Position numbers and translations under genes: made by a program. The notes below the pieces were generated by a model, which did no database searches, was not told the DNA's origin, and was given only the letters and a program-made list of their open reading frames with translations. A stretch of DNA of 51,465 bases from a virus, in IMG/VR virus record IMGVR_UViG_3300035010_000021, positions 1 through 51,465 of that record; one strand, written 5' to 3'. Numbering within the stretch: position 1 is the first letter of the stretch; each line of letters begins with the position of its first letter. Of this stretch, positions 1 to 51,465 are shown piece after piece.

Positions 1-246
1 ATGACCACTCAACTCACCAAGCCGGTCCGCCGGAAGTCGAACGAGCTGCGGCGGGATCGCGGCAAGTATCGACCGATCATCGTCACCCTCTACCCCGCGG
101 GGTTCATCGGCCTGCGGCTGGAGGGAACCCGCAAGGAGGAGACGATTCCGATCGAAGCCGTCTACGAGCGAGCAATCAAGATGCGGCTCGCCTTCGAGGC
201 CGCCGAGAAGAAGGCGCGCGAGGTGAAGCGGAAGGGGCGTTCATGA
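1..246 (+). CDS. Small basic hypothetical protein
   Basis: An 81-residue product whose ATG is the first base of the window, so the true start and promoter may lie upstream. The middle (residues 20-45) reads as short beta strands and the C-terminal third is a charged helix ending in a Lys/Arg-rich tail. I do not recognise the family. It begins a chain of small genes in which each stop codon overlaps the next start; here TGA overlaps the ATG at 243. Size and setting fit a phage accessory gene. A role in binding nucleic acid is possible from the basic tail but is not shown. Confidence 0.6.
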   Translation: MTTQLTKPVRRKSNELRRDRGKYRPIIVTLYPAGFIGLRLEGTRKEETIPIEAVYERAIKMRLAFEAAEKKAREVKRKGRS

Positions 247-446
247 CTCCGGCAGAGCTGATCGCATTCGGCACAGTCAGACACGGCGAGCTTTGGTGCG
301 GACCGCTGTCAGCCGAGCTCGGCTTCCACTTCTCGACTGTTTGGCGGGCGGCGTTTCAGAACCCGGACAAGCCCGTCAGCCGTGAGTTGGAGCAGGCCAT
401 CCGTCTGCTACCGAAGAAACCCAAGAAGCAAGGAAGCAAGCCATGA
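243..446 (+). CDS. Mini helix-turn-helix protein, MTPAE family (copy 1)
   Basis: A 67-residue protein starting MTPAELIAFG, with a central Trp and a helix-turn-helix-like stretch (residues 18-45: LSAELGFHFSTVWRA) and a basic tail. It belongs to a family with three further members here (9741-9944, 11315-11593, 14985-15164), all with M(T/S)PxE, a Gly-x-x-Trp core, a recognition-like helix and a V(P/S) segment. This copy is the most divergent. By family logic it is a small DNA-binding regulator or adaptor. Coupled to both neighbours by ATGA overlaps. Confidence 0.65.
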   Translation: MTPAELIAFGTVRHGELWCGPLSAELGFHFSTVWRAAFQNPDKPVSRELEQAIRLLPKKPKKQGSKP

Positions 447-652
447 CAGTCAAGACTCCCCGCCGGGGGATCAGTCTCATCCAGTTCGCCCACGCCGCGA
501 CCCTGGATGCGGTGAACGGGAATGCGTTGAAGCCCCGGAAGGGACCGTGGGACGAGGAAGCCTGGGAGCGGGCATGTGCGAAGTTCTACGCGGTGATGGG
601 AACAGAAGACCCAGCGGAGCTGGCCGATCGGTACGCGGGGTCGCGGGCATGA
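443..652 (+). CDS. Small hypothetical phage protein
   Basis: A 69-residue protein with no recognised domain. The middle is rich in Trp and acidic residues (KGPWDEEAWERACAKF) and looks helical. Start is ATG overlapping the stop of the preceding mini-HTH gene; its own stop overlaps the ATG at 649. The unbroken coupling supports it as a real gene, since the frame would otherwise have no reason to stay open between two start/stop overlaps. Confidence 0.6.
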   Translation: MTVKTPRRGISLIQFAHAATLDAVNGNALKPRKGPWDEEAWERACAKFYAVMGTEDPAELADRYAGSRA

Positions 653-744
653 CCGACAACATCATCGACGCTGCCGGAGCGGCAGGGCAAGACAAGGGCA
701 TCACGACGGAAGAAACAGCAGCAAGGAGGCAAATCAATGGGTGA
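649..744 (+). CDS. Very small hypothetical protein (31 aa)
   Basis: A 31-residue frame (MTDNIIDAAGAAG...) starting at an ATG that overlaps the previous stop and ending inside the start of the 737 gene. A purine-rich AGCAAGGAGG stretch inside it is the Shine-Dalgarno site of the next gene, so translation of this peptide may mainly carry ribosomes across to gene 737. No domain. It may be only a coupling peptide. Confidence 0.4.
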   Translation: MTDNIIDAAGAAGQDKGITTEETAARRQING

Positions 745-1099
745 TCGGAAGCAAGACATCTCGGAGTTGGTCCACGTTGTCCAGTTGAACGAGGATTACA
801 CGGCGAGTTCGTTCGGGCTCGGTCGCAGGACGTATCGCAAGGACCGGTTCTATCGGATGCCCGAGGTCCAGACACGCGAACTCCTCGCAAGCGGCGTGGC
901 CGTGCAGGTGCATGGGAACAACTGGCCCAGCTGCATCCGCCCCGAGTTTGACCAGGTCAGGGTCATCCCCAAGGTAACGCGGTGGTTCACCGCCGACGGC
1001 GTCGACACGCACCACCTGGTCGAGGGGGAAGCCGCCAGCGTACCCTCGAACCTGGCTGCATTTCTGGAGCATGCGAGCTACGCGGAGCTGGTCGCATGA
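737..1099 (+). CDS. Hypothetical phage protein (120 aa)
   Basis: A 120-residue soluble protein with mixed alpha/beta character and no domain that I recognise. The start is well supported by AGCAAGGAGG about 10 bases upstream of the ATG. It overlaps the preceding 31-codon frame by 8 bases and the next gene by ATGA. Tyr/Arg-rich early segment (residues 30-45) and a run of predicted strands around residues 55-80. Function unknown. Confidence 0.7.
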   Translation: MGDRKQDISELVHVVQLNEDYTASSFGLGRRTYRKDRFYRMPEVQTRELLASGVAVQVHGNNWPSCIRPEFDQVRVIPKVTRWFTADGVDTHHLVEGEAASVPSNLAAFLEHASYAELVA

Positions 1100-1365
1100 C
1101 TGGCTCCATCCTCGACCTCACCGACGAACTCGCCCAGCGAGTCGCCTACCAGCACTACCTCAACCGCCCGGATGCGAAGCTGATCTCGTTCGAGCAGTTC
1201 ACGGCCCAGCGGTGGCGCGGAGCATGGTCCGAGATCGGGAACTCCGAGTGCGCAGGACTGACGCAGGAGACGTACCCGACACGCGAGGAGGCGATGGAGG
1301 CGGCACGGAAGGAAGCGTTCGGTTGCATCCGCGGGGTTCAGGCGTGGGCGGTGGAGGCGGCATGA
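1096..1365 (+). CDS. Hypothetical phage protein (89 aa)
   Basis: An 89-residue acidic protein starting at the ATG that overlaps the previous stop. A helical N-terminus is followed by a Trp-rich motif (QRWRGAWSEIG) and a repeat-type segment YPTREEAMEAARKEA often seen in small phage proteins with a strand-turn-helix unit. No catalytic motif. Coupled at both ends by ATGA. Confidence 0.65.
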   Translation: MTGSILDLTDELAQRVAYQHYLNRPDAKLISFEQFTAQRWRGAWSEIGNSECAGLTQETYPTREEAMEAARKEAFGCIRGVQAWAVEAA

Positions 1366-1712
1366 AGGACACCATTCGCGTCTGCATCGATCACCAGGAA
1401 CGCCCGACCCCGTTGATCTTCACGATGGCGTTTCCCGGAGCCGAATACTGGTGCCCATTCTGCGGCTACCAGAGCGGAATGCTCGGAGCCGGAGAGCGGA
1501 TCGAACTCACGCCCGAACTGGTCAGGCGGGCCGAGGCAGATGAAGTCTTGGCGCGCCCTTACCTGAACGCCAGAGCTTGGCGAAGCTGCTCTACGCTGGA
1601 GTACCAGGGCAGGTCAATCAAGCCCGAGGAACTGCCACGGGAAGAGAAGGACAAGCACCTGAAGGCGTTGGCAGAGTGGCGACTGTTGGCAGTACAGGAG
1701 ATCCCTGCATGA
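1362..1712 (+). CDS. Small protein with one CxxC zinc-knuckle motif
   Basis: A 116-residue protein with YWCPFCGYQSG around residue 30, the usual form of half a zinc ribbon. No second CxxC pair follows, so metal binding would need dimerisation or other ligands. The remaining part is charged and helical (residues 45-110). Proteins of this shape (FPGxxYxCPFCG) are widespread in phage accessory regions, without a known function. ATGA overlaps join it to both neighbours. Confidence 0.7.
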   Translation: MKDTIRVCIDHQERPTPLIFTMAFPGAEYWCPFCGYQSGMLGAGERIELTPELVRRAEADEVLARPYLNARAWRSCSTLEYQGRSIKPEELPREEKDKHLKALAEWRLLAVQEIPA

Positions 1713-2398
1713 AGGCCCGACCGATTCTCATGTCCGCACCAATGATCCGCGCCCTGCTCGACGGCAAGAAGACGCAGACGCGGCGGATCGTAAAGTCGCA
1801 GCCTCAAGGCCGACTGCTGGGGCTATTGGAGCGCCCGATTCGGTCGATGGCGGACGAACCGGTCTTGCGTGCATGGTTCGGAGCAAGTGAAGCCGAAAAC
1901 TCATCGAAGGAAGTGACCTGCCCCTACGGCAAGCCCGGCGACCTGCTCTGGATTCGGGAGGCGTTCATCGATGATCGCGATGAGTACGACTACGCACTGT
2001 CGTCGGCTGCGCCTTACTATAAGGGCGCCGGCATCATCTTTCGCGCGGACGTCGATAGTGATTCTGACCCTGCCGAGGGCTGGAAGCCATCGATTCACAT
2101 GCCCCGCTGGGCCTCCCGCGTGACGCTGGAACTGATTGAGGTGCGCGTTGAGCGGCTGTGGGACATCTCGGAAGCCGATGCCCTTGCCGAGGGGGTCAAC
2201 ATCCAACTCCCGATGTTCGACGCCGAGCAATACGACGCGGCGGGCATGAAAGGTAACGTCTACCGCGAGCAGTACCGTAAGGTCTGGGAATCGATCAACG
2301 GACTCGACTCCTGGGACGCCAATCCCTGGGTCTGGGCGCTTTCGTTTGACGTCCATCGCTGCAACGTGGACGAATTGTTCCAAGCGAGGGTCGCGTGA
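1709..2398 (+). CDS. ASCH/PUA-like phage protein
   Basis: A 229-residue protein opening with KARPILMSAPMIRALLDGKKTQTRR, the signature of a common phage family with an ASCH-like (PUA-fold) core. That core carries the loop TQTRR, GKPGDLLWIRE at about residues 75-85 and the conserved end NPWVWALSF. ASCH domains are thought to bind RNA or modified bases. This gene is roughly twice the length of the other ASCH gene here (5431-5790), having an insert with a metal-site-like HMPRWASR segment. ATG start overlapping the previous stop; its own TGA overlaps a GTG at 2395. Confidence 0.85.
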   Translation: MKARPILMSAPMIRALLDGKKTQTRRIVKSQPQGRLLGLLERPIRSMADEPVLRAWFGASEAENSSKEVTCPYGKPGDLLWIREAFIDDRDEYDYALSSAAPYYKGAGIIFRADVDSDSDPAEGWKPSIHMPRWASRVTLELIEVRVERLWDISEADALAEGVNIQLPMFDAEQYDAAGMKGNVYREQYRKVWESINGLDSWDANPWVWALSFDVHRCNVDELFQARVA

Positions 2399-2613
2399 CC
2401 GTCGCACGTCCCCTTCCCTTCTCGTCCCGCCACGTTGCCTTGAGTTGGGATGCTGAACGCGACGCCGAGCCGCTCAAGCGGAATGGCGGTTTCCCTTCGG
2501 GAGCCTCCGCAATTCCGCTTGCCCGGTCGCTGGTGCTCTCGGCTGCCTCGCGTTCGGGCGCATTCCCACAAGGCCCGATGGGCAGGCCGGAACAGAGAAA
2601 GGACCGCTTATGA
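2395..2613 (+). CDS. Doubtful ORF over a structured spacer
   Basis: A 72-codon frame starting with a GTG that overlaps the stop of the ASCH-like gene and ending over the start of the next gene. Its composition (Ser, Arg, Pro and Ala-rich) looks non-coding and its middle is a long hairpin (2476-2520). The stretch is more likely an untranslated structured spacer. It is listed because the GTGA/ATGA junctions match those of the real genes around it. Confidence 0.25.
   Translation: MTVARPLPFSSRHVALSWDAERDAEPLKRNGGFPSGASAIPLARSLVLSAASRSGAFPQGPMGRPEQRKDRL
2476..2520 (+). terminator. Nested hairpin, possible terminator or processing site
   Basis: AAGCGGAAT at 2476-2484 pairs perfectly with ATTCCGCTT at 2512-2520. 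Inside lie GCGG/CCGC arms and an apical TCCC-TTC-GGGA hairpin with a UUCG-type loop. No T-run follows, so it may be an RNA stability or processing element rather than a classical intrinsic terminator. It divides the chain of small genes into two parts. Confidence 0.5.
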
Positions 2614-2858
2614 CGCAGATCACACCCGCCTTACCGTTGCCTCCCGACCCCGACGGCATGAACGACCGACGCTCCGCATGGGCCGGGTTGGCGCTCGCGG
2701 CGTTCATCGCGGCAACCGGCACTGACTGGGAAGACGCGCTGGGCGACCTGCTCACCGACCTGATGCACTGGGCGGACCGCAACAACTACGACTTCGAGGC
2801 CGCACTATTTCGCGCCCAGGGCCACTACGAAGCCGAGACGGTGGGGGAGGCTGTATGA
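2610..2858 (+). CDS. Small hypothetical phage protein (82 aa)
   Basis: An 82-residue protein of a type often seen in phage and plasmid accessory regions: a variable N-terminus, then DALGDLLTDLMHWADR and DFEAALFRAQGHYEAE, two amphipathic helices joined by a turn. No enzymatic motif. The ATG follows GAGAAAGGA, a reasonable ribosome binding site. Its stop overlaps the next ATG. Confidence 0.75.
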   Translation: MTQITPALPLPPDPDGMNDRRSAWAGLALAAFIAATGTDWEDALGDLLTDLMHWADRNNYDFEAALFRAQGHYEAETVGEAV

Positions 2859-3214
2859 CGGCGGATCGAATCGAGAAAGTGCCGCACACTTCCGGGCCGT
2901 GGCTGGTGAGTGATCCCCATCCCCGCTGCACGAGCCTTCACGTCCTTCAGGCCGAGAAGGACGAGGTCGGCGCGAGAGCCGTCGTTGCTGAAGTCGCCAA
3001 GCTCCTTGACGGCACTGGTCATGCCAACGCTCGACTGATCGCGGCAGCCCCGAAGCTGCTCGAAGCCCTAGAGAGCATGGTCCGCTGGACCGAGATGCAC
3101 GGACTGAACACCGCCGAGTTGATCTCAGGCGGTCGGGCGGAAGTACCCGTCGTCTTGAATGCCCGTGACGCCCTCGAAGCGGCTCGTAGCTCGAGTAAGG
3201 AGTTGGCGGCATGA
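2855..3214 (+). CDS. ANARLIAAAP-family phage protein (copy 1)
   Basis: A 119-residue protein with the recognisable pattern SGPWLVS near the start and ANARLIAAAPKLLEALE near residue 60, a short helical motif shared by many phage and integrative-element proteins. A second family member lies at 10998-11318 (GPWEHG and ANARLIATAPELLEAVE). The C-terminus ends KELAA, close to NAELAA in the paralogue. Function unknown. Linked to its neighbours by ATGA overlaps. Confidence 0.8.
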   Translation: MTADRIEKVPHTSGPWLVSDPHPRCTSLHVLQAEKDEVGARAVVAEVAKLLDGTGHANARLIAAAPKLLEALESMVRWTEMHGLNTAELISGGRAEVPVVLNARDALEAARSSSKELAA

Positions 3215-3393
3215 GCATCTTCGTCCACTTCGCCGACGACACGCACCGCATCCGCTGGCACGTCGTCGAGAACGACCCCGCCACCTACAAGCTGGCCTCC
3301 TGCGGGTTCAACAATCAGGTCACCCGGACCGTTGCGAAGTCGGCTCTCGCCGAAGGACTGGCGAACGGGACGATTGTGCGAGAGGTTCCATGA
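3211..3393 (+). CDS. Small hypothetical protein (60 aa)
   Basis: A 60-residue protein predicted as beta strands followed by a helix (VTRTVAKSALAEGLANG). No domain recognised. ATG overlaps the stop of the preceding gene and its TGA overlaps the next ATG, so it is part of the same translationally coupled chain. Confidence 0.6.
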   Translation: MSIFVHFADDTHRIRWHVVENDPATYKLASCGFNNQVTRTVAKSALAEGLANGTIVREVP

Positions 3394-3671
3394 CCGACCG
3401 CGTGCTGCCCTACGAACGCCTGACCGACGCCATCTCGGACGCGATCCACCTCTGGCACGGCGAACACCTCTTGGTGCGCCGGCCGTTCCGCTGGCACCTG
3501 GACGGCCAACCGATCCCGAACGGGTACGAGATGTTCGGCTCGCGGTCCGTGATCGAGCAGCTGGGGATGGAGGTGGTGGAGTCTTACGGCGACCACATCT
3601 TCATCCTGAAGGAGAGCCCAATCCCACAATCACCAACCGCCCACGGACGGGCAGAAAGAGAGGCCGAGTGA
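3390..3671 (+). CDS. Hypothetical phage protein (93 aa)
   Basis: A 93-residue protein without a recognised domain; it contains His and Trp-rich segments (IHLWHGEHLL, FRWHLDG) in the first half. The last 20 residues look like filler and contain the GGGCAGAAAGAGAGG purine run that serves as ribosome binding site for the next gene. ATG start by overlap with the previous stop. Confidence 0.65.
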   Translation: MTDRVLPYERLTDAISDAIHLWHGEHLLVRRPFRWHLDGQPIPNGYEMFGSRSVIEQLGMEVVESYGDHIFILKESPIPQSPTAHGRAEREAE

Positions 3672-4003
3672 AGCAATACGTCGGAGAACGGACCCCGGAC
3701 GGGGCATCGGTTGTCGTCGTCCCTGAGAGCGGGGAGGCGTACCCGCTGAACCCCCGCTACGACCTGCGGAATCACTCGCCTGACGGCTTCAGCTGGGGCT
3801 ACGCCGGAAGCGGACCCGCGCAGCTCAGCCTCGCACTTCTGGCCGACGCCCTCGGCGACGACGACCGGGCGCGGGACGCGTACCAAACGTACAAGTTTCG
3901 GGTGATCGGCCGACTCGCTGGCGACCGGTTCGAGCTGACCGACGAGCAGATCCAGCAGACGGTCGTCGCGCTGGAAGCGGAGCGCGGAAGGGGGCGGGGA
4001 TGA
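3668..4003 (+). CDS. DUF6166-like protein
   Basis: A 111-residue protein starting at a GTG that overlaps the previous stop. The N-terminus KQYVGERTPDGASVVVV, followed by GFSWGYAGSGPAQLSLALLADALG and the end YQTYKFRVIGRL, fits the DUF6166 family of small phage and plasmid proteins. The family is known only from its pattern; no function is established. Downstream it is coupled to gene 4000 by ATGA. Confidence 0.8.
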   Translation: MKQYVGERTPDGASVVVVPESGEAYPLNPRYDLRNHSPDGFSWGYAGSGPAQLSLALLADALGDDDRARDAYQTYKFRVIGRLAGDRFELTDEQIQQTVVALEAERGRGRG

Positions 4004-4398
4004 CACGGTACTTCTACACCGACTCACTCGCCGCCGCGTGGATGGCAAAGCACTTCGGGATGGTCTTCCGGGAGAAACCACCATTGGACGATGGCTGGGT
4101 TGACCCGCTGATGAATGATCGGGGCCGCTACATCATCTGCCCCGACAGCATGCACTTGCTGGAACCGAGACCAGGAGACAAGGTGTCCTACTCTTTCGGA
4201 GTGGGGCAGCACGCAGGGGAGGCGTGGGATGAAGTGAAAGGCATCATCGCCTCGAATGACGAAGGCTATCCCTACACGGGAAATGGAGAACCTTACGTGC
4301 TCGTGGATGACTGTGACGAGTTTCCGCTGAGCCGCCTGAAGGAGATATTCCAGCGCGACGGCAAGCCCTTCATGTGGCCCGAGAGCGAGGTCGCGTGA
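4000..4398 (+). CDS. Hypothetical phage protein (132 aa)
   Basis: A 132-residue acidic protein. It contains RYIICPDSMHLLEPRPGD (residues 42-60), a pattern found in small phage proteins of unknown role, and a C-terminal acidic stretch YVLVDDCDEFPLSRLKEI that resembles a short binding motif. No signal peptide or membrane span. ATG start overlapping the preceding stop; TGA overlaps the following GTG. Confidence 0.7.
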   Translation: MTRYFYTDSLAAAWMAKHFGMVFREKPPLDDGWVDPLMNDRGRYIICPDSMHLLEPRPGDKVSYSFGVGQHAGEAWDEVKGIIASNDEGYPYTGNGEPYVLVDDCDEFPLSRLKEIFQRDGKPFMWPESEVA

Positions 4399-4676
4399 CG
4401 CTGGCGTTCCTCTCCCTCGGTCACAGCCCGCTGTCCGGAAAAACCGCGGTGGATCAGGCGGTTGCCTTCAAACGGCAACTCCGTTCCGTCCATCCCTTCC
4501 CCGACGGCGCCTACGTCTGCATCAGCCCCAACCCCGAGACGCACCACTGCGAAGCACGGGCGGTGTACGAGCGGACCATCCCCGGTGCGAAGGAGTGGGT
4601 GGAGAGAGCTGCCGAACTCGCGCCGGGTATCTGGGATTCGCTCTCGGCCAGGCGGAGGGAGCGGGAAAGGGTATGA
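4395..4676 (+). CDS. Hypothetical protein (93 aa)
   Basis: A 93-residue protein with a GTG start overlapping the previous TGA. First half mixed strand and helix, second half helical and ending in a run of Arg/Glu (RRRERERV). That basic tail is encoded by the sequence GGAGCGGGAAAGGGT that precedes the next ATG, so the C-terminus doubles as the ribosome binding site. The same device is used at the end of 4673-4852. Function unknown. Confidence 0.6.
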   Translation: MTLAFLSLGHSPLSGKTAVDQAVAFKRQLRSVHPFPDGAYVCISPNPETHHCEARAVYERTIPGAKEWVERAAELAPGIWDSLSARRRERERV

Positions 4677-4852
4677 CTCAACGGAAGCGGACTATGCGCT
4701 GCTCATTCTGCGGGGCTGGAGAAGAGGACAGTGAGGTCGAGGTGCTCTTTCAAGGTGCCTGGGGAGGACTGATCTGCAACGAGTGCGTCGCACAGTGCGT
4801 TGAGGAGATGGCGAGGCGTCGTAGGGCGCAGAAGGAGCGTGAAAGGGTATGA
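4673..4852 (+). CDS. Stand-alone ClpX-type zinc-binding domain protein (copy 1)
   Basis: A 59-residue protein that is almost nothing but a C4 zinc finger of the ClpX N-terminal type: RCSFCGAGEEDSEVEV ... GLICNECVAQCVEEM. The Cys-x2-Cys pairs and the CSFCG start match the domain with which ClpX unfoldase dimerises and binds adaptors. There is no AAA+ module. A second copy is at 13747-13923. Established: in full-length ClpX this domain selects substrates. Inference: a free copy could block or redirect host ClpXP. The start overlaps the previous stop. Confidence 0.85.
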   Translation: MTQRKRTMRCSFCGAGEEDSEVEVLFQGAWGGLICNECVAQCVEEMARRRRAQKERERV

Positions 4853-4942
4853 GGGCGTCTCGGCCTGCGGCCGCCGGTCCCTGCGCGACTCCGCTACGCT
4901 CGGTGCTTCGCACGCCTTCGGCTCGCTGCGGCACCTGACGCG
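4853..4942. repeat. Structured spacer repeat, copy B (GCGTC...GACGC ends)
   Basis: About 90 bases starting GGGCGTC and ending CACCTGACGCG, directly after the ClpX-type zinc-finger gene. Inside are CGGCC-TGC-GGCCG and further short inverted repeats. It shares GACTCCGCTACGCTCGGT and ACGCCTTCGGCTC with the copy at 7977-8064, and its ends with the copy at 14050-14137. The end sequences GCGTC and GACGC are complementary, so the whole can fold. A 13-codon frame (4943-4984) follows before the next gene and carries its ribosome binding site. Confidence 0.7.
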
Positions 4943-4985
4943 ATGAAACAACCAGCAGCCCAGGACGGGCGGAAAGAGAGGTGAG

Positions 4986-5246
4986 GTGAAGATCAAGATC
5001 GTGAATCGGTACAGCCAGCAGGAGAAGCTCTGCCGCGTCTTCCGGGTGATGTGGGATGGGAAATACCCGACCGTTCCAAGCCGGAAGCTGACTTTCGCAC
5101 TGGCACTCAGGAAAAACCGCTGGCTCCCCGGCCTGTTCCGGATCAGGACTGATGAGCTATACCACTGGCGCTGGCACCTCGTCCTGGTCCCCTTCCTCGT
5201 CATTCGCATCCACTTCGCCGAAAGCCACGGCGGACAGTTCGTATGA
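4986..5246 (+). CDS. Hypothetical protein with a hydrophobic C-terminal stretch
   Basis: An 86-residue protein with a GTG start preceded by GAAAGAGAGGTGAG, a strong ribosome binding site. The first 55 residues are basic; residues 62-75 (WHLVLVPFLVIRIHF) are hydrophobic but short for a membrane span, so they may be a buried strand or a monotopic anchor. No family recognised. It begins a new coupled group after the structured spacer at 4853-4942. Confidence 0.6.
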   Translation: MKIKIVNRYSQQEKLCRVFRVMWDGKYPTVPSRKLTFALALRKNRWLPGLFRIRTDELYHWRWHLVLVPFLVIRIHFAESHGGQFV

Positions 5247-5434
5247 CCCTGCCTCGCCCCTCTCCAGCCTTGGTCGACACCCACTGGCTGTTTGTCATGT
5301 GGCATGAAGGAATCAGGTTACACCGCGCTCTCGCTTGGTGGCCTCCCCGAGCGAATGGACCCGCCTCGCTCGCGGTGCGAACCCCTTGGGGATCGCTGGA
5401 GATTTCATTCCCGAGTTGGCGAGGCCGGTCATGA
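5243..5434 (+). CDS. Doubtful ORF in a spacer before the ASCH gene
   Basis: A 63-codon frame whose ATG overlaps the preceding stop and which ends over the start of the ASCH gene. It is rich in Pro, Arg, Trp and Ala without pattern, and the DNA contains several short inverted repeats (for example CCCCTTGGGG near 5386). It may be a translated linker or simply spacer. Kept with low confidence because both junctions look like the coupled junctions of real genes. Confidence 0.25.
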   Translation: MTLPRPSPALVDTHWLFVMWHEGIRLHRALAWWPPRANGPASLAVRTPWGSLEISFPSWRGRS

Positions 5435-5790
5435 CCAAAGCGCTCAGCGTTCGGCAGCCCTGGGCATGGCTCATCGTTCATGGACACAAGCCCTACGAGA
5501 ACCGCACCTGGAACACGAAGTTCCGCGGCGAGGTGCTGATCCACGCAAGCAAGTCGTTCGACAAGGCGGGCTACGAGTTGGTACGTGACACATTTCCCGA
5601 GATCAACCTCCCCACGCCGGCTGAGTTCGAGAGGGGCGGGATCGTCGGCAAAGCCGTTCTCTGGGACGTGGCTACCGCCAGTTCCTCGACTTGGTTCTTC
5701 GGACCGTTCGGCTTCTGCCTGGCTCAGCCTGAAAAGCTGCCGTTCACGCCCTGCGCAGGGAAGCTCGGCTTCTTCAAGGTGCAGGTATGA
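5431..5790 (+). CDS. ASCH-domain protein
   Basis: A 119-residue protein with the compact ASCH layout: KALSVRQPWAWLIVHG at the N-terminus, YENRTWNT (residues 19-26), FRGEVLIHASK (28-38) and GGIVGKAVLWDV near residue 75. ASCH proteins have a PUA-like beta barrel and are thought to bind RNA or to hydrolyse modified nucleosides; the role in phages is unsettled. It is shorter than the other ASCH-like gene (1709-2398) and not a close copy of it. The ATG was chosen because it sits at the conserved N-terminal motif. Confidence 0.85.
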   Translation: MTKALSVRQPWAWLIVHGHKPYENRTWNTKFRGEVLIHASKSFDKAGYELVRDTFPEINLPTPAEFERGGIVGKAVLWDVATASSSTWFFGPFGFCLAQPEKLPFTPCAGKLGFFKVQV

Positions 5791-5909
5791 CCGGCCAGAT
5801 CAAGAATCGCTACATCGTCGCCGCGCGCCCCGGCCATGTCCCCGAGAAGAAGCGGCCGGTCCAGCCCCATGACGGCGCGCTGGACATGCTCCACGAGTTG
5901 CGGCGCTGA
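5787..5909 (+). CDS. Small basic protein (40 aa)
   Basis: A 40-residue frame starting at the ATG that overlaps the ASCH gene stop: basic N-terminus (QIKNRYIVAARPGH), a Lys/Arg patch (PEKKRPVQP) and a short helix (DMLHELRR). No family. It is the last gene of the first accessory chain. A 75-codon frame on the other strand (5810-6037), with a signal-peptide-like start, overlaps it and is considered less likely. Confidence 0.45.
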   Translation: MTGQIKNRYIVAARPGHVPEKKRPVQPHDGALDMLHELRR

Positions 5910-6128
5910 CCGCCAGCACGAACCGCAGGCCGGCAACCGGCTGCACTGCCGTCCCCCTGGAGGGCGTCAGCGACGGCCCCAGAACCGGCCATCACCGCGC
6001 CCGCGAGAAGGACCATGCTCCATGCGACCAACCGCATGAAGAGTCTGCTTCATGCTTTGACTCGAAACCGAATGGGGCCGTACCGCGTGAGGGACCGATC
6101 ACTGGGTGCCGATCAACAGCCGGGGAGG
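5910..6128. other. Intergenic stretch between the accessory chain and the cargo region
   Basis: 219 bases between the last rightward small gene and the end of the leftward HEAT-like gene. I see no convincing promoter and no T-tailed hairpin. A minus-strand frame starting at 6037 begins with a signal-like sequence (RLVAWSMVLLAGAVMAG) and then loses protein-like composition. It may be the broken 5' end of a secreted planctomycete-type gene. Confidence 0.4.
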
Positions 6129-7118
6129 TTAGCGCTTCGTGCGACGGAGTCGCTCGACGGCGTCGGCGGCGAGCCGGCGAACGGCCCGGTAGTCATTCAG
6201 GGCGTACGGGTGGGGACCGTCGGCCCGGCCCGGCTCCGGCCGGCTCGCCGCAACACGTTCGAGTTCCGGAATCGCCTCCGTGTGTCCCAGGTCGGCGAGC
6301 GCCGGAATGATTTGCTCGGCCAAGTACCCGCCCCCCGGCCCCTTCTCCTGGAGAACCCGAAGAAGATCCGGGGCCGCCGGGACGACCTTCCGCCGGTGGA
6401 GGACGCGGATCACCTCCGGTCGCCCATCCGGCCACCACGGCGGGGGGACGCACGTCGGAGGCGGCTGGCCCTCGCCCTTCGCCACCCAACTCCCCGGCTC
6501 GAGAAGGTAGATGAGGAGGGTAGTCTCCCGCTTCTCGTCATAGACCGGTCGCTCCCCCGGGAGAAGAAGCCAGCGGACGTACGCCGGCTCCCGCGAGCCC
6601 TCGGCGAGGGCGTCGAAGTACCGGTCCGCGGCCCGCGGGTCCTTCGCCCGGAGCATGAAGCCCCAGGCGGACATGCGGGTCGGCCCGTCCGCGTCGAGGC
6701 AGTTCCAGGCGTACGCCCGGACGGACTCGCGGTCGTGCTTCTCGAGCACCGGCATCAGCCGCCACCGCCGCTCGTCGTTGAGGTCCGCCCACCGGGCGCG
6801 GATCGCGGGCAGGGCCGGCCGGCCGATGTCCAGCAGGATTTGCCCGGCAGTGTAGCCGACGTTCGAGGACGTCGGATTCGTCAACACCGCATCGACCAGC
6901 TGCGGGGTGGCCGGAGCACCCATCCGGGTTAGTGCGACCCGCGCGGCAACCGCTTCCTGCAAGCGGTCGCTACGGGCTTGCGGATCGGCCAAAACACCGA
7001 GGAGGCCCGAGACTCGCTGTTTAACCTCGTCGTCCTGGGCCGGTGCCCGGGCGCCGTCGGGTACGGCCAGAAGGGCGCAGCAGAGCAGCCCTAGTCCCAA
7101 CCGCTGATTCGTGCCCAC
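6129..7118 (-). CDS. Secreted HEAT-like repeat protein
   Basis: A 329-residue protein with a cleavable signal peptide (GLGLLCCALLAVPDG, likely cut near residue 25) and helical repeats of HEAT type: LVDAVLTNPTSSNVG, ILLDIGRPALPAIRARW, LLRVLQEKGPGGGYLAEQIIPALADLG. The pattern of paired helices with GxPAxP turns is typical of the many secreted HEAT proteins of Gemmata-like planctomycetes. The GTG start has a GGAG site 7 bases upstream. It does not look like a phage gene and is probably cargo taken from a host. The exported protein would act in the periplasm. Confidence 0.75.
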   Translation of the reverse strand: MGTNQRLGLGLLCCALLAVPDGARAPAQDDEVKQRVSGLLGVLADPQARSDRLQEAVAARVALTRMGAPATPQLVDAVLTNPTSSNVGYTAGQILLDIGRPALPAIRARWADLNDERRWRLMPVLEKHDRESVRAYAWNCLDADGPTRMSAWGFMLRAKDPRAADRYFDALAEGSREPAYVRWLLLPGERPVYDEKRETTLLIYLLEPGSWVAKGEGQPPPTCVPPPWWPDGRPEVIRVLHRRKVVPAAPDLLRVLQEKGPGGGYLAEQIIPALADLGHTEAIPELERVAASRPEPGRADGPHPYALNDYRAVRRLAADAVERLRRTKR

Positions 7119-7231
7119 GGCTCACTCCGGGCGATGGGTGGAAGGCGGAAGTCGAGAAGCCCATGTCGTGCGGCGGAACGACCAGTCCGCCGGAGCCGGT
7201 CGCGTGGTGCGCTCCAGACAGGTTAAGCGTA

Positions 7232-7483
7232 TCAGCGGCCGGCGTCAGGGGGAGCGCCGGGTCGGGCAGGCCCACCCTCGACGGCCACTAGCACCACACC
7301 GCCGGACAGCGCCCGCCTCTCGCACCGGACCACAGCCCCAGGCGGGAACTCCCATCTCTCGCTGTAGGGCACCGGCCCGAGCAGTTGAAACCATCCCGGC
7401 TTGACAAGTCTGGCAACGACCGGCCGCCAGACCGCCGTCCCCTCGTCGAGAAACGAGACCTGCACCTCGTGTCGCTCCTGCAT
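7232..7483 (-). CDS. Small hypothetical protein (83 aa)
   Basis: An 83-residue mostly beta protein: HEVQVSFLDEGTAVWRPV, KPGWFQLLG, WEFPPGAVVRCERR, GVVLVAVE. The alternating pattern fits a small barrel or SH3-like fold; a Pro/Ala-rich tail follows. Host-type rather than phage-type. It lies in the same orientation as the HEAT-like gene with a 113-base gap. The function is unknown; the regular strand pattern and lack of a better frame support it as coding. Confidence 0.55.
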   Translation of the reverse strand: MQERHEVQVSFLDEGTAVWRPVVARLVKPGWFQLLGPVPYSERWEFPPGAVVRCERRALSGGVVLVAVEGGPARPGAPPDAGR

Positions 7484-7582
7484 CCGTCACGCCTCCGGTG
7501 GGCCAAAAACGCTCCGGCATGGGCGTGGAGGGCCCGCACCCGATACCACCCTGGCGCGACCCGGTATTCTGTCACCGGCCCT

Positions 7583-7906
7583 CTACACCATCGGCCGTCG
7601 CTTGTGATCCACCGCCTGCTTGACGGCGACCACGACCACGCCGGCGACGACGATCAGCCCGATGTCGATCGCCAGCCGCTCCAGCCCCTCGACCGCCACC
7701 GCCCAGCTCCCTGCCACGGGCGCCATGCCCACGAGCGCGGCCGCCGGGACGAGGGTCAGCGCGACCAGCGGCCCGGCGATCACGCTCCGGCGGTACGCCG
7801 CCAGCGATGACGTGGCCTTGCGCGAGCCACTCACTTCTGCCAACCTGCGGGGATGCGCAAACCAGATCCCTTCGCCTTCGCCCGGGTGCTCTCCACGATG
7901 ATGCAC
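7583..7906 (-). CDS. Small integral membrane protein, possibly a C-terminal remnant
   Basis: The frame gives 107 residues, but the first 24 are Pro/His-rich and a GTG at 7834 (MSGSRKATSSLAAYRR) is a more natural start, giving 83 residues. Two or three hydrophobic spans follow (VIAGPLVALTLVPAAALVG; LAIDIGLIVVAGVVVVAV) and the end is basic (DHKRRPMV). The sequence resembles the last helices of larger polytopic proteins such as DUF389, so it may be a truncated host gene. Inner membrane location is likely. Confidence 0.5.
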   Translation of the reverse strand: MHHRGEHPGEGEGIWFAHPRRLAEVSGSRKATSSLAAYRRSVIAGPLVALTLVPAAALVGMAPVAGSWAVAVEGLERLAIDIGLIVVAGVVVVAVKQAVDHKRRPMV

Positions 7907-7976
7907 CCCGCTCCTGTTACTGTACTGGGGCTTCTTGTGATGGTTCTGGCGATGAACTCCGGGAGGGAAAGGTGAC

Positions 7977-8064
7977 GGGCGTCTCCCTTCGGGCCGGCGT
8001 GTCCAGGACTCCGCTACGCTCGGTCGCTTCGCGACGCCTTCGGCTCCTTACCCCACCTGACGCG
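7977..8064. repeat. Structured spacer repeat, copy D
   Basis: 88 bases starting GGGCGTCTC and ending CACCTGACGCG, next to the 3' end of the LuxR-type gene. It contains CCC-TTC-GGG and GTCGC-TTC-GCGAC hairpins and shares GACTCCGCTACGCTCGGT plus ACGCCTTCGGCTC with the copy at 4853-4942. The intergenic stretch 7907-8098 holds nothing else that I can identify. Confidence 0.7.
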
Positions 8065-8098
8065 TAGATCTGCGATCTCTGGCTGCTTGAAGTAGTAT

Positions 8099-8983
8099 CT
8101 AGCCTGATATCGGCGGCGAACCTTCGGCCCATACCCGTCTACCACACCATCCATGCTTTCCCCACCTGGCCAATAGTTTAGAACGCGAGCGCTGCAGATT
8201 GTCAGCCGAGGCCACCTGCTCTCTTGGGCAGAAGTGATTTAAGATGGCGTGTATATGCTTATTGACTGTACTGCGGGTCATTTCAAGTCTATCGGCAACC
8301 TCCAAATCTGATGCCCCCTCCAGAAGGTGTGCCAGCACACGCCGCTGTGTTGGTGTTAACTGACTTGGATAGCGACCCCCGAATTTGGAGAGTCGGCCTC
8401 CTATCCACGGCTTAATGATTGCATGTGCCTCGGCCACGATTGCCTTGTCGCGACCGCTAAAGTCCCTTTCGCCCGCCGCGCGACAGAAACAGACGCTATT
8501 CGAGTCCTTGTTCGTATTGGGTATAGCCGTGGCGCACCACATAGTATGGTCGACGCCGATCAGACGATGAACTTCGTCATACTCCAGGCTTTTGTACCAA
8601 TCGGCTTTATCCACAAAGTCGAGCACACTGAGGGCGACGCCATCCTGTTCGCGTAGCCGCTTCGCGTATCCGCGGAATGCAAGATTGTATCTTGCGTCAG
8701 ACTCCATCAGATGGAGAGCTCTTTCCCATCCTTCTTTCTTGAGTCCGTTGCCCCATCCCCACTCAGCCACACCGATAGCCACCGGTTCACCTGTCTGAAG
8801 CCCGCTCAATTCGCCGCCAAGCGCCAAGTCGGCACCGATCATCGCGGACAGTCGCTGGTACCAATGCAATCGCCAGTACTTGGGGTCGTCTCCGAGCTCG
8901 CGGCACTCAATTGCGATCTCGTACAGCTTCTTCAGGTCTGCAAAGCGGACACGGGCGGACTTGCTCATGGCATTACCCGACAC
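8099..8983 (-). CDS. LuxR-type helix-turn-helix regulator
   Basis: A 294-residue protein with a C-terminal LuxR-type HTH (about residues 205-255: LTPTQRRVLAHLLEGAS, DLEVADRLEMTRSTVNKH, IHAILNHF). The N-terminal 200 residues hold WRLHWYQRLSAMIGAD and a region rich in aromatic residues, like the sensor halves of planctomycete regulators with this layout. No receiver Asp site is seen. The start may be GTG 8983, with GAGGGGGG about 10 bases upstream, or ATG 8968. The gene is clearly richer in A+T than its surroundings, pointing to separate acquisition. It may control the cargo genes or sense host state. Confidence 0.8.
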   Translation of the reverse strand: MSGNAMSKSARVRFADLKKLYEIAIECRELGDDPKYWRLHWYQRLSAMIGADLALGGELSGLQTGEPVAIGVAEWGWGNGLKKEGWERALHLMESDARYNLAFRGYAKRLREQDGVALSVLDFVDKADWYKSLEYDEVHRLIGVDHTMWCATAIPNTNKDSNSVCFCRAAGERDFSGRDKAIVAEAHAIIKPWIGGRLSKFGGRYPSQLTPTQRRVLAHLLEGASDLEVADRLEMTRSTVNKHIHAILNHFCPREQVASADNLQRSRSKLLARWGKHGWCGRRVWAEGSPPISG

Positions 8984-9182
8984 TGTGGCCGGCCCCCCCT
9001 CAAACTATCCATAGACGGATTCTACCGCGCCGACGATGATACCCCACGAGTGAACGGCGTGCCTGTGATGCAACAAACGCGGCACCGATCCGCCGAAGCA
9101 TTCGGTACGCCAAAACCACTCGCCGCGGTAAACCTCACCTCGGGGTTTCGCAGTACTACCTAGTTTAGCAGCGGAGGAGTCG

Positions 9183-9698
9183 ATGACCAAGAACGTGTTG
9201 CAGCGGGTGGCTCAGGTCGGCGTCGTGGTGATGGCCCTCGCGGTGCTGGTCACGGTCGGGCTGAGCGGAGTGACCGGGCAGGCCACCCAGCCCAACCAGC
9301 CCAAGGGGCTCAAGCTGGTGGCCAAGTCCAACGTTCTGTGGGAGGGATGCTGGGACGAGAAGCTCTTCGGCAAGCGGTTGGAGCTGTGCGCGAGGCTTAC
9401 GGAGGAGGATGCGAAGTTCTACCTCGAGTTTTCCTGGCCCGCTGGCACGACGAGGTACGAGTTGGCGAATGGCGAGGGCAGTTTCGGGGTCGGGCCGTTC
9501 ACGATCAAGTACAAGGTTTCCGAGGTCGAGATCACCGATGGTAAGCTCAGGAGCGTCCGGATCAAGCTACAGGGGTGCATTGGGAGTCTCTGCCGAACGC
9601 TCTTCAACGACAAGATCACGTTCAGCTACGTGGGGTCGACACAGGAAGATTCAGGCGTGCGATACAAGTACGAAAGCGATACCGAAGAGAAGCGATAG
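9183..9698 (+). CDS. Secreted or membrane-anchored hypothetical protein
   Basis: A 171-residue protein with an N-terminal hydrophobic segment (VGVVVMALAVLVTVGLSG, residues 12-29) that reads as a signal peptide or anchor. The rest is beta-rich with four cysteines (EGCWDEK, ELCAR, GCIGSLC) able to form two disulfides, consistent with export. A perfect GGAGGAG site lies 3 bases before the ATG. The stretch 8984-9182 upstream has no clear promoter for it. Family unknown; probably cargo. Confidence 0.7.
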   Translation: MTKNVLQRVAQVGVVVMALAVLVTVGLSGVTGQATQPNQPKGLKLVAKSNVLWEGCWDEKLFGKRLELCARLTEEDAKFYLEFSWPAGTTRYELANGEGSFGVGPFTIKYKVSEVEITDGKLRSVRIKLQGCIGSLCRTLFNDKITFSYVGSTQEDSGVRYKYESDTEEKR

Positions 9699-9740
9699 CA
9701 TCGACCGGCCAATGTAGAGTATCCGGATGCGTGCGAGACG

Positions 9741-9944
9741 ATGTCGCCGGCCGAACCGCCCAGCATCTGCGAGAAGCTGTACGGGGCAAGGTGGCAAGCC
9801 GCCTTGTCTCGTGAGCTTGTCCGCGACCCGCGGACGATTCGCCGCTGGGTGTCGGGAGAAAGCCCTGTGCCGAAGGTTGTGGTGGAGTGGCTGCGTGCGA
9901 AACCGGCTTCGTCTCCTTCGGGACAGAACAGATCCGGCACCTGA
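9741..9944 (+). CDS. Mini helix-turn-helix protein, MTPAE family (copy 2)
   Basis: A 67-residue protein with the HTH-like core LSRELVRDPRTIRRWVSGE and PVPKVVVEWL. It is nearly identical in its middle to copy 4 at 14985-15164, in DNA as well as protein, which indicates a recent duplication. Its stop codon lies inside the motif CACCTGACGCG, the same 11 bases that end the structured spacers at 4853, 7977 and (with one change) 14050. No strong ribosome binding site is visible. Likely a small DNA-binding protein. Confidence 0.65.
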   Translation: MSPAEPPSICEKLYGARWQAALSRELVRDPRTIRRWVSGESPVPKVVVEWLRAKPASSPSGQNRSGT

Positions 9945-10009
9945 CGCGACACACGGGTCCGTGTCCGAAAGACTTGATGGGCCTGGCTGGACGGCCTCAC
10001 CGAACTTGT

Positions 10010-10294
10010 TCAGTACCGCAAACCGAACCACTCCCGCATGTCCCGCACGAGATCAGGAAGTTGCTCAAGAGCTTCCGCGTCGCCGTCCTTCGCCCGCTCC
10101 ACGGCCGAGGCGAGAGCGATCAGCTTCTGGTGGTCCCGGTCCGCCCCGGGTTCGTCTCGCATCGCCAGCAGCCGCTGTACCGTGTTCCCGAGAGGAAGAC
10201 CCCGCAGTTTCTCGGCATCGCCCTCGGCGGCAATGACCGACCGCGCGATGGCACAGACCACCTCAGCCGCGAGTTCCGGATCGTCCTGGTCCAT
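10010..10294 (-). CDS. Small helical hypothetical protein (94 aa)
   Basis: A 94-residue acidic, all-helical protein on the minus strand: PELAAEVVCAIARSVIAAEG, LPLGNTVQRLLAMR, DHQKLIALASAVERAKDG, EQLPDLVRDMREWFG. Regular amphipathic spacing supports coding. No family recognised. It is isolated between two rightward genes. Such small acidic helical proteins occur among antitoxins and anti-restriction proteins, but nothing here proves that. Confidence 0.55.
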   Translation of the reverse strand: MDQDDPELAAEVVCAIARSVIAAEGDAEKLRGLPLGNTVQRLLAMRDEPGADRDHQKLIALASAVERAKDGDAEALEQLPDLVRDMREWFGLRY

Positions 10295-10634
10295 TCTGTC
10301 CCCTGCTGACCGTAGTCAGATCCACTGAATAACCGACAGCGGCAGGCCTTGCGTGATTACCGCCGCGGGGTCGGCCCCTTACTCGCTCAGCTTGAGTGAA
10401 CCTCCCGCGTGACGCCGGTCTGATTCCGTGTCCATTGCTCTGCCGCCCGTCACGTCCCCACACGAAGACCGATCCGGGGAGACTGAAGCCCCAGCCCCTC
10501 CCGCCAAGAACAAAAGTCGCTTTCCGCGAAAGGCGGAAGCCTTCGGCTTTTCTTCCTGTCGGGACAAGCACCCCGAGACTTCGGGCGCTCCCCATCGGTT
10601 CCGCGGTGGAGCCGCACAACAGAAGGAGAACGAC
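10295..10634. other. Gene-free stretch with hairpins before the second accessory chain
   Basis: 340 bases without a convincing gene. The right half holds several short inverted repeats, including the terminator-like hairpin at 10535-10555. Overlapping open frames on both strands have random composition. The stretch ends with AGAAGGAG, the ribosome binding site of gene 10635. No clear sigma70-type promoter was found. Confidence 0.5.
10535..10555 (+). terminator. UUCG-loop hairpin with T-run
   Basis: AAGCC-TTC-GGCTT (10537-10549) followed by TTTTCTTCC, the usual shape of a weak intrinsic terminator. The loop is of the stable UUCG kind also present in the other spacers. It could stop transcripts entering from the cargo region. 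Confidence 0.45.
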
Positions 10635-10898
10635 ATGACGACACCCGCAATCAAGCTCAGAGACGGCACAATGCAAGTCACGATCTGGCGCAACACCAGC
10701 ACTTCCGGACAGACCTACTACTCGGTCAACCCGACCAGAAGCTACCGCCAAGGCGACGACACCTGGAAGGAGACGGATCAGCTCCACGCGGACGACTTGC
10801 TCGGAATGGCCGAGCTGCTCCGCGAGGCTTATGCCTGGGTCAAGATGCAGAAGCGAGCCGACGCGAAGGGCCGCAAGGAGTCCCAGCAGGCAGCGTGA
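10635..10898 (+). CDS. Small plasmid/phage-type protein (87 aa)
   Basis: An 87-residue protein with the pattern QTYYSVNPTRSYRQGDDTWK followed by DQLHADDLLGMAELLREAYAWV. This layout (strand pair with an aromatic YYSV, then GD-x-W and a helix) belongs to a family of short proteins found on plasmids and integrative elements; its function is unknown. Good ribosome binding site AGAAGGAG 6 bases before the ATG. It is followed by a perfect hairpin (10906-10929), so it may form its own transcript. Confidence 0.75.
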   Translation: MTTPAIKLRDGTMQVTIWRNTSTSGQTYYSVNPTRSYRQGDDTWKETDQLHADDLLGMAELLREAYAWVKMQKRADAKGRKESQQAA

Positions 10899-10905
10899 AT
10901 CAGTC

Positions 10906-10929
10906 GGGGCGGCTCGCAAGGGCCGCCCC
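10906..10929 (+). terminator. Perfect GC hairpin after gene 10635
   Basis: GGGGCGGC (10906-10913) and GCCGCCCC (10922-10929) form an uninterrupted 8-bp stem with an 8-base loop, just after the stop codon of the 87-residue gene and just before a promoter. There is no T-run, so termination may need Rho or may be partial. Confidence 0.55.
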
Positions 10930-10943
10930 AACCAACAAGGTGT

Positions 10944-10972
10944 TTGACAATCGAACAGCGTCGCGCTACGGT
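10944..10972 (+). promoter_or_regulatory. Sigma70-type promoter of the second accessory chain
   Basis: TTGACA (10944-10949), a 17-base spacer and TACGGT (10967-10972). Transcription would start near 10980, just before the AAGGAGG ribosome binding site of gene 10998. This is the best -35 box in the window. Spacing is the same as in most of the other promoter candidates listed. Confidence 0.65.
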
Positions 10973-10997
10973 GCGGCACCAACAGCAAGGAGGCTAC

Positions 10998-11318
10998 ATG
11001 ACAAAGACACCATACACGAAGGGGCCGTGGGAACACGGCGACAACGGGCTAGTCTACGGCCAGGTTTCCGGCGAGGATGACGAGGCTCCCTTCGTCTGCG
11101 ACGTGATTGCAGACAAGGAACGCGCGGGGGCGGGTATCCGGACATCAGAGGAAGAGGCCAACGCCCGCCTGATTGCCACCGCGCCGGAGTTGCTGGAGGC
11201 GGTGGAGGCGTTAGTTGAATGCGAGTGGAGCCAACCGGCAGACCTGGAGGCGTGTCAGAAAAATGCCCGCGCTGTCATCGTCAAGGTTCGCGGCAAGAAC
11301 GCGGAGTTGGCGGCATGA
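10998..11318 (+). CDS. ANARLIAAAP-family phage protein (copy 2)
   Basis: A 106-residue protein with YTKGPWEHG at the start, EEEANARLIATAPELLEAVE near residue 60 and NAELAA at the end, matching the layout of 2855-3214. First gene after the promoter at 10944-10972, with AAGGAGG 4 bases before the ATG. The conserved helix is shared across many phage accessory proteins of unknown role. Its stop overlaps the ATG of a mini-HTH gene. Confidence 0.8.
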   Translation: MTKTPYTKGPWEHGDNGLVYGQVSGEDDEAPFVCDVIADKERAGAGIRTSEEEANARLIATAPELLEAVEALVECEWSQPADLEACQKNARAVIVKVRGKNAELAA

Positions 11319-11593
11319 CCCCGGCCGAGTTCCGCAAGGTTGCAGTCCGCATCGCCGGCCCCCACTGGCGGACGCGGCTCGGCCCGATGATCGGCAAGTG
11401 TCGCACCCAGGTATGGGAGTACGCCACCGGGAAGCGGGAGGTGCCGGAGGCGGTCGAGAAGTTGATGGTGCTGCTATCCGTCGAGCGAGAGGGCGCAGGG
11501 GGATCGAGGTGGTGTCCGCCCCGGACGAGCCGGAGGCGAAGCGATGGGCCGAAGCCGCCGGGGACGAGGCGGTTGCGGTCTGGGAGCAGGTGA
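11315..11593 (+). CDS. Mini helix-turn-helix protein, MTPAE family (copy 3)
   Basis: The first 55 residues (MTPAEFRKVAVRIAGPHW, GKCRTQVWEYATGKREVP, EAVEKLMVLLS) match the family seen at 243, 9741 and 14985. After about residue 58 the composition turns to Ser/Arg/Pro filler, while a neighbouring frame (11512-11625) looks better coded. So the 92-residue form may be over-long, either from loss of an earlier stop or from a frameshift into the next small frame. Confidence 0.6.
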   Translation: MTPAEFRKVAVRIAGPHWRTRLGPMIGKCRTQVWEYATGKREVPEAVEKLMVLLSVEREGAGGSRWCPPRTSRRRSDGPKPPGTRRLRSGSR

Positions 11594-11625
11594 AACGAAG
11601 GAGCAAGGAGGCAGTACGATCATGA
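11512..11625 (+). CDS. Possible small protein or frameshifted tail of the mini-HTH gene
   Basis: A 37-codon frame from one of two adjacent GTG codons (11509 or 11512) after an AGGGGGA purine run: SAPDEPEAKRWAEAAGD then AVAVWEQVKRRSKEAV, a convincing amphipathic helix. It is in the -1 frame relative to the mini-HTH gene it overlaps. It ends over the ATG of the J-domain gene, whose AAGGAGG site it contains. Either a separate peptide or the true C-terminus of copy 3 after a shift. Confidence 0.4.
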   Translation: MSAPDEPEAKRWAEAAGDEAVAVWEQVKRRSKEAVRS

Positions 11626-12185
11626 CCGAAGCGTATCCACTACAGTGGCCACAGGGCAAACCGCGAAGCTCCCATCCGAAGCGGAGCAACTTCCGAACGG
11701 CGCACGGCGCGGCGTGCCAGTTCGTCCTCGGAGAGATCCGACGACTTGGCGGCACGTTGCCAGTCATCTCGACGAACATCCCCCTCCGCAAAGACGGTCT
11801 GCCCTACGCCACCTACCGGTCGCCCGACGACCGAGGCGTCGCCGTGTACTTCAGCTACCGCGGTCAGCAGATGTGCTTCGCCTGCGACAAGTGGGACATC
11901 GTCCACGACAACATCTATGCCGTCGGGAAGACGATCGAGGCTCTCCGGGGGATCGAGCGATGGGGCACCGGGGAGATGGTCCAACAGGCGTTCACCGGGT
12001 TCGTCGCCCTTCCCAGCAACTCCGCGTGGGACGCCCTGGGTGTCAAGCCAGGGGCATCCCGAGAGGAGGTCGAACGGGCGTTTCGGGAGAAGGCGAGGGT
12101 GATGCACCCGGATGTCGGCGGCTCAACAGAGGCGATGGCCCGGTTGAACGAGGCTCGCGCGGCCGCGTTGAGGAGTGCAGCGTGA
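11622..12185 (+). CDS. J-domain protein with plasmid/phage-type N-terminal region
   Basis: A 187-residue protein. Residues 1-135 are a domain with the pattern MCFACDKWDIVHDNIYAVG, KTIEALRGIERWGTGEM, common on mobile elements. Residues 138-187 are a J-domain: WDALGVKPGASREEVERAF then MHPDVGG, with the HPD triad that stimulates DnaK. Only helices I-III are present, without the Gly/Phe or zinc regions of DnaJ. It probably recruits host DnaK to a phage or plasmid complex, as J-proteins do in replication and assembly. Possible partners are unknown. Its TGA overlaps a GTG at 12182. Confidence 0.85.
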   Translation: MTEAYPLQWPQGKPRSSHPKRSNFRTAHGAACQFVLGEIRRLGGTLPVISTNIPLRKDGLPYATYRSPDDRGVAVYFSYRGQQMCFACDKWDIVHDNIYAVGKTIEALRGIERWGTGEMVQQAFTGFVALPSNSAWDALGVKPGASREEVERAFREKARVMHPDVGGSTEAMARLNEARAAALRSAA

Positions 12186-12229
12186 CCCAGGAGCAAGTGA
12201 AACGAGGAAGGGAAAGGGTCAGGACGTGA
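12182..12229 (+). CDS. 15-codon linking peptide
   Basis: A 15-codon frame from GTG, overlapping the J-domain gene stop at one end and the GTG of the methyltransferase gene at the other. It encodes TQEQVKRGRERVRT, using the same GAGCARGTGAAACGA text found at 11585. Probably its translation only hands ribosomes on to gene 12226, whose binding site GGAAGGGAAAGGG it contains. Confidence 0.3.
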   Translation: MTQEQVKRGRERVRT

Positions 12230-12669
12230 GGGGTTACTTCGGAATCGGCATCGAGAACTGCAAGACAGGGCACAACGTCGGCACGCTCTGGCGGTCGGCC
12301 CACAACCTCGGGGCGGCGTTCATCTTCACTATCGGGAACCGCTACCGCTACCAGGGCAGCGACACGACCAAGGCATGGCGGAGCATTCCGCTGTTCCAGT
12401 ACGCCACGTTCGACGAGTTCTACGCGAACCTGCCGCACGACTGCCAGCTGATCGGCGTCGAGTTCCCCCACGAGAAGGCGAAACCCCTCCCGGAGTTCGC
12501 CCATCCGGAACGATGCGTGTACCTCCTCGGGGCGGAGGATCACGGGCTGTCGAAGCGGGCGCTGGAGAAGTGCCACCGATTCGTCTACATCCCGAGCGGG
12601 CACTGCATGAACGTGTCCGTGGCGGGGAGCATCATCATGTACGACCGGAAGTTGGGAGCAGCCGCGTGA
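12226..12669 (+). CDS. SPOUT (TrmH/SpoU-like) RNA methyltransferase
   Basis: A 147-residue enzyme with the three SpoU motifs: NVGTLWRSAHNLGA (motif 1, residues 14-27), YLLGAEDHGLS (motif 2, about 103-113) and MNVSVAGSIIMYDR (motif 3, about 127-140). These form the trefoil knot that binds S-adenosylmethionine; members methylate the 2'-hydroxyl of tRNA or rRNA. No N-terminal substrate domain is present, so it is the minimal form. The Arg in motif 1 and Ser/Asn in motif 3 are kept, so activity is likely. It may modify host tRNA/rRNA or protect RNA during infection. GTG start, coupled. Confidence 0.88.
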   Translation: MRGYFGIGIENCKTGHNVGTLWRSAHNLGAAFIFTIGNRYRYQGSDTTKAWRSIPLFQYATFDEFYANLPHDCQLIGVEFPHEKAKPLPEFAHPERCVYLLGAEDHGLSKRALEKCHRFVYIPSGHCMNVSVAGSIIMYDRKLGAAA

Positions 12670-13124
12670 CGAGCAAGTTGATCGAGGAGGTGGAGAAGCT
12701 GAGACCGAAGCCCGGCGATACGGGCTATCTGGCAGGAAGCGCTCGCGTTGCCGACGTGGTCGACCAGGTCATTGCCCTCATCCGCCAGCACGGGGAGCAG
12801 AGTGCGGTCGAAGCCAGGAGCTCCGAACGGGAAGCGGCCCACGCGGCTGCAGAAGCAATCATTGCGAGCGAAGGCACCAAGTACCCGATGCAACGATTCG
12901 TCGCGGAGAAGTACGCCCAGGTCGCCCTCGCCGCCGATCCCCTCCGCCGTCGTCTTGGCCCTGTCGCCGTGCAGGCGATCGTGGATGGGAAGGCAACGGT
13001 GGTCCACTCTTTCCAGCCAGGCAGATGGATGCCCTACAAAATCCAGTACGTAGACGAGAGTGGATCGGATTGGGAGATCGACTCGGGAGAGTGTCGCCTC
13101 GACATTCTCCGGGAGGAGCGATGA
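12666..13124 (+). CDS. Hypothetical protein with KPGDTG N-terminal motif
   Basis: A 152-residue protein. Residues 1-45 (LIEEVEKLRPKPGDTGYLAG, ARVADVVDQVIALIRQH) are shared with the 54-residue protein at 29667-29831. The central part is helical and Ala/Glu-rich and the last 45 residues are beta-rich (KIQYVDESGSDWEIDSG). No family recognised. GTG start overlapping the methyltransferase stop; its TGA overlaps the next ATG after a GGGAGGAG site. Confidence 0.65.
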   Translation: MTSKLIEEVEKLRPKPGDTGYLAGSARVADVVDQVIALIRQHGEQSAVEARSSEREAAHAAAEAIIASEGTKYPMQRFVAEKYAQVALAADPLRRRLGPVAVQAIVDGKATVVHSFQPGRWMPYKIQYVDESGSDWEIDSGECRLDILREER

Positions 13125-13288
13125 GGCTGATCATGCTACAACGCCAGCCGGACGGGTCGTTCATCGACTGGGGGCGTCACGCGACCGTGGACGGAGCTCG
13201 GGGCGGGGGTGGGGCCAGGTGGTACGTGGGCGAGGCTGCGGAGGTGTTGCGGCTGGTGCTGCTGTACTCGGAAAGGGCAGGGCGATGA
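13121..13288 (+). CDS. Small hypothetical protein (55 aa)
   Basis: A 55-residue protein: RLIMLQRQPDGSFIDWGRH, a Gly-rich turn (GARGGGGARWYVG) and a helix (EVLRLVLLYSERAG). No family known to me. Strong GGGAGGAG site overlapping the end of the preceding gene; stop overlaps the next ATG. Confidence 0.55.
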   Translation: MRLIMLQRQPDGSFIDWGRHATVDGARGGGGARWYVGEAAEVLRLVLLYSERAGR

Positions 13289-13392
13289 CCCGCGCCACCG
13301 TCCAACTCGGCCTGGCCATGTCAGCCCTCTGGGTGACCTCGTCCCTGCCGATGCTGACCCTGGCAATGGCGGCGGAGGAGCGGGGACGATGA
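13285..13392 (+). CDS. Tiny membrane peptide (copy 1 of 3)
   Basis: A 35-residue peptide TRATVQLGLAMSALWVTSSL followed by PMLTLAMAAEERGR: a short basic start, one hydrophobic span and an acidic-basic end. It is clearly related to the peptide at 13646-13750 (NRATIQFVLATSVFWVASRL) and more distantly to 13920-14042. Expected to sit in the inner membrane. Too short for an enzyme; may be a regulator, toxin-like peptide or superinfection factor. Coupled by ATGA. Confidence 0.6.
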   Translation: MTRATVQLGLAMSALWVTSSLPMLTLAMAAEERGR

Positions 13393-13649
13393 CGTTAGCG
13401 GAGATAGAGGAACTTCTGGCGAATCACGATCGGCTCAGGCAGAAGTACGGTGGAACAAGTGAACCGAATGAGGAGATCGTTGCCACGATGCTCATGCCCC
13501 TGGATGAAGAGCCCCACATCCAGACTCCGTTCGGACGTTGCCTGCTCTTGGAATGGCGAGAGCGCCGCGGTCAGCTTGAGGCGATTTACGCTTTGACGCG
13601 CGGGCAGCTCGTGGAGACCATCGCCCGCATCAAGCAGGGGCGGCCATGA
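13389..13649 (+). CDS. Helical hypothetical protein (86 aa)
   Basis: An 86-residue mostly helical protein: LAEIEELLANHDRLRQKYGG, then a Met/Pro linker and RCLLLEWRERRGQLEAIYAL, TRGQLVETIARIKQG. The helices are long enough for a coiled-coil pair. It sits between two copies of the tiny membrane peptide, so these may be partner genes. ATG overlaps the stop of the first peptide; stop overlaps the start of the second. Confidence 0.6.
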   Translation: MTLAEIEELLANHDRLRQKYGGTSEPNEEIVATMLMPLDEEPHIQTPFGRCLLLEWRERRGQLEAIYALTRGQLVETIARIKQGRP

Positions 13650-13750
13650 ACCGCGCAACCATCCAGTTCGTCCTAGCCACATCCGTCTTCTGGGTGGCCT
13701 CGCGCCTGCCGATGCTGGCGGAAGTGCAATCGAAGGGGGTAACCAGATGA
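13646..13750 (+). CDS. Tiny membrane peptide (copy 2 of 3)
   Basis: A 34-residue peptide NRATIQFVLATSVFWVASRL with PML after the span, closely matching copy 1 at 13285. The hydrophobic stretch covers residues 6-18. The start follows CAGGGGCGGCC, a modest binding site. Its stop overlaps the ATG of the second ClpX-type zinc finger gene. Confidence 0.6.
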   Translation: MNRATIQFVLATSVFWVASRLPMLAEVQSKGVTR

Positions 13751-13923
13751 GTCTACGGCACTGTTCATTCTGTGGCCTGAGCGAGGACGAGGTCAACTTC
13801 CTGGTGGCCTCGCGGCCGTCCTACATCTGCGACGCCTGCGTGGAGCAGTGCGTTAAAGTCCTCGCAAAGGCCCAACGGCAAGCCAGGCAGTTCGAGGCTG
13901 CCAGTAAACAGGCTCCCTCGTGA
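13747..13923 (+). CDS. Stand-alone ClpX-type zinc-binding domain protein (copy 2)
   Basis: A 58-residue protein: HCSFCGLSEDEVNFLVASRP, SYICDACVEQCVKVLAKA. The spacing of CSFCG, the EV-x-x-L-(V/I)-A-x-P strand and YICDxCVxxC are almost the textbook N-terminal domain of ClpX, closer than copy 1 at 4673. The rest is a short Gln/Ala-rich helix, with no ATPase part. It may compete with ClpX for dimerisation or adaptors such as SspB-like proteins. It lies between two tiny membrane peptide genes, coupled to both. Confidence 0.87.
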   Translation: MSLRHCSFCGLSEDEVNFLVASRPSYICDACVEQCVKVLAKAQRQARQFEAASKQAPS

Positions 13924-14042
13924 ACCGCACCCGGATCGCCTTCGCCCGCTGTGCCGTGTCCCTTTGTCTGGGGGGATCGGCTTTGTATGCGGTGGTGGGG
14001 CTGCTCAGGGAGTTGAGTCAGGAGTACCAGCGGGGTCGGTGA
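13920..14042 (+). CDS. Tiny membrane peptide (copy 3 of 3)
   Basis: A 40-residue peptide from a GTG that overlaps the preceding stop: NRTRIAFARCAVSLCLGGSA, LYAVVGLLRELSQEYQ. The start matches the NRAT(I/V)Q pattern of copies 1 and 2, but the span is more diverged and holds two Cys. It ends the gene group just before the structured spacer at 14050-14137. Confidence 0.5.
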   Translation: MNRTRIAFARCAVSLCLGGSALYAVVGLLRELSQEYQRGR

Positions 14043-14049
14043 AGGGGTT

Positions 14050-14137
14050 GGGCGTCCCGGCCTTCGGCCGTCGGTCCCTCCGCCGCTCGCTGTTCGCTCG
14101 GTCGCTGCGCGACTGCACGGCTCCAGCACCTGACGCA
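14050..14137. repeat. Structured spacer repeat, copy E
   Basis: 88 bases starting GGGCGTCCC and ending CACCTGACGCA, with CGGCC-TTC-GGCCG and GGTCGCTGCGCGACTG inverted repeats. It follows the third membrane peptide gene and is itself followed by TTTTCTTC, so it could act as a terminator for the upstream chain. The next promoter (14146-14174) begins nine bases after it. Confidence 0.7.
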
Positions 14138-14145
14138 TTTTCTTC

Positions 14146-14174
14146 TTGACCGAACCGGACAGTCGCCCTAGTGT
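14146..14174 (+). promoter_or_regulatory. Sigma70-type promoter of the pentapeptide-repeat gene
   Basis: TTGACC (14146-14151), 17-base spacer, TAGTGT (14169-14174). The leader then carries CAGCAAGGAGGCTGTT before the ATG at 14227, nearly the same as the leader text CAGCAAGGAGGCTAC before gene 10998. The two promoter-leader units seem to be copies of one design. Confidence 0.6.
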
Positions 14175-14226
14175 CTGAATCTCGCATGGGCAATCCCGCC
14201 CGGCACATCACAGCAAGGAGGCTGTT

Positions 14227-14988
14227 ATGAAGGAGATACTCAATCGCTGGACCGGCAAGGTCATGCTCAATGGCTTGTCGCTTGAGCTGGTGCTGGAGAA
14301 CCACAAGAAATGGCTGCGCGGAGAAGAGGGCGGGAGCCGTGCCGACCTGAGCGATGCCGACCTGAGCGATGCCGACCTGCGCGGTGCCGACCTGCGCGGT
14401 GCCGTCCTGAGCGATGCCGACCTGAGCGATGCCGTCCTGAGCAGTGCCGTCCTGAGCGATGCCGTCCTGAGCAGTGCCGACCTGCGCGGTGCCGTCCTGC
14501 GCGATGCCGTCCTGAGCCGTGCCGACCTGCGCGATGCCGACCTGCGCGGTACCGACCTGCGCGGTGCCGCCCTGCGCGATGCCGTCCTGAGCCGTGCCGT
14601 CCTGAGCCGTGCCGACCTGCGCGGTGCCGTCCTGCGCGATGCCGACCTGAGCGATGCCGTCCTGAGCAGTGCCGACCTGCGCGGTGTACCCTCAATCCCG
14701 AACATCCACCAAACCGTCTACTCCGCCGCCTCCCAACCTGGGGCGCTGAGCATGAGTAGTTGGCATTCTTGCGGAACCACGCATTGCCGTGCCGGCTGGG
14801 TCGTCGCCCTGGCAGGCGAGGGCGGGGCCGCGATGGAGTGGTGTCTCGGCACCCCCGCCGCAGCCGCCCTCATTTACCTCAAGAGCGACCCGAAGATCGA
14901 GCGGATCCCCAACTTCTACGCCAGCAACGAGGACGCGCTGGCGGACATGAAGCGGCTGGCGGATGCCGAGGCGGCGACCGCGGCATGA
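14227..14988 (+). CDS. Pentapeptide-repeat protein
   Basis: A 253-residue protein. Residues 1-36 are helical; residues 37-151 are 23 consecutive pentapeptides of the A(D/V)L(S/R)x type, which should form a right-handed quadrilateral beta helix of nearly six turns. Residues 152-253 are a separate domain with SWHSCGTTHCRAGWVVALAG and IPNFYASNEDALADM, often found with such repeats. Known relatives (Qnr, MfpA) mimic DNA and bind gyrase, but many members have no known target. The AAGGAGG binding site lies 6 bases before the ATG. The last gene of the chain (mini-HTH) overlaps its stop. Confidence 0.88.
   Translation: MKEILNRWTGKVMLNGLSLELVLENHKKWLRGEEGGSRADLSDADLSDADLRGADLRGAVLSDADLSDAVLSSAVLSDAVLSSADLRGAVLRDAVLSRADLRDADLRGTDLRGAALRDAVLSRAVLSRADLRGAVLRDADLSDAVLSSADLRGVPSIPNIHQTVYSAASQPGALSMSSWHSCGTTHCRAGWVVALAGEGGAAMEWCLGTPAAAALIYLKSDPKIERIPNFYASNEDALADMKRLADAEAATAA
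14335..14679. repeat. 23 tandem 15-bp units inside the pentapeptide gene
   Basis: Each unit reads close to GCCGACCTGAGCGAT or its variants GCCGTCCTGCGCGGT. The units are so alike in DNA, not only in protein, that recent expansion by slippage or unequal exchange is likely. Because of the repeat, several frames on both strands stay open across the region, but those frames are artefacts. Confidence 0.9.
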
Positions 14989-15164
14989 CCCCCACCGAGC
15001 TGACCGCCCTCTGTGAAAGGCGCTTCGGACCGAGGTGGCAAGCCTCCCTGGCCCGTGAGCTTGTCCGCGATCCCCGGACCATCCGCCGCTGGGTGTCGGG
15101 GGAGTGCCCGGTGCCGAAGGTCGTGGCGGAGTGGCTTACGAGGCCTCCACCTTCTCCACCGTGA
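14985..15164 (+). CDS. Mini helix-turn-helix protein, MTPAE family (copy 4)
   Basis: A 59-residue protein: MTPTELTALCERRFGPRWQ, ASLARELVRDPRTIRRWVSG, PVPKVVAEWL. The HTH-like part is almost identical to copy 2 at 9741. ATG overlaps the pentapeptide gene stop. Its last 29 bases overlap the end of the leftward gene 15136-15492 (convergent). Likely a DNA-binding regulator; whether it acts on the promoters at 10944 or 14146 is open. Confidence 0.7.
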   Translation: MTPTELTALCERRFGPRWQASLARELVRDPRTIRRWVSGECPVPKVVAEWLTRPPPSPP

Positions 15165-15492
15165 CCGACCCCACTACCCCGTCACGCGGATGAAGCACCA
15201 TTCGCTGGTTCCACGTCAGCTGCTGCCCGATCTTCTCCAGCACGTCTTCCTTGCCCGTAACCCGCACCAGGAACGACCCGTCGTTCACCGTGTCGAACTT
15301 GAACCGCAACATCCCGTCGTCCAGCTGCACCTGGCCATCGATGGCCCCGTACAGAATGCCCCGGCGGGTGCCGTCGTCGAACCGGACCCACACCCCGGCG
15401 TAGGCCCCCTTGTTGCTGGCCATGCCGCACCGGTCGGACTCTTCCGTCTCGGCTTCAGGCGTTGCCGCCCCACGGATCTCACGCGCGTTCAA
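15136..15492 (-). CDS. Small protein downstream of the relaxase
   Basis: A 118-residue protein whose start is a TTG at 15492, chosen because AGGAGG lies 7 bases upstream and no ATG or GTG fits as well; an internal ATG at 15426 is the alternative. The N-terminus is acidic and flexible; residues 40-118 are beta-rich (AYAGVWVRFDDGTRRGI, DGQVQLDDGMLRFKFDTV, MVLHPRDGVVGSVTVEKV), fitting a small barrel. It overlaps the relaxase end by 14 bases and is therefore coupled to it. Possible relaxosome accessory protein, by position only. Confidence 0.65.
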   Translation of the reverse strand: MNAREIRGAATPEAETEESDRCGMASNKGAYAGVWVRFDDGTRRGILYGAIDGQVQLDDGMLRFKFDTVNDGSFLVRVTGKEDVLEKIGQQLTWNQRMVLHPRDGVVGSVTVEKVEAS

Positions 15493-18325
15493 GACTGACC
15501 TCCTGTTGCTTCCCCATGACGGCATCGCGGGCGATACTGAGGCCTTCTCGCAGCCGAGCCAAGTGTTTTCTCAATCGGGATCGCACTTTCTTCGCGCGAA
15601 TACGGACGAGGTCAACCGCATGGGGCCGGTCGTCCTGCTTGTGGATCGCCTGCCGCGTCGCATCCCGGTCATCCACGTACAGCACAGCCTTCTGCCGTCC
15701 CCGGCTGGCAGAGACGTAGAGCTGGGATGCGGACACGGCGGGGAGGTTCTGGCTGGTCATGTCCACCAGCACGACGTCCACAGTCCGGCCCTGCGAAGCG
15801 TGGCTGGTCGAGACGTAGCCGTGAGCAAGATGGCCGACGCCCTCAGGAAGGATTCGTTCCGCTCCCGAAACGGTCCGCACCTTGATCCCGTCGTCGGTGA
15901 AGCCGGAGACGGTGAGCATCGTGCCGTTGTCGATCCGCTTGCCGGAAACGTCTTTCACGCCCGCGGTGGTGCGGATCCGGTCACCGGGGGCGAGGGCGAG
16001 CGTGTCCTGACGGTACGCCCCGAAGCGGGTGAGCAGAACATCCGGCTCGGGGTGTTTCCGAGCTTCCCGGAGCTGAGCCTCGGTGTAGTGCAGAGGCACC
16101 AGTTGCTTGAACTGCCGGTCCTCGCCGAGTTTGCCGTCGGCGCGAAGCCGGTCCCGAATCGCCGCGTTCAGCTGGTCGCCGGCGGCGTGGGTGGGGCTGA
16201 TGACTAGGGCGGACTTGCCCTCGGCCAGCGCGGTCAGGTAGTCGTCCACCAATTCGAGGTGTCCCTCGGAATGGTCCTTCACCCACCCCAGCGCGTCGAG
16301 CCGGTCGAAACCCTTCGCCACGTTCCCGGCCGCCAGCGCCTCAACCGCCTTGCGGTACTCCCCGGCCTGCCGCTTGATCTCCGCCACCTCGATCACCGGG
16401 ATGCCCTTGTCCTCCAGGAGGGAAAGGACGTCACCGCGGACGGGGCTCTTATGCTGCCGGCGGTCTCCAAGCAGGAGGATGCGGGCGTTCAGTTGGTCGG
16501 CTAACTTGGTGAGCCTGGCGACGTCCTTCATCCCTGCCATTCCGGCCTCGTCCAGAACGATCAGGCCACTTCGAACGCTGTCCTGCATTTCTTTCGAACC
16601 GAGGAACTTCGCCAGCGTCTCGGCGTGGTCGAAGCCCGACTCCCTCAACTCGCCGCGCGAAGCCGTGACGGACGGGGCCAGGATCACCCAGGGGTCACGG
16701 ACGTGGGGCATGACCGCCCGGAGCATGGTGGACTTCCCGGACCCAGCGACCCCGCGGACGACGATCAGCCGGTCGGGCGAGGTGAGGGCGTGGCGGGCGG
16801 CAAGCTGCTGGGAGGGCGAGAGAACCATTTTCCTGGCGTCAGGAACATGGTTCCCCTGCGGGGATGACGAGAGCACGATCATCTTGTCGGCGCCGACAAA
16901 ATGATCCGGTGGCGCGCCAGGGGCGTTGTGTTCTGGTTTCGGCGAGTTCTGGGACACAACGGGTTTTGTGTTCTGGTTTCGGTCAACAACGACCGAATCA
17001 GCCGCTTGCGGGGAGGGAGAAAGAGTGATAGTGTCCGGTTTGGTTGCGTCGGCGTGGAAAGCAGACACGCTCACGGGAGCACCCCTAACCCAGTAGTCGC
17101 GGGGGTCTTGTTGCCGCATAGCCGGGGTAGCGTCCGGCACGCGACCAATACCCAACGGCACGAACCGCCCCCGCCCTTCCCGGGCGAAGTCGAGCAGAGC
17201 CTTCTCCTCGGCCAGCACCCCCTTCGTGGTGATGACCGTCCGCTCCCCCTGTTCCCGTCGGATCAGGCCGGGGCGGGATAGCTCGCGGGCGACGGCTTCG
17301 GGCGAGACGGCCGTCGGGTCGAACCGGAGAGCCTCGGTCATCACCTCGCGCTGATCCACCACCGAGCGGCGTTCCGTCAGGTGACTGACTGCGTAGGTGA
17401 GCGCCTCCGCTGACCGGTCTTCACGCGCCAGGGGCAGGTCGGCTCCTTCGACCGTGTCCCGCACCGCCCGGAGTTCGTCGTTCGTCAGCCGCCCGGCCCA
17501 GTGGACCAGCAGGGACTCCCACGACTGCCCTTCCTTCTTCGCCTCCCGTGACGTCGCCCCCAGCTTCGCCTTCGTCTCCGGCCGGGTGATCCCCAACTGA
17601 TCGGCCAGATTGTCGATCTGCGCGGTCCGTCGGCTAAACTCCTCCCGCACCCGCGCCGGGATGCCGACCACCTCGAAGTCGCCCGCCTTGGCCTTCAGCT
17701 CATACCCGAGGCCCTGTAGCTCCGCCGCCAGCCGAGAACGGAACACCGCCTGGAAGTACGGCCCGTCCTTCTTCAGGTCGCCGAACTGCCCCGCCTTCCA
17801 CTGCCCCTCCTGGTCGTCCCAGGTGAGCGAGAACGCGACCGCGTGGATGTGCAGCTGGGGGTCGGGGTAGCCGCCGATCGGACGGGACGTGTTGTGGACG
17901 AAGTCGCACCAGACCATGTTCCCCGTCGGCCGGTCGAAGTCCGCCCGCCGCTTCCGCACCCGCGTTTTCATCTCCCGCTCGACCTCGCCCATCGTCGCCG
18001 CCACCGCCACCCGGAACGCGTCGGCGATCCGCCCGTCGCCACCGACTGCGTGCAGGACGGACACGGACTTCGGGACTGAGAAAGTGAAGTCGTACCCGAC
18101 TCGGCGCTCGCCCTTCGCCGCCGTCAGCTTCTGCCCCCGGACGGGGTGGAGGTTGTCGCACAGGTAGTCGAACGCCCGCTTCTCGACCCGGCCGGACAGG
18201 CTGAGCATGGGGGCGGCCTGGCCGTGCCAGTACGCCTCCAGCTCCTGGCCGTCGATCATGTAGTCGGCGACCGAGAAGTAGGCTTTGCAGGCGGCGGAGT
18301 TAGCGATCTCGTTTATGCGGAGCAC
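15479..18325 (-). CDS. MobF-family (TrwC-like) relaxase-helicase
   Basis: A 948-residue protein from a GTG at 18325, chosen because TrwC-type proteins begin right there (LRINEIANSAACKAYF). N-terminal relaxase domain: candidate catalytic Tyr16 and Tyr22, the strand DFTFSVPKSVSV (79-90), and the metal-binding His triad H144, H159, H161 (FVHNTSR, DPQLHIHA). C-terminal superfamily 1 helicase: Walker A GVAGSGKST (525-533), Walker B LIVLDEAG (D592 E593), and later motifs with HASQGRT near the end. It would nick one strand at an oriT, stay bound through tyrosine and unwind DNA for transfer or rolling-circle replication. No T4SS or coupling protein is in the window, so it may use a helper. Confidence 0.93.
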   Translation of the reverse strand: MLRINEIANSAACKAYFSVADYMIDGQELEAYWHGQAAPMLSLSGRVEKRAFDYLCDNLHPVRGQKLTAAKGERRVGYDFTFSVPKSVSVLHAVGGDGRIADAFRVAVAATMGEVEREMKTRVRKRRADFDRPTGNMVWCDFVHNTSRPIGGYPDPQLHIHAVAFSLTWDDQEGQWKAGQFGDLKKDGPYFQAVFRSRLAAELQGLGYELKAKAGDFEVVGIPARVREEFSRRTAQIDNLADQLGITRPETKAKLGATSREAKKEGQSWESLLVHWAGRLTNDELRAVRDTVEGADLPLAREDRSAEALTYAVSHLTERRSVVDQREVMTEALRFDPTAVSPEAVARELSRPGLIRREQGERTVITTKGVLAEEKALLDFAREGRGRFVPLGIGRVPDATPAMRQQDPRDYWVRGAPVSVSAFHADATKPDTITLSPSPQAADSVVVDRNQNTKPVVSQNSPKPEHNAPGAPPDHFVGADKMIVLSSSPQGNHVPDARKMVLSPSQQLAARHALTSPDRLIVVRGVAGSGKSTMLRAVMPHVRDPWVILAPSVTASRGELRESGFDHAETLAKFLGSKEMQDSVRSGLIVLDEAGMAGMKDVARLTKLADQLNARILLLGDRRQHKSPVRGDVLSLLEDKGIPVIEVAEIKRQAGEYRKAVEALAAGNVAKGFDRLDALGWVKDHSEGHLELVDDYLTALAEGKSALVISPTHAAGDQLNAAIRDRLRADGKLGEDRQFKQLVPLHYTEAQLREARKHPEPDVLLTRFGAYRQDTLALAPGDRIRTTAGVKDVSGKRIDNGTMLTVSGFTDDGIKVRTVSGAERILPEGVGHLAHGYVSTSHASQGRTVDVVLVDMTSQNLPAVSASQLYVSASRGRQKAVLYVDDRDATRQAIHKQDDRPHAVDLVRIRAKKVRSRLRKHLARLREGLSIARDAVMGKQQEVSLERA

Positions 18326-18657
18326 GGCGCCCCCGCAGTCCGCGAGCAGGTGGCTCCGCCCCCTCGCCTCCAAGCCCCTCGCGGCGCTCGCCCGGCGGCT
18401 CCGCTCCGGAAGCCAGACACCACCTGCGCGACGACTCGCACGGCTCGCCTGCTCCGGTAGCCGTCTGTTCCCTCCGCTCCGGGGCTTTCCGGCTCACCCC
18501 CGCGTTCGCCACGTGGCAGAAGGTCAGGACGGCTTCGCCCGCCCGACCTTCGAGAACGATTTGAGTCATTGAGCTCTGGCGGAAAGCGTGATACCCAGGA
18601 CGGGCCGGGAGTGAACGTCCCGGCCCGATACATCAACCTACGTGGAAAGGCAAGGTG
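18326..18657. other. Divergent spacer with oriT-like hairpin
   Basis: 332 bases between the leftward relaxase and the rightward methyltransferase. Bases 18330-18500 are a Pro/Arg-coding-like, GC-rich stretch related loosely to the structured spacers. Bases 18601-18627 are a perfect 10-bp inverted repeat, CGGGCCGGGA and TCCCGGCCCG with a 7-base loop. MobF relaxases recognise an inverted repeat next to their nick site and usually act close to their own gene, so this is a candidate oriT; it could also be an operator or attenuator. An 89-codon frame (18300-18569, minus) is judged unlikely to be real. Confidence 0.5.
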
Positions 18658-20019
18658 ATGCAGAATGACCCTACACCCATTTCGACACACGGCGCAAGCC
18701 CGCTGATCTACGGCTCGGTGTGCAGCGGCATCGAGAGTGCCACCGTGGCTTGGCATCACCTCGGCTGGAAGCCCGCGTTCTTCTCGGAGATCGACCCGTT
18801 CCCCCGGGCGGTTCTCCAGCACCATTACCCCACCGTCCCCCTTCACGGGGACTTCACCACCATCCAGGAGGATGACTATGCAGCTCTCGATCTTCTCGTC
18901 GGCGGAACCCCCTGCCAGTCCTTCAGCGTCGCGGGCCTTCGCAAGGGGCTTGCTGACGAGCGAGGCAACCTCACCCTTGAGTTTGTTCGGCTGGCTGAGG
19001 GGCTTCGCCCCCGCTGGGTGGTTTGGGAGAATGTCCCCGGCGTCCTGTCCCAGGACCGGGGACGGGCGTTTGGCTCCTTCCTCGGGGGGCTGGCGGAACT
19101 CGGGTATGGGTTCGCCTACCGGGTTCTTGACGCTAGGCATTTCGGAGTGCCCCAGCGCCGCCGTCGCGTCTTCGTTGTCGGACATCTTGGAGACTGGCGA
19201 CCTGCCGCCGCGGTACTTTTTGAGCCCGAGAGCCTGTGCCGGGATCTTGCGCCGGGCCGCGAGGCGGGGGAAGGCGCTGCCGCCGGCCCTCCACTCCGCG
19301 CTGGAGGCAACCGCACGGGCGGAGGTCGATCGCCAGGAACCGACGTCGACACCGCTGAAAGCCTGATCGCTTTCCCGGCGACGATGAGCGGCACTCAGCG
19401 AGCCAGCTCGTGGGACGTTTCGCCCTCGCTCGGGGCGAGCAACCCGACGGCGGTGGCCCGCTGCCGGCGTGGCGGCTCGAACCGACAGGACGGGACGGCG
19501 AACGCCATCCTGACATCGAACGGGGGCCGCGCCGGGATCGGAGTCGGAGCGGTTGCCTACCGTGTTCACGGCGAGCACAGCACGGCCATGACGGGCAACG
19601 GCGTGGCCAACGTCGCCGACCCGGTGGACGTGGCCCGGTGCCTGGACACGTGCGGCGGGTACTCGACCAACCAGGGCGGGAATGTGGTCGCCCAGGCCTT
19701 CCAGCAGAACACCCGTGACGAGCTGCGGTACGTCGGCGGGGACGGGAGAATCGCCGGGGCGCTGGCCGCCGAGCCGGGGATGAAGCCGCAGAACTTCGTT
19801 CAGCAGCTGCTGGCCGTCCGCCGCCTCACGCCACGGGAATGCGAGCGACTCCAGGGCTTCCCGGACGACTACACGCTGGTCCCGTACCGGGGCAAGCCTG
19901 CCGCCGACGGCCCCAGGTACAAGGCACTCGGGAACTCGATGGCCGTGCCGATCATGCGATGGCTTGGCGAGCGGATCAACGAGGTGGATCAGCTGGTCAT
20001 CCTGTACGACCCCGGGTAG
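18658..20019 (+). CDS. DNA (cytosine-5) methyltransferase
   Basis: A 453-residue C5 methyltransferase, starting at ATG 18658 (a GTG three bases before is an alternative). Motif I YGSVCSGIESATVAWHHLG, motif IV GGTPCQSFSVAG with the catalytic Cys, motif VI WENVPGVL, motif VIII RRRVFVVG, and motif IX-X RRLTPRECERLQGFP and YKALGNSMAVP. A long target-recognition region (about residues 200-380) lies between VIII and IX. No restriction enzyme is adjacent, so it is solitary: it probably protects phage DNA from host nucleases or marks it. It diverges from the relaxase across 18326-18657 and ends before a terminator-like hairpin. Confidence 0.95.
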   Translation: MQNDPTPISTHGASPLIYGSVCSGIESATVAWHHLGWKPAFFSEIDPFPRAVLQHHYPTVPLHGDFTTIQEDDYAALDLLVGGTPCQSFSVAGLRKGLADERGNLTLEFVRLAEGLRPRWVVWENVPGVLSQDRGRAFGSFLGGLAELGYGFAYRVLDARHFGVPQRRRRVFVVGHLGDWRPAAAVLFEPESLCRDLAPGREAGEGAAAGPPLRAGGNRTGGGRSPGTDVDTAESLIAFPATMSGTQRASSWDVSPSLGASNPTAVARCRRGGSNRQDGTANAILTSNGGRAGIGVGAVAYRVHGEHSTAMTGNGVANVADPVDVARCLDTCGGYSTNQGGNVVAQAFQQNTRDELRYVGGDGRIAGALAAEPGMKPQNFVQQLLAVRRLTPRECERLQGFPDDYTLVPYRGKPAADGPRYKALGNSMAVPIMRWLGERINEVDQLVILYDPG

Positions 20020-20052
20020 CTCCAGAGCAAGCCAGTCGACTGACCCAGTCGG

Positions 20053-20080
20053 CAGCCCGTCGGGGGAGATCGGCGGGCTG
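20053..20080 (+). terminator. Terminator-like hairpin after the methyltransferase
   Basis: CAGCCCG (20053-20059) and CGGGCTG (20074-20080) with a 14-base loop, followed by TTATCG. It lies 33 bases past the methyltransferase stop. The rest of 20081-20247 is relatively AT-rich and holds no gene that I can see. Confidence 0.5.
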
Positions 20081-20247
20081 TTATCGTTCGTCAGAAGCAT
20101 TCAAGAGGCTGCCGGAATGGGGATGGGTCGGCAGCATACTAGACGTGAAAACACTAAGGTCAAGTTTCACGGATTTAATCTCAGGCGTCTCCCCTTTCCC
20201 CAAAAGAGTCCACCGGAGGGAGGCCGATTTCCCGGGGATATTCGCCT

Positions 20248-20790
20248 TTAGACGGGGTTGAGGTAAGCGAACTCGCCCCACCTAGCGAGCACGAAGTCGT
20301 TGTACGCTTTCGCGGCGGCAACCTCGTCAGCAAACGTTCCGAGATAATGCTGTTCGCCACGCACCCGCGCGATCACCTGCCACTTTGTGGTGTTGGTGCA
20401 GCGGTACACCCCCTTGTATCTGGTAGGCTTTCCCTTGGCTGGTCGGCGATTCATGTTGTTCTGGCTTTTAGTGCACAGTCGAAGATTCGACCGCCGGTTG
20501 TCCAGCGTATTGTGGTTTCGATGATCCACATCCAGGTGTCGTGGGGCATCCAAAATAAAGCGGTGCATTATCAGCATTGTCTTTACCGGGCGGCAAGATC
20601 GAGTGCGCCCCGTGTCAGCCGGGGCAATGACGCGCCCGTCGAGGATGTGCCACTGATAGGACAGCAACCCATCGAGCAAATCGGCATCGATCAGGACTGA
20701 GCCACCCCGATGCAGGAGCAAGCAACAAGCACCGGTGTAATCTTCCTCGTTGCCCTTGGCGGCGGACGGGTCTATGCTCTCGGCAGTCAT
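20248..20790 (-). CDS. HNH endonuclease with AP2 domain
   Basis: A 180-residue protein in the layout of phage homing-type endonucleases. Residues 20-60 form a start domain (LIDADLLDGLLSYQWHI); residues 75-115 hold the HNH core (MHRFIL, DVDHRNHNTLDNRRSNLRLC); residues 125-170 form an AP2 DNA-binding domain (RYKGVYRCTNTTKWQVIARV, YLGTFADEVAAAKAYND). Such genes cut DNA at intron or intergenic sites and spread by homing. It is separated from the operon upstream by about 98 bases and has GAAGGA before its ATG. Freestanding, not in an intron as far as can be seen. Confidence 0.92.
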   Translation of the reverse strand: MTAESIDPSAAKGNEEDYTGACCLLLHRGGSVLIDADLLDGLLSYQWHILDGRVIAPADTGRTRSCRPVKTMLIMHRFILDAPRHLDVDHRNHNTLDNRRSNLRLCTKSQNNMNRRPAKGKPTRYKGVYRCTNTTKWQVIARVRGEQHYLGTFADEVAAAKAYNDFVLARWGEFAYLNPV

Positions 20791-20888
20791 GGCGAACGTT
20801 CCTTCGCTGTGGTCAGACAGGCCGACGGCGCGCTAACGCCTCGGCCTTTCGTTTCTGGCACACTTGCAAAGCTCGCGCAACCCGCTGG

Positions 20889-21485
20889 TCAGTAGCCCTT
20901 GGACGAATTGGCCGTCACGCCCGGCGTGATGCCCTGGGCGTAACCGGGCGGGAGCTTCGTGACCGTCCGGCCGTCCTCGTCGGTGTAGGTGACCGTCTCG
21001 CCTCGGAGCGGAGTGGCTTCCGCCTTCGCGCCCGAGTAACCCCATGAGTGCGTCTTCTGGTATTGCTTGCCCTGCCGCTTCGCGATTCCATGCCGCCGAC
21101 GAAAGTCGGCCACCGTCTGCGAGCCGACGCCGAAGCGCTTGCCGATCTCCACGTCGCTCAACCCGTCCGCCACATCCTGTCGCACCTGGTGGAGGCATTC
21201 ATCGCCCATGCGAGGCTGTCTTCCCCTTCGCCTGGACCCTGCGGCGGCAGTTACCGACTGGCTCGGCGGCAGGTCGAAGCACATGGCCCCAGAGGGCGTT
21301 TCGACTTGCCCGACATCCCCTTCCTCAAAGCTGTGAGGCGTCCATCCGCCGTCTACCGCCGACGGGCCGACCTCGATCCGAAGGGCTTCCGGCCGGATCG
21401 ACGCCAGGGCGTCCAAGATTGCGGGCGGGGCCTCCTTGGCGATCAGCCACCCCTTCACGATTCCAAACTGTTCTTCTCTGCTCAC
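20889..21485 (-). CDS. HTH-containing phage protein, end of leftward operon
   Basis: A 198-residue protein from a GTG at 21485 that overlaps the preceding stop. Residues 1-65 are helical plus strand; residues 95-125 carry an HTH (DGLSDVEIGKRFGVGSQTV, ADFRRRHGI) of the kind seen in resolvases and sigma region 4; a Gly/Pro and Thr-rich tail follows. Likely a DNA-binding protein, possibly a late or middle regulator, as last gene of the fifteen-gene leftward chain. No catalytic residues seen. Confidence 0.65.
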   Translation of the reverse strand: MSREEQFGIVKGWLIAKEAPPAILDALASIRPEALRIEVGPSAVDGGWTPHSFEEGDVGQVETPSGAMCFDLPPSQSVTAAAGSRRRGRQPRMGDECLHQVRQDVADGLSDVEIGKRFGVGSQTVADFRRRHGIAKRQGKQYQKTHSWGYSGAKAEATPLRGETVTYTDEDGRTVTKLPPGYAQGITPGVTANSSKGY

Positions 21486-21721
21486 CGATCCCACTCCACT
21501 GCAATTGGTTTCTGTCTCTCCACGATCCGCTCCAGCCACGTCCCGCCCGCCGGCTGCGCCTGTAGGGTCGCCCACTCCCGGTCCGCCTGCTCGCGGGCGA
21601 TGCTGGCGACCTCCGCCCACTTCTGGTTCCGGCTCCGGTGGTACAGGCTGCGGGCGGCGAGTTCGAGCTTCCCCAGATCGGCCAGGTCGCATTCGATGCT
21701 CTGGCAGGAGGCGAAGATCAC
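21482..21721 (-). CDS. Small helical hypothetical protein (79 aa)
   Basis: A 79-residue protein from a GTG at 21721 overlapping the preceding stop: IFASCQSIECDLADLGKLEL, AARSLYHRSRNQKWAEVASI, and a final amphipathic helix. Frame and start were chosen from the GTGA junctions at both ends. It resembles small helical proteins of phage recombination operons, with no known role. Confidence 0.6.
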   Translation of the reverse strand: MIFASCQSIECDLADLGKLELAARSLYHRSRNQKWAEVASIAREQADREWATLQAQPAGGTWLERIVERQKPIAVEWDR

Positions 21722-21837
21722 GGGAGGTGCGAGGCCAGGAGGTGCTGCATGTCCACCCAACCCAGCCAGCCCGTGCCGAAGACGAACAGCCAGACGAGGG
21801 AGGCGAGGAGGATGAGGCGGGTGCGGGGGTGGGTCAT
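21718..21837 (-). CDS. Tiny membrane peptide (39 aa)
   Basis: A 39-residue peptide THPRTRLILLASLVWLFVFG followed by TGWLGWVDMQHLLASHLP: basic start, one strong membrane span, aromatic end. ATG overlaps the GapR-like gene stop and its TGA overlaps the next GTG. It resembles in size and shape the tiny membrane peptides at 13285-14042. Confidence 0.6.
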   Translation of the reverse strand: MTHPRTRLILLASLVWLFVFGTGWLGWVDMQHLLASHLP

Positions 21838-22127
21838 TCGTCGTCCGTCCCCTCGAACAGCGGGAGCATCCCGAGGGCGAGCTTGTACGTGTCGAGGACG
21901 GCCTCCTGCTCGTCCCGCTCGCCCGCGTCCTGCTTGCGGAGCTTGAGGATCTGGCGAAGGGCGCGCACGTCGAACCCGTTGCCCCGGGCTTCCGCGAACA
22001 CGTCGCGGATGTCGGCGGCGAGCCCGGCCTTTTCCTCCTCCAAGCGTTCGACTCGCTCAACGATCGAGCGGAGTTGGTCGGCGGCGACCCCGCCGACGCG
22101 GGTTCTGTTGTGTCCGATTGCGGTCAT
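21834..22127 (-). CDS. GapR-like protein (DUF2312)
   Basis: A 97-residue protein: DQLRSIVERVERLEEEKAGL, AADIRDVFAEARGNGFDVRA and LRQILKLRKQD, the DUF2312 layout of a long helix and a short helical hairpin. GapR in alphaproteobacteria clamps overtwisted DNA ahead of replication and transcription forks; phage copies are known and may serve phage replication. The ATG was chosen at TAIGHNRT, since the upstream extension is not family-like. Coupled to both neighbours. Confidence 0.9.
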   Translation of the reverse strand: MTAIGHNRTRVGGVAADQLRSIVERVERLEEEKAGLAADIRDVFAEARGNGFDVRALRQILKLRKQDAGERDEQEAVLDTYKLALGMLPLFEGTDDE

Positions 22128-22795
22128 GACTGGTTTCCTTTGCTTGTTGGTAACACCCGTTTTAAACGCACACCACAACTTACTGGAGTTGTGACCGCTA
22201 GCTCTTCCGGCCAGCCGGCGCGAATCCTGCCTCGCACGCGGGAATGACTGATGCCAAAAAGGTCACACGCTTCCGCCAGAACAAGACGCCGGCCGCCGAT
22301 GTCGACATATGCGTTGTTGGTCTTATTGCGTCCTTGCTCCTTGGCTGTAGCCCGGCGGCAGTTGCCGGGCTCGTAGCCTCGCGAATTGTCGATCCGGTCA
22401 ATGCTGTGTGACGGTGTCGGCCTTGGCCCCATGTCTGAGAAGAAATTTTCGAACGCGCGCCATCGCTCGCACACGGCGACTCCGCGTCCGCCATACGTGG
22501 CGTACCCGCGGGAGTTTGGGTTGCCACAGCGGGTCAGCATGGACGCCCAGGTGCGATACTCGGGCGTCCACTGGCCCGGCCTGGATTGCCCGTGCGTTGT
22601 CGCCAGCAGTTTGGCGCGCTCCCGGTGGTAGCAGCCACAACTGGTGGTCAGTCCGCGGCGGAGGTTGTTGCCGTACGCGACCGAGTAGCCGCCGCAGTCG
22701 CACCGGCATCGCCACTTCGAGTTCCAGTTCGCACCCTGGCCGGCAAACTCCAGCACGACGAGGCGGCCGTATCTCTGTCCAGTCAAGTCCTTCAT
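22124..22795 (-). CDS. HNH/AP2-related phage protein
   Basis: A 223-residue protein: LTGQRYGRLVVLEFAG, zinc-knuckle-type CRCDCGGY and CGCYHRER, then YRTWASMLTRCGNPNS, YATYGGRGVAVCERWRAFEN and SIDRIDNSRGYEPGNCRRAT. This is the family of phage proteins related to HNH homing nucleases with a start domain like AP2-type modules; many may be inactive nucleases or regulators. C-terminal helices could bind DNA (LVLAEACDLFGISHSRVRGR). It sits within the leftward operon, coupled by ATGA on both sides, as if captured without breaking expression. Confidence 0.85.
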   Translation of the reverse strand: MKDLTGQRYGRLVVLEFAGQGANWNSKWRCRCDCGGYSVAYGNNLRRGLTTSCGCYHRERAKLLATTHGQSRPGQWTPEYRTWASMLTRCGNPNSRGYATYGGRGVAVCERWRAFENFFSDMGPRPTPSHSIDRIDNSRGYEPGNCRRATAKEQGRNKTNNAYVDIGGRRLVLAEACDLFGISHSRVRGRIRAGWPEELAVTTPVSCGVRLKRVLPTSKGNQS

Positions 22796-23226
22796 GCTAA
22801 CCGCCCCTCATCCGGGAGCGGAATCGCGATCCCGAGTACCTCGGCGCTCCACGCGATCACGGCATCGACATACTTCCCGAACTCCGAGGTTGAGAGATGT
22901 CGAGTAGAACCGGTCGCGTTCAGCACCTCCCCGTCGGGAGTGACGAGTACCTGGCGAAGCTTGCCGACATGCTGTTTGCAGAAGAGATGAATGTCCTCTG
23001 AGTCGACCAGATTGCCATGCCGGCGAAACTCCGCGACGATAGGCGGGTAGACTACGCCCCAGAGGTACGCGTTAGCGCTTGTGCTACGCTTCCTCTTTGC
23101 CTCCTTCACCGTGACCACTACACGCTTGCCGTCTAGTCGACGGATGGCCTCACCGATGCGGCGGGCGTCGCGGTCGGGCAACCGGCCGTCCACCACCGGG
23201 GCGATGAACTCCAGCGCGGCGGTCAC
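22792..23226 (-). CDS. Putative recombination-associated protein (NinB-like)
   Basis: A 144-residue protein from a GTG at 23226. RRLDGKRVVVTVKEAKRKRS followed by TSANAYLWGVVYPPI resembles the recombination proteins of NinB/Orf type and their relatives, whose pattern is basic strand, RS-x-x-QN-x-Y-x-WG. The end LSTSEFGKYVDAVIAW, LGIAIPLPDE is the usual finish of this phage family. It may bind single-stranded DNA and assist annealing. The assignment is by pattern only; it could be another phage family with the same outline. Confidence 0.65.
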   Translation of the reverse strand: MTAALEFIAPVVDGRLPDRDARRIGEAIRRLDGKRVVVTVKEAKRKRSTSANAYLWGVVYPPIVAEFRRHGNLVDSEDIHLFCKQHVGKLRQVLVTPDGEVLNATGSTRHLSTSEFGKYVDAVIAWSAEVLGIAIPLPDEGRLA

Positions 23227-23597
23227 GGGTCGCTCCGATGAAGCCCGAACGGCAGGGTGACGTCGTGAAGAACCCACAGGTGGTAGGCGTTTGCCGCGTC
23301 GACCAGCTGTGGGTGGGGTGGAAACACCTCCACCGCGAGCTTGTCATACCCCGCCAGCTTGTTCTTCATCGCCTGCTTGTCGGCCCACGGGATGTCGGAG
23401 TTGTCCCGGTTCCGAATGAAGAGGTGTGTGACCCGGCCCCAGTCCGTCTGGATGTCTCTCGCTAGCACCGCGTAGTGGCCGTTCTCCCAGGCCCGGTCCA
23501 TCTCGCGGCACCAGCCCTCGCCGTGCCCGAGGGCGGCAGGTGTTTCCTTCCGGGACCGGAACGGCCGGTTGGCCTTGCTCGTCAGGGGGAGGGTCAT
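23223..23597 (-). CDS. Phage hypothetical protein (DUF7694-like)
   Basis: A 124-residue protein: YAVLARDIQTDWGRVTHLFI, DIPWADKQAMKNKLAG, AVEVFPPHPQLVDAANAYHL. The layout (a strand pair, an acidic helix and an ending with L-V-D-x-A-N-x-Y-H-L-W-V-L) is that of a small phage family near replication and recombination genes. Function unknown. ATG overlaps the preceding gene stop. Confidence 0.7.
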   Translation of the reverse strand: MTLPLTSKANRPFRSRKETPAALGHGEGWCREMDRAWENGHYAVLARDIQTDWGRVTHLFIRNRDNSDIPWADKQAMKNKLAGYDKLAVEVFPPHPQLVDAANAYHLWVLHDVTLPFGLHRSDP

Positions 23598-24034
23598 GCG
23601 ACGCTCCTCAGCCGCTTCCGGTACGGCTCACACAGGTCGACCACCCGCCGACAGGTCTCCACGTCGAACATCCCGATGTGGCAGTCCTCGAACGGGATGC
23701 CGAGTTGCTCCGCCAGCCACCGGTAGCCCGACCCCCGGGCGTAGTGCTTCCGGTACTCGGGCCCACGCTCCGCTCGCCGTTCCTCCAGCTTCCGCTGCCA
23801 TAGGGGGTCGAACGCGGCGTGCGCCCGCCGCTTCCACCGCCGCAGTTCCTTGTCTGCCAACCGTCCCAGCGGATTCTCGGTCCCCGGGTGACAGCCGACG
23901 TAGGCATCGCACGCGGGGTAGCGGGCGCAGGCCCAGAAGGGTCGATAAGCCAGGTCGGGCCAGCGGTCACCGTAGATGGAAAAGCCAAGAACCTTTTCCA
24001 CGGGGGAGGCGCAATACGGGCAGGGGCCGGTCAC
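23594..24034 (-). CDS. DUF3268-like zinc-finger protein
   Basis: A 146-residue protein from a GTG at 24034. CPYCASPVEKVLGFSIYG and FWACARYPACDAYVGCHP give the paired CxxC and C-x-C-type zinc ligands of the DUF3268 family. The rest is KELRRWKRRAHAAFDPLW, GYRWLAEQLGIPFEDCHIGM and DVETCRRVVDLC. This layout is usual in phage DNA-metabolism operons; the zinc part suggests DNA binding. Upstream residues of the same frame belong to other genes and were left out. Confidence 0.85.
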   Translation of the reverse strand: MTGPCPYCASPVEKVLGFSIYGDRWPDLAYRPFWACARYPACDAYVGCHPGTENPLGRLADKELRRWKRRAHAAFDPLWQRKLEERRAERGPEYRKHYARGSGYRWLAEQLGIPFEDCHIGMFDVETCRRVVDLCEPYRKRLRSVA

Positions 24035-24519
24035 CGCCGCCTCACGGCGAGGGCGATGCCGCCGTTGCCCAGCGTCACCCCCGGCACCTCGACACCCGCC
24101 TTGAGGGCGTCCGAGATGGCCGACCGGCTGACCTTCCGCTCCGTCTTCCAGTAGGCGTCCGGCAGGATCGACTCGTCGATGTGGGCGATCCCCGGCCCCT
24201 TCAGCGACACGGAGAGTGTGGCCTCCGGCCGCCGGAGTGACTTCTGGCCCGATGCGCCCATACACAGCAGCAGCGCCGAGCGAAGCCGGTCCTGCCGGTT
24301 GACACAGGCGGCCTTCCGCTCGCCGAGGGCCTTCACCCGGGCGGCGATGGCCTCCTCCAGGCACTCCTCGTCGGCGAGCCGGCCGAGCAGCCAGTCCACG
24401 ATCTCGAACAGGCCCGTCTGCCCCTCGATCACGTCGTGCAGCAGGTCCGGGTCGTCGCTGCCGAGCAGGGCGCGAATGTCCGCCACCTTGCCCAGCTCCA
24501 GTTGCAGGTTCCCCGACAT
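24031..24519 (-). CDS. Siphovirus Gp157-like protein
   Basis: A 162-residue protein starting SGNLQLELGKVADIRALLG. It has a long acidic helical section (residues 35-95, IAARVKALGERKAACVNRQD) and the Gp157 end: RRPEATLSVSLKGPGI, ILPDAYWKTERKVSRSAISD, ALKAGVEVPGVTL. Gp157 proteins lie beside SSB and recombination genes in siphophages and were first linked to phage resistance when expressed from plasmids. The start ATG shares a base with the preceding stop (TGATG). Confidence 0.9.
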   Translation of the reverse strand: MSGNLQLELGKVADIRALLGSDDPDLLHDVIEGQTGLFEIVDWLLGRLADEECLEEAIAARVKALGERKAACVNRQDRLRSALLLCMGASGQKSLRRPEATLSVSLKGPGIAHIDESILPDAYWKTERKVSRSAISDALKAGVEVPGVTLGNGGIALAVRRR

Positions 24520-25145
24520 CAGAACGGGATCTCCTGATCGTCCGTCCGCACCGCCCCGTAGGAGTACTCGTCCGGCACGTCGTTCTCGATCCGGTGGGCA
24601 CCCATGAGCTGCTGGTACTCCGGCGACTTGGCGATGACCGCCTTGAGGCTGTCGGACAGCTTGTCGTAGAGGATCTGGTCGAACGCCCCGAGGCTGAAGT
24701 AGATCGGCTCGTTCACCAGCGGCGGCGGGGTCATCCCCTTCGGCAGTTTCAGGATCGAGCTGATGTTCTCGTAGACCTTGCCGTCCTTCGGCTCGTGGAC
24801 GACGCCCATCAGGCACGACTTGCCCAAGACGTCCCCGATGTCGAACGCCCCGAAGTCGGCGTCCGTGAACGGCACGCCGCGCCACGACTCCAGGTCCTGG
24901 CGAAGTTTCGCCTTCTGCGAAGCAGAGAGCGTATACCGCTGGTGGATGGTGAACGGCCGGCCGTCGCTCATCAGCTCGTCCGGGAACTCCCAGGAGAACA
25001 TCACCTTGTGCTGGAACTTCGGCTGCCCCTTCCACTCCCCCTGCTGGGTTCCCAGGTCGATGATGCGGTAGCAGGTGGCGACGAACGTGCCGGCGGGGAC
25101 GCGCTCGAAGTCGCCCCCGGTTTCCTTCGGTAGCAGTAGTGTCAT
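24519..25145 (-). CDS. SSB-like phage DNA-binding protein
   Basis: A 208-residue protein: VPAGTFVATCYRIIDLGTQ, QHKVMFSWEFPDELM, SDGRPFTIHQRYTLS, CLMGVVHEPKDGKVYENISS and, at the C-terminus, TDDQEIPF. The beta layout is that of the phage OB-fold single-stranded DNA-binding family, and the acidic DDQEIPF ending closely copies the DDDIPF tip by which bacterial SSB recruits partners. It probably coats phage single-stranded DNA and gathers host replication proteins. Next to Gp157 as in other siphophages. Confidence 0.85.
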   Translation of the reverse strand: MTLLLPKETGGDFERVPAGTFVATCYRIIDLGTQQGEWKGQPKFQHKVMFSWEFPDELMSDGRPFTIHQRYTLSASQKAKLRQDLESWRGVPFTDADFGAFDIGDVLGKSCLMGVVHEPKDGKVYENISSILKLPKGMTPPPLVNEPIYFSLGAFDQILYDKLSDSLKAVIAKSPEYQQLMGAHRIENDVPDEYSYGAVRTDDQEIPF

Positions 25146-25351
25146 TGGTCTTCTCCTTGGTTGGTGGTTAAGGCTTGTAGCGTGTCCAGCGCGGCACGGC
25201 AGAGTTGCAGGTCTTCGGCGAACTCGGGCACCCGGTAGATCTCCGGGTACGGGAACCGGGCCGCGTTCTGGAGGACCAGGCGTGCCTGGAACAGGTACGC
25301 ACGGGCCATACCCAGCGCCATGCCGTGGACGGACGTGTCGGGGGAGGTCAT
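25142..25351 (-). CDS. Small helical protein (69 aa)
   Basis: A 69-residue protein from ATG 25351: VHGMALGMARAYLFQARLVL, YPEIYRVPEFAEDLQLCRAA, LDTLQALTTNQGEDQ. All helical, no known family. The end overlaps the SSB-like gene start (ATGA). Upstream codons of the same frame are out of the coding pattern and were excluded. Confidence 0.6.
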   Translation of the reverse strand: MTSPDTSVHGMALGMARAYLFQARLVLQNAARFPYPEIYRVPEFAEDLQLCRAALDTLQALTTNQGEDQ

Positions 25352-25563
25352 AGCACCTCCACCGGCCCGAAGACCCCGCTGGTTGCCGCGCGCTGGTTCT
25401 GGATGGCGACCACGGCCAGTTCGAGCTCCGCCACGATCGCGGTCAGGAGCCTGTCCGCCTGGAGGCGGGCCAGCCACTCCGGGTCCGCGAGCTTGATCGC
25501 CTCGGAGGCGGCCGCGAACTGGATCAGGGCGGTGCGGAGTTCAGACTCTTTCTCGATGGTCAT
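25348..25563 (-). CDS. Small helical protein (71 aa)
   Basis: A 71-residue protein from ATG 25563: TIEKESELRTALIQFAAASE, AIKLADPEWLARLQADRLLT, AIVAELELAVVAIQNQ. A helical rod, possibly coiled-coil, with an acidic face. No family recognised. It shares size and position with the next gene (25142-25351), and the two may interact. Confidence 0.6.
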   Translation of the reverse strand: MTIEKESELRTALIQFAAASEAIKLADPEWLARLQADRLLTAIVAELELAVVAIQNQRAATSGVFGPVEVL

Positions 25564-25571
25564 GGCCGGCC

Positions 25572-25769
25572 TCACAGCGTCAGCTGGAGCATGCCGAGCA
25601 GCATGACGACGCAGAACAGGGACACGAAGACCATGCACAGCGCCCCGAACTCGACGGCGAACCAGGCGAGACCTTCCGTGCCGTAGACCTCCCGGATCTG
25701 CTTCCGGTGGGAGACGACGTAGGCGACGAGAGAGACGGCCACGACGACCGCGTAGACGGCGTAGCTCAT
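25572..25769 (-). CDS. Small two-span membrane protein (65 aa)
   Basis: A 65-residue protein with two hydrophobic spans, SYAVYAVVVAVSLVAYVV (1-18) and LCMVFVSLFCVVMLLGMLQL (44-63), joined by a basic-acidic loop (HRKQIREVYGTEG). Expected in the inner membrane. Membrane peptides of this sort in phage early operons may serve superinfection exclusion or replication anchoring; nothing here settles that. ATG overlaps the preceding HTH gene stop. Confidence 0.65.
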   Translation of the reverse strand: MSYAVYAVVVAVSLVAYVVSHRKQIREVYGTEGLAWFAVEFGALCMVFVSLFCVVMLLGMLQLTL

Positions 25770-26095
25770 AGCGCCCCCCTCTGGAGCAGCCGCTCCAGCT
25801 TGGCTTCGAGGTTGACGGCCAGGACCGTGAGGTTGGTCACTTTCTCCTCCAGCAGGCGCTCGATCCGGTCAAGCTGGGTCGGCGAGAAGGTTGGCGACGC
25901 CGACGGTCGATTGAGCAGGCCGGCGACCGTCCCGCCCCGGCGGAAGTGCCGCCGGGCCTCCGGGTACGACGTGCCGACCTCCTTGAGGCGGCGGCCGACG
26001 GTCCCCTTGCTCCGGCCGATCTTGCGGGCGATGGCGTCGGGGGTGAACCCCTCGGCGATCAACTCCAGGACGTGGGTCGTGCTGTCCTTGCTCAT
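25766..26095 (-). CDS. HTH protein with C-terminal coiled coil
   Basis: A 109-residue protein. Residues 5-40 form an HTH: HVLELIAEGFTPDAIARKIG, RSKGTVGRRLKEVG. The C-terminal half (LDRIERLLEEKVTNLTVLAV, NLEAKLERLLQRG) is a strong heptad coiled coil for dimerisation. A typical small phage regulator. Second gene of the leftward operon, coupled to both neighbours. It may control its own operon or the rightward replication genes. Confidence 0.75.
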   Translation of the reverse strand: MSKDSTTHVLELIAEGFTPDAIARKIGRSKGTVGRRLKEVGTSYPEARRHFRRGGTVAGLLNRPSASPTFSPTQLDRIERLLEEKVTNLTVLAVNLEAKLERLLQRGAL

Positions 26096-26469
26096 GGGGT
26101 GACTCCTTTCGCAAGCGTGTATTTCTCCAGCAGGGCCGCGACGTCCGCGTGGTGCGTCGGAGCGTAGAAGTCCGGGTCCAACTCCCTGCGGACCGACGAG
26201 ATCTTGGCGTCGAACACCTCGTCCGTCAGCTCGCGGAAGTACCGCTCGGCGTCCCGGCCGCAGAGCCGTGGGAAGGCGTCGACGAACGCCTGAGCGGCAT
26301 CGTTCGACTCCTCGACGGTCAGCGCGCCGACAATCCCGCCGATGAGGTAGAGGTGGACGGCGATGAACCCGACGGGCGGGTTGGAATGGGCGGCCAGGGC
26401 GCGGGCGAAGTCATCCCGCGCGGCCTCATAGTCTTCGAGGATGCCCTCGTTCTTGTCACGCCAGTACAT
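26092..26469 (-). CDS. Hypothetical protein, first gene of leftward operon
   Basis: A 125-residue mostly helical protein: DYEAARDDFARALAAHSN, PVGFIAVHLYLIGGIVGA, DAAQAFVDAFPRLCGRDAER, VAALLEKYTLAKGV. No known family. AAGGAGG lies 5 bases before its ATG and the promoter at 26506-26534 (minus) just upstream, so it is the first gene of the fifteen-gene leftward chain. Confidence 0.65.
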   Translation of the reverse strand: MYWRDKNEGILEDYEAARDDFARALAAHSNPPVGFIAVHLYLIGGIVGALTVEESNDAAQAFVDAFPRLCGRDAERYFRELTDEVFDAKISSVRRELDPDFYAPTHHADVAALLEKYTLAKGVTP

Positions 26470-26486
26470 GGTGCCCTCCTTGGCTG

Positions 26487-26515
26487 TTGACCGGTTATGT
26501 GAATAGTGTTATCAC
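26487..26515 (+). promoter_or_regulatory. Rightward early promoter
   Basis: TTGACC (26487-26492), 17-base spacer, TATCAC (26510-26515), in an AT-rich stretch. It would drive the RHH gene at 26563 and the genes beyond. Its -10 region shares bases with the -10 of the leftward promoter. Confidence 0.6.
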
Positions 26516-26547
26516 AGTATTACCACGTCGTCAATAACTATTCGCAC
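26499..26547. promoter_or_regulatory. Inverted-repeat operator in the divergent control region
   Basis: GTGAATAGTGTTATCAC (26499-26515) is repeated in reverse as GTCAATAACTATTCGCAC (26530-26547), an imperfect inverted repeat that covers both promoters. The RHH protein encoded at 26563 is the natural candidate to bind here and repress both directions. Confidence 0.5.
26506..26534 (-). promoter_or_regulatory. Leftward early promoter
   Basis: On the minus strand TTGACG (26534-26529), 17-base spacer, TAACAC (26511-26506). It faces the gene at 26092-26469. The two promoters point at each other's start regions and overlap, so RNA polymerase can use only one at a time. Confidence 0.6.
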
Positions 26548-26562
26548 CGGAGTCGCACTAAT

Positions 26563-26763
26563 ATGCATATAGGATATGTTAAGAAATCAATCAGTATCCC
26601 GCCGCCCGTGTACGACTGGCTTCACGCCGAGGCCGACCGGCTGGGGCTGTCGCTGAGCGGGGCCATCTCGCAACTGGTCATCGAGAACATGCGGCGTGGG
26701 AAGTCGATTGCCGCCAAGGCGAGGGGAGGGCAGCATGGAGTTTCCGCACGTCGCCCGGGCTGA
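26563..26763 (+). CDS. Ribbon-helix-helix (CopG/Arc-like) regulator
   Basis: A 66-residue protein: YVKKSISIPPPVYDWLHAEA, DRLGLSLSGAISQLVIENM, with the strand-helix-helix layout of CopG/Arc repressors. The Lys-Lys-Ser-Ile-Ser-Ile strand would insert in the DNA groove as a dimer. First gene right of the divergent promoters; probably an autorepressor and the main early switch. The ATG at 26563 was chosen since upstream codons lie in the promoter region. Its 3' end overlaps the next gene by 29 bases. Confidence 0.85.
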   Translation: MHIGYVKKSISIPPPVYDWLHAEADRLGLSLSGAISQLVIENMRRGKSIAAKARGGQHGVSARRPG

Positions 26764-26956
26764 CGCCTACGCCAAGCAGCTGCGGGGCCACAGGGCCGAC
26801 ATGCTGACCGCGGCCGACATGGGCGTCCTCCAGCTTTGCTGGGAGGAGATCCGCACCCTGACGCAGCGGGTGGCGGCCCTGGAGGCGGAGAACAAGGACC
26901 TCAAGTCGTTCCGCCATCAGGCGACCAACCGCGAGACGTACGGTCCGCTCGGATGA
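26735..26956 (+). CDS. Small helical protein (73 aa)
   Basis: A 73-residue protein: VARADAYAKQLRGHRADM, LTAADMGVLQLCWEEI, LTQRVAALEAENKDLKSF. The last part is a coiled coil (heptads L-V-L-N-L). GAGGGGAGGG precedes the ATG. It overlaps the RHH gene by 29 bases and the DUF1064 gene by ATGA. Perhaps a partner of one of them. Confidence 0.6.
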   Translation: MEFPHVARADAYAKQLRGHRADMLTAADMGVLQLCWEEIRTLTQRVAALEAENKDLKSFRHQATNRETYGPLG

Positions 26957-27321
26957 GGTTCGGGAAGGGCGGCCGCCCGAAGTACGGCAACACGAAAGTG
27001 GTCTTTCAGGGCGCGGCTTTCGACTCGATTCTGGAGCGCGACCGCTGGCTGTTCCTGCTCGACATGGAGCGGGAAGGGAAGATCACGAAGCTCCGACGCC
27101 AGGAGCACATCGCCCTGAAAGGGCCGGACGGGTCGACCGTCTGCGTCGTCATCCCTGACTTCAGCTACTACCACCTCGCCGCCGGCCGGGTCGTCCGCGA
27201 GGACACCAAGGGTGTCCTGACCGACGTGTTCCGGGTGAAGGCCAAGCTCTACCGGGCGAACTTCGCCGACGACATCCACATCGTGACCAAGAAAACGCTG
27301 ACGGAGCTGCCATGCGGGTGA
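26953..27321 (+). CDS. DUF1064 nuclease-like protein
   Basis: A 122-residue protein: KYGNTKVVFQGAAFDSILER, RDRWLFLLDMEREGKITKLR, VVIPDFSYYHLAAG, REDTKGVLTDVFRVKAKL. It matches DUF1064, a small phage PD-(D/E)xK-type family; Glu in SILER, Asp in IPDFSY and Glu-x-x-Lys in REDTKG are the likely active site. Such proteins may be Holliday-junction or other DNA nucleases. It has a typical place in phage replication operons. Start by ATGA overlap. Confidence 0.88.
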   Translation: MRFGKGGRPKYGNTKVVFQGAAFDSILERDRWLFLLDMEREGKITKLRRQEHIALKGPDGSTVCVVIPDFSYYHLAAGRVVREDTKGVLTDVFRVKAKLYRANFADDIHIVTKKTLTELPCG

Positions 27322-27689
27322 TCGACTGGACCGACTACGACGCCACCATCTCACACCTGCGGAAACGGGAGCGGATGAATGCCCGCGAGATCGCGGGGGT
27401 AATCGGGCTGGAGCAGCAGTCCGTCCGGCGGCGGATGGTCTACCTCGGCCTGATCGAGCCACCCGCAACCCGGGGACCGATACAGCGATCAGCCGCCAGC
27501 CAGGAGCCGGCCGTCCCGTCGGACATGACCATCGTGGACATGGCCCACCGCGTCCTGAAGGCCGAGGGCTTCACGGACCGGCGGCTGTCGATCATGTCGC
27601 TGGACGAGCGGATGCGGACGGCTAACCGGTTCCTCGCCCAGCGCTTTCGGCCCCAGCTCGGGAAGAATCCGGCGTGGATTCACAAATAG
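27312..27689 (+). CDS. HTH-containing phage protein
   Basis: A 125-residue protein. Residues 8-45 hold a HTH: ISHLRKRERMNAREIAGVI, GLEQQSVRRRMVYLGL. The rest is a helical tail with FLAQRFRPQLGKNPAWIHK. The start overlaps the DUF1064 gene by 10 bases. Likely a DNA-binding regulator; no cofactor site. It is followed at once by a promoter (27691) for the replication genes. Confidence 0.7.
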   Translation: MRVIDWTDYDATISHLRKRERMNAREIAGVIGLEQQSVRRRMVYLGLIEPPATRGPIQRSAASQEPAVPSDMTIVDMAHRVLKAEGFTDRRLSIMSLDERMRTANRFLAQRFRPQLGKNPAWIHK

Positions 27690-27690
27690 C

Positions 27691-27719
27691 TTGACCGAGC
27701 GCGCGGGCGGTGCCACGGT
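27691..27719 (+). promoter_or_regulatory. Promoter of the replication genes
   Basis: TTGACC (27691-27696), 17-base spacer, CACGGT (27714-27719). The -10 box is weak but reads like the TACGGT of the promoter at 10944. It starts two bases after the stop codon of the HTH gene and would give a leader of about 90 bases before the ATG at 27819. Confidence 0.5.
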
Positions 27720-27727
27720 CCGCGGAT

Positions 27728-27818
27728 GGGGAAGGATAGCGTGGCCGCGCGAGAAACCGTCCCTGTAGGCGGCTTCCTTCCCCTTGCCTCCTGCGGGACT
27801 CACCTTACAGGAGGTACG
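27728..27818 (+). promoter_or_regulatory. Structured leader with sequestered ribosome binding site
   Basis: GGGGAAGGA (27728-27736) pairs perfectly with TCCTTCCCC (27775-27783), closing a 38-base loop. Next, CCTCCTG (27787-27793) pairs perfectly with CAGGAGG (27808-27814), the ribosome binding site of the HNH gene. So the folded RNA would shut off translation. This is the layout of a riboswitch, thermosensor or protein-binding leader. I know of no matching RNA class. Confidence 0.6.
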
Positions 27819-28277
27819 ATGCCCACCTATTCCGAACGATTACGCGACCCCCGCTGGCAGAAGAAGCGGCTGGAGATCATGCAACGGGACGGCTTCGCCT
27901 GCACACTCTGTCAAGACGAAAGAGCCACCCTCAACGTCCACCACTGCTACTACGAGCAGGACCGAGACCCGTGGGACTACCCCGACACGTCGCTCCTCAC
28001 CCTCTGCCAGCCGTGCCACGAGAAGGAGACCCACTTCCTCAAGGTCATGAAGCGCGGCCTGGCGATCGAGCTGGGCAAGCTCGGGGCCAGGAGCGTCCAC
28101 TACTACGAGCTGGCGATGGCCTTCGCCCGCCTCGACCCGAAGCGGCTGGACCAGGCGGTCTGGTTCGTCGGGTTCTTCCTGACCGACACCGACTTCCAGG
28201 GCAAGTTCTTTCGCGAACTCGACCTCGCCCGCCCCGCCGACGCGCAGGAGGTGCCGCCGTGCCCACCTACCGCGTGA
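27819..28277 (+). CDS. HNH endonuclease-like protein
   Basis: A 152-residue protein with the zinc-type HNH layout: DPRWQKKRLEIMQRDGFACT, CTLCQDERATLNVHHCYY, DTSLLTLCQPCHEKE. Catalytic His pair in VHHCYY, ligands CxxC and CxxCH. A helical C-terminal half follows (residues 80-150). Could be a homing or DNA-processing nuclease; it lies at the head of the replication genes with its own structured leader. The start at 27819 was taken because a strong CAGGAGG site lies 4 bases upstream. It overlaps the next gene by 19 bases. Confidence 0.85.
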   Translation: MPTYSERLRDPRWQKKRLEIMQRDGFACTLCQDERATLNVHHCYYEQDRDPWDYPDTSLLTLCQPCHEKETHFLKVMKRGLAIELGKLGARSVHYYELAMAFARLDPKRLDQAVWFVGFFLTDTDFQGKFFRELDLARPADAQEVPPCPPTA

Positions 28278-28984
28278 AGAACTGGGACAGGTTCCAGCAC
28301 TACAAGGACCGCACCCCACCCTGGATCCGGCTGCACCGCGGCCTGCTGGACGACTACGAGTTCCACTGCCTGCCGGACGCTAGCAGGGCGCTAGCGCCCT
28401 GCCTGTGGCTGCTCGCCAGCGAGAATCCGGACCCGTCCCGGGGGGAGATCGCGGCCGCCGACGAGAAGATCGCGTTCCGCCTGCGGATGCCCGTCCGGAA
28501 GTTCCAGGACGCCGTCAAGCCGCTGATCGAGCACGGCTTCTTCGAGATGGAGCGTGACGCTAGCGAGGTGCTAGCGGACGGTCCGCACGGCGCTACCCCA
28601 GAGGCAGAGACAGAGGCAGAGGGAGAAGTGCACACCCCGCGCGGGCGCAAGACCCGGATCGGACTTGAGGACCTGTCCGTCGATCACATCGCCGACTGGC
28701 TAGCCCGGAAGCGTGCCGAGGGGAAGTACCTCCGGCACGACGAGCACTTCGTGCTTGAGCAATTCAAGGACTACTGCACATCGAAAGGAAAGACCTATGT
28801 CGACTACATCGCTGCTTACCGCGGAGCCTTCGAGTGGGACCGCTGCCGGCCCCGCCCACAGCACCAACATCAGCTACGGCCCGGGAACGCCGCACTGGGC
28901 CAGGCCGCCCGCCCCGGCAGCAAGGCCGACCGAACTCGTGCCGCCATCGAGCAGGCCCTCCTCGACCTTGGCCACCAGCCTTGA
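28259..28984 (+). CDS. Phage replication protein with N-terminal winged helix
   Basis: A 241-residue protein from a GTG at 28259; GTG 28274 is an alternative. NWDRFQHYKDRTPPWIRLHR, GLLDDYEFHCLPDASRALAP and KIAFRLRMPVRKFQDAV are the start of the O-like replication-initiation family, in which a winged helix binds the phage origin. The middle is acidic and flexible, and a second domain follows (IADWLARKRAEGKY, HDEHFVLEQFKDYCTSKGK). The gene holds internal GACGCTAGC/GCTAGC repeats (28378-28400, 28557-28576). The last 188 bases also encode the start of the next gene in another frame. Confidence 0.75.
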   Translation: MPTYRVKNWDRFQHYKDRTPPWIRLHRGLLDDYEFHCLPDASRALAPCLWLLASENPDPSRGEIAAADEKIAFRLRMPVRKFQDAVKPLIEHGFFEMERDASEVLADGPHGATPEAETEAEGEVHTPRGRKTRIGLEDLSVDHIADWLARKRAEGKYLRHDEHFVLEQFKDYCTSKGKTYVDYIAAYRGAFEWDRCRPRPQHQHQLRPGNAALGQAARPGSKADRTRAAIEQALLDLGHQP

Positions 28985-29333
28985 CGCCCAGGCCCAACTC
29001 GCCGCCCTCCTGGCGCAGTGCTACGACGCCTTGAAGGTCTACGGCAAGGAGCCGGAGCAACTCGGCAACCTCGTCAAGGTCTTCGTCCTCGTCCTCGGCG
29101 AGTATGACTACCCGGCCATCCGGGTGGCCTTCGCGACCTATCTGAAGCGGCACACCGACTTGCCGGCACCCGCCGACATCGTGAAGATCATCGACCCGCC
29201 CCCGCCGGTCCTCTCGGCCGCCGCCTACACCGCGCTGCGAAAGCGGATCGAGGAGGGCTATTACCCGGACAGCGAAGACCGGGCTTTTCTACGGGCGTTC
29301 GAGGCCCAGGAGTACGCGAAGGTGCGGCCGTGA
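28797..29333 (+). CDS. Replication-associated protein in a long overlap
   Basis: A 178-residue protein. The ATG at 28797 has a strong GGAAAG site 5 bases upstream; no other start fits after the overlap. The first 62 residues, in the overlap, are Ser/Pro/Thr-rich linker; the rest is helical: QAQLAALLAQCYDALKVYG, VLGEYDYPAIRVAFATYL, KRHTDLPAPADIVKII. The second part resembles loaders or helper proteins beside O-like initiators (a helical bundle with HTDLPAPADI). Possible role: helicase loading. 188-base overlap with the preceding gene. Confidence 0.7.
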   Translation: MSTTSLLTAEPSSGTAAGPAHSTNISYGPGTPHWARPPAPAARPTELVPPSSRPSSTLATSLDAQAQLAALLAQCYDALKVYGKEPEQLGNLVKVFVLVLGEYDYPAIRVAFATYLKRHTDLPAPADIVKIIDPPPPVLSAAAYTALRKRIEEGYYPDSEDRAFLRAFEAQEYAKVRP

Positions 29334-29665
29334 TCTGGCGCGACCCCATTGCCGAGCATCCCCCGCTCCGCACCCGCATCCGGCTCCGTCTGTCCGACGA
29401 CTTCCGGGCCGCGCACGGGATCAAGGACACCTGCCTGGACGGCTACCTGATCGAGCCGAACTCGCCGCCGATGTCCGGGTTCTCGACCGTCCTCGGCCCG
29501 CACGTCACCGGCTGGATGCCCGTCACGCCCTGGGTGGATCGCGGCCCCGGCAGGGACGATCCCCTCGACCGGACCCGCGGCGCGTTGGACGCCATCGGGG
29601 CCAAGCTGGCCGAGAAGCGAGCGGCCCCCCGGACGTGGTACGGAGACCGGCAGGAGGAGGCCTGA
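29330..29665 (+). CDS. Hypothetical phage protein (111 aa)
   Basis: A 111-residue protein from a GTG overlapping the preceding stop. Beta-rich N-terminal half (PLRTRIRLRLSDDFRAAHG, CLDGYLIEPN, GPHVTGWMPVTPWVD) and a short helical end with a basic tail. No known family. It is coupled to the replication-type gene upstream. Two bases separate it from the next GTG. Confidence 0.65.
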   Translation: MIWRDPIAEHPPLRTRIRLRLSDDFRAAHGIKDTCLDGYLIEPNSPPMSGFSTVLGPHVTGWMPVTPWVDRGPGRDDPLDRTRGALDAIGAKLAEKRAAPRTWYGDRQEEA

Positions 29666-29666
29666 C

Positions 29667-29831
29667 GTGACGGACGACGCGAGCGAACTCATCGAGGCGG
29701 TGAGCGGGTTGAAGCGGAAGCCCGGGGATACCGGCGACCCGGCCGGGAGCGGCCGTGTCAACGAAGTGGTTGACCAGATCGCCGCCCCCATCCGCCGGCA
29801 CATCGCCGCCACGCGGGAGCAGGAAGCGTGA
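29667..29831 (+). CDS. Small protein with KPGDTG motif (54 aa)
   Basis: A 54-residue protein from a GTG: SELIEAVSGLKRKPGDTGD, PAGSGRVNEVVDQIAAPIRR. It matches the first 45 residues of 12666-13124 (LRPKPGDTG, VADVVDQVIALIRQH). Two helices with a KPGDTG turn. No function known. The GTG follows GGCAGGAGGAGG, a strong site. Confidence 0.6.
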   Translation: MTDDASELIEAVSGLKRKPGDTGDPAGSGRVNEVVDQIAAPIRRHIAATREQEA

Positions 29832-29989
29832 CATACCGCGACGATCTGATCGAGGCGAACGACCTCAACCAAGGTGAATTGCTGGCCTCCTTGCAGGCCA
29901 TCCCCCATCCCGGTTACGGCGCCCTTCTCGCCATGCACGTCCTTCAGTCGGCTGTCAGAACCGGTGAAACTGTCGGGCCGAAGTCATGA
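29828..29989 (+). CDS. Small hypothetical protein (53 aa)
   Basis: A 53-residue protein from GTG at 29828, overlapping the preceding stop: YRDDLIEANDLNQGELLASL, HPGYGALLAMHVLQSAVRTG. Helical; no family known. Its TGA overlaps the ATG of the Ref-like gene. Confidence 0.5.
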   Translation: MTYRDDLIEANDLNQGELLASLQAIPHPGYGALLAMHVLQSAVRTGETVGPKS

Positions 29990-30360
29990 GCCTCACCCAC
30001 CTCCCTCCGTTCCAGAAGGGTAAGAAGCCCGCCCGGATGAAGGGTCAGGCCGGACCGGCCATCCCAGAGGAGCGTGCCGATCTGGCCCGCGTGGCGTCCC
30101 TCGGGTGCGTCGTCTGCCGGAACGAGAACCTCGGCGAGACGCCGGCCCACGCCCACCACATCAACTGCGGCACGATGGGGCGGAAGGCCAGCGACTTCGA
30201 GACCATCCCCCTCTGCCCGGTCCACCACCAGGACGGCGACGGCACGCCCCGGTACGGCGGGCACATTGCCGTTCACCGGGGACTCAGGGCATTTGAAGCA
30301 CGGTATGGGAAGGAGCAGGAGCTACTGGAACAAGTACGCCGAGAGCTAGCTGGCGAGTAA
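29986..30360 (+). CDS. Ref-like HNH nuclease
   Basis: A 124-residue protein: ERADLARVASLGCVVCRNEN, TPAHAHHINCGTMGRKASD, ETIPLCPVHHQDGDG. This is the layout of the phage P1 Ref family, a RecA-dependent HNH nuclease that makes targeted breaks, and of similar small siphophage HNH proteins. Zinc ligands C-x-x-C and C-x-x-HH, catalytic His in HAHHI. The end (EARYGKEQELLEQVRRELAG) is a helix. Last gene of the rightward replication group; 6 bases later begins the end of a leftward gene. Confidence 0.85.
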   Translation: MSLTHLPPFQKGKKPARMKGQAGPAIPEERADLARVASLGCVVCRNENLGETPAHAHHINCGTMGRKASDFETIPLCPVHHQDGDGTPRYGGHIAVHRGLRAFEARYGKEQELLEQVRRELAGE

Positions 30361-30366
30361 TATGGC

Positions 30367-30762
30367 TTACCCGACTTCATCGGATTCGCCACCATGCTTC
30401 GCCATGATATGATCGATTCGCTGTCGCAACTCTTTTAGTGCCTCGATGATCGTCGTGTCCGAGTCCACTACCGTGTCAGGCGCTGGTTTCTTCGGTACGG
30501 GTGGTGGGGCCACCGGTGCGGTAGGCGGCTTGGGAGGTGGCGGCGGCGCGGGCGGAATCGCTGCTCGGATTAGTCCTTTGATGCTCGGCCGCTTCTCCTT
30601 GTGGTGACAGGCGTAGTGGAGAAGCATGTACAGCGCGCCGCATCCGAGTGAAAGCGCACCGAAGGGAGGGTGGGTCTTCCCGACGGCAGCAAAGATCAGA
30701 TAAAGAAGCCCCGCTACCAGGCCGGCTTCTGCGATCCCGAATCGTGTCTGAAGCTTCCTCAT
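30367..30762 (-). CDS. Membrane protein with proline-rich linker
   Basis: A 131-residue protein: two spans (GLVAGLLYLIFAAVG, residues 14-28; LSLGCGALYMLLHYACH, 37-53), then a Pro-rich linker (PPAPPPPPKPPTAPVAPPPV, about 70-95) and a helical end (IEALKELRQRIDHIMAKHGG). The linker could cross the periplasm or reach into the cytoplasm. It is the only leftward gene between the replication and late modules; probably a lysogeny-expressed or exclusion protein by position. GGGAGA precedes the ATG. Confidence 0.7.
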   Translation of the reverse strand: MRKLQTRFGIAEAGLVAGLLYLIFAAVGKTHPPFGALSLGCGALYMLLHYACHHKEKRPSIKGLIRAAIPPAPPPPPKPPTAPVAPPPVPKKPAPDTVVDSDTTIIEALKELRQRIDHIMAKHGGESDEVG

Positions 30763-30879
30763 CGTGGGAGTCTCCCGGGCGACAAAAAAGGCTAGAAGCG
30801 CCGTAGAAAGTCGCCACTATTTTTGCCCACTATGCCTATTCTCCCTCCGCGGTCACACTTTTCGTCGCCCCAGGCGCGA

Positions 30880-30910
30880 ATCATAGGATTCTGTTCAGGC
30901 CCGAGTGCAA
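30880..30910 (-). promoter_or_regulatory. Leftward promoter candidate of the membrane gene
   Basis: On the minus strand TTGCAC (30910-30905), 19-base spacer, TATGAT (30885-30880). The -10 box is near perfect; the spacer is long. The -35 box is also the left arm of the inverted repeat at 30905-30938. Confidence 0.4.
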
Positions 30911-30938
30911 ATCTGTAAACCAAATCTTACAATTGCAC
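30905..30938. promoter_or_regulatory. Nested inverted-repeat operator
   Basis: GTGCAA (30905-30910) and TTGCAC (30933-30938) enclose TGTAA (30914-30918) and TTACA (30927-30931). All four arms match perfectly. The outer arms are the -35 candidates of the two opposite promoters, so a dimeric regulator bound here could control both. Confidence 0.55.
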
Positions 30939-30961
30939 TACTTGCTCGCCTGTGTCACACT
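30933..30961 (+). promoter_or_regulatory. Rightward promoter candidate of gene 30982
   Basis: TTGCAC (30933-30938), 17-base spacer, CACACT (30956-30961). Both boxes are weak, as expected of a promoter that needs an activator. The RNA would begin close to the hairpin CACTCC/GGAGTG (30957-30962 and 30974-30979) that covers the GAGGAG ribosome binding site. Confidence 0.35.
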
Positions 30962-30981
30962 CCACAAAACTGAGGAGTGGC

Positions 30982-31464
30982 ATGGGGGAACAGCGGATCG
31001 TCAACGGCCGGGTCGAGGCCATCGTCTACCCCACCCGGGAGCGGAACGCCAAGGGCGACGTCCGCCAGATCACGACCGAACGCGGCGGGCTGGAGTTCTC
31101 CGTCTACGCCCGCGACGTGCTGAGCTACTACCTCAAGCGCGACCACATCACCGTCCCCCAGTTGAAGGCCGCCCGCCGCCTCCACCGCCTCTACCGCGAG
31201 GGCTGTACCTCCACCGGCTTCGTCCAGTTCCAGTACCGCGAGTCGTCCGGCGGGAGCCGCGACCTGAACCCCGACCCGCCCGGCGCGTCCGGCCGGCTGT
31301 TCCGCGAGGCGATGGACGCGGTGCGGGGGGTGAAGGAGAAGAAGCTCGCCTTCGCCGTCTGCTGCCACGACGAGTTCGCCGGGAAGGGGAACATCCGCCA
31401 CCTGCAATCGGCGCTCGACGACCTGGTGGCGTTCTTCAACCGGCGGGACGCGGCCCGGCGGTGA
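30982..31464 (+). CDS. Possible late-gene regulator
   Basis: A 160-residue protein from ATG 30982 with GAGGAG upstream. GEQRIVNGRVEAIVYPTRER, GGLEFSVYARDVLSYYLKRD, ITVPQLKAARRLHRLYREG, KEKKLAFAVCCHDEFAGKGN. The second half is helical with basic patches. It stands directly before the packaging genes, where many siphophages have their late activator (RinA/ArpU type). This is an inference from position and size; I cannot match it to a known family. Confidence 0.6.
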   Translation: MGEQRIVNGRVEAIVYPTRERNAKGDVRQITTERGGLEFSVYARDVLSYYLKRDHITVPQLKAARRLHRLYREGCTSTGFVQFQYRESSGGSRDLNPDPPGASGRLFREAMDAVRGVKEKKLAFAVCCHDEFAGKGNIRHLQSALDDLVAFFNRRDAARR

Positions 31465-31510
31465 TCTTTACGCCCACTTTATGCCCCGCCGAAAACACTC
31501 ACATTGCCAC

Positions 31511-31539
31511 TTGACGTTTTGCCCCAATCGTGTGAGAAT
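31511..31539 (+). promoter_or_regulatory. Promoter candidate for the packaging genes
   Basis: TTGACG (31511-31516), 17-base spacer, GAGAAT (31534-31539). It lies 46 bases past the regulator gene and 36 bases before the first small frame with a GGAGGC site (31575). A likely start of the late transcript. Confidence 0.5.
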
Positions 31540-31591
31540 CGGGCAAGATCGAATTCCCGCCACCGGAGGCCAGCATGACGGACCGCGCCCA

Positions 31592-31654
31592 ATGCTCCCG
31601 TTCCTGCCGTTAGTCCTCGTGGCCCTCATCCTCGCCGCATTCGCCCGCCGATGA
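31592..31654 (+). CDS. 20-residue hydrophobic peptide
   Basis: A 20-codon frame, LPFLPLVLVALILAAFARR, hydrophobic with a basic end. Its TGA overlaps the next ATG. A 12-codon frame from 31575 with a better site (GGAGGC) overlaps it. It may be a real membrane peptide or a coupling frame before the terminase genes. Confidence 0.35.
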   Translation: MLPFLPLVLVALILAAFARR

Positions 31655-31728
31655 CCGACCCGTACAAGTCCCTCCACGACCACCTCAAGAAGCTCGCCAT
31701 CCCCGAGCGCCCGAAGAAGCCCCAGTGA
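31651..31728 (+). CDS. 25-residue basic peptide
   Basis: A 25-codon frame, TDPYKSLHDHLKKLAIPERP and a KKPQ end, basic and helical. ATG overlaps the preceding stop and its TGA overlaps the GTG of the small terminase. Such small peptides before terS are common, with unknown roles. Confidence 0.4.
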   Translation: MTDPYKSLHDHLKKLAIPERPKKPQ

Positions 31729-32264
31729 CCGGGCTGACGCCGCGCGTCGAGCGGTTCGTCCGGGAGTACCTGATCGACCAGAACGGAACCCAGGCCGCCA
31801 TCCGCACCGGGTACAGCGAACGGACCGCCGCCCAGCAGGCGTCCCGACTGTTAACCAATGCGAAGGTTTCCGCCGCCATCGTCGACGGGCAGAAGTCCGT
31901 GGCCGAGCGGCTCGGGATCACCGCCGAGCGCGTCCTGACCGAGTACGCCCGCCTCGCCTTCCTCGACATCCGCAAGGCGTTCGACGAGGACGGCCGGCTC
32001 AGGCCGATCCACGACCTCGACGACGACACCGTCGCCGCCGTCAGCGGCATCGAGGTGGAGGACCTGTACGAGGGCAAGGGGGCGGACCGCGAGCACGTCG
32101 GCCGCCTCCACAAGCTCAAGCTCAGCGACAAGAAGGCCGCGCTCGACAGCCTCGCCAAGCACATCGGCCTGCTCAAAGACGGCCACCCCGGCGGCCTGAC
32201 GCTCAACCTCGCCGGGCAGGTCCACGTGTACCTTCCGGACAATGGCCGCGACCGGCGGGATTAG
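31725..32264 (+). CDS. terS: Terminase small subunit
   Basis: A 179-residue protein of the Terminase_2 (XtmA-like) family: TPRVERFVREYLIDQNGTQA, AIRTGYSERTAAQQASRLL, NAKVSAAIVDGQKSVAERLG. The N-terminal HTH recognises the packaging site; the central helices form a ring. The rest is ERVLTEYARLAFLDIRKAF, DKKAALDSLAKHIGLLKD. It selects phage DNA and loads the large subunit. GTG start, coupled; overlaps the TerL gene by 23 bases. Confidence 0.92.
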   Translation: MTGLTPRVERFVREYLIDQNGTQAAIRTGYSERTAAQQASRLLTNAKVSAAIVDGQKSVAERLGITAERVLTEYARLAFLDIRKAFDEDGRLRPIHDLDDDTVAAVSGIEVEDLYEGKGADREHVGRLHKLKLSDKKAALDSLAKHIGLLKDGHPGGLTLNLAGQVHVYLPDNGRDRRD

Positions 32265-33606
32265 GCCCCAACCCGGCCCCCAAGAGGTCTTCCTCGCCAC
32301 CCCGGCGGACGTCGCCATCTACGGCGGCGCGGCGGGCGGGGGCAAGAGCTTCGCCCTCCTGCTGGAGCCCACCCGGCACCTGAAGAACCCGGGCTTCGGC
32401 GCGGTCGTGTTCCGCCGCCAGTCCACCGACATCACCAAGGAGGGGGCGCTCTGGGACGAGAGCCAGCCGCTCTACAAGGCCCTCGGCGGCGTCCCCCGCG
32501 AGGGCAAGCTCGACTGGTCCTTCCCGTCCGGGGCGGCCGTCAGCTTCTCCCACCTGGAGCACGAGAACGACAAGTACAGCTGGCAGGGGGCACAGGTCCC
32601 GCTGATCGCCTTCGACGAGCTGACCCACTTCACCCGGTCGCAGTTCTGGTACATGTTCAGCCGGAACCGCTCGACGTGCGGCGTCCGCCCGTACGTCCGG
32701 GCCAGTTGCAACCCCGACCCCGACTCGTTCGTGGCCGGGCTGGTGGAGTGGTACATCGACCCCGAAACCGGGTACGCCGTCCCCGAGCGGAGCGGCGTCA
32801 TCCGGTACTTCGTCCGCCACGGCGAAGACCTGATCTGGGCCGACCACCCGCACGCGCTGCTCGACCAGTTCGCCGAGCTGACCCCTCACGACGTCAAGTC
32901 GTTCACGTTCGTCGCCTCCAGCGTCTTCGACAACAGAATCCTGTTGGAGAAGGACCCCGGCTACCTGGGCAACCTGAAGGCCCAGGACCACGTCAACCGG
33001 GAGCGGCTGCTCAAGGGGAACTGGAAGATCCGGCCGGCGGCGGGACTGTACTTCAAGCGCCGCTACTTCGAGGTCGTCGACGTCGCGCCGGCCCAGGCCC
33101 GCCGCGTCCGCCACTGGGACCTGGCCGCCACCGAGGCGAAGCCCGGCACGGACCCCGACTGGACCGTCGGCCTGCGGCTGTCCCGGGACGAACACGGCAC
33201 CTTCTACGTGGAACACGTCGAGCGGTTCCGCGGCAGCCCCCAGCGGGTCGAGGCCGCGATCCTCAACACCGCCGCCGCCGACGGCCCCGCCGTCACGGTC
33301 AGCCTGCCGCAGGATCCGGGGCAGGCGGGCAAGGCGCAAGCGAAATACCTCGTCGGCCGGCTGGCCGGCTACCCCGTCCGGGCCGAACGCGAAACAGGAG
33401 ACAAGGTGACACGAGCCATGCCCGCATCCGCCCAGGCCGAGGCCGGGAACGTCAAGATCGTCCGAGGGGCGTGGAACGACGCCTTCCTGGCCGAGTTGGA
33501 GAACTTCCCCTCGCCGAACGCCAAGGACGACCAGGTCGACGCCCTGTCCGGGGCGCTCAACGCCCTCGTCGGGCGGCCCGTCACGCCGTCGCTCCGGAGC
33601 CTGTAG
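32242..33606 (+). CDS. terL: Terminase large subunit
   Basis: A 454-residue ATPase-nuclease. Walker A AIYGGAAGGGKS (residues 25-36), Walker B LIAFDELTHF (about 122-131), coupling motif near SCNPDPDS; nuclease domain from about residue 290 with HWDLAAT, PQDPGQAGKA and KDDQVDALSGA giving the acidic residues. It drives DNA into the prohead and cuts it. The C-terminal TIGR01630-type nuclease is typical of HK97-like and GTA-like phages. It starts inside the TerS gene and ends next to the portal start. Confidence 0.96.
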   Translation: MAATGGIRPQPGPQEVFLATPADVAIYGGAAGGGKSFALLLEPTRHLKNPGFGAVVFRRQSTDITKEGALWDESQPLYKALGGVPREGKLDWSFPSGAAVSFSHLEHENDKYSWQGAQVPLIAFDELTHFTRSQFWYMFSRNRSTCGVRPYVRASCNPDPDSFVAGLVEWYIDPETGYAVPERSGVIRYFVRHGEDLIWADHPHALLDQFAELTPHDVKSFTFVASSVFDNRILLEKDPGYLGNLKAQDHVNRERLLKGNWKIRPAAGLYFKRRYFEVVDVAPAQARRVRHWDLAATEAKPGTDPDWTVGLRLSRDEHGTFYVEHVERFRGSPQRVEAAILNTAAADGPAVTVSLPQDPGQAGKAQAKYLVGRLAGYPVRAERETGDKVTRAMPASAQAEAGNVKIVRGAWNDAFLAELENFPSPNAKDDQVDALSGALNALVGRPVTPSLRSL

Positions 33607-34923
33607 GTGCGGCTGTTCCGCCGCAAGGACGCGGCCCCGCCGGCCACCAAGGCGGCGTCGTACTTCTTCTCCCTCGCCGCCCGCAAGGGCGGGCTGACGG
33701 GGGCGGCGTTCGACCAGCTGGCCGCCGAGGGGTACGCCGAGTCGGTCGTCGCCTTCGCCTGCATCAACCGCATCGCCTGGGCCGTCGCGTCCGTCGAGCC
33801 GCAGCTCTACCGGAAGACCGGCCGCACGCTCACCCGGATCGACGAGCACCCGCTGCTCGACCTGATGGGGCGGCCGAACCCGGCCCAGTCGGGTCGGGAG
33901 TTCATGGCCTGGCTGGCCGCCTACCACCAGCTGTCCGGGAGCGCCTACGTCTTCGGCAACGGCATGGACGGGCCGGCCCCCCGCCGGCGGGGCGGCGCAA
34001 CGGTGGGCGAGCTGCAGTTGCTCAACCCGGGCAAGGTGCAGGTGGTCAAAGGCGAGGGCTTCTTTCCCTCGGCCTACGAGTACCGGCCCGACGCCTCGAA
34101 GCTCCTCACCTACCCGGTGGACCAGGTCACCGGGCGGTCCGCGGTCCTCCAGGTCAAGTCGTTCCACCCGCTCAACCCCTGGTACGGCCTCAGCCCGCTG
34201 GAGCCCGGGGCGCTGGGGGTGGACATCCACACCGGCGGCCAGCGGTGGAACAAGGGGCTGATCGACAACGGCGCGCGTCCCTCCGGCGCGCTGGTCGTCA
34301 AGACCGCCGAGGGGCAACCTGCCACACTCACCGACGACCAATACCTCCGGCTCAAGGAGATGATCGACCAGCAGTTCGGGGGCACCCGCAACGCCGGCCG
34401 GCCGATGCTTTTGGAAGGGGGTCTGGAGTGGCAGGAGATGTCCCTCAACCCGAAGGACATGGACTTCCTGAGCGGCAAGCACAGCGCGGCCCGGGACATC
34501 GCACTGGCCTTCGGGGTGCCGCCCCAGCTGCTCGGGATTCCAGGGGACTCGACGTTCTCCAACTACGAGCAGGCCAAGCTCGCCTTCTGGACGGACACTG
34601 CGATCCCGGCCCTCACCCTGTACCTGGAAGCGTTCAACCGCTGGCTGGTGCCACTGTACGGGGACGACCTGTACCTGTGGTACGACGAGGAGATGGTCCC
34701 GGCCCTGGAGCCGCTCCGCAAGGAGAAGGCCACCCGGATCAACGCGGCCGAGTACATGACGATCAACGAGAAGCGGCGGGCGATGGGCCTGGGCGACATC
34801 GAGAACGGCGACACCCTGCTGGTCGCGTCGTCCGACGTGCCGCTCGACCTGGTCGGGGCGGTGCCCCTGGCCGAACCGGACAGCCCGGCGGATCAGGGGA
34901 CATTGGAAGAAGAGGACGAGTGA
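33607..34923 (+). CDS. Portal protein (HK97 family)
   Basis: A 438-residue HK97-type portal protein with a GTG start directly after the TerL stop. Features: FACINRIAWAVASVEPQLYR near residue 50, HPLLDLMGRPNPAQSGREF, FHPLNPWYGLSPLEPG, RDIALAFGVPPQLLGIPG, and STFSNYEQAKLAFWTDTAIP. Twelve copies form the ring at the capsid vertex through which DNA passes. The final acidic tail (PADQGTLEEEDE) is variable. The next gene starts by GTGA overlap. Confidence 0.95.
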   Translation: MRLFRRKDAAPPATKAASYFFSLAARKGGLTGAAFDQLAAEGYAESVVAFACINRIAWAVASVEPQLYRKTGRTLTRIDEHPLLDLMGRPNPAQSGREFMAWLAAYHQLSGSAYVFGNGMDGPAPRRRGGATVGELQLLNPGKVQVVKGEGFFPSAYEYRPDASKLLTYPVDQVTGRSAVLQVKSFHPLNPWYGLSPLEPGALGVDIHTGGQRWNKGLIDNGARPSGALVVKTAEGQPATLTDDQYLRLKEMIDQQFGGTRNAGRPMLLEGGLEWQEMSLNPKDMDFLSGKHSAARDIALAFGVPPQLLGIPGDSTFSNYEQAKLAFWTDTAIPALTLYLEAFNRWLVPLYGDDLYLWYDEEMVPALEPLRKEKATRINAAEYMTINEKRRAMGLGDIENGDTLLVASSDVPLDLVGAVPLAEPDSPADQGTLEEEDE

Positions 34924-35132
34924 CACCGAACGAGATTCGCGTCGCCCAGGCGCTGCACGCCGTCCGCTTCCCGGTCGGGAGTCCCGACAAGCGGTTCGCC
35001 CGGATGATGAGCGCCCACGCCCACAACCGCGCCCACGAACCGATCACGCCTGAAGCGAGCCGGCACCTCCGCACCCTGGCCTGGCGCTACCGCGACCAGT
35101 TGTCCGACGCCGTGGCCGTCCTCGGCACATGA
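34920..35132 (+). CDS. Small protein after the portal (70 aa)
   Basis: A 70-residue helical protein from a GTG overlapping the portal stop: TPNEIRVAQALHAVRFPVGS, KRFARMMSAHAHNRAHEPIT, ASRHLRTLAWRYRDQLSDAV. Phages of this group often keep such a small gene between portal and head morphogenesis; function unknown. It ends by ATGA overlap. Confidence 0.65.
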   Translation: MTPNEIRVAQALHAVRFPVGSPDKRFARMMSAHAHNRAHEPITPEASRHLRTLAWRYRDQLSDAVAVLGT

Positions 35133-35323
35133 GCCGCGTGATCTACGCCGACTTCGTCCCGCGGGAAGCACCGGCGATCCGAATTGCGAGCGAGGTGCTG
35201 TACGCTGACGACCATGTCGTCCTGGTCCGCTTCCGCTGCGGGTTCGGCGACGACGTGCTGACCACCCACTTCCTCGCCCACCGCAGGAACGTGCGAGTCG
35301 AGTTGGTCCCGGTCGATGCCTGA
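35129..35323 (+). CDS. Small beta-rich protein (64 aa)
   Basis: A 64-residue protein: VIYADFVPREAPAIRIASE, VLYADDHVVLVRFRCGFGDD, VLTTHFLAHRRNVRVELVPV. Regular strands; no family. Overlaps the head morphogenesis gene by 8 bases. Might be a head accessory protein. Confidence 0.6.
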   Translation: MSRVIYADFVPREAPAIRIASEVLYADDHVVLVRFRCGFGDDVLTTHFLAHRRNVRVELVPVDA

Positions 35324-36119
35324 CCGCCTTGGCGTCTGGCTGAACGCCCTCGACCAATACGAGTTCAAGCTCCGTGTGACCGCCGGCCGCGCCCGCAACG
35401 CGGCGATCATCCACGCCGCGCAAGCCTACCAGTACACCGGCACGCTCCCCGGCTACATCGCCGAGGGCCACCGCCGCCGCCTGAAACAGATCCTGACCGA
35501 CCACTACGAGAGGGTGACCCCCCACTTCGCCGCCCAGGCTCTCGCCTCGATCCGCTCGAAGCCGGTCGGGCGGGAGGCCGCCGGGCTGGTCGCGACCGCG
35601 ATCGAGACCAAGACCGCCGTCACCTTCGCCCAGCTGAAAGCCATCGGGTTTGCCGGCCGGATGCAGGAGTGGATCGGCAGAGAAGCCCTCCGCAAGGCCA
35701 CCCTGATCGCCGCCACCGACCTGGAAGACGTGCGCGGCGCCATTTCCGACGGCGTGAGCCAGGGGCAGGGCACGGCCGAGATCGCGCGGAACATCCGCCA
35801 GGTCAGTCGGCTCACCCCCTTCCGTGCCGCCACCGTGGCCCGCACCGAGACGCACGCCGCCGCCACCTTCGGCAGCATCGAGACCGTCCGCGACGCCGAG
35901 CGCGACCTGGGCGTGCGGATGCTCAAGGCCTGGCTGCCGACGCTCGACGACCGCACCCGCCCCGACCACCGGGCGATGACCAACCACCCCCCGATCCCCC
36001 TGGACGAGACGTTCAGCGTGGGCGGGGAGCGGATGGACCGGCCCGGCGACCCGAGTGCCAGTCCGGCGAATCTCATTAACTGTCGCTGCGCCATTTCCTT
36101 CGAGGAAGCAACCACTTAG
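35316..36119 (+). CDS. Head morphogenesis protein (SPP1 gp7/Mu F-like)
   Basis: A 267-residue minor head protein. Residues 95-190 hold the helical core (VTFAQLKAIGFAGRMQEWIG, EIARNIRQVSRLTPFRAATV, ARTETHAAATFGSIETV). The end carries KAWLPTLDDRTRPDHRAM, IPLDETFSVGGERMDRPGD and NLINCRCAISFEE, typical of the Mu F family with its C-x-C motif. It binds the portal and takes part in DNA ejection or head assembly. In the usual place between portal and protease. Confidence 0.92.
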   Translation: MPDRLGVWLNALDQYEFKLRVTAGRARNAAIIHAAQAYQYTGTLPGYIAEGHRRRLKQILTDHYERVTPHFAAQALASIRSKPVGREAAGLVATAIETKTAVTFAQLKAIGFAGRMQEWIGREALRKATLIAATDLEDVRGAISDGVSQGQGTAEIARNIRQVSRLTPFRAATVARTETHAAATFGSIETVRDAERDLGVRMLKAWLPTLDDRTRPDHRAMTNHPPIPLDETFSVGGERMDRPGDPSASPANLINCRCAISFEEATT

Positions 36120-36134
36120 CAGGCAAGGACGCCC

Positions 36135-36794
36135 ATGACCATCGAGACCAAGCACATCGAACTGACCGAGTTCGAGGTCAAGTTCACCGACGCCGGGTAC
36201 GCCACGATCGAGGGCTACGCCTCCACCTTCGGCAACACCGACTCACAAAAGGATGTCGTCCTCCCGGGGGCGTTCAAGGACTCGCTCGCCCAGCGCATGC
36301 CCAAGATGCTCTACCAGCACGACCCCCACCGCATTCCCGGCGTGTGGGAGAGGGCCGCCGAGGACAGCAAGGGCCTGATCCTGGCGGGCAAGACGCTCAA
36401 CACCACGCTCGGCCGCGACGCGGCGGAGGAGGTCCGCAGCGGGGCCATCGACCGCCTGAGCATCGGCTACACCCCGACCAAGGCCGCGTTCGACAAGGCG
36501 TCCGGCACGCGCCGCCTGGAGCAGGTCAAGCTCTGGGAGACCTCGCTCGTCACCTTCCCGGCGAACGAGAGCGCGGTCATCACCCGCGTGAAACAGCAAC
36601 GCCCGGAGACGATCCGGGAGTTCGAGGAATTCCTGCGGGAGGCAGGACTCTTCAGCCGCGAGGACGCGACCACGGTCGCCCTCCGCGGCTTCAAGGCACT
36701 GACGACTCGGGGGGAGCCCGACGAGGAGGTGATCGCGCCACGCGCGGCGGCCGAGACCCGGCTGGCCGCCCTGTTCAACCAGTTCACAGCATAG
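36135..36794 (+). CDS. Prohead protease (HK97 family)
   Basis: A 219-residue serine protease of the HK97 prohead type: YATIEGYASTFGNTDSQKDV, GAFKDSLAQRMPKMLYQHD, GAIDRLSIGYTPTK, LWETSLVTFPANESAVI. Likely catalytic His in YQHD and Ser in DRLSIGY. It trims the capsid protein and itself during maturation. The last 60 residues are a helical, charged segment, perhaps scaffold. ATG with CAGGCAAGGA 8 bases upstream. Confidence 0.94.
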   Translation: MTIETKHIELTEFEVKFTDAGYATIEGYASTFGNTDSQKDVVLPGAFKDSLAQRMPKMLYQHDPHRIPGVWERAAEDSKGLILAGKTLNTTLGRDAAEEVRSGAIDRLSIGYTPTKAAFDKASGTRRLEQVKLWETSLVTFPANESAVITRVKQQRPETIREFEEFLREAGLFSREDATTVALRGFKALTTRGEPDEEVIAPRAAAETRLAALFNQFTA

Positions 36795-36802
36795 GCAATT
36801 TT

Positions 36803-38125
36803 ATGACCGTAGATACGGAACTCACCAAGTCCGTCGAGGCCGCCCTCGGCGCGTTCAACGAATACAAGGGGATGGTGGAGGGCTTCGACCAGAAGCTCAA
36901 GGACATCACCCCGAAGCTCGACGCCTTCGACCAGACCAAGCTCGACAAGCTCGCCCGGGACATCGGCGAGGGCGTCGAGGTCGCCCAGAAGGCGGCCGCC
37001 GCCGCCAAGGCTCTGGAAGACGCGAAGGCCGCCCAGGACCGCGAGATCGAGGCCCAGCGGAAAGAACTCGGCGAGCTGCGGACCGCATTCGCCCGCCCGC
37101 CCGCCGCCGACGCCAAGGCCGCCGGCGAGGAGCTGCGCGCGCGACGCAACGCCCTGTTCAACCAGTTCGCCCGCTCGAAGAAGTCCAACCAACAAGACTT
37201 CGGCGAGTACCTGTGCGCCTCCCTCACCCCCGACGAGGCCAAGGCCCTGTCCGTCGGCTCCGACCCGGACGGCGGGTACCTGGTCATGCCCGAGTTCGGC
37301 GGCATCATCCAGACCCGGGTGTACGAGTCCACCCCGGTCCGCCAGCTCGCCGGCGTCGTCGCCATCAACACCGACTCCTACGAGTACGTGCTCGACAACG
37401 GCGAGGCCGACGGCGAGTGGGTGGGCGAGACCTCGTCCGGGTCCACCGAGACCACGCCGCAGCTCGGCAAGAAGGCGATCGTGGTTCACGAGCTGGCGGC
37501 CAAGCCGAAGGCGACGCAGAAGATGATCGACGACGGCATCGTCGACGTGGAGGCCTGGCTGGCCGGCAAGGTGGCCGACGTGTTCGCCCGCAAGCAGGCG
37601 ACCGCGTTCGTGTCCGGCAACGGCGTCGGCAAGCCCCGCGGCCTCCTCACCTACGCGGCCGGGACCGACGTCGCCCAGGAGCAGATCGAGCAGGTGGTTT
37701 CCGGCTCGGCCAGCACCGTCACCTACGACGGCATGGTCGACCTGCAGAACGCCCTGAAGGAGCCGTACCAGGCGAACGCGGCCTGGCTGTACCGGCGGTC
37801 GACCAACGCGGCGTTCCTGAAGGTCAAGGACCTCGAAGGCCGCCCGGTGTTCAACATGACCTACGACAAGAACGCGGGCCTGCGCCCGACGCTCCTGGGG
37901 CAGCCCGCGTACTTCGGCAACGACATGCCGGCCGTCGGGAGCAACGCCCTGGCCGTGGCCTACGCCGACTTCCGCCGGGCCTACCAGGTCGTCGACCGCG
38001 TCGGCCTCCGCGTGCTCCGCGACCCGTACACCGCCAAGCCGTTCGTGGTGTTCTACACCACGACCCGCGTCGGCGGGGCCGTGGTCAACCACGAGGCCAT
38101 CAAGCTGGGCAAGATCAGCACCTAA
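36803..38125 (+). CDS. Major capsid protein (HK97 fold)
   Basis: A 440-residue capsid protein. Residues 1-110 are a charged coiled-coil delta domain, cut away by the protease (EAALGAFNEYKGMVEGFDQK, ALEDAKAAQDREIEAQRKEL). The HK97 fold follows from about residue 130 (SVGSDPDGGYLVMPEFGG, IQTRVYESTPVRQLAGVV, DNGEADGEWVGETSSG, WLYRRSTNAAFLKVKDLEG, FGNDMPAVGSNALAVAYADF and RVLRDPYTAKPFVVFYTTTR). The start has only a weak binding site (AGG), but the adjoining gene pair and the delta domain fix it. A strong hairpin follows the gene. Confidence 0.96.
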   Translation: MTVDTELTKSVEAALGAFNEYKGMVEGFDQKLKDITPKLDAFDQTKLDKLARDIGEGVEVAQKAAAAAKALEDAKAAQDREIEAQRKELGELRTAFARPPAADAKAAGEELRARRNALFNQFARSKKSNQQDFGEYLCASLTPDEAKALSVGSDPDGGYLVMPEFGGIIQTRVYESTPVRQLAGVVAINTDSYEYVLDNGEADGEWVGETSSGSTETTPQLGKKAIVVHELAAKPKATQKMIDDGIVDVEAWLAGKVADVFARKQATAFVSGNGVGKPRGLLTYAAGTDVAQEQIEQVVSGSASTVTYDGMVDLQNALKEPYQANAAWLYRRSTNAAFLKVKDLEGRPVFNMTYDKNAGLRPTLLGQPAYFGNDMPAVGSNALAVAYADFRRAYQVVDRVGLRVLRDPYTAKPFVVFYTTTRVGGAVVNHEAIKLGKIST

Positions 38126-38138
38126 CCTCACCTCCGCC

Positions 38139-38168
38139 CGACGGCCGGCGGCTCGGCGCCGGCCGTCG
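38139..38168 (+). terminator. Perfect hairpin after the capsid gene
   Basis: CGACGGCCGGCG (38139-38150), loop GCTCGG, CGCCGGCCGTCG (38157-38168): a perfect 12-bp stem. Followed by CACGTTTC, not a true T-run. It may stabilise capsid mRNA 3' ends or slow transcription, so that capsid protein is made in excess over later genes. Confidence 0.6.
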
Positions 38169-38199
38169 CACGTTTCAACCTCGCAAGAAAGGACTCCCC

Positions 38200-38640
38200 A
38201 TGCGCGACGCCACCTCCAACACCCTCGTCAAGCGGGCCATCAGCCCGGTGAGCGTGTCCGACAACACCGCCCAGGTGTCACAGGTCATCGACCGCCAGGG
38301 CTTCGACGCCCTCACCTTCGTCATCGCCCTCGGCTCGATCGCCGACGCGGACGCGACGTTCGTCACCCTCCTGGAGGAGGGGGACCAGGCCAACCTGAGC
38401 GACGCGGCGGCCGTGGCCGACGCGGACCTGATCTCGCAGACCCCGGGCACCGCGCCGGAGGCGGCGGCCGGCTTCCAGTTCGACGACGACAACGAGGTCC
38501 GCAAGGTCGGCTACCTCGGCACCAAGCGGTACGTCCGCCTGACGGTCACCCCGGCCAACAACGCCAGCGCGGCCGTCCTGGCCGCGGTCGCCCTGCTGTC
38601 CAAGCCGGGCGTACTGCCGGTCGTTCAGTCGGCCAGCTAA
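38200..38640 (+). CDS. Head-associated structural protein (146 aa)
   Basis: A 146-residue protein of a known siphophage type: VIDRQGFDALTFVIALGSIA, DADATFVTLLEEGDQANLSD, FDDDNEVRKVGYLGTKRYVR and LTVTPANNASAAVLAAVALL. Mostly beta, soluble, in the gene place of capsid decoration or stabilising proteins. The family role is not proven. Translation start with AAGAAAGGACTCCCC, repeated before gene 38694. Confidence 0.75.
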   Translation: MRDATSNTLVKRAISPVSVSDNTAQVSQVIDRQGFDALTFVIALGSIADADATFVTLLEEGDQANLSDAAAVADADLISQTPGTAPEAAAGFQFDDDNEVRKVGYLGTKRYVRLTVTPANNASAAVLAAVALLSKPGVLPVVQSAS

Positions 38641-38647
38641 CCGGGAC

Positions 38648-38672
38648 CGGGGGGCTCACGGCTCCCCCGTTT
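38648..38672 (+). terminator. Hairpin with T-run after the head-associated gene
   Basis: CGGGGG (38648-38653) and CCCCCG (38664-38669) with a GGCTCACGGCT-type loop, then TTT. A second hairpin between late genes, much like the one after the capsid gene. Confidence 0.5.
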
Positions 38673-38693
38673 CGCCAGCAGAAAGGACTCCCG

Positions 38694-38999
38694 ATGAAAC
38701 CCTACCACATCCTGCACGACTTCCGCGGCTCCCAGACCGGACTCGACAGTCACGAGTTCACGGCCGGCACGACCGCCGACCTGTCCGACGCCCTGGCTGC
38801 CGTCGCCGTGGGGGAGGGCTGGGCCGAACCCGCGCCGCCCGACCTGCCGGTGGGGCGTGCCGCCGCCCGCCACACGAAGGTCACCGGCCCGACCGAGACC
38901 AAGCCCTCGCCCGTCGTCGCCGACGTCCGGGCGGACGAGGTCGAGCCCGACGCCGAGCCGGCGACCGCCCCGGCCAAGCCCAAGAAGGGCAAGAAGTAG
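38694..38999 (+). CDS. Small structural-region protein with Lys-rich tail
   Basis: A 101-residue protein: YHILHDFRGSQTGLDSHEFT, AGTTADLSDALAAVAVGEGW, then a variable, Pro/Ala/Lys-rich tail ending KPKKGKK. Proteins of this form are regularly placed between capsid and connector genes in siphophages. Role unknown. Same ribosome binding site text (AGAAAGGACTCCCG) as the previous gene. Confidence 0.7.
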   Translation: MKPYHILHDFRGSQTGLDSHEFTAGTTADLSDALAAVAVGEGWAEPAPPDLPVGRAAARHTKVTGPTETKPSPVVADVRADEVEPDAEPATAPAKPKKGKK

Positions 39000-39002
39000 C
39001 CG

Positions 39003-39611
39003 GTGCGTCGGTCACTCGCGCTCGTCACACCGCCCACCTCCGAACCCGTCGGCCTGTCCGAGTTCAAGGCGTGGGCGAAGGTGGACGCGGACGACGACGA
39101 CCCGCTCATCACCTCGCTGCTGACCGCCGCCCGCCAGGCGGCCGAGGAGTACACCCGCCGGGCGTTCGTCACCCAGACCTGGAGGCTCGCCCTCGACGCC
39201 GGGGCGTGCGGCTTCGACCTGCCGGAGGGCGTGTACGACCTGCCGGTGAGCGCCCTGACCGGCCCGCTCCCGTCCGCGATCGAGTTGCCCCGGCAGCCCA
39301 TCCAGTCGGTCTCCGGCGTCGTGACCTCCGACACCGAGAACGCCGGTTCCGTCTACGCCCCCTCCAACTACACCCTGATCGGTTCCCGCCTGGTCCTGAA
39401 CGCCTCCGCGTTCTGGCCGGGCAACCTCCGGCCACTCGGCTCGATCGAGATCACCTACGTCGCCGGGCACGGGATCGCTAGTGCCGTCCCCCAGGCGATC
39501 CGCACCGCCATCCTGATGCACGCCCAGGCGATGTACGACGGGCGGACCGTTTGTGACCTGCCGAGTTCGTGCGAGACGCTGCTCCGCAACTACCGCGTCC
39601 TGACCCTGTGA
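39003..39611 (+). CDS. Head-tail connector (gp6-like)
   Basis: A 202-residue protein of the gp6/phiE125 gp8 adaptor type: SEFKAWAKVDADDDDPLITS, LLTAARQAAEEYTRRAFVTQ, IELPRQPIQSVSGVV, SIEITYVAGHGIASAVPQAI, RTAILMHAQAMYDGR. The helical start and beta middle are typical. It binds below the portal ring as the adaptor to which the stopper and tail attach. GTG start (39003), no clear Shine-Dalgarno. Overlaps the next gene by GTGA. Confidence 0.88.
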   Translation: MRRSLALVTPPTSEPVGLSEFKAWAKVDADDDDPLITSLLTAARQAAEEYTRRAFVTQTWRLALDAGACGFDLPEGVYDLPVSALTGPLPSAIELPRQPIQSVSGVVTSDTENAGSVYAPSNYTLIGSRLVLNASAFWPGNLRPLGSIEITYVAGHGIASAVPQAIRTAILMHAQAMYDGRTVCDLPSSCETLLRNYRVLTL

Positions 39612-39940
39612 CCTGCCTCAAGGTCAACCCCGCCCGGTTCGACCAGCGGGTCGTCCTCCAGACCGTCACCCGGACGTCCGACGGCCAGGGCGGGTCCACC
39701 GAGACGTGGGCCGACACCCTGACCGTCTGGGCGAGTGTCGAGCCGCTCAAGGGCTGGGAAAAGATGCAGGCCATGCAGCTGCAAACACCCGTCACCCACA
39801 AGGTCACCACGCGGTACACCGCGGCCGCCACGACCGCCCGGCGGCTCAAACTCGGCACCCGCGTGATGGACGTGAAGGAAGTCATCAACCTCAACGAGGC
39901 CCACGCGTTCCTCGAACTGCGCGCCGTCGAAACCCGTTAG
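39608..39940 (+). CDS. Head-tail joining (stopper) protein
   Basis: A 110-residue protein: NPARFDQRVVLQTVTRTSDG, QGGSTETWADTLTVWASVEP and GTRVMDVKEVINLNEAHAFL fit the phage head-tail adaptor/stopper family (SPP1 gp16/HK97 gp7-like), a small beta barrel that closes the connector after packaging. GTG start overlapping the previous stop. In GTA terms it corresponds to gp7. Confidence 0.85.
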   Translation: MTCLKVNPARFDQRVVLQTVTRTSDGQGGSTETWADTLTVWASVEPLKGWEKMQAMQLQTPVTHKVTTRYTAAATTARRLKLGTRVMDVKEVINLNEAHAFLELRAVETR

Positions 39941-39949
39941 GAGTCACAC

Positions 39950-40360
39950 ATGGCCAACGCCCTCTACCCCAAGTTCAAGGAGTCCCTGCTGTCGCAGAAT
40001 CCGTCCGTCGACCTGGACGCCGACACCATCAAGGTGGCGCTGGTGGACACCGGCACGTACACCTACAGCGCGTCCCACCAGTACTACAGCTCGGTCAGCG
40101 CCGCCGTGGTCGGCACGCCCCAGACGCTCGGCAGCAAGACGGTCACCAACGGCGTGTTCGACGCCGCCGATGTGACGTTCAGCGCCGTGTCGGGCAACTC
40201 GGTGGAAGCCCTGGTCATCTACAAGGACACCGGCAACGCCGCGACCAGCCCGCTCATCGCCTACCTCGACACGGTGGCCAGCGGACTGCCGGTCACGCCA
40301 AATTCTGGTGATATTTCAGTCACTTGGGACAACGGGTCCAATCGCATCTTTGCCCTCTGA
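39950..40360 (+). CDS. Structural protein (136 aa), tail or head spike type
   Basis: A 136-residue protein of a known phage type: ALYPKFKESLLSQNPSVDLD, ADTIKVALVDTGTYTYSASH, VEALVIYKDTGNAATSPLIA, SGDISVTWDNGSNRIFAL. A beta-sandwich is likely. Often next to fibre or receptor-binding genes. No enzyme motifs. Its stop shares a base with the next ATG. Confidence 0.75.
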   Translation: MANALYPKFKESLLSQNPSVDLDADTIKVALVDTGTYTYSASHQYYSSVSAAVVGTPQTLGSKTVTNGVFDAADVTFSAVSGNSVEALVIYKDTGNAATSPLIAYLDTVASGLPVTPNSGDISVTWDNGSNRIFAL

Positions 40361-40818
40361 TGCCGCTCGACCTGTCCGCCCTCAAGGCCGAACTCGACAC
40401 GGACCCGCTGGCGCTCGGCTACGCCGCGCTGGTGACCGCCGGGGACGACCCCGCCATCTGTGAGATCCTCAACGCCGCCACCGGCGAAGGGGTCGGCGCG
40501 GTTGCCATGACCGACCGGACCAAGGGCGAGTTCCTCCTCGCCGTCGCCCCGGCTGTCCTCGGCCTCGCGTCGCTGTCCGACACCCTCCAGAGGAAGTGGG
40601 ACCGCATGCTCGGGCTATTGACCGCCACCGACACGGTGGAGGTGGGCCACCCCGGCGTTTCCGCCCTGCTCGACGTAGCCGTCATCGACGGCGTCCTCAC
40701 CGCCGACCAGAAGGCCGCCATCCTCACCCGCCCCGGCTCCCGGGCCGAGGTGCTGTTCGGCCCCGGCGTGACCGTCACCCCCTTCGACGCGGGCTCGGCC
40801 CGCAACCTGGGGGTATAA
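40360..40818 (+). CDS. Helical hypothetical protein (152 aa)
   Basis: A 152-residue mainly helical protein: PLDLSALKAELDTDPLALGY, AALVTAGDDPAICEILNAAT, RKWDRMLGLLTATDTVEVGH, ADQKAAILTRPGSRAEVLFG. It resembles small proteins found beside tail or fibre genes in siphophages and GTAs. The ATG (40360) overlaps the preceding stop. Function unknown. Confidence 0.7.
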   Translation: MPLDLSALKAELDTDPLALGYAALVTAGDDPAICEILNAATGEGVGAVAMTDRTKGEFLLAVAPAVLGLASLSDTLQRKWDRMLGLLTATDTVEVGHPGVSALLDVAVIDGVLTADQKAAILTRPGSRAEVLFGPGVTVTPFDAGSARNLGV

Positions 40819-41322
40819 GTGGCCAGCACCAAGCTCGCCTACGCCGCCAGCTCCGCCCTCACCCTCACCCTCGCCTCCCTCGCCACCAGTTCGACGTTCC
40901 TGGCCGGGCGGGAGTCGACCGCGGTGGACAACAGCAGCAACCTGTACCTCGACTACCTGCTGGCCGGGAAGGTCACCGTCGGCACGTCGCCGACCGCCGG
41001 GACGGAAATCCGGGTCTCCGTCGTCGCCACGCAGGACGACAGCACCTGGCCGGACGTGTTCGACGGCACCGACAGCGCCGAGACCGTCACCAGCGCCGGC
41101 GTCGGCTCGGGCATTCTCAAGCTCGCGGCCGTCATGCCGGTGGACGCCACGACCTCCGACCGCGCCTACTTCTTCGGCCCGGTCAGCGTGGCCGCCCTGT
41201 TCGGCGGGGTGTGCCCCCGCAAGTTCGTCGTCTTCGCCGCCCACAACACCGGGGTCGCCTTGAACGGCACGGGCGGCAACCACGCCGTCTCCGTGACCCC
41301 CGTCTACGCGACCGTGACCTGA
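40819..41322 (+). CDS. Structural beta protein (167 aa)
   Basis: A 167-residue protein with a GTG start directly after the preceding stop: KLAYAASSALTLTLASLATS, VDNSSNLYLDYLLAGKVTVG, EIRVSVVATQDDSTWPDVFD, FVVFAAHNTGVALNGTGGNH. Beta-rich with Thr/Ser, probably a particle component. Proteins of similar outline stand beside LamG-type fibres in other siphophages. No known function. Confidence 0.7.
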   Translation: MASTKLAYAASSALTLTLASLATSSTFLAGRESTAVDNSSNLYLDYLLAGKVTVGTSPTAGTEIRVSVVATQDDSTWPDVFDGTDSAETVTSAGVGSGILKLAAVMPVDATTSDRAYFFGPVSVAALFGGVCPRKFVVFAAHNTGVALNGTGGNHAVSVTPVYATVT

Positions 41323-41332
41323 GCGGGGCGGC

Positions 41333-43579
41333 GTGACCGGCCCGCGCCTGATCGACCTCGGCAACCCGGTCGCGGACCACCCGCTCAACCGCGGCCGCGT
41401 CCAGTGGCTCCTCCCCGTCCCCCAGTGGGCCGCCGGGCTGACCTGGCAGGACCTCGGCAAGAGATACCCGGGCACCCTCGCCGGCGGCTGCGGGTGGGAC
41501 GCCGAGCGGGTCGCGATCTCCGCCAACGCCCACCGGGTCGAGTCCGCCCCGTCGTCGAACGGCAGCGCCTCGTGGTCGCTCCAGGTGGACGCCGTCGTCC
41601 TGCCGGCCACGGCCGACTCCGGGGCGGTGTTCGGGCGGGCGTACAACTCGGCCGAGGGGTTCGCCTACTACCGCACGGCCACCGGCCGGCTCGACTACTA
41701 CGAGGGCGGCAGCCTCCGCTTCTCCACGGCGACCGGGTCCGTCCCGACCGGGACGCGTCTCCGCCTCCTGCTCACCCGCGCCGGCACCGCCGCCACGGTC
41801 TACGCCGACGGGGTGGCCGTCGGGTCCGGCAGCATCTCCCCGGGCGGGGCCGTCGCCCTGACCGGCAACCCGATGCGGGTCGGCCAGGACACCGGGGGGA
41901 GCAACGCCGCCCGCCTGCAGGTGTACGGCGTCTCCGTCTGGGACCGGGCGCTGTCCGCGGCGGAGGCGGCCGCCGAGTCCGACCAGGCCCGCCGCGGCTA
42001 CCCGGACCTGCTCCGCCGCTACACGCCCAAGTTCTACCTCCCCGCCGCCCCGTCCGGCCCCGCACCTCTGGAGAGCTTCGACACCCTTTCCGGCAGCGAG
42101 CCGTGGACGGGTGACCTGGAGTGGGGCGACGGCAGCGGCGGGGTATCCACCCCGACCGTCACCCGGTCCTCCGGCCACGTCACACAGGGCACACACTCCT
42201 GGCGCGTCCAGAACGCGTTCGGCTACGCCCTGCTCGCGGCGGGAGACATCTACAGCAGTTCGGCCGTCGACCTCACCGGGGCGAGCGAGGTCGCCGTCGA
42301 CGTCACCAGCGCCTCGCTCGGGGCGGACTCGCACCTGACCCTGATCGTCACGGACGGGGTGGACGGGCAGATCGTCACGTCCGCCAACGGGTTCACGGGC
42401 AGCACCACGCTCGCCGCCGACCTGACCGGGGTAACTCTCGATCCCGGCACCACGTACGTCGCGTTCGGCGTCGGGTTCAACTCCGACGCGACGGGCGCGG
42501 TCGACACCTTCTGGGACAACCTGCGCGTCACCGCCGCGCCCCCGGCCCAGGACGTCACCGCCACCGGCCTGGGGAGTACCGCCGCGTTCGGCACCGCCGC
42601 CCTGACCCCCGGGGTGGTGACGATCACCGGGACCGGGATCGCGCCCGCGACGGCCTTCGGCTCCGCCTCCGTCGCCCCGGGCGCGGTTTCGATCTCCGCG
42701 ACGGCCTTGTCCCCGACGGCCGCGTTCGGGTCGGCCACCGCTTTGTCAACCGCCACGATCTCCGGCACCGGCATCGGTCCGACCGCCACCTTCGGCAGTG
42801 CCACCGTCACGCCGGGTGCGGTCACGATCACGGCGACCGGACTGGCCGGCACGGAGGCGTTCGGTTCCGCCGCCCTCACCCAGGGCTCGACGATCGCCGC
42901 CACCGGCATCGCGTCAGGTGAGGCGTTCGGCTCCGCCACCGTTGCCCCCGGGGCGGTCTCCATCACCGTCACCGGTCTGGCTTCTACTGAAGCGTTCGGC
43001 AGTGCCGTTGTCGGCTCCGGCGGGAGTCTGATCGCCGCCACCGGCTTGGCCTCGACGGAGGCGTTTGGCAGCCCGACGCTGAGTCCGGGCTCTGTGACCG
43101 TCGCGGCCACCGGCATCCCGGCGACCACGGCGTTCGGGTCGGCCGCCGTCGCGGCCACGTACTCCGTCACCGCCTCCGGCATTGCCGGTACTTCAGCCCT
43201 GGGTTCGCCCACCCTGATCGCCCTCGTGCAGGCGGTCGGCATCGCCAGCGGCGAAGCGTTCGGCAGCCCGGCGGTCGCACCGACGTACACGATCTCCGCC
43301 ACCGGCATCGCCGGGACCGCGAGCCTCGGCTCGGCCGCCCTCGCGGCCACGAACGCCGTCACCGTCGCCTCGATCGACCCCGGCACCGCCTTCGGCTCCG
43401 GCACGGTCACGCCGGGAGCGGCTGCCGTCGCCGCCACCGGCCTCCCGTCCGGGGCCGCGGCCGGCACGCCGTCGCTCTTCACGCCCGCCCCGCCCGCCGG
43501 GGCACGCACCTGCCGCGTCCGGGCCGAGGCCCGCACCCGCGCCGTCCCGGCCGAACCCCGAACCCTGACCGCCGCATGA
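41333..43579 (+). CDS. Fibre-like protein: LamG domain plus tandem repeats
   Basis: A 748-residue protein with a GTG start. Residues 40-220 form a concanavalin/LamG-type domain (WSLQVDAVVLPATADSGAVF, YADGVAVGSGSI, LQVYGVSVWDRALSAAEAA); residues 240-405 look like a second beta-sandwich (SLGADSHLTLIVTDGV, TTYVAFGVGFNSDATG). Residues 410-716 are about 14 repeats of 21-24 residues with consensus G(I/L)xxxxAFGSAxVxPGxVxIxAT. The last 30 residues are Arg-rich (RVRAEARTRAVPAEPR). A fibre or decoration protein that may bind sugars is likely. Its stop overlaps the next start. Confidence 0.8.
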   Translation: MTGPRLIDLGNPVADHPLNRGRVQWLLPVPQWAAGLTWQDLGKRYPGTLAGGCGWDAERVAISANAHRVESAPSSNGSASWSLQVDAVVLPATADSGAVFGRAYNSAEGFAYYRTATGRLDYYEGGSLRFSTATGSVPTGTRLRLLLTRAGTAATVYADGVAVGSGSISPGGAVALTGNPMRVGQDTGGSNAARLQVYGVSVWDRALSAAEAAAESDQARRGYPDLLRRYTPKFYLPAAPSGPAPLESFDTLSGSEPWTGDLEWGDGSGGVSTPTVTRSSGHVTQGTHSWRVQNAFGYALLAAGDIYSSSAVDLTGASEVAVDVTSASLGADSHLTLIVTDGVDGQIVTSANGFTGSTTLAADLTGVTLDPGTTYVAFGVGFNSDATGAVDTFWDNLRVTAAPPAQDVTATGLGSTAAFGTAALTPGVVTITGTGIAPATAFGSASVAPGAVSISATALSPTAAFGSATALSTATISGTGIGPTATFGSATVTPGAVTITATGLAGTEAFGSAALTQGSTIAATGIASGEAFGSATVAPGAVSITVTGLASTEAFGSAVVGSGGSLIAATGLASTEAFGSPTLSPGSVTVAATGIPATTAFGSAAVAATYSVTASGIAGTSALGSPTLIALVQAVGIASGEAFGSPAVAPTYTISATGIAGTASLGSAALAATNAVTVASIDPGTAFGSGTVTPGAAAVAATGLPSGAAAGTPSLFTPAPPAGARTCRVRAEARTRAVPAEPRTLTAA

Positions 43580-43845
43580 CCGACACGTTCCTCAAGGACC
43601 CCGCCGCCCGCCTGGACTACACGGTCGACTGGACCGCCTGGCTCGGCGCCGACACCATCGCCCAGGTCGACTGGACCGTCCCCGCCGGGCTCACCACCAC
43701 CGCCACCTCGAACGCCACCACCACCGCCACCGTGTGGCTCTCCGGCGGGACGCTCGGCGCGACCTACGAGGTGGTCTGCCAGGTCACCACGGCCACCGGC
43801 CGCATCGACCAGCGGACGATCCGCATCCAGGTCCGAGACCGCTGA
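43576..43845 (+). CDS. Small Ig-like/beta structural protein (89 aa)
   Basis: An 89-residue protein: FLKDPAARLDYTVDWTAWLG, ADTIAQVDWTVPAGLTTTAT, SGGTLGATYEVVCQVTTATG, RIDQRTIRIQV. This is the common siphophage family with an Ig-like fold (DWTxWLxGDTI), thought to be a minor tail or head-fibre component. ATG overlaps the fibre gene stop; stop shares a base with the next ATG. Confidence 0.8.
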   Translation: MTDTFLKDPAARLDYTVDWTAWLGADTIAQVDWTVPAGLTTTATSNATTTATVWLSGGTLGATYEVVCQVTTATGRIDQRTIRIQVRDR

Positions 43846-44303
43846 TGGAGTTCAGCGTTCAAGTCGACGGCCTTGACCGCATCGACCGGGCCGCGCAGCG
43901 CGTCCGCGACGCCGTGGCGAAAGAACTCGCCCGGGGGATGTTCGCGTCCGCCAAGAAGGTGGAGGCCGAGGCCAAGAAATCGATCCTGTCGGGCGAGAAG
44001 TCCGGCCGCGTCTACCGCCGCCGCACCGTCGCCCACCGCGCCTCCGCCCCGGGCGAGGCACCGGCCTCGGACACCGGCCGGCTGGTGAACAGCATCACCG
44101 GCACCTACGAGCCGTCCGAGACCGCCGGGGTCATTCGGGCCGGGAGTGGGATCGTCAAATACGCCCGGATGCTGGAGTTCGGCACGTCCCGGATGGCCGC
44201 CCGCCCCTTCTTCTTCCCCGCCTTCGAGCGGTCGAAGAACTGGATTCGGGAGCGGCTCAACAAGGCCGTCCGCACCGCCGTCACCCACGCGGTCCGCCGG
44301 TGA
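43845..44303 (+). CDS. HK97 gp10-like tail completion protein
   Basis: A 152-residue protein: FSVQVDGLDRIDRAAQRVRD, ASAKKVEAEAKKSILSGEKS, APGEAPASDTGRLVNSITG, YARMLEFGTSRMAARPFFFP. The EFGT-x-x-x-x-A-RPFFxPA signature is the HK97 gp10 family, which joins or completes the tail. Start ATG overlaps the preceding stop (TGATG). Confidence 0.9.
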   Translation: MEFSVQVDGLDRIDRAAQRVRDAVAKELARGMFASAKKVEAEAKKSILSGEKSGRVYRRRTVAHRASAPGEAPASDTGRLVNSITGTYEPSETAGVIRAGSGIVKYARMLEFGTSRMAARPFFFPAFERSKNWIRERLNKAVRTAVTHAVRR

Positions 44304-44725
44304 GCAGCCCGAACAACGCCCTCCAGACCGCGGTCTACGCCCGGCTCACCGGGTATGCGCCTCTGACCGCCGCGCTCGGCGGCCCGAAGGTCTACGACCA
44401 CGTCCCGCAGGGCACACCTGCCCCCTACGTGGTGATCGGGGCCGACACCCTGGCCGACGCCGGCAGCAAGTCGGGCGACAAGTGGGAGTTCACCGTCACG
44501 GTCCACGCCTGGGACTTCGAGGCGGCGGGGCGGAAGTCGGTCAAGGCGCTCCTCGGCCACCTGTTCGACGCACTCCACCAGCAGGAAGGGGGCATCACCG
44601 TCGCCGGTTTCTCCCTGGTGCAGGTCCGCTGGGAGTTCGAGGAGACGTTCCAGGAGGCGGCGGAGGGCGGGACCGACCACTACTACCACGGCGTGCAGCG
44701 CTACCGCGCGCTCGTGACCACGTAA
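44300..44725 (+). CDS. Tail terminator-like protein (DUF3168)
   Basis: A 141-residue protein with GTG start: PNNALQTAVYARLTGYAPLT, AALGGPKVYDHVPQGTPAPY, VVIGADTLADAGSKSGDKWE, HYYHGVQRYRALV. DUF3168 proteins (GTA gp8-type) cap the tail tube and define the tail end that joins the head. Order gp10-like, DUF3168, tube matches siphophages. Confidence 0.9.
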   Translation: MSSPNNALQTAVYARLTGYAPLTAALGGPKVYDHVPQGTPAPYVVIGADTLADAGSKSGDKWEFTVTVHAWDFEAAGRKSVKALLGHLFDALHQQEGGITVAGFSLVQVRWEFEETFQEAAEGGTDHYYHGVQRYRALVTT

Positions 44726-44746
44726 CCAACCCACGGAGGGGACACC

Positions 44747-45151
44747 ATGACGAACTACAAGGGCAGGGACTTCCTGCTGAAGACCGGCACCTGGAGCGGC
44801 GGCACGACCGTCGCCGACTGCCGCACGCACTCGGTCCGCCTGAACAACGAGACGGTGGACGTCACCAACAAGAGCAGCGGCGGATACCGCACCCTCCTCG
44901 AAGGGGCCGGCACCCGCTCCATCCAGGTCACGTTCGGCGGGGTCGTTAGCAACGACGCCGGGTTCGAGACGTTCCAGGGCTACGCCTTCGCCAACTCCAT
45001 CAACTCCCACGCCCTCGGCTGGGCCGACGGCGACACCCTGGAGGGGAGCTTCCAGGTGACCAGCTACGAGCTGACCGGCGAGTTCAACGGCGAGCAGACG
45101 TTTACTGCCACCCTGGAGTCGTCCGGCTCCTGGACCTTCACCGCAGCATAG
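44747..45151 (+). CDS. Major tail tube protein
   Basis: A 134-residue protein: NYKGRDFLLKTGTWSGGTTV, ADCRTHSVRLNNETVDVTNK, GTRSIQVTFGGVVSNDAGF, FQVTSYELTGEFNGEQTFTA. This is the TP901-1/GTA gp9 tail tube family, with a beta barrel that stacks in hexamers. GGAGGGGAC 6 bases before the ATG is one of the strongest sites in the late region, fitting a protein needed in large amounts. Confidence 0.92.
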   Translation: MTNYKGRDFLLKTGTWSGGTTVADCRTHSVRLNNETVDVTNKSSGGYRTLLEGAGTRSIQVTFGGVVSNDAGFETFQGYAFANSINSHALGWADGDTLEGSFQVTSYELTGEFNGEQTFTATLESSGSWTFTAA

Positions 45152-45160
45152 GGGTCACGC

Positions 45161-45526
45161 ATGGGAACGCTCGCGATCCAGGAGGCCGTCTTCACCGGCC
45201 TCGCCTTCACCTACGAGAACGCCGCGGCCGCCGACGTCTTCGCCAACGACGGGAAGACGTTCCTCGTCTTCCTCAACGGCAACGCCTCGGCCCGCACCCT
45301 GACCATCGCCGGGAACGCCTTTAGCAAGCCCGGCTTCGGGGACGTCAGTGCCGCCGACGCCGGCGAGACGGTCACCATTCCCGGCTCCGGTACCAACGGC
45401 GGGCGGCAGATCGTCGGCCCGTTCCCACCCGACCGGTTCAACAACTCGTCCGGCCAGGTGAGCTACACGCTCTCCGACGCCACCGGCATGACCGTGGCGG
45501 CGGTGAAGCTCCGGGGGTACGCGTGA
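45161..45526 (+). CDS. Tail-region beta protein (121 aa)
   Basis: A 121-residue protein: AIQEAVFTGLAFTYENAAAA, DVFANDGKTFLVFLNGNASA, GPFPPDRFNNSSGQVSYTL. Beta-rich; resembles the small proteins (about 120 residues) that accompany tail tube genes in siphophages of actinobacteria and planctomycetes. May be an Ig-like add-on to the tube. Stop overlaps the next GTG. Confidence 0.75.
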   Translation: MGTLAIQEAVFTGLAFTYENAAAADVFANDGKTFLVFLNGNASARTLTIAGNAFSKPGFGDVSAADAGETVTIPGSGTNGGRQIVGPFPPDRFNNSSGQVSYTLSDATGMTVAAVKLRGYA

Positions 45527-45975
45527 CGCAGGTGTCGCCCGACTACCCCCTCACCCTGGCCGGGACGTCTCTCACCCTCGACGGCAGCTTCGCCACCCTC
45601 CGCGCCGTCCAGCAGGCCTTCCGCCGCGACCTGATCGACGTCCAGGCGTCCGTGCTCGACATGCGCCAGGACGAGATCGCCCAGCTGCTCGCCGCCGCCA
45701 CCGGCGGGAGCGTAGACGAGTACGGGGCGCTGCTCCTGGACGAGGTCGGCGTCACCTCCCCGGCCTACCAGATGGTCAAGGCCCACCTCATGGCCTGGCT
45801 CGCCGTCGCCATGTCGCCGAAGGCCGACCGGGAGGCGGCGCGCGCCCGCATGGGGGAGTTGGTCGGGCGGCTCGCCGGCCCGCCCGCTTCCCCTGGGCCG
45901 AGTACCAGGAACTCGCCCTCGGCGTCCTCCGCTGGCCGCCGGACGCGTTCTGGCAGAGCAACGTCTGGGAGATGA
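45523..45975 (+). CDS. Tail assembly chaperone, short form
   Basis: A 150-residue frame with GTG start. Residues 1-115 (LTLAGTSLTLDGSFATLRAV, RDLIDVQASVLDMRQDEIAQ, YQMVKAHLMAWLAVAMSPKA) look like a gpG-type tail chaperone. After about residue 118 the frame turns to Ser/Arg/Pro filler, while the -1 frame continues as good protein up to 46100. So the short form probably ends with an unimportant tail, and part of the ribosomes shift to make the long form. These chaperones guide the tape measure while the tube grows. Confidence 0.82.
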   Translation: MTQVSPDYPLTLAGTSLTLDGSFATLRAVQQAFRRDLIDVQASVLDMRQDEIAQLLAAATGGSVDEYGALLLDEVGVTSPAYQMVKAHLMAWLAVAMSPKADREAARARMGELVGRLAGPPASPGPSTRNSPSASSAGRRTRSGRATSGR

Positions 45976-46100
45976 CCCACGCCTGGGACGGCTACGCCAA
46001 GGCCAAGGGGATCGTGAAGCCGTTCGACGAGTCGAAGTACCCCGACCGCGACAGCCGGGAGGAGTTGCACCAGAAACTGAGGTCCCGTGGCGACGCTTGA
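45879..46100 (+). CDS. Frameshift extension of the tail chaperone (gpGT-like)
   Basis: In the -1 frame relative to 45523, with no ATG or GTG start in the region: ARFPWAEYQELALGVLRW, PPDAFWQSNVWEMTHAWDGY, AKAKGIVKPFDESKYPDRDS, REELHQKLRSRGDA. The W-x-E-Y-x-E-L-x-x-G-V-L-R and P-x-x-F-W patterns are those of tail assembly chaperone C-terminal parts. The shift probably lies in CCGGCCCGCCCGCTTCCCC (45875-45893). It ends inside the tape measure start, as in lambda-like phages. Confidence 0.75.
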   Translation, partial: PARFPWAEYQELALGVLRWPPDAFWQSNVWEMTHAWDGYAKAKGIVKPFDESKYPDRDSREELHQKLRSRGDA

Positions 46101-47847
46101 CGAGCTCGTCGTCCGCATCAAGGCCGACGCCAGCCAGCTCGACCGCGAACTCCGCCGGGTCAACGGCACCGTCCGCCAGTCCGCCACCCAGATGGGCGGC
46201 GCGCTCACCACACTGAAGGGCCAGTTCCTCGCCCTCGTCCCCGCCCTGTCCGCCGCCACCGTGGTCGCCTTCGGGAAGGCCGCCGTGGACGCCGCCGGGC
46301 GGATCAACGACCTCGGCCAGCAGATCGGCTTCGCAGCGACGACACTTTCCGCGTTGGAGACCCCGCTGGCCCGGAACGGCGCGACCCTCGACCAGTTCGG
46401 GGCCGCCGTCAACCTGATGAACGCCAACATCGGCCAGGCCGCGTCCGGCGGCCGGGAGATGATCCGGGCGTTCGACGCCCTCGGCCTGTCCGTCACGACC
46501 CTCCTGACGCTGTCCCCTGAGGAGCAGTTCTACGCCATCACCGAAGCCCTCGCCGGGGTCGAGGAGCAGTACAAGCAGACCGACGTCGGCCGGGCCATCT
46601 TCGGCCGCGGGTTCGCCAACCTGCTCCCGCTCATCAAGGAGGGGAAGGGCGACCTCCGCGAGATCGCCCGGACCGCCCGCGACCTGTCCGACGCCCTGGG
46701 CGAAAGCACCCTCACCCGCATCGACGCCTTCGGCGACGCCCTGTCCGAGGCCGCCATCCGCGCCCGCAACGCGTTCCTCGAAGCCCTGGCCGCCATCCTC
46801 CGCGTCACCGACGAGATCGACGCCTGGGTGTCCGGGCGGGGGATGGACTCGCTCCAGATCCTGCAGACCGCCGCGTCACTGAACCCGATGACCGGCGGGC
46901 TGCTCGGCTTCCTGGGGGAGAAGACGGGCAAGCGGTCACTCGCGGGCGACCCGTACGGGCCGAACCCGGAGTCGTACGGCCCGCCGGCCCGGAAAACTCG
47001 CGCGCCGGACGCCCGCGGCGGCAACGCCGGGCTGCTGAAATCCAGTGAGTCCGGGGCGGGGACCGTCCTGCCGCCCGACTACGACGAGGGCACGTTCAAC
47101 AAATACCTCCGTGACCTCCAGGACGAGGCCGAGGCACTCCGCGCGTCCGACCGCGAGTTGGCCGTCCGCAAGGCGCTGACCGAGGCCCAGAGTGCCGCCC
47201 AGAAGGACTACGCCGACGGGCTGCGCGACACCGCGCTGCTGCACGACACCGAGCGGGAGAAGATCGAGGCGCTGGCCGGCGGCTACTACGACCTGAAGCA
47301 GCAGATCGACGACAACCGGGAAACCGCCCGCGAGTGGCAGAAGCAGCTGGCCGACGGGCTGACCGACCTGGTCCTGAACTTCGACAACGCCCGTGACGCC
47401 GCCAAGGGGTTCTTCGACGAGATCGCCCGCCAGATCCTCAACAAGAAGGTCACCGGCCCGCTCTCCAGCGGCATCATGGACCTGTTCGACGACATGCTCG
47501 GCGGGTCGTCCGGCTCGTCCGGCGGCGGCTTCCTCTCCAGCATCGGCGACCTCTTCGGCGGGTTCTTTGCCGACGGCGGGCGGCCGCCAATCGGGAAGGT
47601 CAGCGTGGTCGGGGACGGCGGGGAGCCGGAACTGTTCATCCCGGACACCGCCGGGACTATCGTGCCTTTCAGCAAAATGAACGGCCAAACGATTCAGATT
47701 TCCAACAGCTGGAGCATCGGCTCCGGCGTCACCCGCCAGGAGCTGGCCAACATGATCCCGGTGATCGAGGCCCGCACCCGCGCCAGCGTCTTCGCCGCCA
47801 TCGAGCGCGGCGGGCGCGAGGCCTCCCTGGTCAACCGGAAGAACTAG
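46087..47847 (+). CDS. Tape measure protein
   Basis: A 586-residue protein from a GTG: LDELVVRIKADASQLDRELR, VNGTVRQSATQMGGAL, LSALETPLARNGATLDQFGA, DVGRAIFGRGFANLLPLI, then helical coils to the usual end FFADGGRPPIGKVSVVGDGG, EPELFIPDTAGTIVPFS. One hydrophobic stretch near residues 45-70. With the known rule of about 0.15 nm per residue this predicts a short tail, near 90 nm. It sets tail length and takes part in DNA delivery. It shares its TAG with the antisense gene (CTAG, 47844-47847). Confidence 0.93.
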   Translation: MATLDELVVRIKADASQLDRELRRVNGTVRQSATQMGGALTTLKGQFLALVPALSAATVVAFGKAAVDAAGRINDLGQQIGFAATTLSALETPLARNGATLDQFGAAVNLMNANIGQAASGGREMIRAFDALGLSVTTLLTLSPEEQFYAITEALAGVEEQYKQTDVGRAIFGRGFANLLPLIKEGKGDLREIARTARDLSDALGESTLTRIDAFGDALSEAAIRARNAFLEALAAILRVTDEIDAWVSGRGMDSLQILQTAASLNPMTGGLLGFLGEKTGKRSLAGDPYGPNPESYGPPARKTRAPDARGGNAGLLKSSESGAGTVLPPDYDEGTFNKYLRDLQDEAEALRASDRELAVRKALTEAQSAAQKDYADGLRDTALLHDTEREKIEALAGGYYDLKQQIDDNRETAREWQKQLADGLTDLVLNFDNARDAAKGFFDEIARQILNKKVTGPLSSGIMDLFDDMLGGSSGSSGGGFLSSIGDLFGGFFADGGRPPIGKVSVVGDGGEPELFIPDTAGTIVPFSKMNGQTIQISNSWSIGSGVTRQELANMIPVIEARTRASVFAAIERGGREASLVNRKN

Positions 47848-48131
47848 CGCAGGTGGCGGCGCGGGACGTAGACGACCACGCTGTCGTCGGGCGTCGGCCA
47901 CATCCGCACCCGGCAGGTCTGGAGCCGACACGAGATCCGCTCGTACTCCACCGCGTGACGCGTCGCGAAGCAACCCCGGATCGACCCGAGCCAGTCCGCG
48001 TCGCCGCGCTCGGACGCCTCGACCGCCTCGTCGACCTGCGCCTGACCGAGACAGATCACTACGTCCGCCTTCAAGGTTGCCGCGTGCGCCGACACCGGCA
48101 GCAGCAGCAAGAAGAACATCAGGTATTTCAT
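47844..48131 (-). CDS. Antisense moron: secreted protein with four cysteines
   Basis: A 95-residue protein on the minus strand within the late operon. KYLMFFLLLLPVSAHA is a clean signal peptide with AHA cut; the mature part (ATLKADVVICLGQAQ...) has four Cys (ICL, GCF, SCR, TCR) and fits export and disulfides. GGAGG lies 5 bases before ATG 48131 and a complete promoter lies upstream (48159-48187). Its stop shares CTAG with the tape measure stop. It is probably expressed in the lysogen; superinfection exclusion or host surface change are possible roles. Family unknown. Confidence 0.75.
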   Translation of the reverse strand: MKYLMFFLLLLPVSAHAATLKADVVICLGQAQVDEAVEASERGDADWLGSIRGCFATRHAVEYERISCRLQTCRVRMWPTPDDSVVVYVPRRHLR

Positions 48132-48158
48132 CACAGCCTCCACGACAACTGAAGGCGC

Positions 48159-48187
48159 GTCGTAACATTAACGCTCGTTAAGGTCAA
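48159..48187 (-). promoter_or_regulatory. Promoter of the moron gene
   Basis: On the minus strand TTGACC (48187-48182), 17-base spacer, TACGAC (48164-48159). It uses the same 17-bp spacing as the early promoters and lies in the only AT-rich gap of the tail region. Confidence 0.6.
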
Positions 48188-48189
48188 GC

Positions 48190-48798
48190 ATGCCGATCTC
48201 CATGCCCACCAGCCCCGGGTTCTCCGCCTGTCGCTTCGGCCTGGAGACCAACACCCAGCGGTTCGAGAGCCCGCTGTCCAACAGCGTGCAACGGCTCGTC
48301 CTGGGCGGCGCCTATTGGCAGGCGACCTACACCCTCCCGCCCATGAACCGCGGGCAGATGGCGCTCTGGCAGGCGTTCCTGATGCGGCTCGAAGGCGGGG
48401 CCAACACGTTCTCCGGCTACGACCCGGACGCCACGACGCCACGGGGCATCGCCACCGGCACGCCGCTGGTGAAAGGGGCCGGCCAGACCGGTAGCACCCT
48501 CATCATCGACGGCTGTACGGCCGGCGTCACCGGGTGGGGTAAGGCCGGAGACTACTTCAACTGCAACGGCCAGCTCCACATGCTGGCCGCCGACTGCCAC
48601 ACGAACGGCTCGGGTGAGACCACCCTCGCATTCAAGCCCGCGATGCGGACCAGTCCGGCGGACAACGCGGCGGTCTCGTTCACCCACCCGACCGTGCCGA
48701 TGATCCTCGTGGACGACGGGCAGACGATGTGGCAGAGCGGCAACCGGGTGGGCTTCTACGAGGGGCTGACCTTCTCCGCCCGCGAGGTGTTCGCGTGA
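48190..48798 (+). CDS. Distal tail/baseplate protein
   Basis: A 202-residue protein: MPTSPGFSACRFGLETNTQR, SVQRLVLGGAYWQATYTLPP, MNRGQMALWQAFLMRLEGGA, NTFSGYDPDATTPRG, and GNRVGFYEGLTFSAREVF. It stands in the place of GTA gp12 (DUF2460) or a distal tail protein, and the Y-W-x-x-x-Y-x-L-P start with a W-Q-A-F-L helix fits such tail tip parts. It probably caps the tube and joins the hub. Confidence 0.8.
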   Translation: MPISMPTSPGFSACRFGLETNTQRFESPLSNSVQRLVLGGAYWQATYTLPPMNRGQMALWQAFLMRLEGGANTFSGYDPDATTPRGIATGTPLVKGAGQTGSTLIIDGCTAGVTGWGKAGDYFNCNGQLHMLAADCHTNGSGETTLAFKPAMRTSPADNAAVSFTHPTVPMILVDDGQTMWQSGNRVGFYEGLTFSAREVFA

Positions 48799-49376
48799 GC
48801 CGCGACCTGGATTCTGCCACGATCACCGCCTCGCAAAGCGGCATCAACCCGGCCGACCCGGCCGCCGAACCCGTGTGGTTCGTCAAGCTCGCCTTCGACG
48901 GCGGCGACCTGAACCTCCACACCCGGCTCGGTCCCATCACCTGGGGCGGCGACACCTACACCGGGGCCGGCGACGTCGGCGGCATCGGCGTGGTGGACGA
49001 GGACTCCGAGCTCGCCCGCTCGACCCTGGAACTCTCCTTGCGCGGCCTGCCGACCGACCTCCTCAGCACCGTGCTGAACGAGCACTACCAGGGCCGCACC
49101 GCCACGCTCTACCTCGGCTACCTGGACCCGGTCACCCAACAGCTCGTCGCCGACCCGGGCATCGTCTACCGCGGGCGCATGGACTACGCCCGCCCCCGCC
49201 AGGGCGAGACGCTGTCCATCGCCCTGTTCGTGGAGAGCCGCTTCGCCGCCTGGGACCGCCCGAACGTCCGCCGGTACAACCACGCCGACCAGCAGGCCCG
49301 CTACCCCGGCGACCGGGGGCTGGAGTTCGTCGAGCAGACCACCGACCTGACCATCGCCTGGGGGCTCCCCGGGTGA
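48795..49376 (+). CDS. Baseplate hub protein (DUF2163-like)
   Basis: A 193-residue protein with GTG start: WFVKLAFDGGDLNLHTRLGP, ITWGGDTYTGAGDVGGIG, VDEDSELARSTLELSLRGLP, IVYRGRMDYARPRQGETLSI. Beta-rich, in the place of GTA gp13. The family forms the central hub around which the tip assembles. Stop overlaps the next GTG. Confidence 0.82.
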   Translation: MSRDLDSATITASQSGINPADPAAEPVWFVKLAFDGGDLNLHTRLGPITWGGDTYTGAGDVGGIGVVDEDSELARSTLELSLRGLPTDLLSTVLNEHYQGRTATLYLGYLDPVTQQLVADPGIVYRGRMDYARPRQGETLSIALFVESRFAAWDRPNVRRYNHADQQARYPGDRGLEFVEQTTDLTIAWGLPG

Positions 49377-49759
49377 GGTCCGAGGGCTGGGAAACCATAC
49401 TCGCGAGCTACGTGGCCGCCCCGCCGCCGTTCGCCTGGGGCGAGACCGACTGCGCCCTGTGGACGGCCGGGTGGGTCTGCCTCTGCACCGGGCGGGATTA
49501 CGCCGCCGACTGGCGCGGGAAGTACCGCACGAAGGCCGGCGCGACCCGGCTCATGCGGCAGCGCGGCTTCAAGGCCCCCGAGGACATCGCCGACGCCCAC
49601 CTGAATGAAATCCCCGTCCGCCTGGCCCGGCGCGGCGACCTGCTCCTCCACCCGGAAGGGAACCTCGGCCTCTGCACCGGCCGCCAGGGCGTCTTCCTGA
49701 CCGAGACCGGCGTCACCCGGATCGACACGCTCGGCTGCGCCCGGGCCTGGGCGGTCTGA
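49373..49759 (+). CDS. NlpC/P60-like tail protein (DUF6950)
   Basis: A 128-residue protein: GWETILASYVAAPPPFAWGE, TDCALWTAGWVCLCTGRDYA, ADWRGKYRTKAGATRLMRQR, ARRGDLLLHPEGNLGLCTGR. This is the DUF6950 form of NlpC/P60: Cys in GETDCALW is the likely nucleophile. Expected to cut peptidoglycan during DNA delivery, as GTA gp14 does. GTG start; its stop shares a base with the next ATG. Confidence 0.85.
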   Translation: MRSEGWETILASYVAAPPPFAWGETDCALWTAGWVCLCTGRDYAADWRGKYRTKAGATRLMRQRGFKAPEDIADAHLNEIPVRLARRGDLLLHPEGNLGLCTGRQGVFLTETGVTRIDTLGCARAWAV

Positions 49760-51465
49760 TGGGGCCGGTCGTCGGGGTCGTCGCCGCCGTCGCCGGGTAC
49801 GGCGCGTCCGTCGCCATCGGCGGCGGGATCATCGGCGCGCTCGGCGGGTTCCTCGTCTCGACCGCCATCAACCAGATCGGCGGCCGCGCGCTCTCGAAGA
49901 AGCCCAAGACGCCGGCGTTCAGCACCGAGGCGGCGGGCCGCACCCAGGTCATCCGCAGCAGCGTCGAGAGCCACAAGGTCGTCTACGGCCGGGCCAAGGT
50001 GTCCGGCCCCCTCGTGTTCGCCAAGACGGTCGACACCGGCCCCGGCGGCACCGGCAGCGGCAGCAACAAGTTCCTCCACCTGATCGTCCCGCTGGCCGGC
50101 CACGAGGTCGAGGAGATCGGCACCGTCTCCCTCAACGACCAGGCCATCGCCACCGTCGACGGCAACGGCTTCGTCCGGGACGCGCCCTACGGCAAGACCA
50201 CGACGACCACCACCACGGCGGCCCTCTCCTTCCCCATCGCCTCCGCGTCCCGCACCGCCGGGATCATCACCGCCAGTATCGACGGCCAGCACGGCTTCCT
50301 GGTCGGGGAGACGGTCGTCATCGGCAGCGCGCCGGACGGGGCGTACAACAACTCCTTCACCATCCTGTCCGTCCCCGACGTCCACAGCTTCACCTACGCC
50401 CAGGCCGGCGGCGGTGAGGGACCGAACACCCCGCCCGTCGTCGGCGCGCGGGCGACCGTCACCCGCACCACGACGACCACCGTCACGTCGAGCTACGCCC
50501 GGGTCAAGAAGCACCTCGGCTCACCCGACCAACCGGCCGACCCCGACCTGGTGGCCGAGTGCGGGTTGACCGCCGCCCACCGCCTGCGCGGCATCGCCTA
50601 CCTCTACCTCCGGCTGGAGTACGACGCCGACGTCTTCCCGCTCGGCATCCCCAACGTCTCCGCCGTGGTCCGGGGAAAGAAGGTCTACGACCCGCGCACC
50701 GGGCTCACCGCCTGGTCCGACAACGCCGCCCTGTGCGTCCGCGACTACCTGGCCGAAGACTACGGGTTCGGCTGCGCCGACACGGAGATCGACACCGCCT
50801 ACGCCGTCGCCGCCGCGAACGTCTGCGACGAGAGCGTGACCCTCAGCACCGGCGGCACGCAGGCCCGCTACACCTGCAACGGCGTGGTCGACACCGCCAC
50901 CGCCCCGCTCGACAACCTCCAGGCACTCGTCACCGCGATCGCCGGGGCCGTCACCTACGTCCAGGGACAGTTCCGCATCCACCCGGCCGCCTACGAGGCG
51001 CCCGCCGGCGACATCCCCGTCTCGGCCCTGGCCGGCGAGGTCGAGTTCAACGCCCGGCCGTCCCGCAAGGAGCTGTTCAACGCGGTGAAGGGCACCTACG
51101 TCGACCCGGCGAAGAACTGGCAGCCGACCGACTTCCCGCCCGTGACCAACGCCGCCTACGAAGCGCAAGACAACGGCGAGCACATCCCCAAGGACGTCGA
51201 GCTGCCGTTCACCACCCACGCCGAGGCCGCCCAGCGGCTCGCCAAAATCATCCTGGAGAAGGGCCGGCAGGGCATCACCGTCACCCTGCCGGTCAACCAC
51301 TCGGCCCTGCGGTACGCCGTCTACGACGTGGTGACGCTGACCAACGCGCAGCTCGGTTGGGCCGCCAAGCCGTTCCGCATCACCCGCTGGTCGATGGGCG
51401 TGCCCGGCCCGATCACCCTCACGCTTCAGGAAGAGTCGGCGGCGAGCTACGACTGGACCAGCGGG
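49759..51465 (+). CDS. Tail tip attachment protein (gpJ/GTA gp15-like), partial
   Basis: At least 569 residues, open at the right window edge. The N-terminus has a hydrophobic Gly/Ala/Ile stretch (VVAAVAGYGASVAIGGGIIG). Then come SSVESHKVVYGRAKVSG, FLHLIVPLAGHEVEEIGTVS, LNDQAIATVDG, a Thr-rich region, AECGLTAAHRLRGIAYLYLR, LEYDADVFPLGIPNVSAVVR, GKKVYDPRTGLTAWSDNAAL and CVRDYLAEDYGFG. This is the phage tail protein family of lambda gpJ type: hub part first, receptor-binding parts later. Such proteins often exceed 1000 residues, so much is outside the window. Confidence 0.92.
   Translation, partial: MGPVVGVVAAVAGYGASVAIGGGIIGALGGFLVSTAINQIGGRALSKKPKTPAFSTEAAGRTQVIRSSVESHKVVYGRAKVSGPLVFAKTVDTGPGGTGSGSNKFLHLIVPLAGHEVEEIGTVSLNDQAIATVDGNGFVRDAPYGKTTTTTTTAALSFPIASASRTAGIITASIDGQHGFLVGETVVIGSAPDGAYNNSFTILSVPDVHSFTYAQAGGGEGPNTPPVVGARATVTRTTTTTVTSSYARVKKHLGSPDQPADPDLVAECGLTAAHRLRGIAYLYLRLEYDADVFPLGIPNVSAVVRGKKVYDPRTGLTAWSDNAALCVRDYLAEDYGFGCADTEIDTAYAVAAANVCDESVTLSTGGTQARYTCNGVVDTATAPLDNLQALVTAIAGAVTYVQGQFRIHPAAYEAPAGDIPVSALAGEVEFNARPSRKELFNAVKGTYVDPAKNWQPTDFPPVTNAAYEAQDNGEHIPKDVELPFTTHAEAAQRLAKIILEKGRQGITVTLPVNHSALRYAVYDVVTLTNAQLGWAAKPFRITRWSMGVPGPITLTLQEESAASYDWTSG

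Follow-up and report, generated by a model that had tools for sequence, protein, structure and literature searches.

Two detached ClpX-type zinc-binding domains in a siphophage with a likely planctomycete host: candidate competitors of host ClpX

Results

The window analysed here, the whole 51,465 bp of an IMG/VR virus sequence, is a siphophage record whose terminase, portal, maturation protease and major capsid genes make up a head module of the HK97 type. On its plus strand, positions 4673-4852 encode a free ClpX-type C4 zinc-binding domain (ZBD) of 59 aa, MTQRKRTMRCSFCGAGEEDSEVEVLFQGAWGGLICNECVAQCVEEMARRRRAQKERERV, which we call copy 1 and which was recognised by PF06689, by alignment and by its predicted fold. 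A Shine-Dalgarno-like GGGAAAGGG (4663-4671, +) lies within the 3' end of the preceding gene, a 93-aa ORF without a family match (4395-4676, +) whose stop overlaps the copy 1 ATG (ATGA); the two genes likely form one operon. By codon statistics the copy 1 frame outscores the other two forward frames, and one reverse-strand frame scores about equally; because coding potential by itself is weak, the coding call rests on homology. GC3 is 0.65 in copy 1, 0.70-0.81 in the neighbouring accessory genes and 0.95 in the structural genes.

In the Pfam search, PF06689 (zf-C4_ClpX) was the sole match to copy 1 (E 3.7e-10), and its 40.0 bits against a curated gathering threshold of 27 exclude a chance match. 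The alignment to the NCBIfam clpX models is confined to the first ~50-55 of their ~415 positions, and since these models match over their first ~55 positions only and the protein is 59 aa long, copy 1 lacks the AAA+ module. Its cysteines form two CxxC knuckles (CSFC ... CNEC), and comparison with ClpX points to C10, C13, C35 and C38 (codons at 4700, 4709, 4775 and 4784) as the zinc ligands. An earlier note on this DNA had described a 59-residue ClpX C4 domain without an AAA+ part, and the PF06689 match, the ClpX profile and the predicted fold bear this out. It had also given CNECVAQC as a motif of the C4 domain; by comparison with ClpX this holds for the first two cysteines of the motif but not for the last, which is no zinc ligand and is absent from several homologues.

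The label "copy 1" in that note implied a second copy, and one is indeed found at positions 13747-13923 (+), where PF06689, PHROG matching and the predicted fold all identify a free ClpX-type C4 domain of 58 aa. At 55.4 bits (threshold 27), copy 2 is nearer to canonical ClpX than copy 1.

Three tiny ORFs with hydrophobic stretches flank copy 2 (13288-13392, 13649-13750 and 13920-14042). The second of these (33 aa, + strand) overlaps the copy 2 start and is a diverged duplicate of the first (79% over 76 nt). On the 3' side of each ZBD region lies a GC-rich stretch (4853-4945 and ~14050-14135) with the similar words GGCCTGCGGCC and GGCCTTCGGCC, after which both continue in Arg/Ser-type, CGCT-rich sequence. 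A 50-nt match (86%) to the stretch at 4853-4945 occurs in the prophage region of the planctomycete-class genome G214. These stretches may represent a mobile repeat unit.

Ten free viral domains, the two window copies among them, were combined into a profile and compared with solved structures; ClpX PDB chains matched with E values from 1e-14 to 2e-17, and the best match to any other family reached 0.047. AlphaFold2 models of the two copies, built on 10-row alignments, reached pLDDT values of 85.9 (copy 1) and 81.2 (copy 2). From its 10-row alignment, the copy 1 model found ClpX 9a5x as its top PDB match (E 0.017, probability 1.00) and also showed a weak resemblance to GATA-type fingers. The copy 2 model, likewise from 10 rows, agreed with crystal and NMR structures of the E. 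coli ZBD to an rmsd of 0.6-1.7 A, and matched 2ds5, 2ds6 and 2ds8 at E 0.003-0.01 (rmsd 0.7-1.2 A). Comparison of the predicted structures with the ClpX zinc domain had been set beforehand as a check, and both models resemble the ClpX ZBD, with ClpX as the best PDB match in each case. The identity of both copies as ClpX-type ZBDs is thus secure. They have in common with the N-terminal ZBD of ClpX (1OVX, 2DS5-2DS8) the fold, the four cysteine ligands and an invariant Phe, but differ from it in lacking the AAA+ module, in loop lengths and in some residues of the partner surface.

In the E. coli ZBD this surface includes a hydrophobic pocket, made up of F16 and I46, that is required for the effect of trigger factor and overlaps the site for lambda O, whose degradation by ClpXP requires the ZBD; SspB and RssB reportedly bind the same region (PMC7804408). 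A separate adaptor-docking loop confers specificity (PMC7647994). In our alignment, the F16-equivalent is Phe in both copies, and the I46-equivalent is Val in copy 2 and Glu in copy 1. The latter position is hydrophobic in 44/44 bacterial ClpX proteins and in 14/14 other free domains compared; of 68 further viral proteins, one has Ala there and the others have Ile, Leu, Val or Met. Judged from these residues, copy 2 would be a good candidate for a molecular sponge because the pocket is kept (F and V), and copy 1, having apparently lost part of it, probably has another or a narrowed partner. The adaptor-docking loop probably corresponds to the hairpin that joins the two knuckles, which are separated by 21 residues in copy 1 and 18 in copy 2, compared to 19 in 40/40 planctomycete ClpX proteins.

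A host among the Planctomycetota is likely, because related prophages sit in G214 (terminase 80% identical, collinear over the structural module) and in the Planctomycetaceae MAG G035 (terminase 64% identical). Of 149 planctomycete genomes sampled across the phylum, 138 had a PF06689 match, mostly in open frames of ClpX length, and each of the nine genomes with a related terminase (9/9) holds one such match in a ClpX-length frame. A phage-encoded competitor would therefore have a target, given that 138/149 of these genomes carry a ClpX-type ZBD. Within the window, the replication protein at 28259-28984 (+; phrog_26426, with a weak DnaD-like helicase-loader match) would be a candidate ClpXP substrate.

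The two copies are ~35% identical to each other, and each is ~33-34% identical to the ZBD of G214 ClpX. Recent capture of a host clpX is ruled out by this low identity and by the spacing of 21 and 18 residues against the 19 of all 40 planctomycete ClpX proteins. It is also unlikely that one copy arose from the other by recent duplication, since their spacing and their best PHROGs differ (phrog_5259, E 2.1e-9, for copy 1; phrog_12435, E 6.4e-9, for copy 2); for the same reasons they are probably separate acquisitions. The long spacing of copy 1 recurs in gp52 of Salmonella phage 118970_sal3 and in the viral locus L153. None of 33 viral records found via the terminase, many of them short fragments, contained a ZBD, and no free ZBD was found in G214, the closest genome, where the sole PF06689 match is the ClpX-length frame. 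On these 33 records and G214, a fixed module of this phage lineage is rejected, and both copies are accessory genes.

Genes of this kind are already catalogued. Stand-alone ClpX zinc fingers occur in PHROGs 12435, 5259, 20296 and 6797 (the label "protease" on phrog_12435 ill suits a 65-aa zinc finger), NCBI annotates plasmid and phage-plasmid genes with the product "ClpX C4-type zinc finger protein", and such proteins are encoded by the named phages D6 (orf93), P88 (gp19), BUCT566 (gp74), EM (gp107), Alize, MTATph1 and 118970_sal3 (gp52). Copies 1 and 2 are, like the proteins of PHROGs 5259 and 12435, small C4 zinc fingers without an AAA+ part, with the ZBD as the only recognised domain, and are ~35-60% identical to known phage members over the matched core. 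What sets the record apart is the planctomycete phage background, the presence of two copies (118970_sal3 likewise has two) and the Glu at the copy 1 pocket, which make copy 1 a divergent new member. The earlier note knew of no described phage system built on such a domain. This stands as far as function is concerned, as no functional study of a stand-alone ClpX zinc finger, or of a ClpX decoy encoded by a phage, emerged from the literature covered, mostly papers available without subscription; it fails for the genes themselves and, because such genes from many phages have already been clustered and annotated, the discovery value is below what the note implied.

Scanning IMG/VR with a degenerate DNA pattern yielded 27 stretches, and a 65-aa family of Pseudomonas phages accounts for 22 of them. 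This family is under purifying selection (dN/dS 0.17-0.27, ~20 records). Scans for relatives with single sequences and with two sequences were too narrow, and a wider scan with a 10-sequence profile gave 69 viral loci; among the 68 that could be parsed, 24 proteins fall below 160 aa, of which 15 are distinct, and the other 44 are longer and mostly ClpX-sized. Free ZBD genes are often found in early regions: in the Pseudomonas-type phages they lie downstream of a replication initiator and a DnaB-like helicase, and in L153 the gene adjoins a CI repressor. In other phages it lies near the terminase or integrase, and we found no constant neighbour, with terminase, integrase, repressor, replication and ParB-like genes all occurring alongside. 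In Klebsiella phage ST846-OXA48phi9.2, a ClpX-ZBD frame at 13122-13226, between CII and replication genes, is unannotated on its strand, the opposite strand being annotated as a hypothetical protein.

The domain also occurs joined to other parts. It is fused to an HTH-like C-terminus in L133, L151 and Streptomyces, is accompanied by N-terminal helical regions in D6, P88, L198 and L221, and is fused to a ParB-like protein in L159. In cyanobacteria, zf-C4_ClpX is an accessory domain of sigma-70 factors (PMC11119718), and we found a Tolypothrix sigma factor that ends in it at the C-terminus. ParB-like proteins are fused, adjacent or near to free ZBDs on four contigs (L159; L003, 4222-5049; L153, 395-1417; L174, 1179-2270); a functional link is possible, and no ParB-like gene was found in the 51,465-nt window.

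Discussion

The reading that we favour, at a probability of a little under 40%, is that the free ZBD competes with the ZBDs of host ClpX for adaptors or substrates and thereby alters degradation by ClpXP. Under this proposal the copies would be produced from an early or accessory operon as isolated ZBDs, and each would dimerise with itself, with host ClpX or with the other copy. It would then capture adaptors or substrates otherwise taken by host ClpX, with the result that certain proteins of phage or host might escape ClpXP, or be degraded differently, to the benefit of the phage. The isolated ClpX ZBD is known to fold alone, to dimerise and to recognise adaptors and substrates, lambda O included (PMC9035409, PMC7804408, PMC7647994), and it is these properties that would make a free copy a ready-made competitor. 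A parallel is offered by mycobacterial ClpC2, which is homologous to part of a Clp ATPase, stands on its own and acts as a sponge (PMC10030653); the likeness, a free-standing part of a Clp unfoldase serving as a molecular sponge, is a functional analogy only, as ClpC2 is an unrelated, antibiotic-binding domain encoded by a cellular gene.

A sponge is plausible given the ClpX ZBD identity, the presence of a host target, the frequent position of free ZBD genes in early regions and the purifying selection in the 65-aa family. Several observations weigh against it: the Glu at the predicted pocket position of copy 1 and loop lengths (21 and 18) off that of planctomycete ClpX (19), as read from the alignment; the lack of conservation of the copies in related phages and prophages; the location of the gene elsewhere near the terminase or integrase; and the fusions to sigma-70, HTH-like and ParB-like proteins, by which a link to ClpX is not required. 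If the proposal holds, copy 2 would be the better sponge candidate, and the partner of copy 1 may be narrowed or different.

These same fusions make a generic interaction module a strong rival. The ZBDs could be general treble-clef modules of ClpX ancestry that bind proteins or nucleic acids and act in phage regulation or assembly without ClpX, and we hold this to be a real if tentative possibility, well short of even odds. The sigma-70, HTH-like, helical and ParB-like contexts described above, the weak likeness of the copy 1 fold to GATA-type fingers, and a TraR/DksA-annotated zinc finger next to the ClpX zinc finger of BUCT566 are all consistent with it. On the other hand, the profile and fold matches are specific to ClpX, and among the free copies the pocket Phe never varies and the I46 position is nearly always hydrophobic, as would be expected if the ClpX partner surface were under selection.

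It is also conceivable, if unlikely, that host ClpX is itself the target of the protein, which would either form heterodimers with the ClpX ZBDs and so poison the ring or, as a phage adaptor, bridge new cargo to it. ClpX has been described as a trimer of ZBD dimers in which ZBD occupancy alters the output of ClpXP (PMC9035409, PMC7804408), and the additional N- or C-terminal domains of some homologues would fit a bridging adaptor; copies 1 and 2, however, have no extra domain for cargo, and the low identity of the copies to each other and to G214 ClpX makes a heterodimer uncertain. We regard it as improbable that the two genes currently do nothing and are accessory passengers, either decaying or selectively neutral. 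Their absence from related phages and prophages, the low GC3 of copy 1 compared to structural genes and its divergent pocket are in keeping with such a fate, but both frames are open with the four zinc ligands and start sites intact, nearby accessory genes are also lower in GC3, and purifying selection acts on homologous families elsewhere.

Phages and plasmids of Enterobacteria, Pseudomonas, Caulobacter, Moorella, Bradyrhizobium and planctomycetes repeatedly carry free ClpX ZBDs. If they are sponges, they would offer phages a general means to retune regulated proteolysis in the host (antitoxins, SOS proteins and replication initiators), and such natural ClpX competitors of 40 residues would be useful tools. 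A broader version, in which detached ClpX ZBDs widely serve phages as ClpXP sponges and this phage has a pair drawn from different subfamilies and specialised for different ClpX partners, is doubtful.

Other genes of the window deserve mention. The ORF at 11622-12185 (+; phrog_9210 match) has a C-terminal J (DnaJ) domain including HPD, with 39% aa identity in the G214 prophage region; together with the two ClpX ZBDs, it places detached parts of two host chaperone systems in one phage. The 253-aa ORF at 14227-14988 (+) holds a long pentapeptide-repeat-like run (ADLSDADLRGA type), in a region where other frames also hold long ORFs. At 15479-18373 (-), this siphophage encodes a 964-aa relaxase-helicase of the MobF/TrwC type, with a full-length counterpart near the G035 prophage terminase (41% aa) and a partial one in G214, which points to a phage-plasmid or to a phage that replicates by way of a relaxase.
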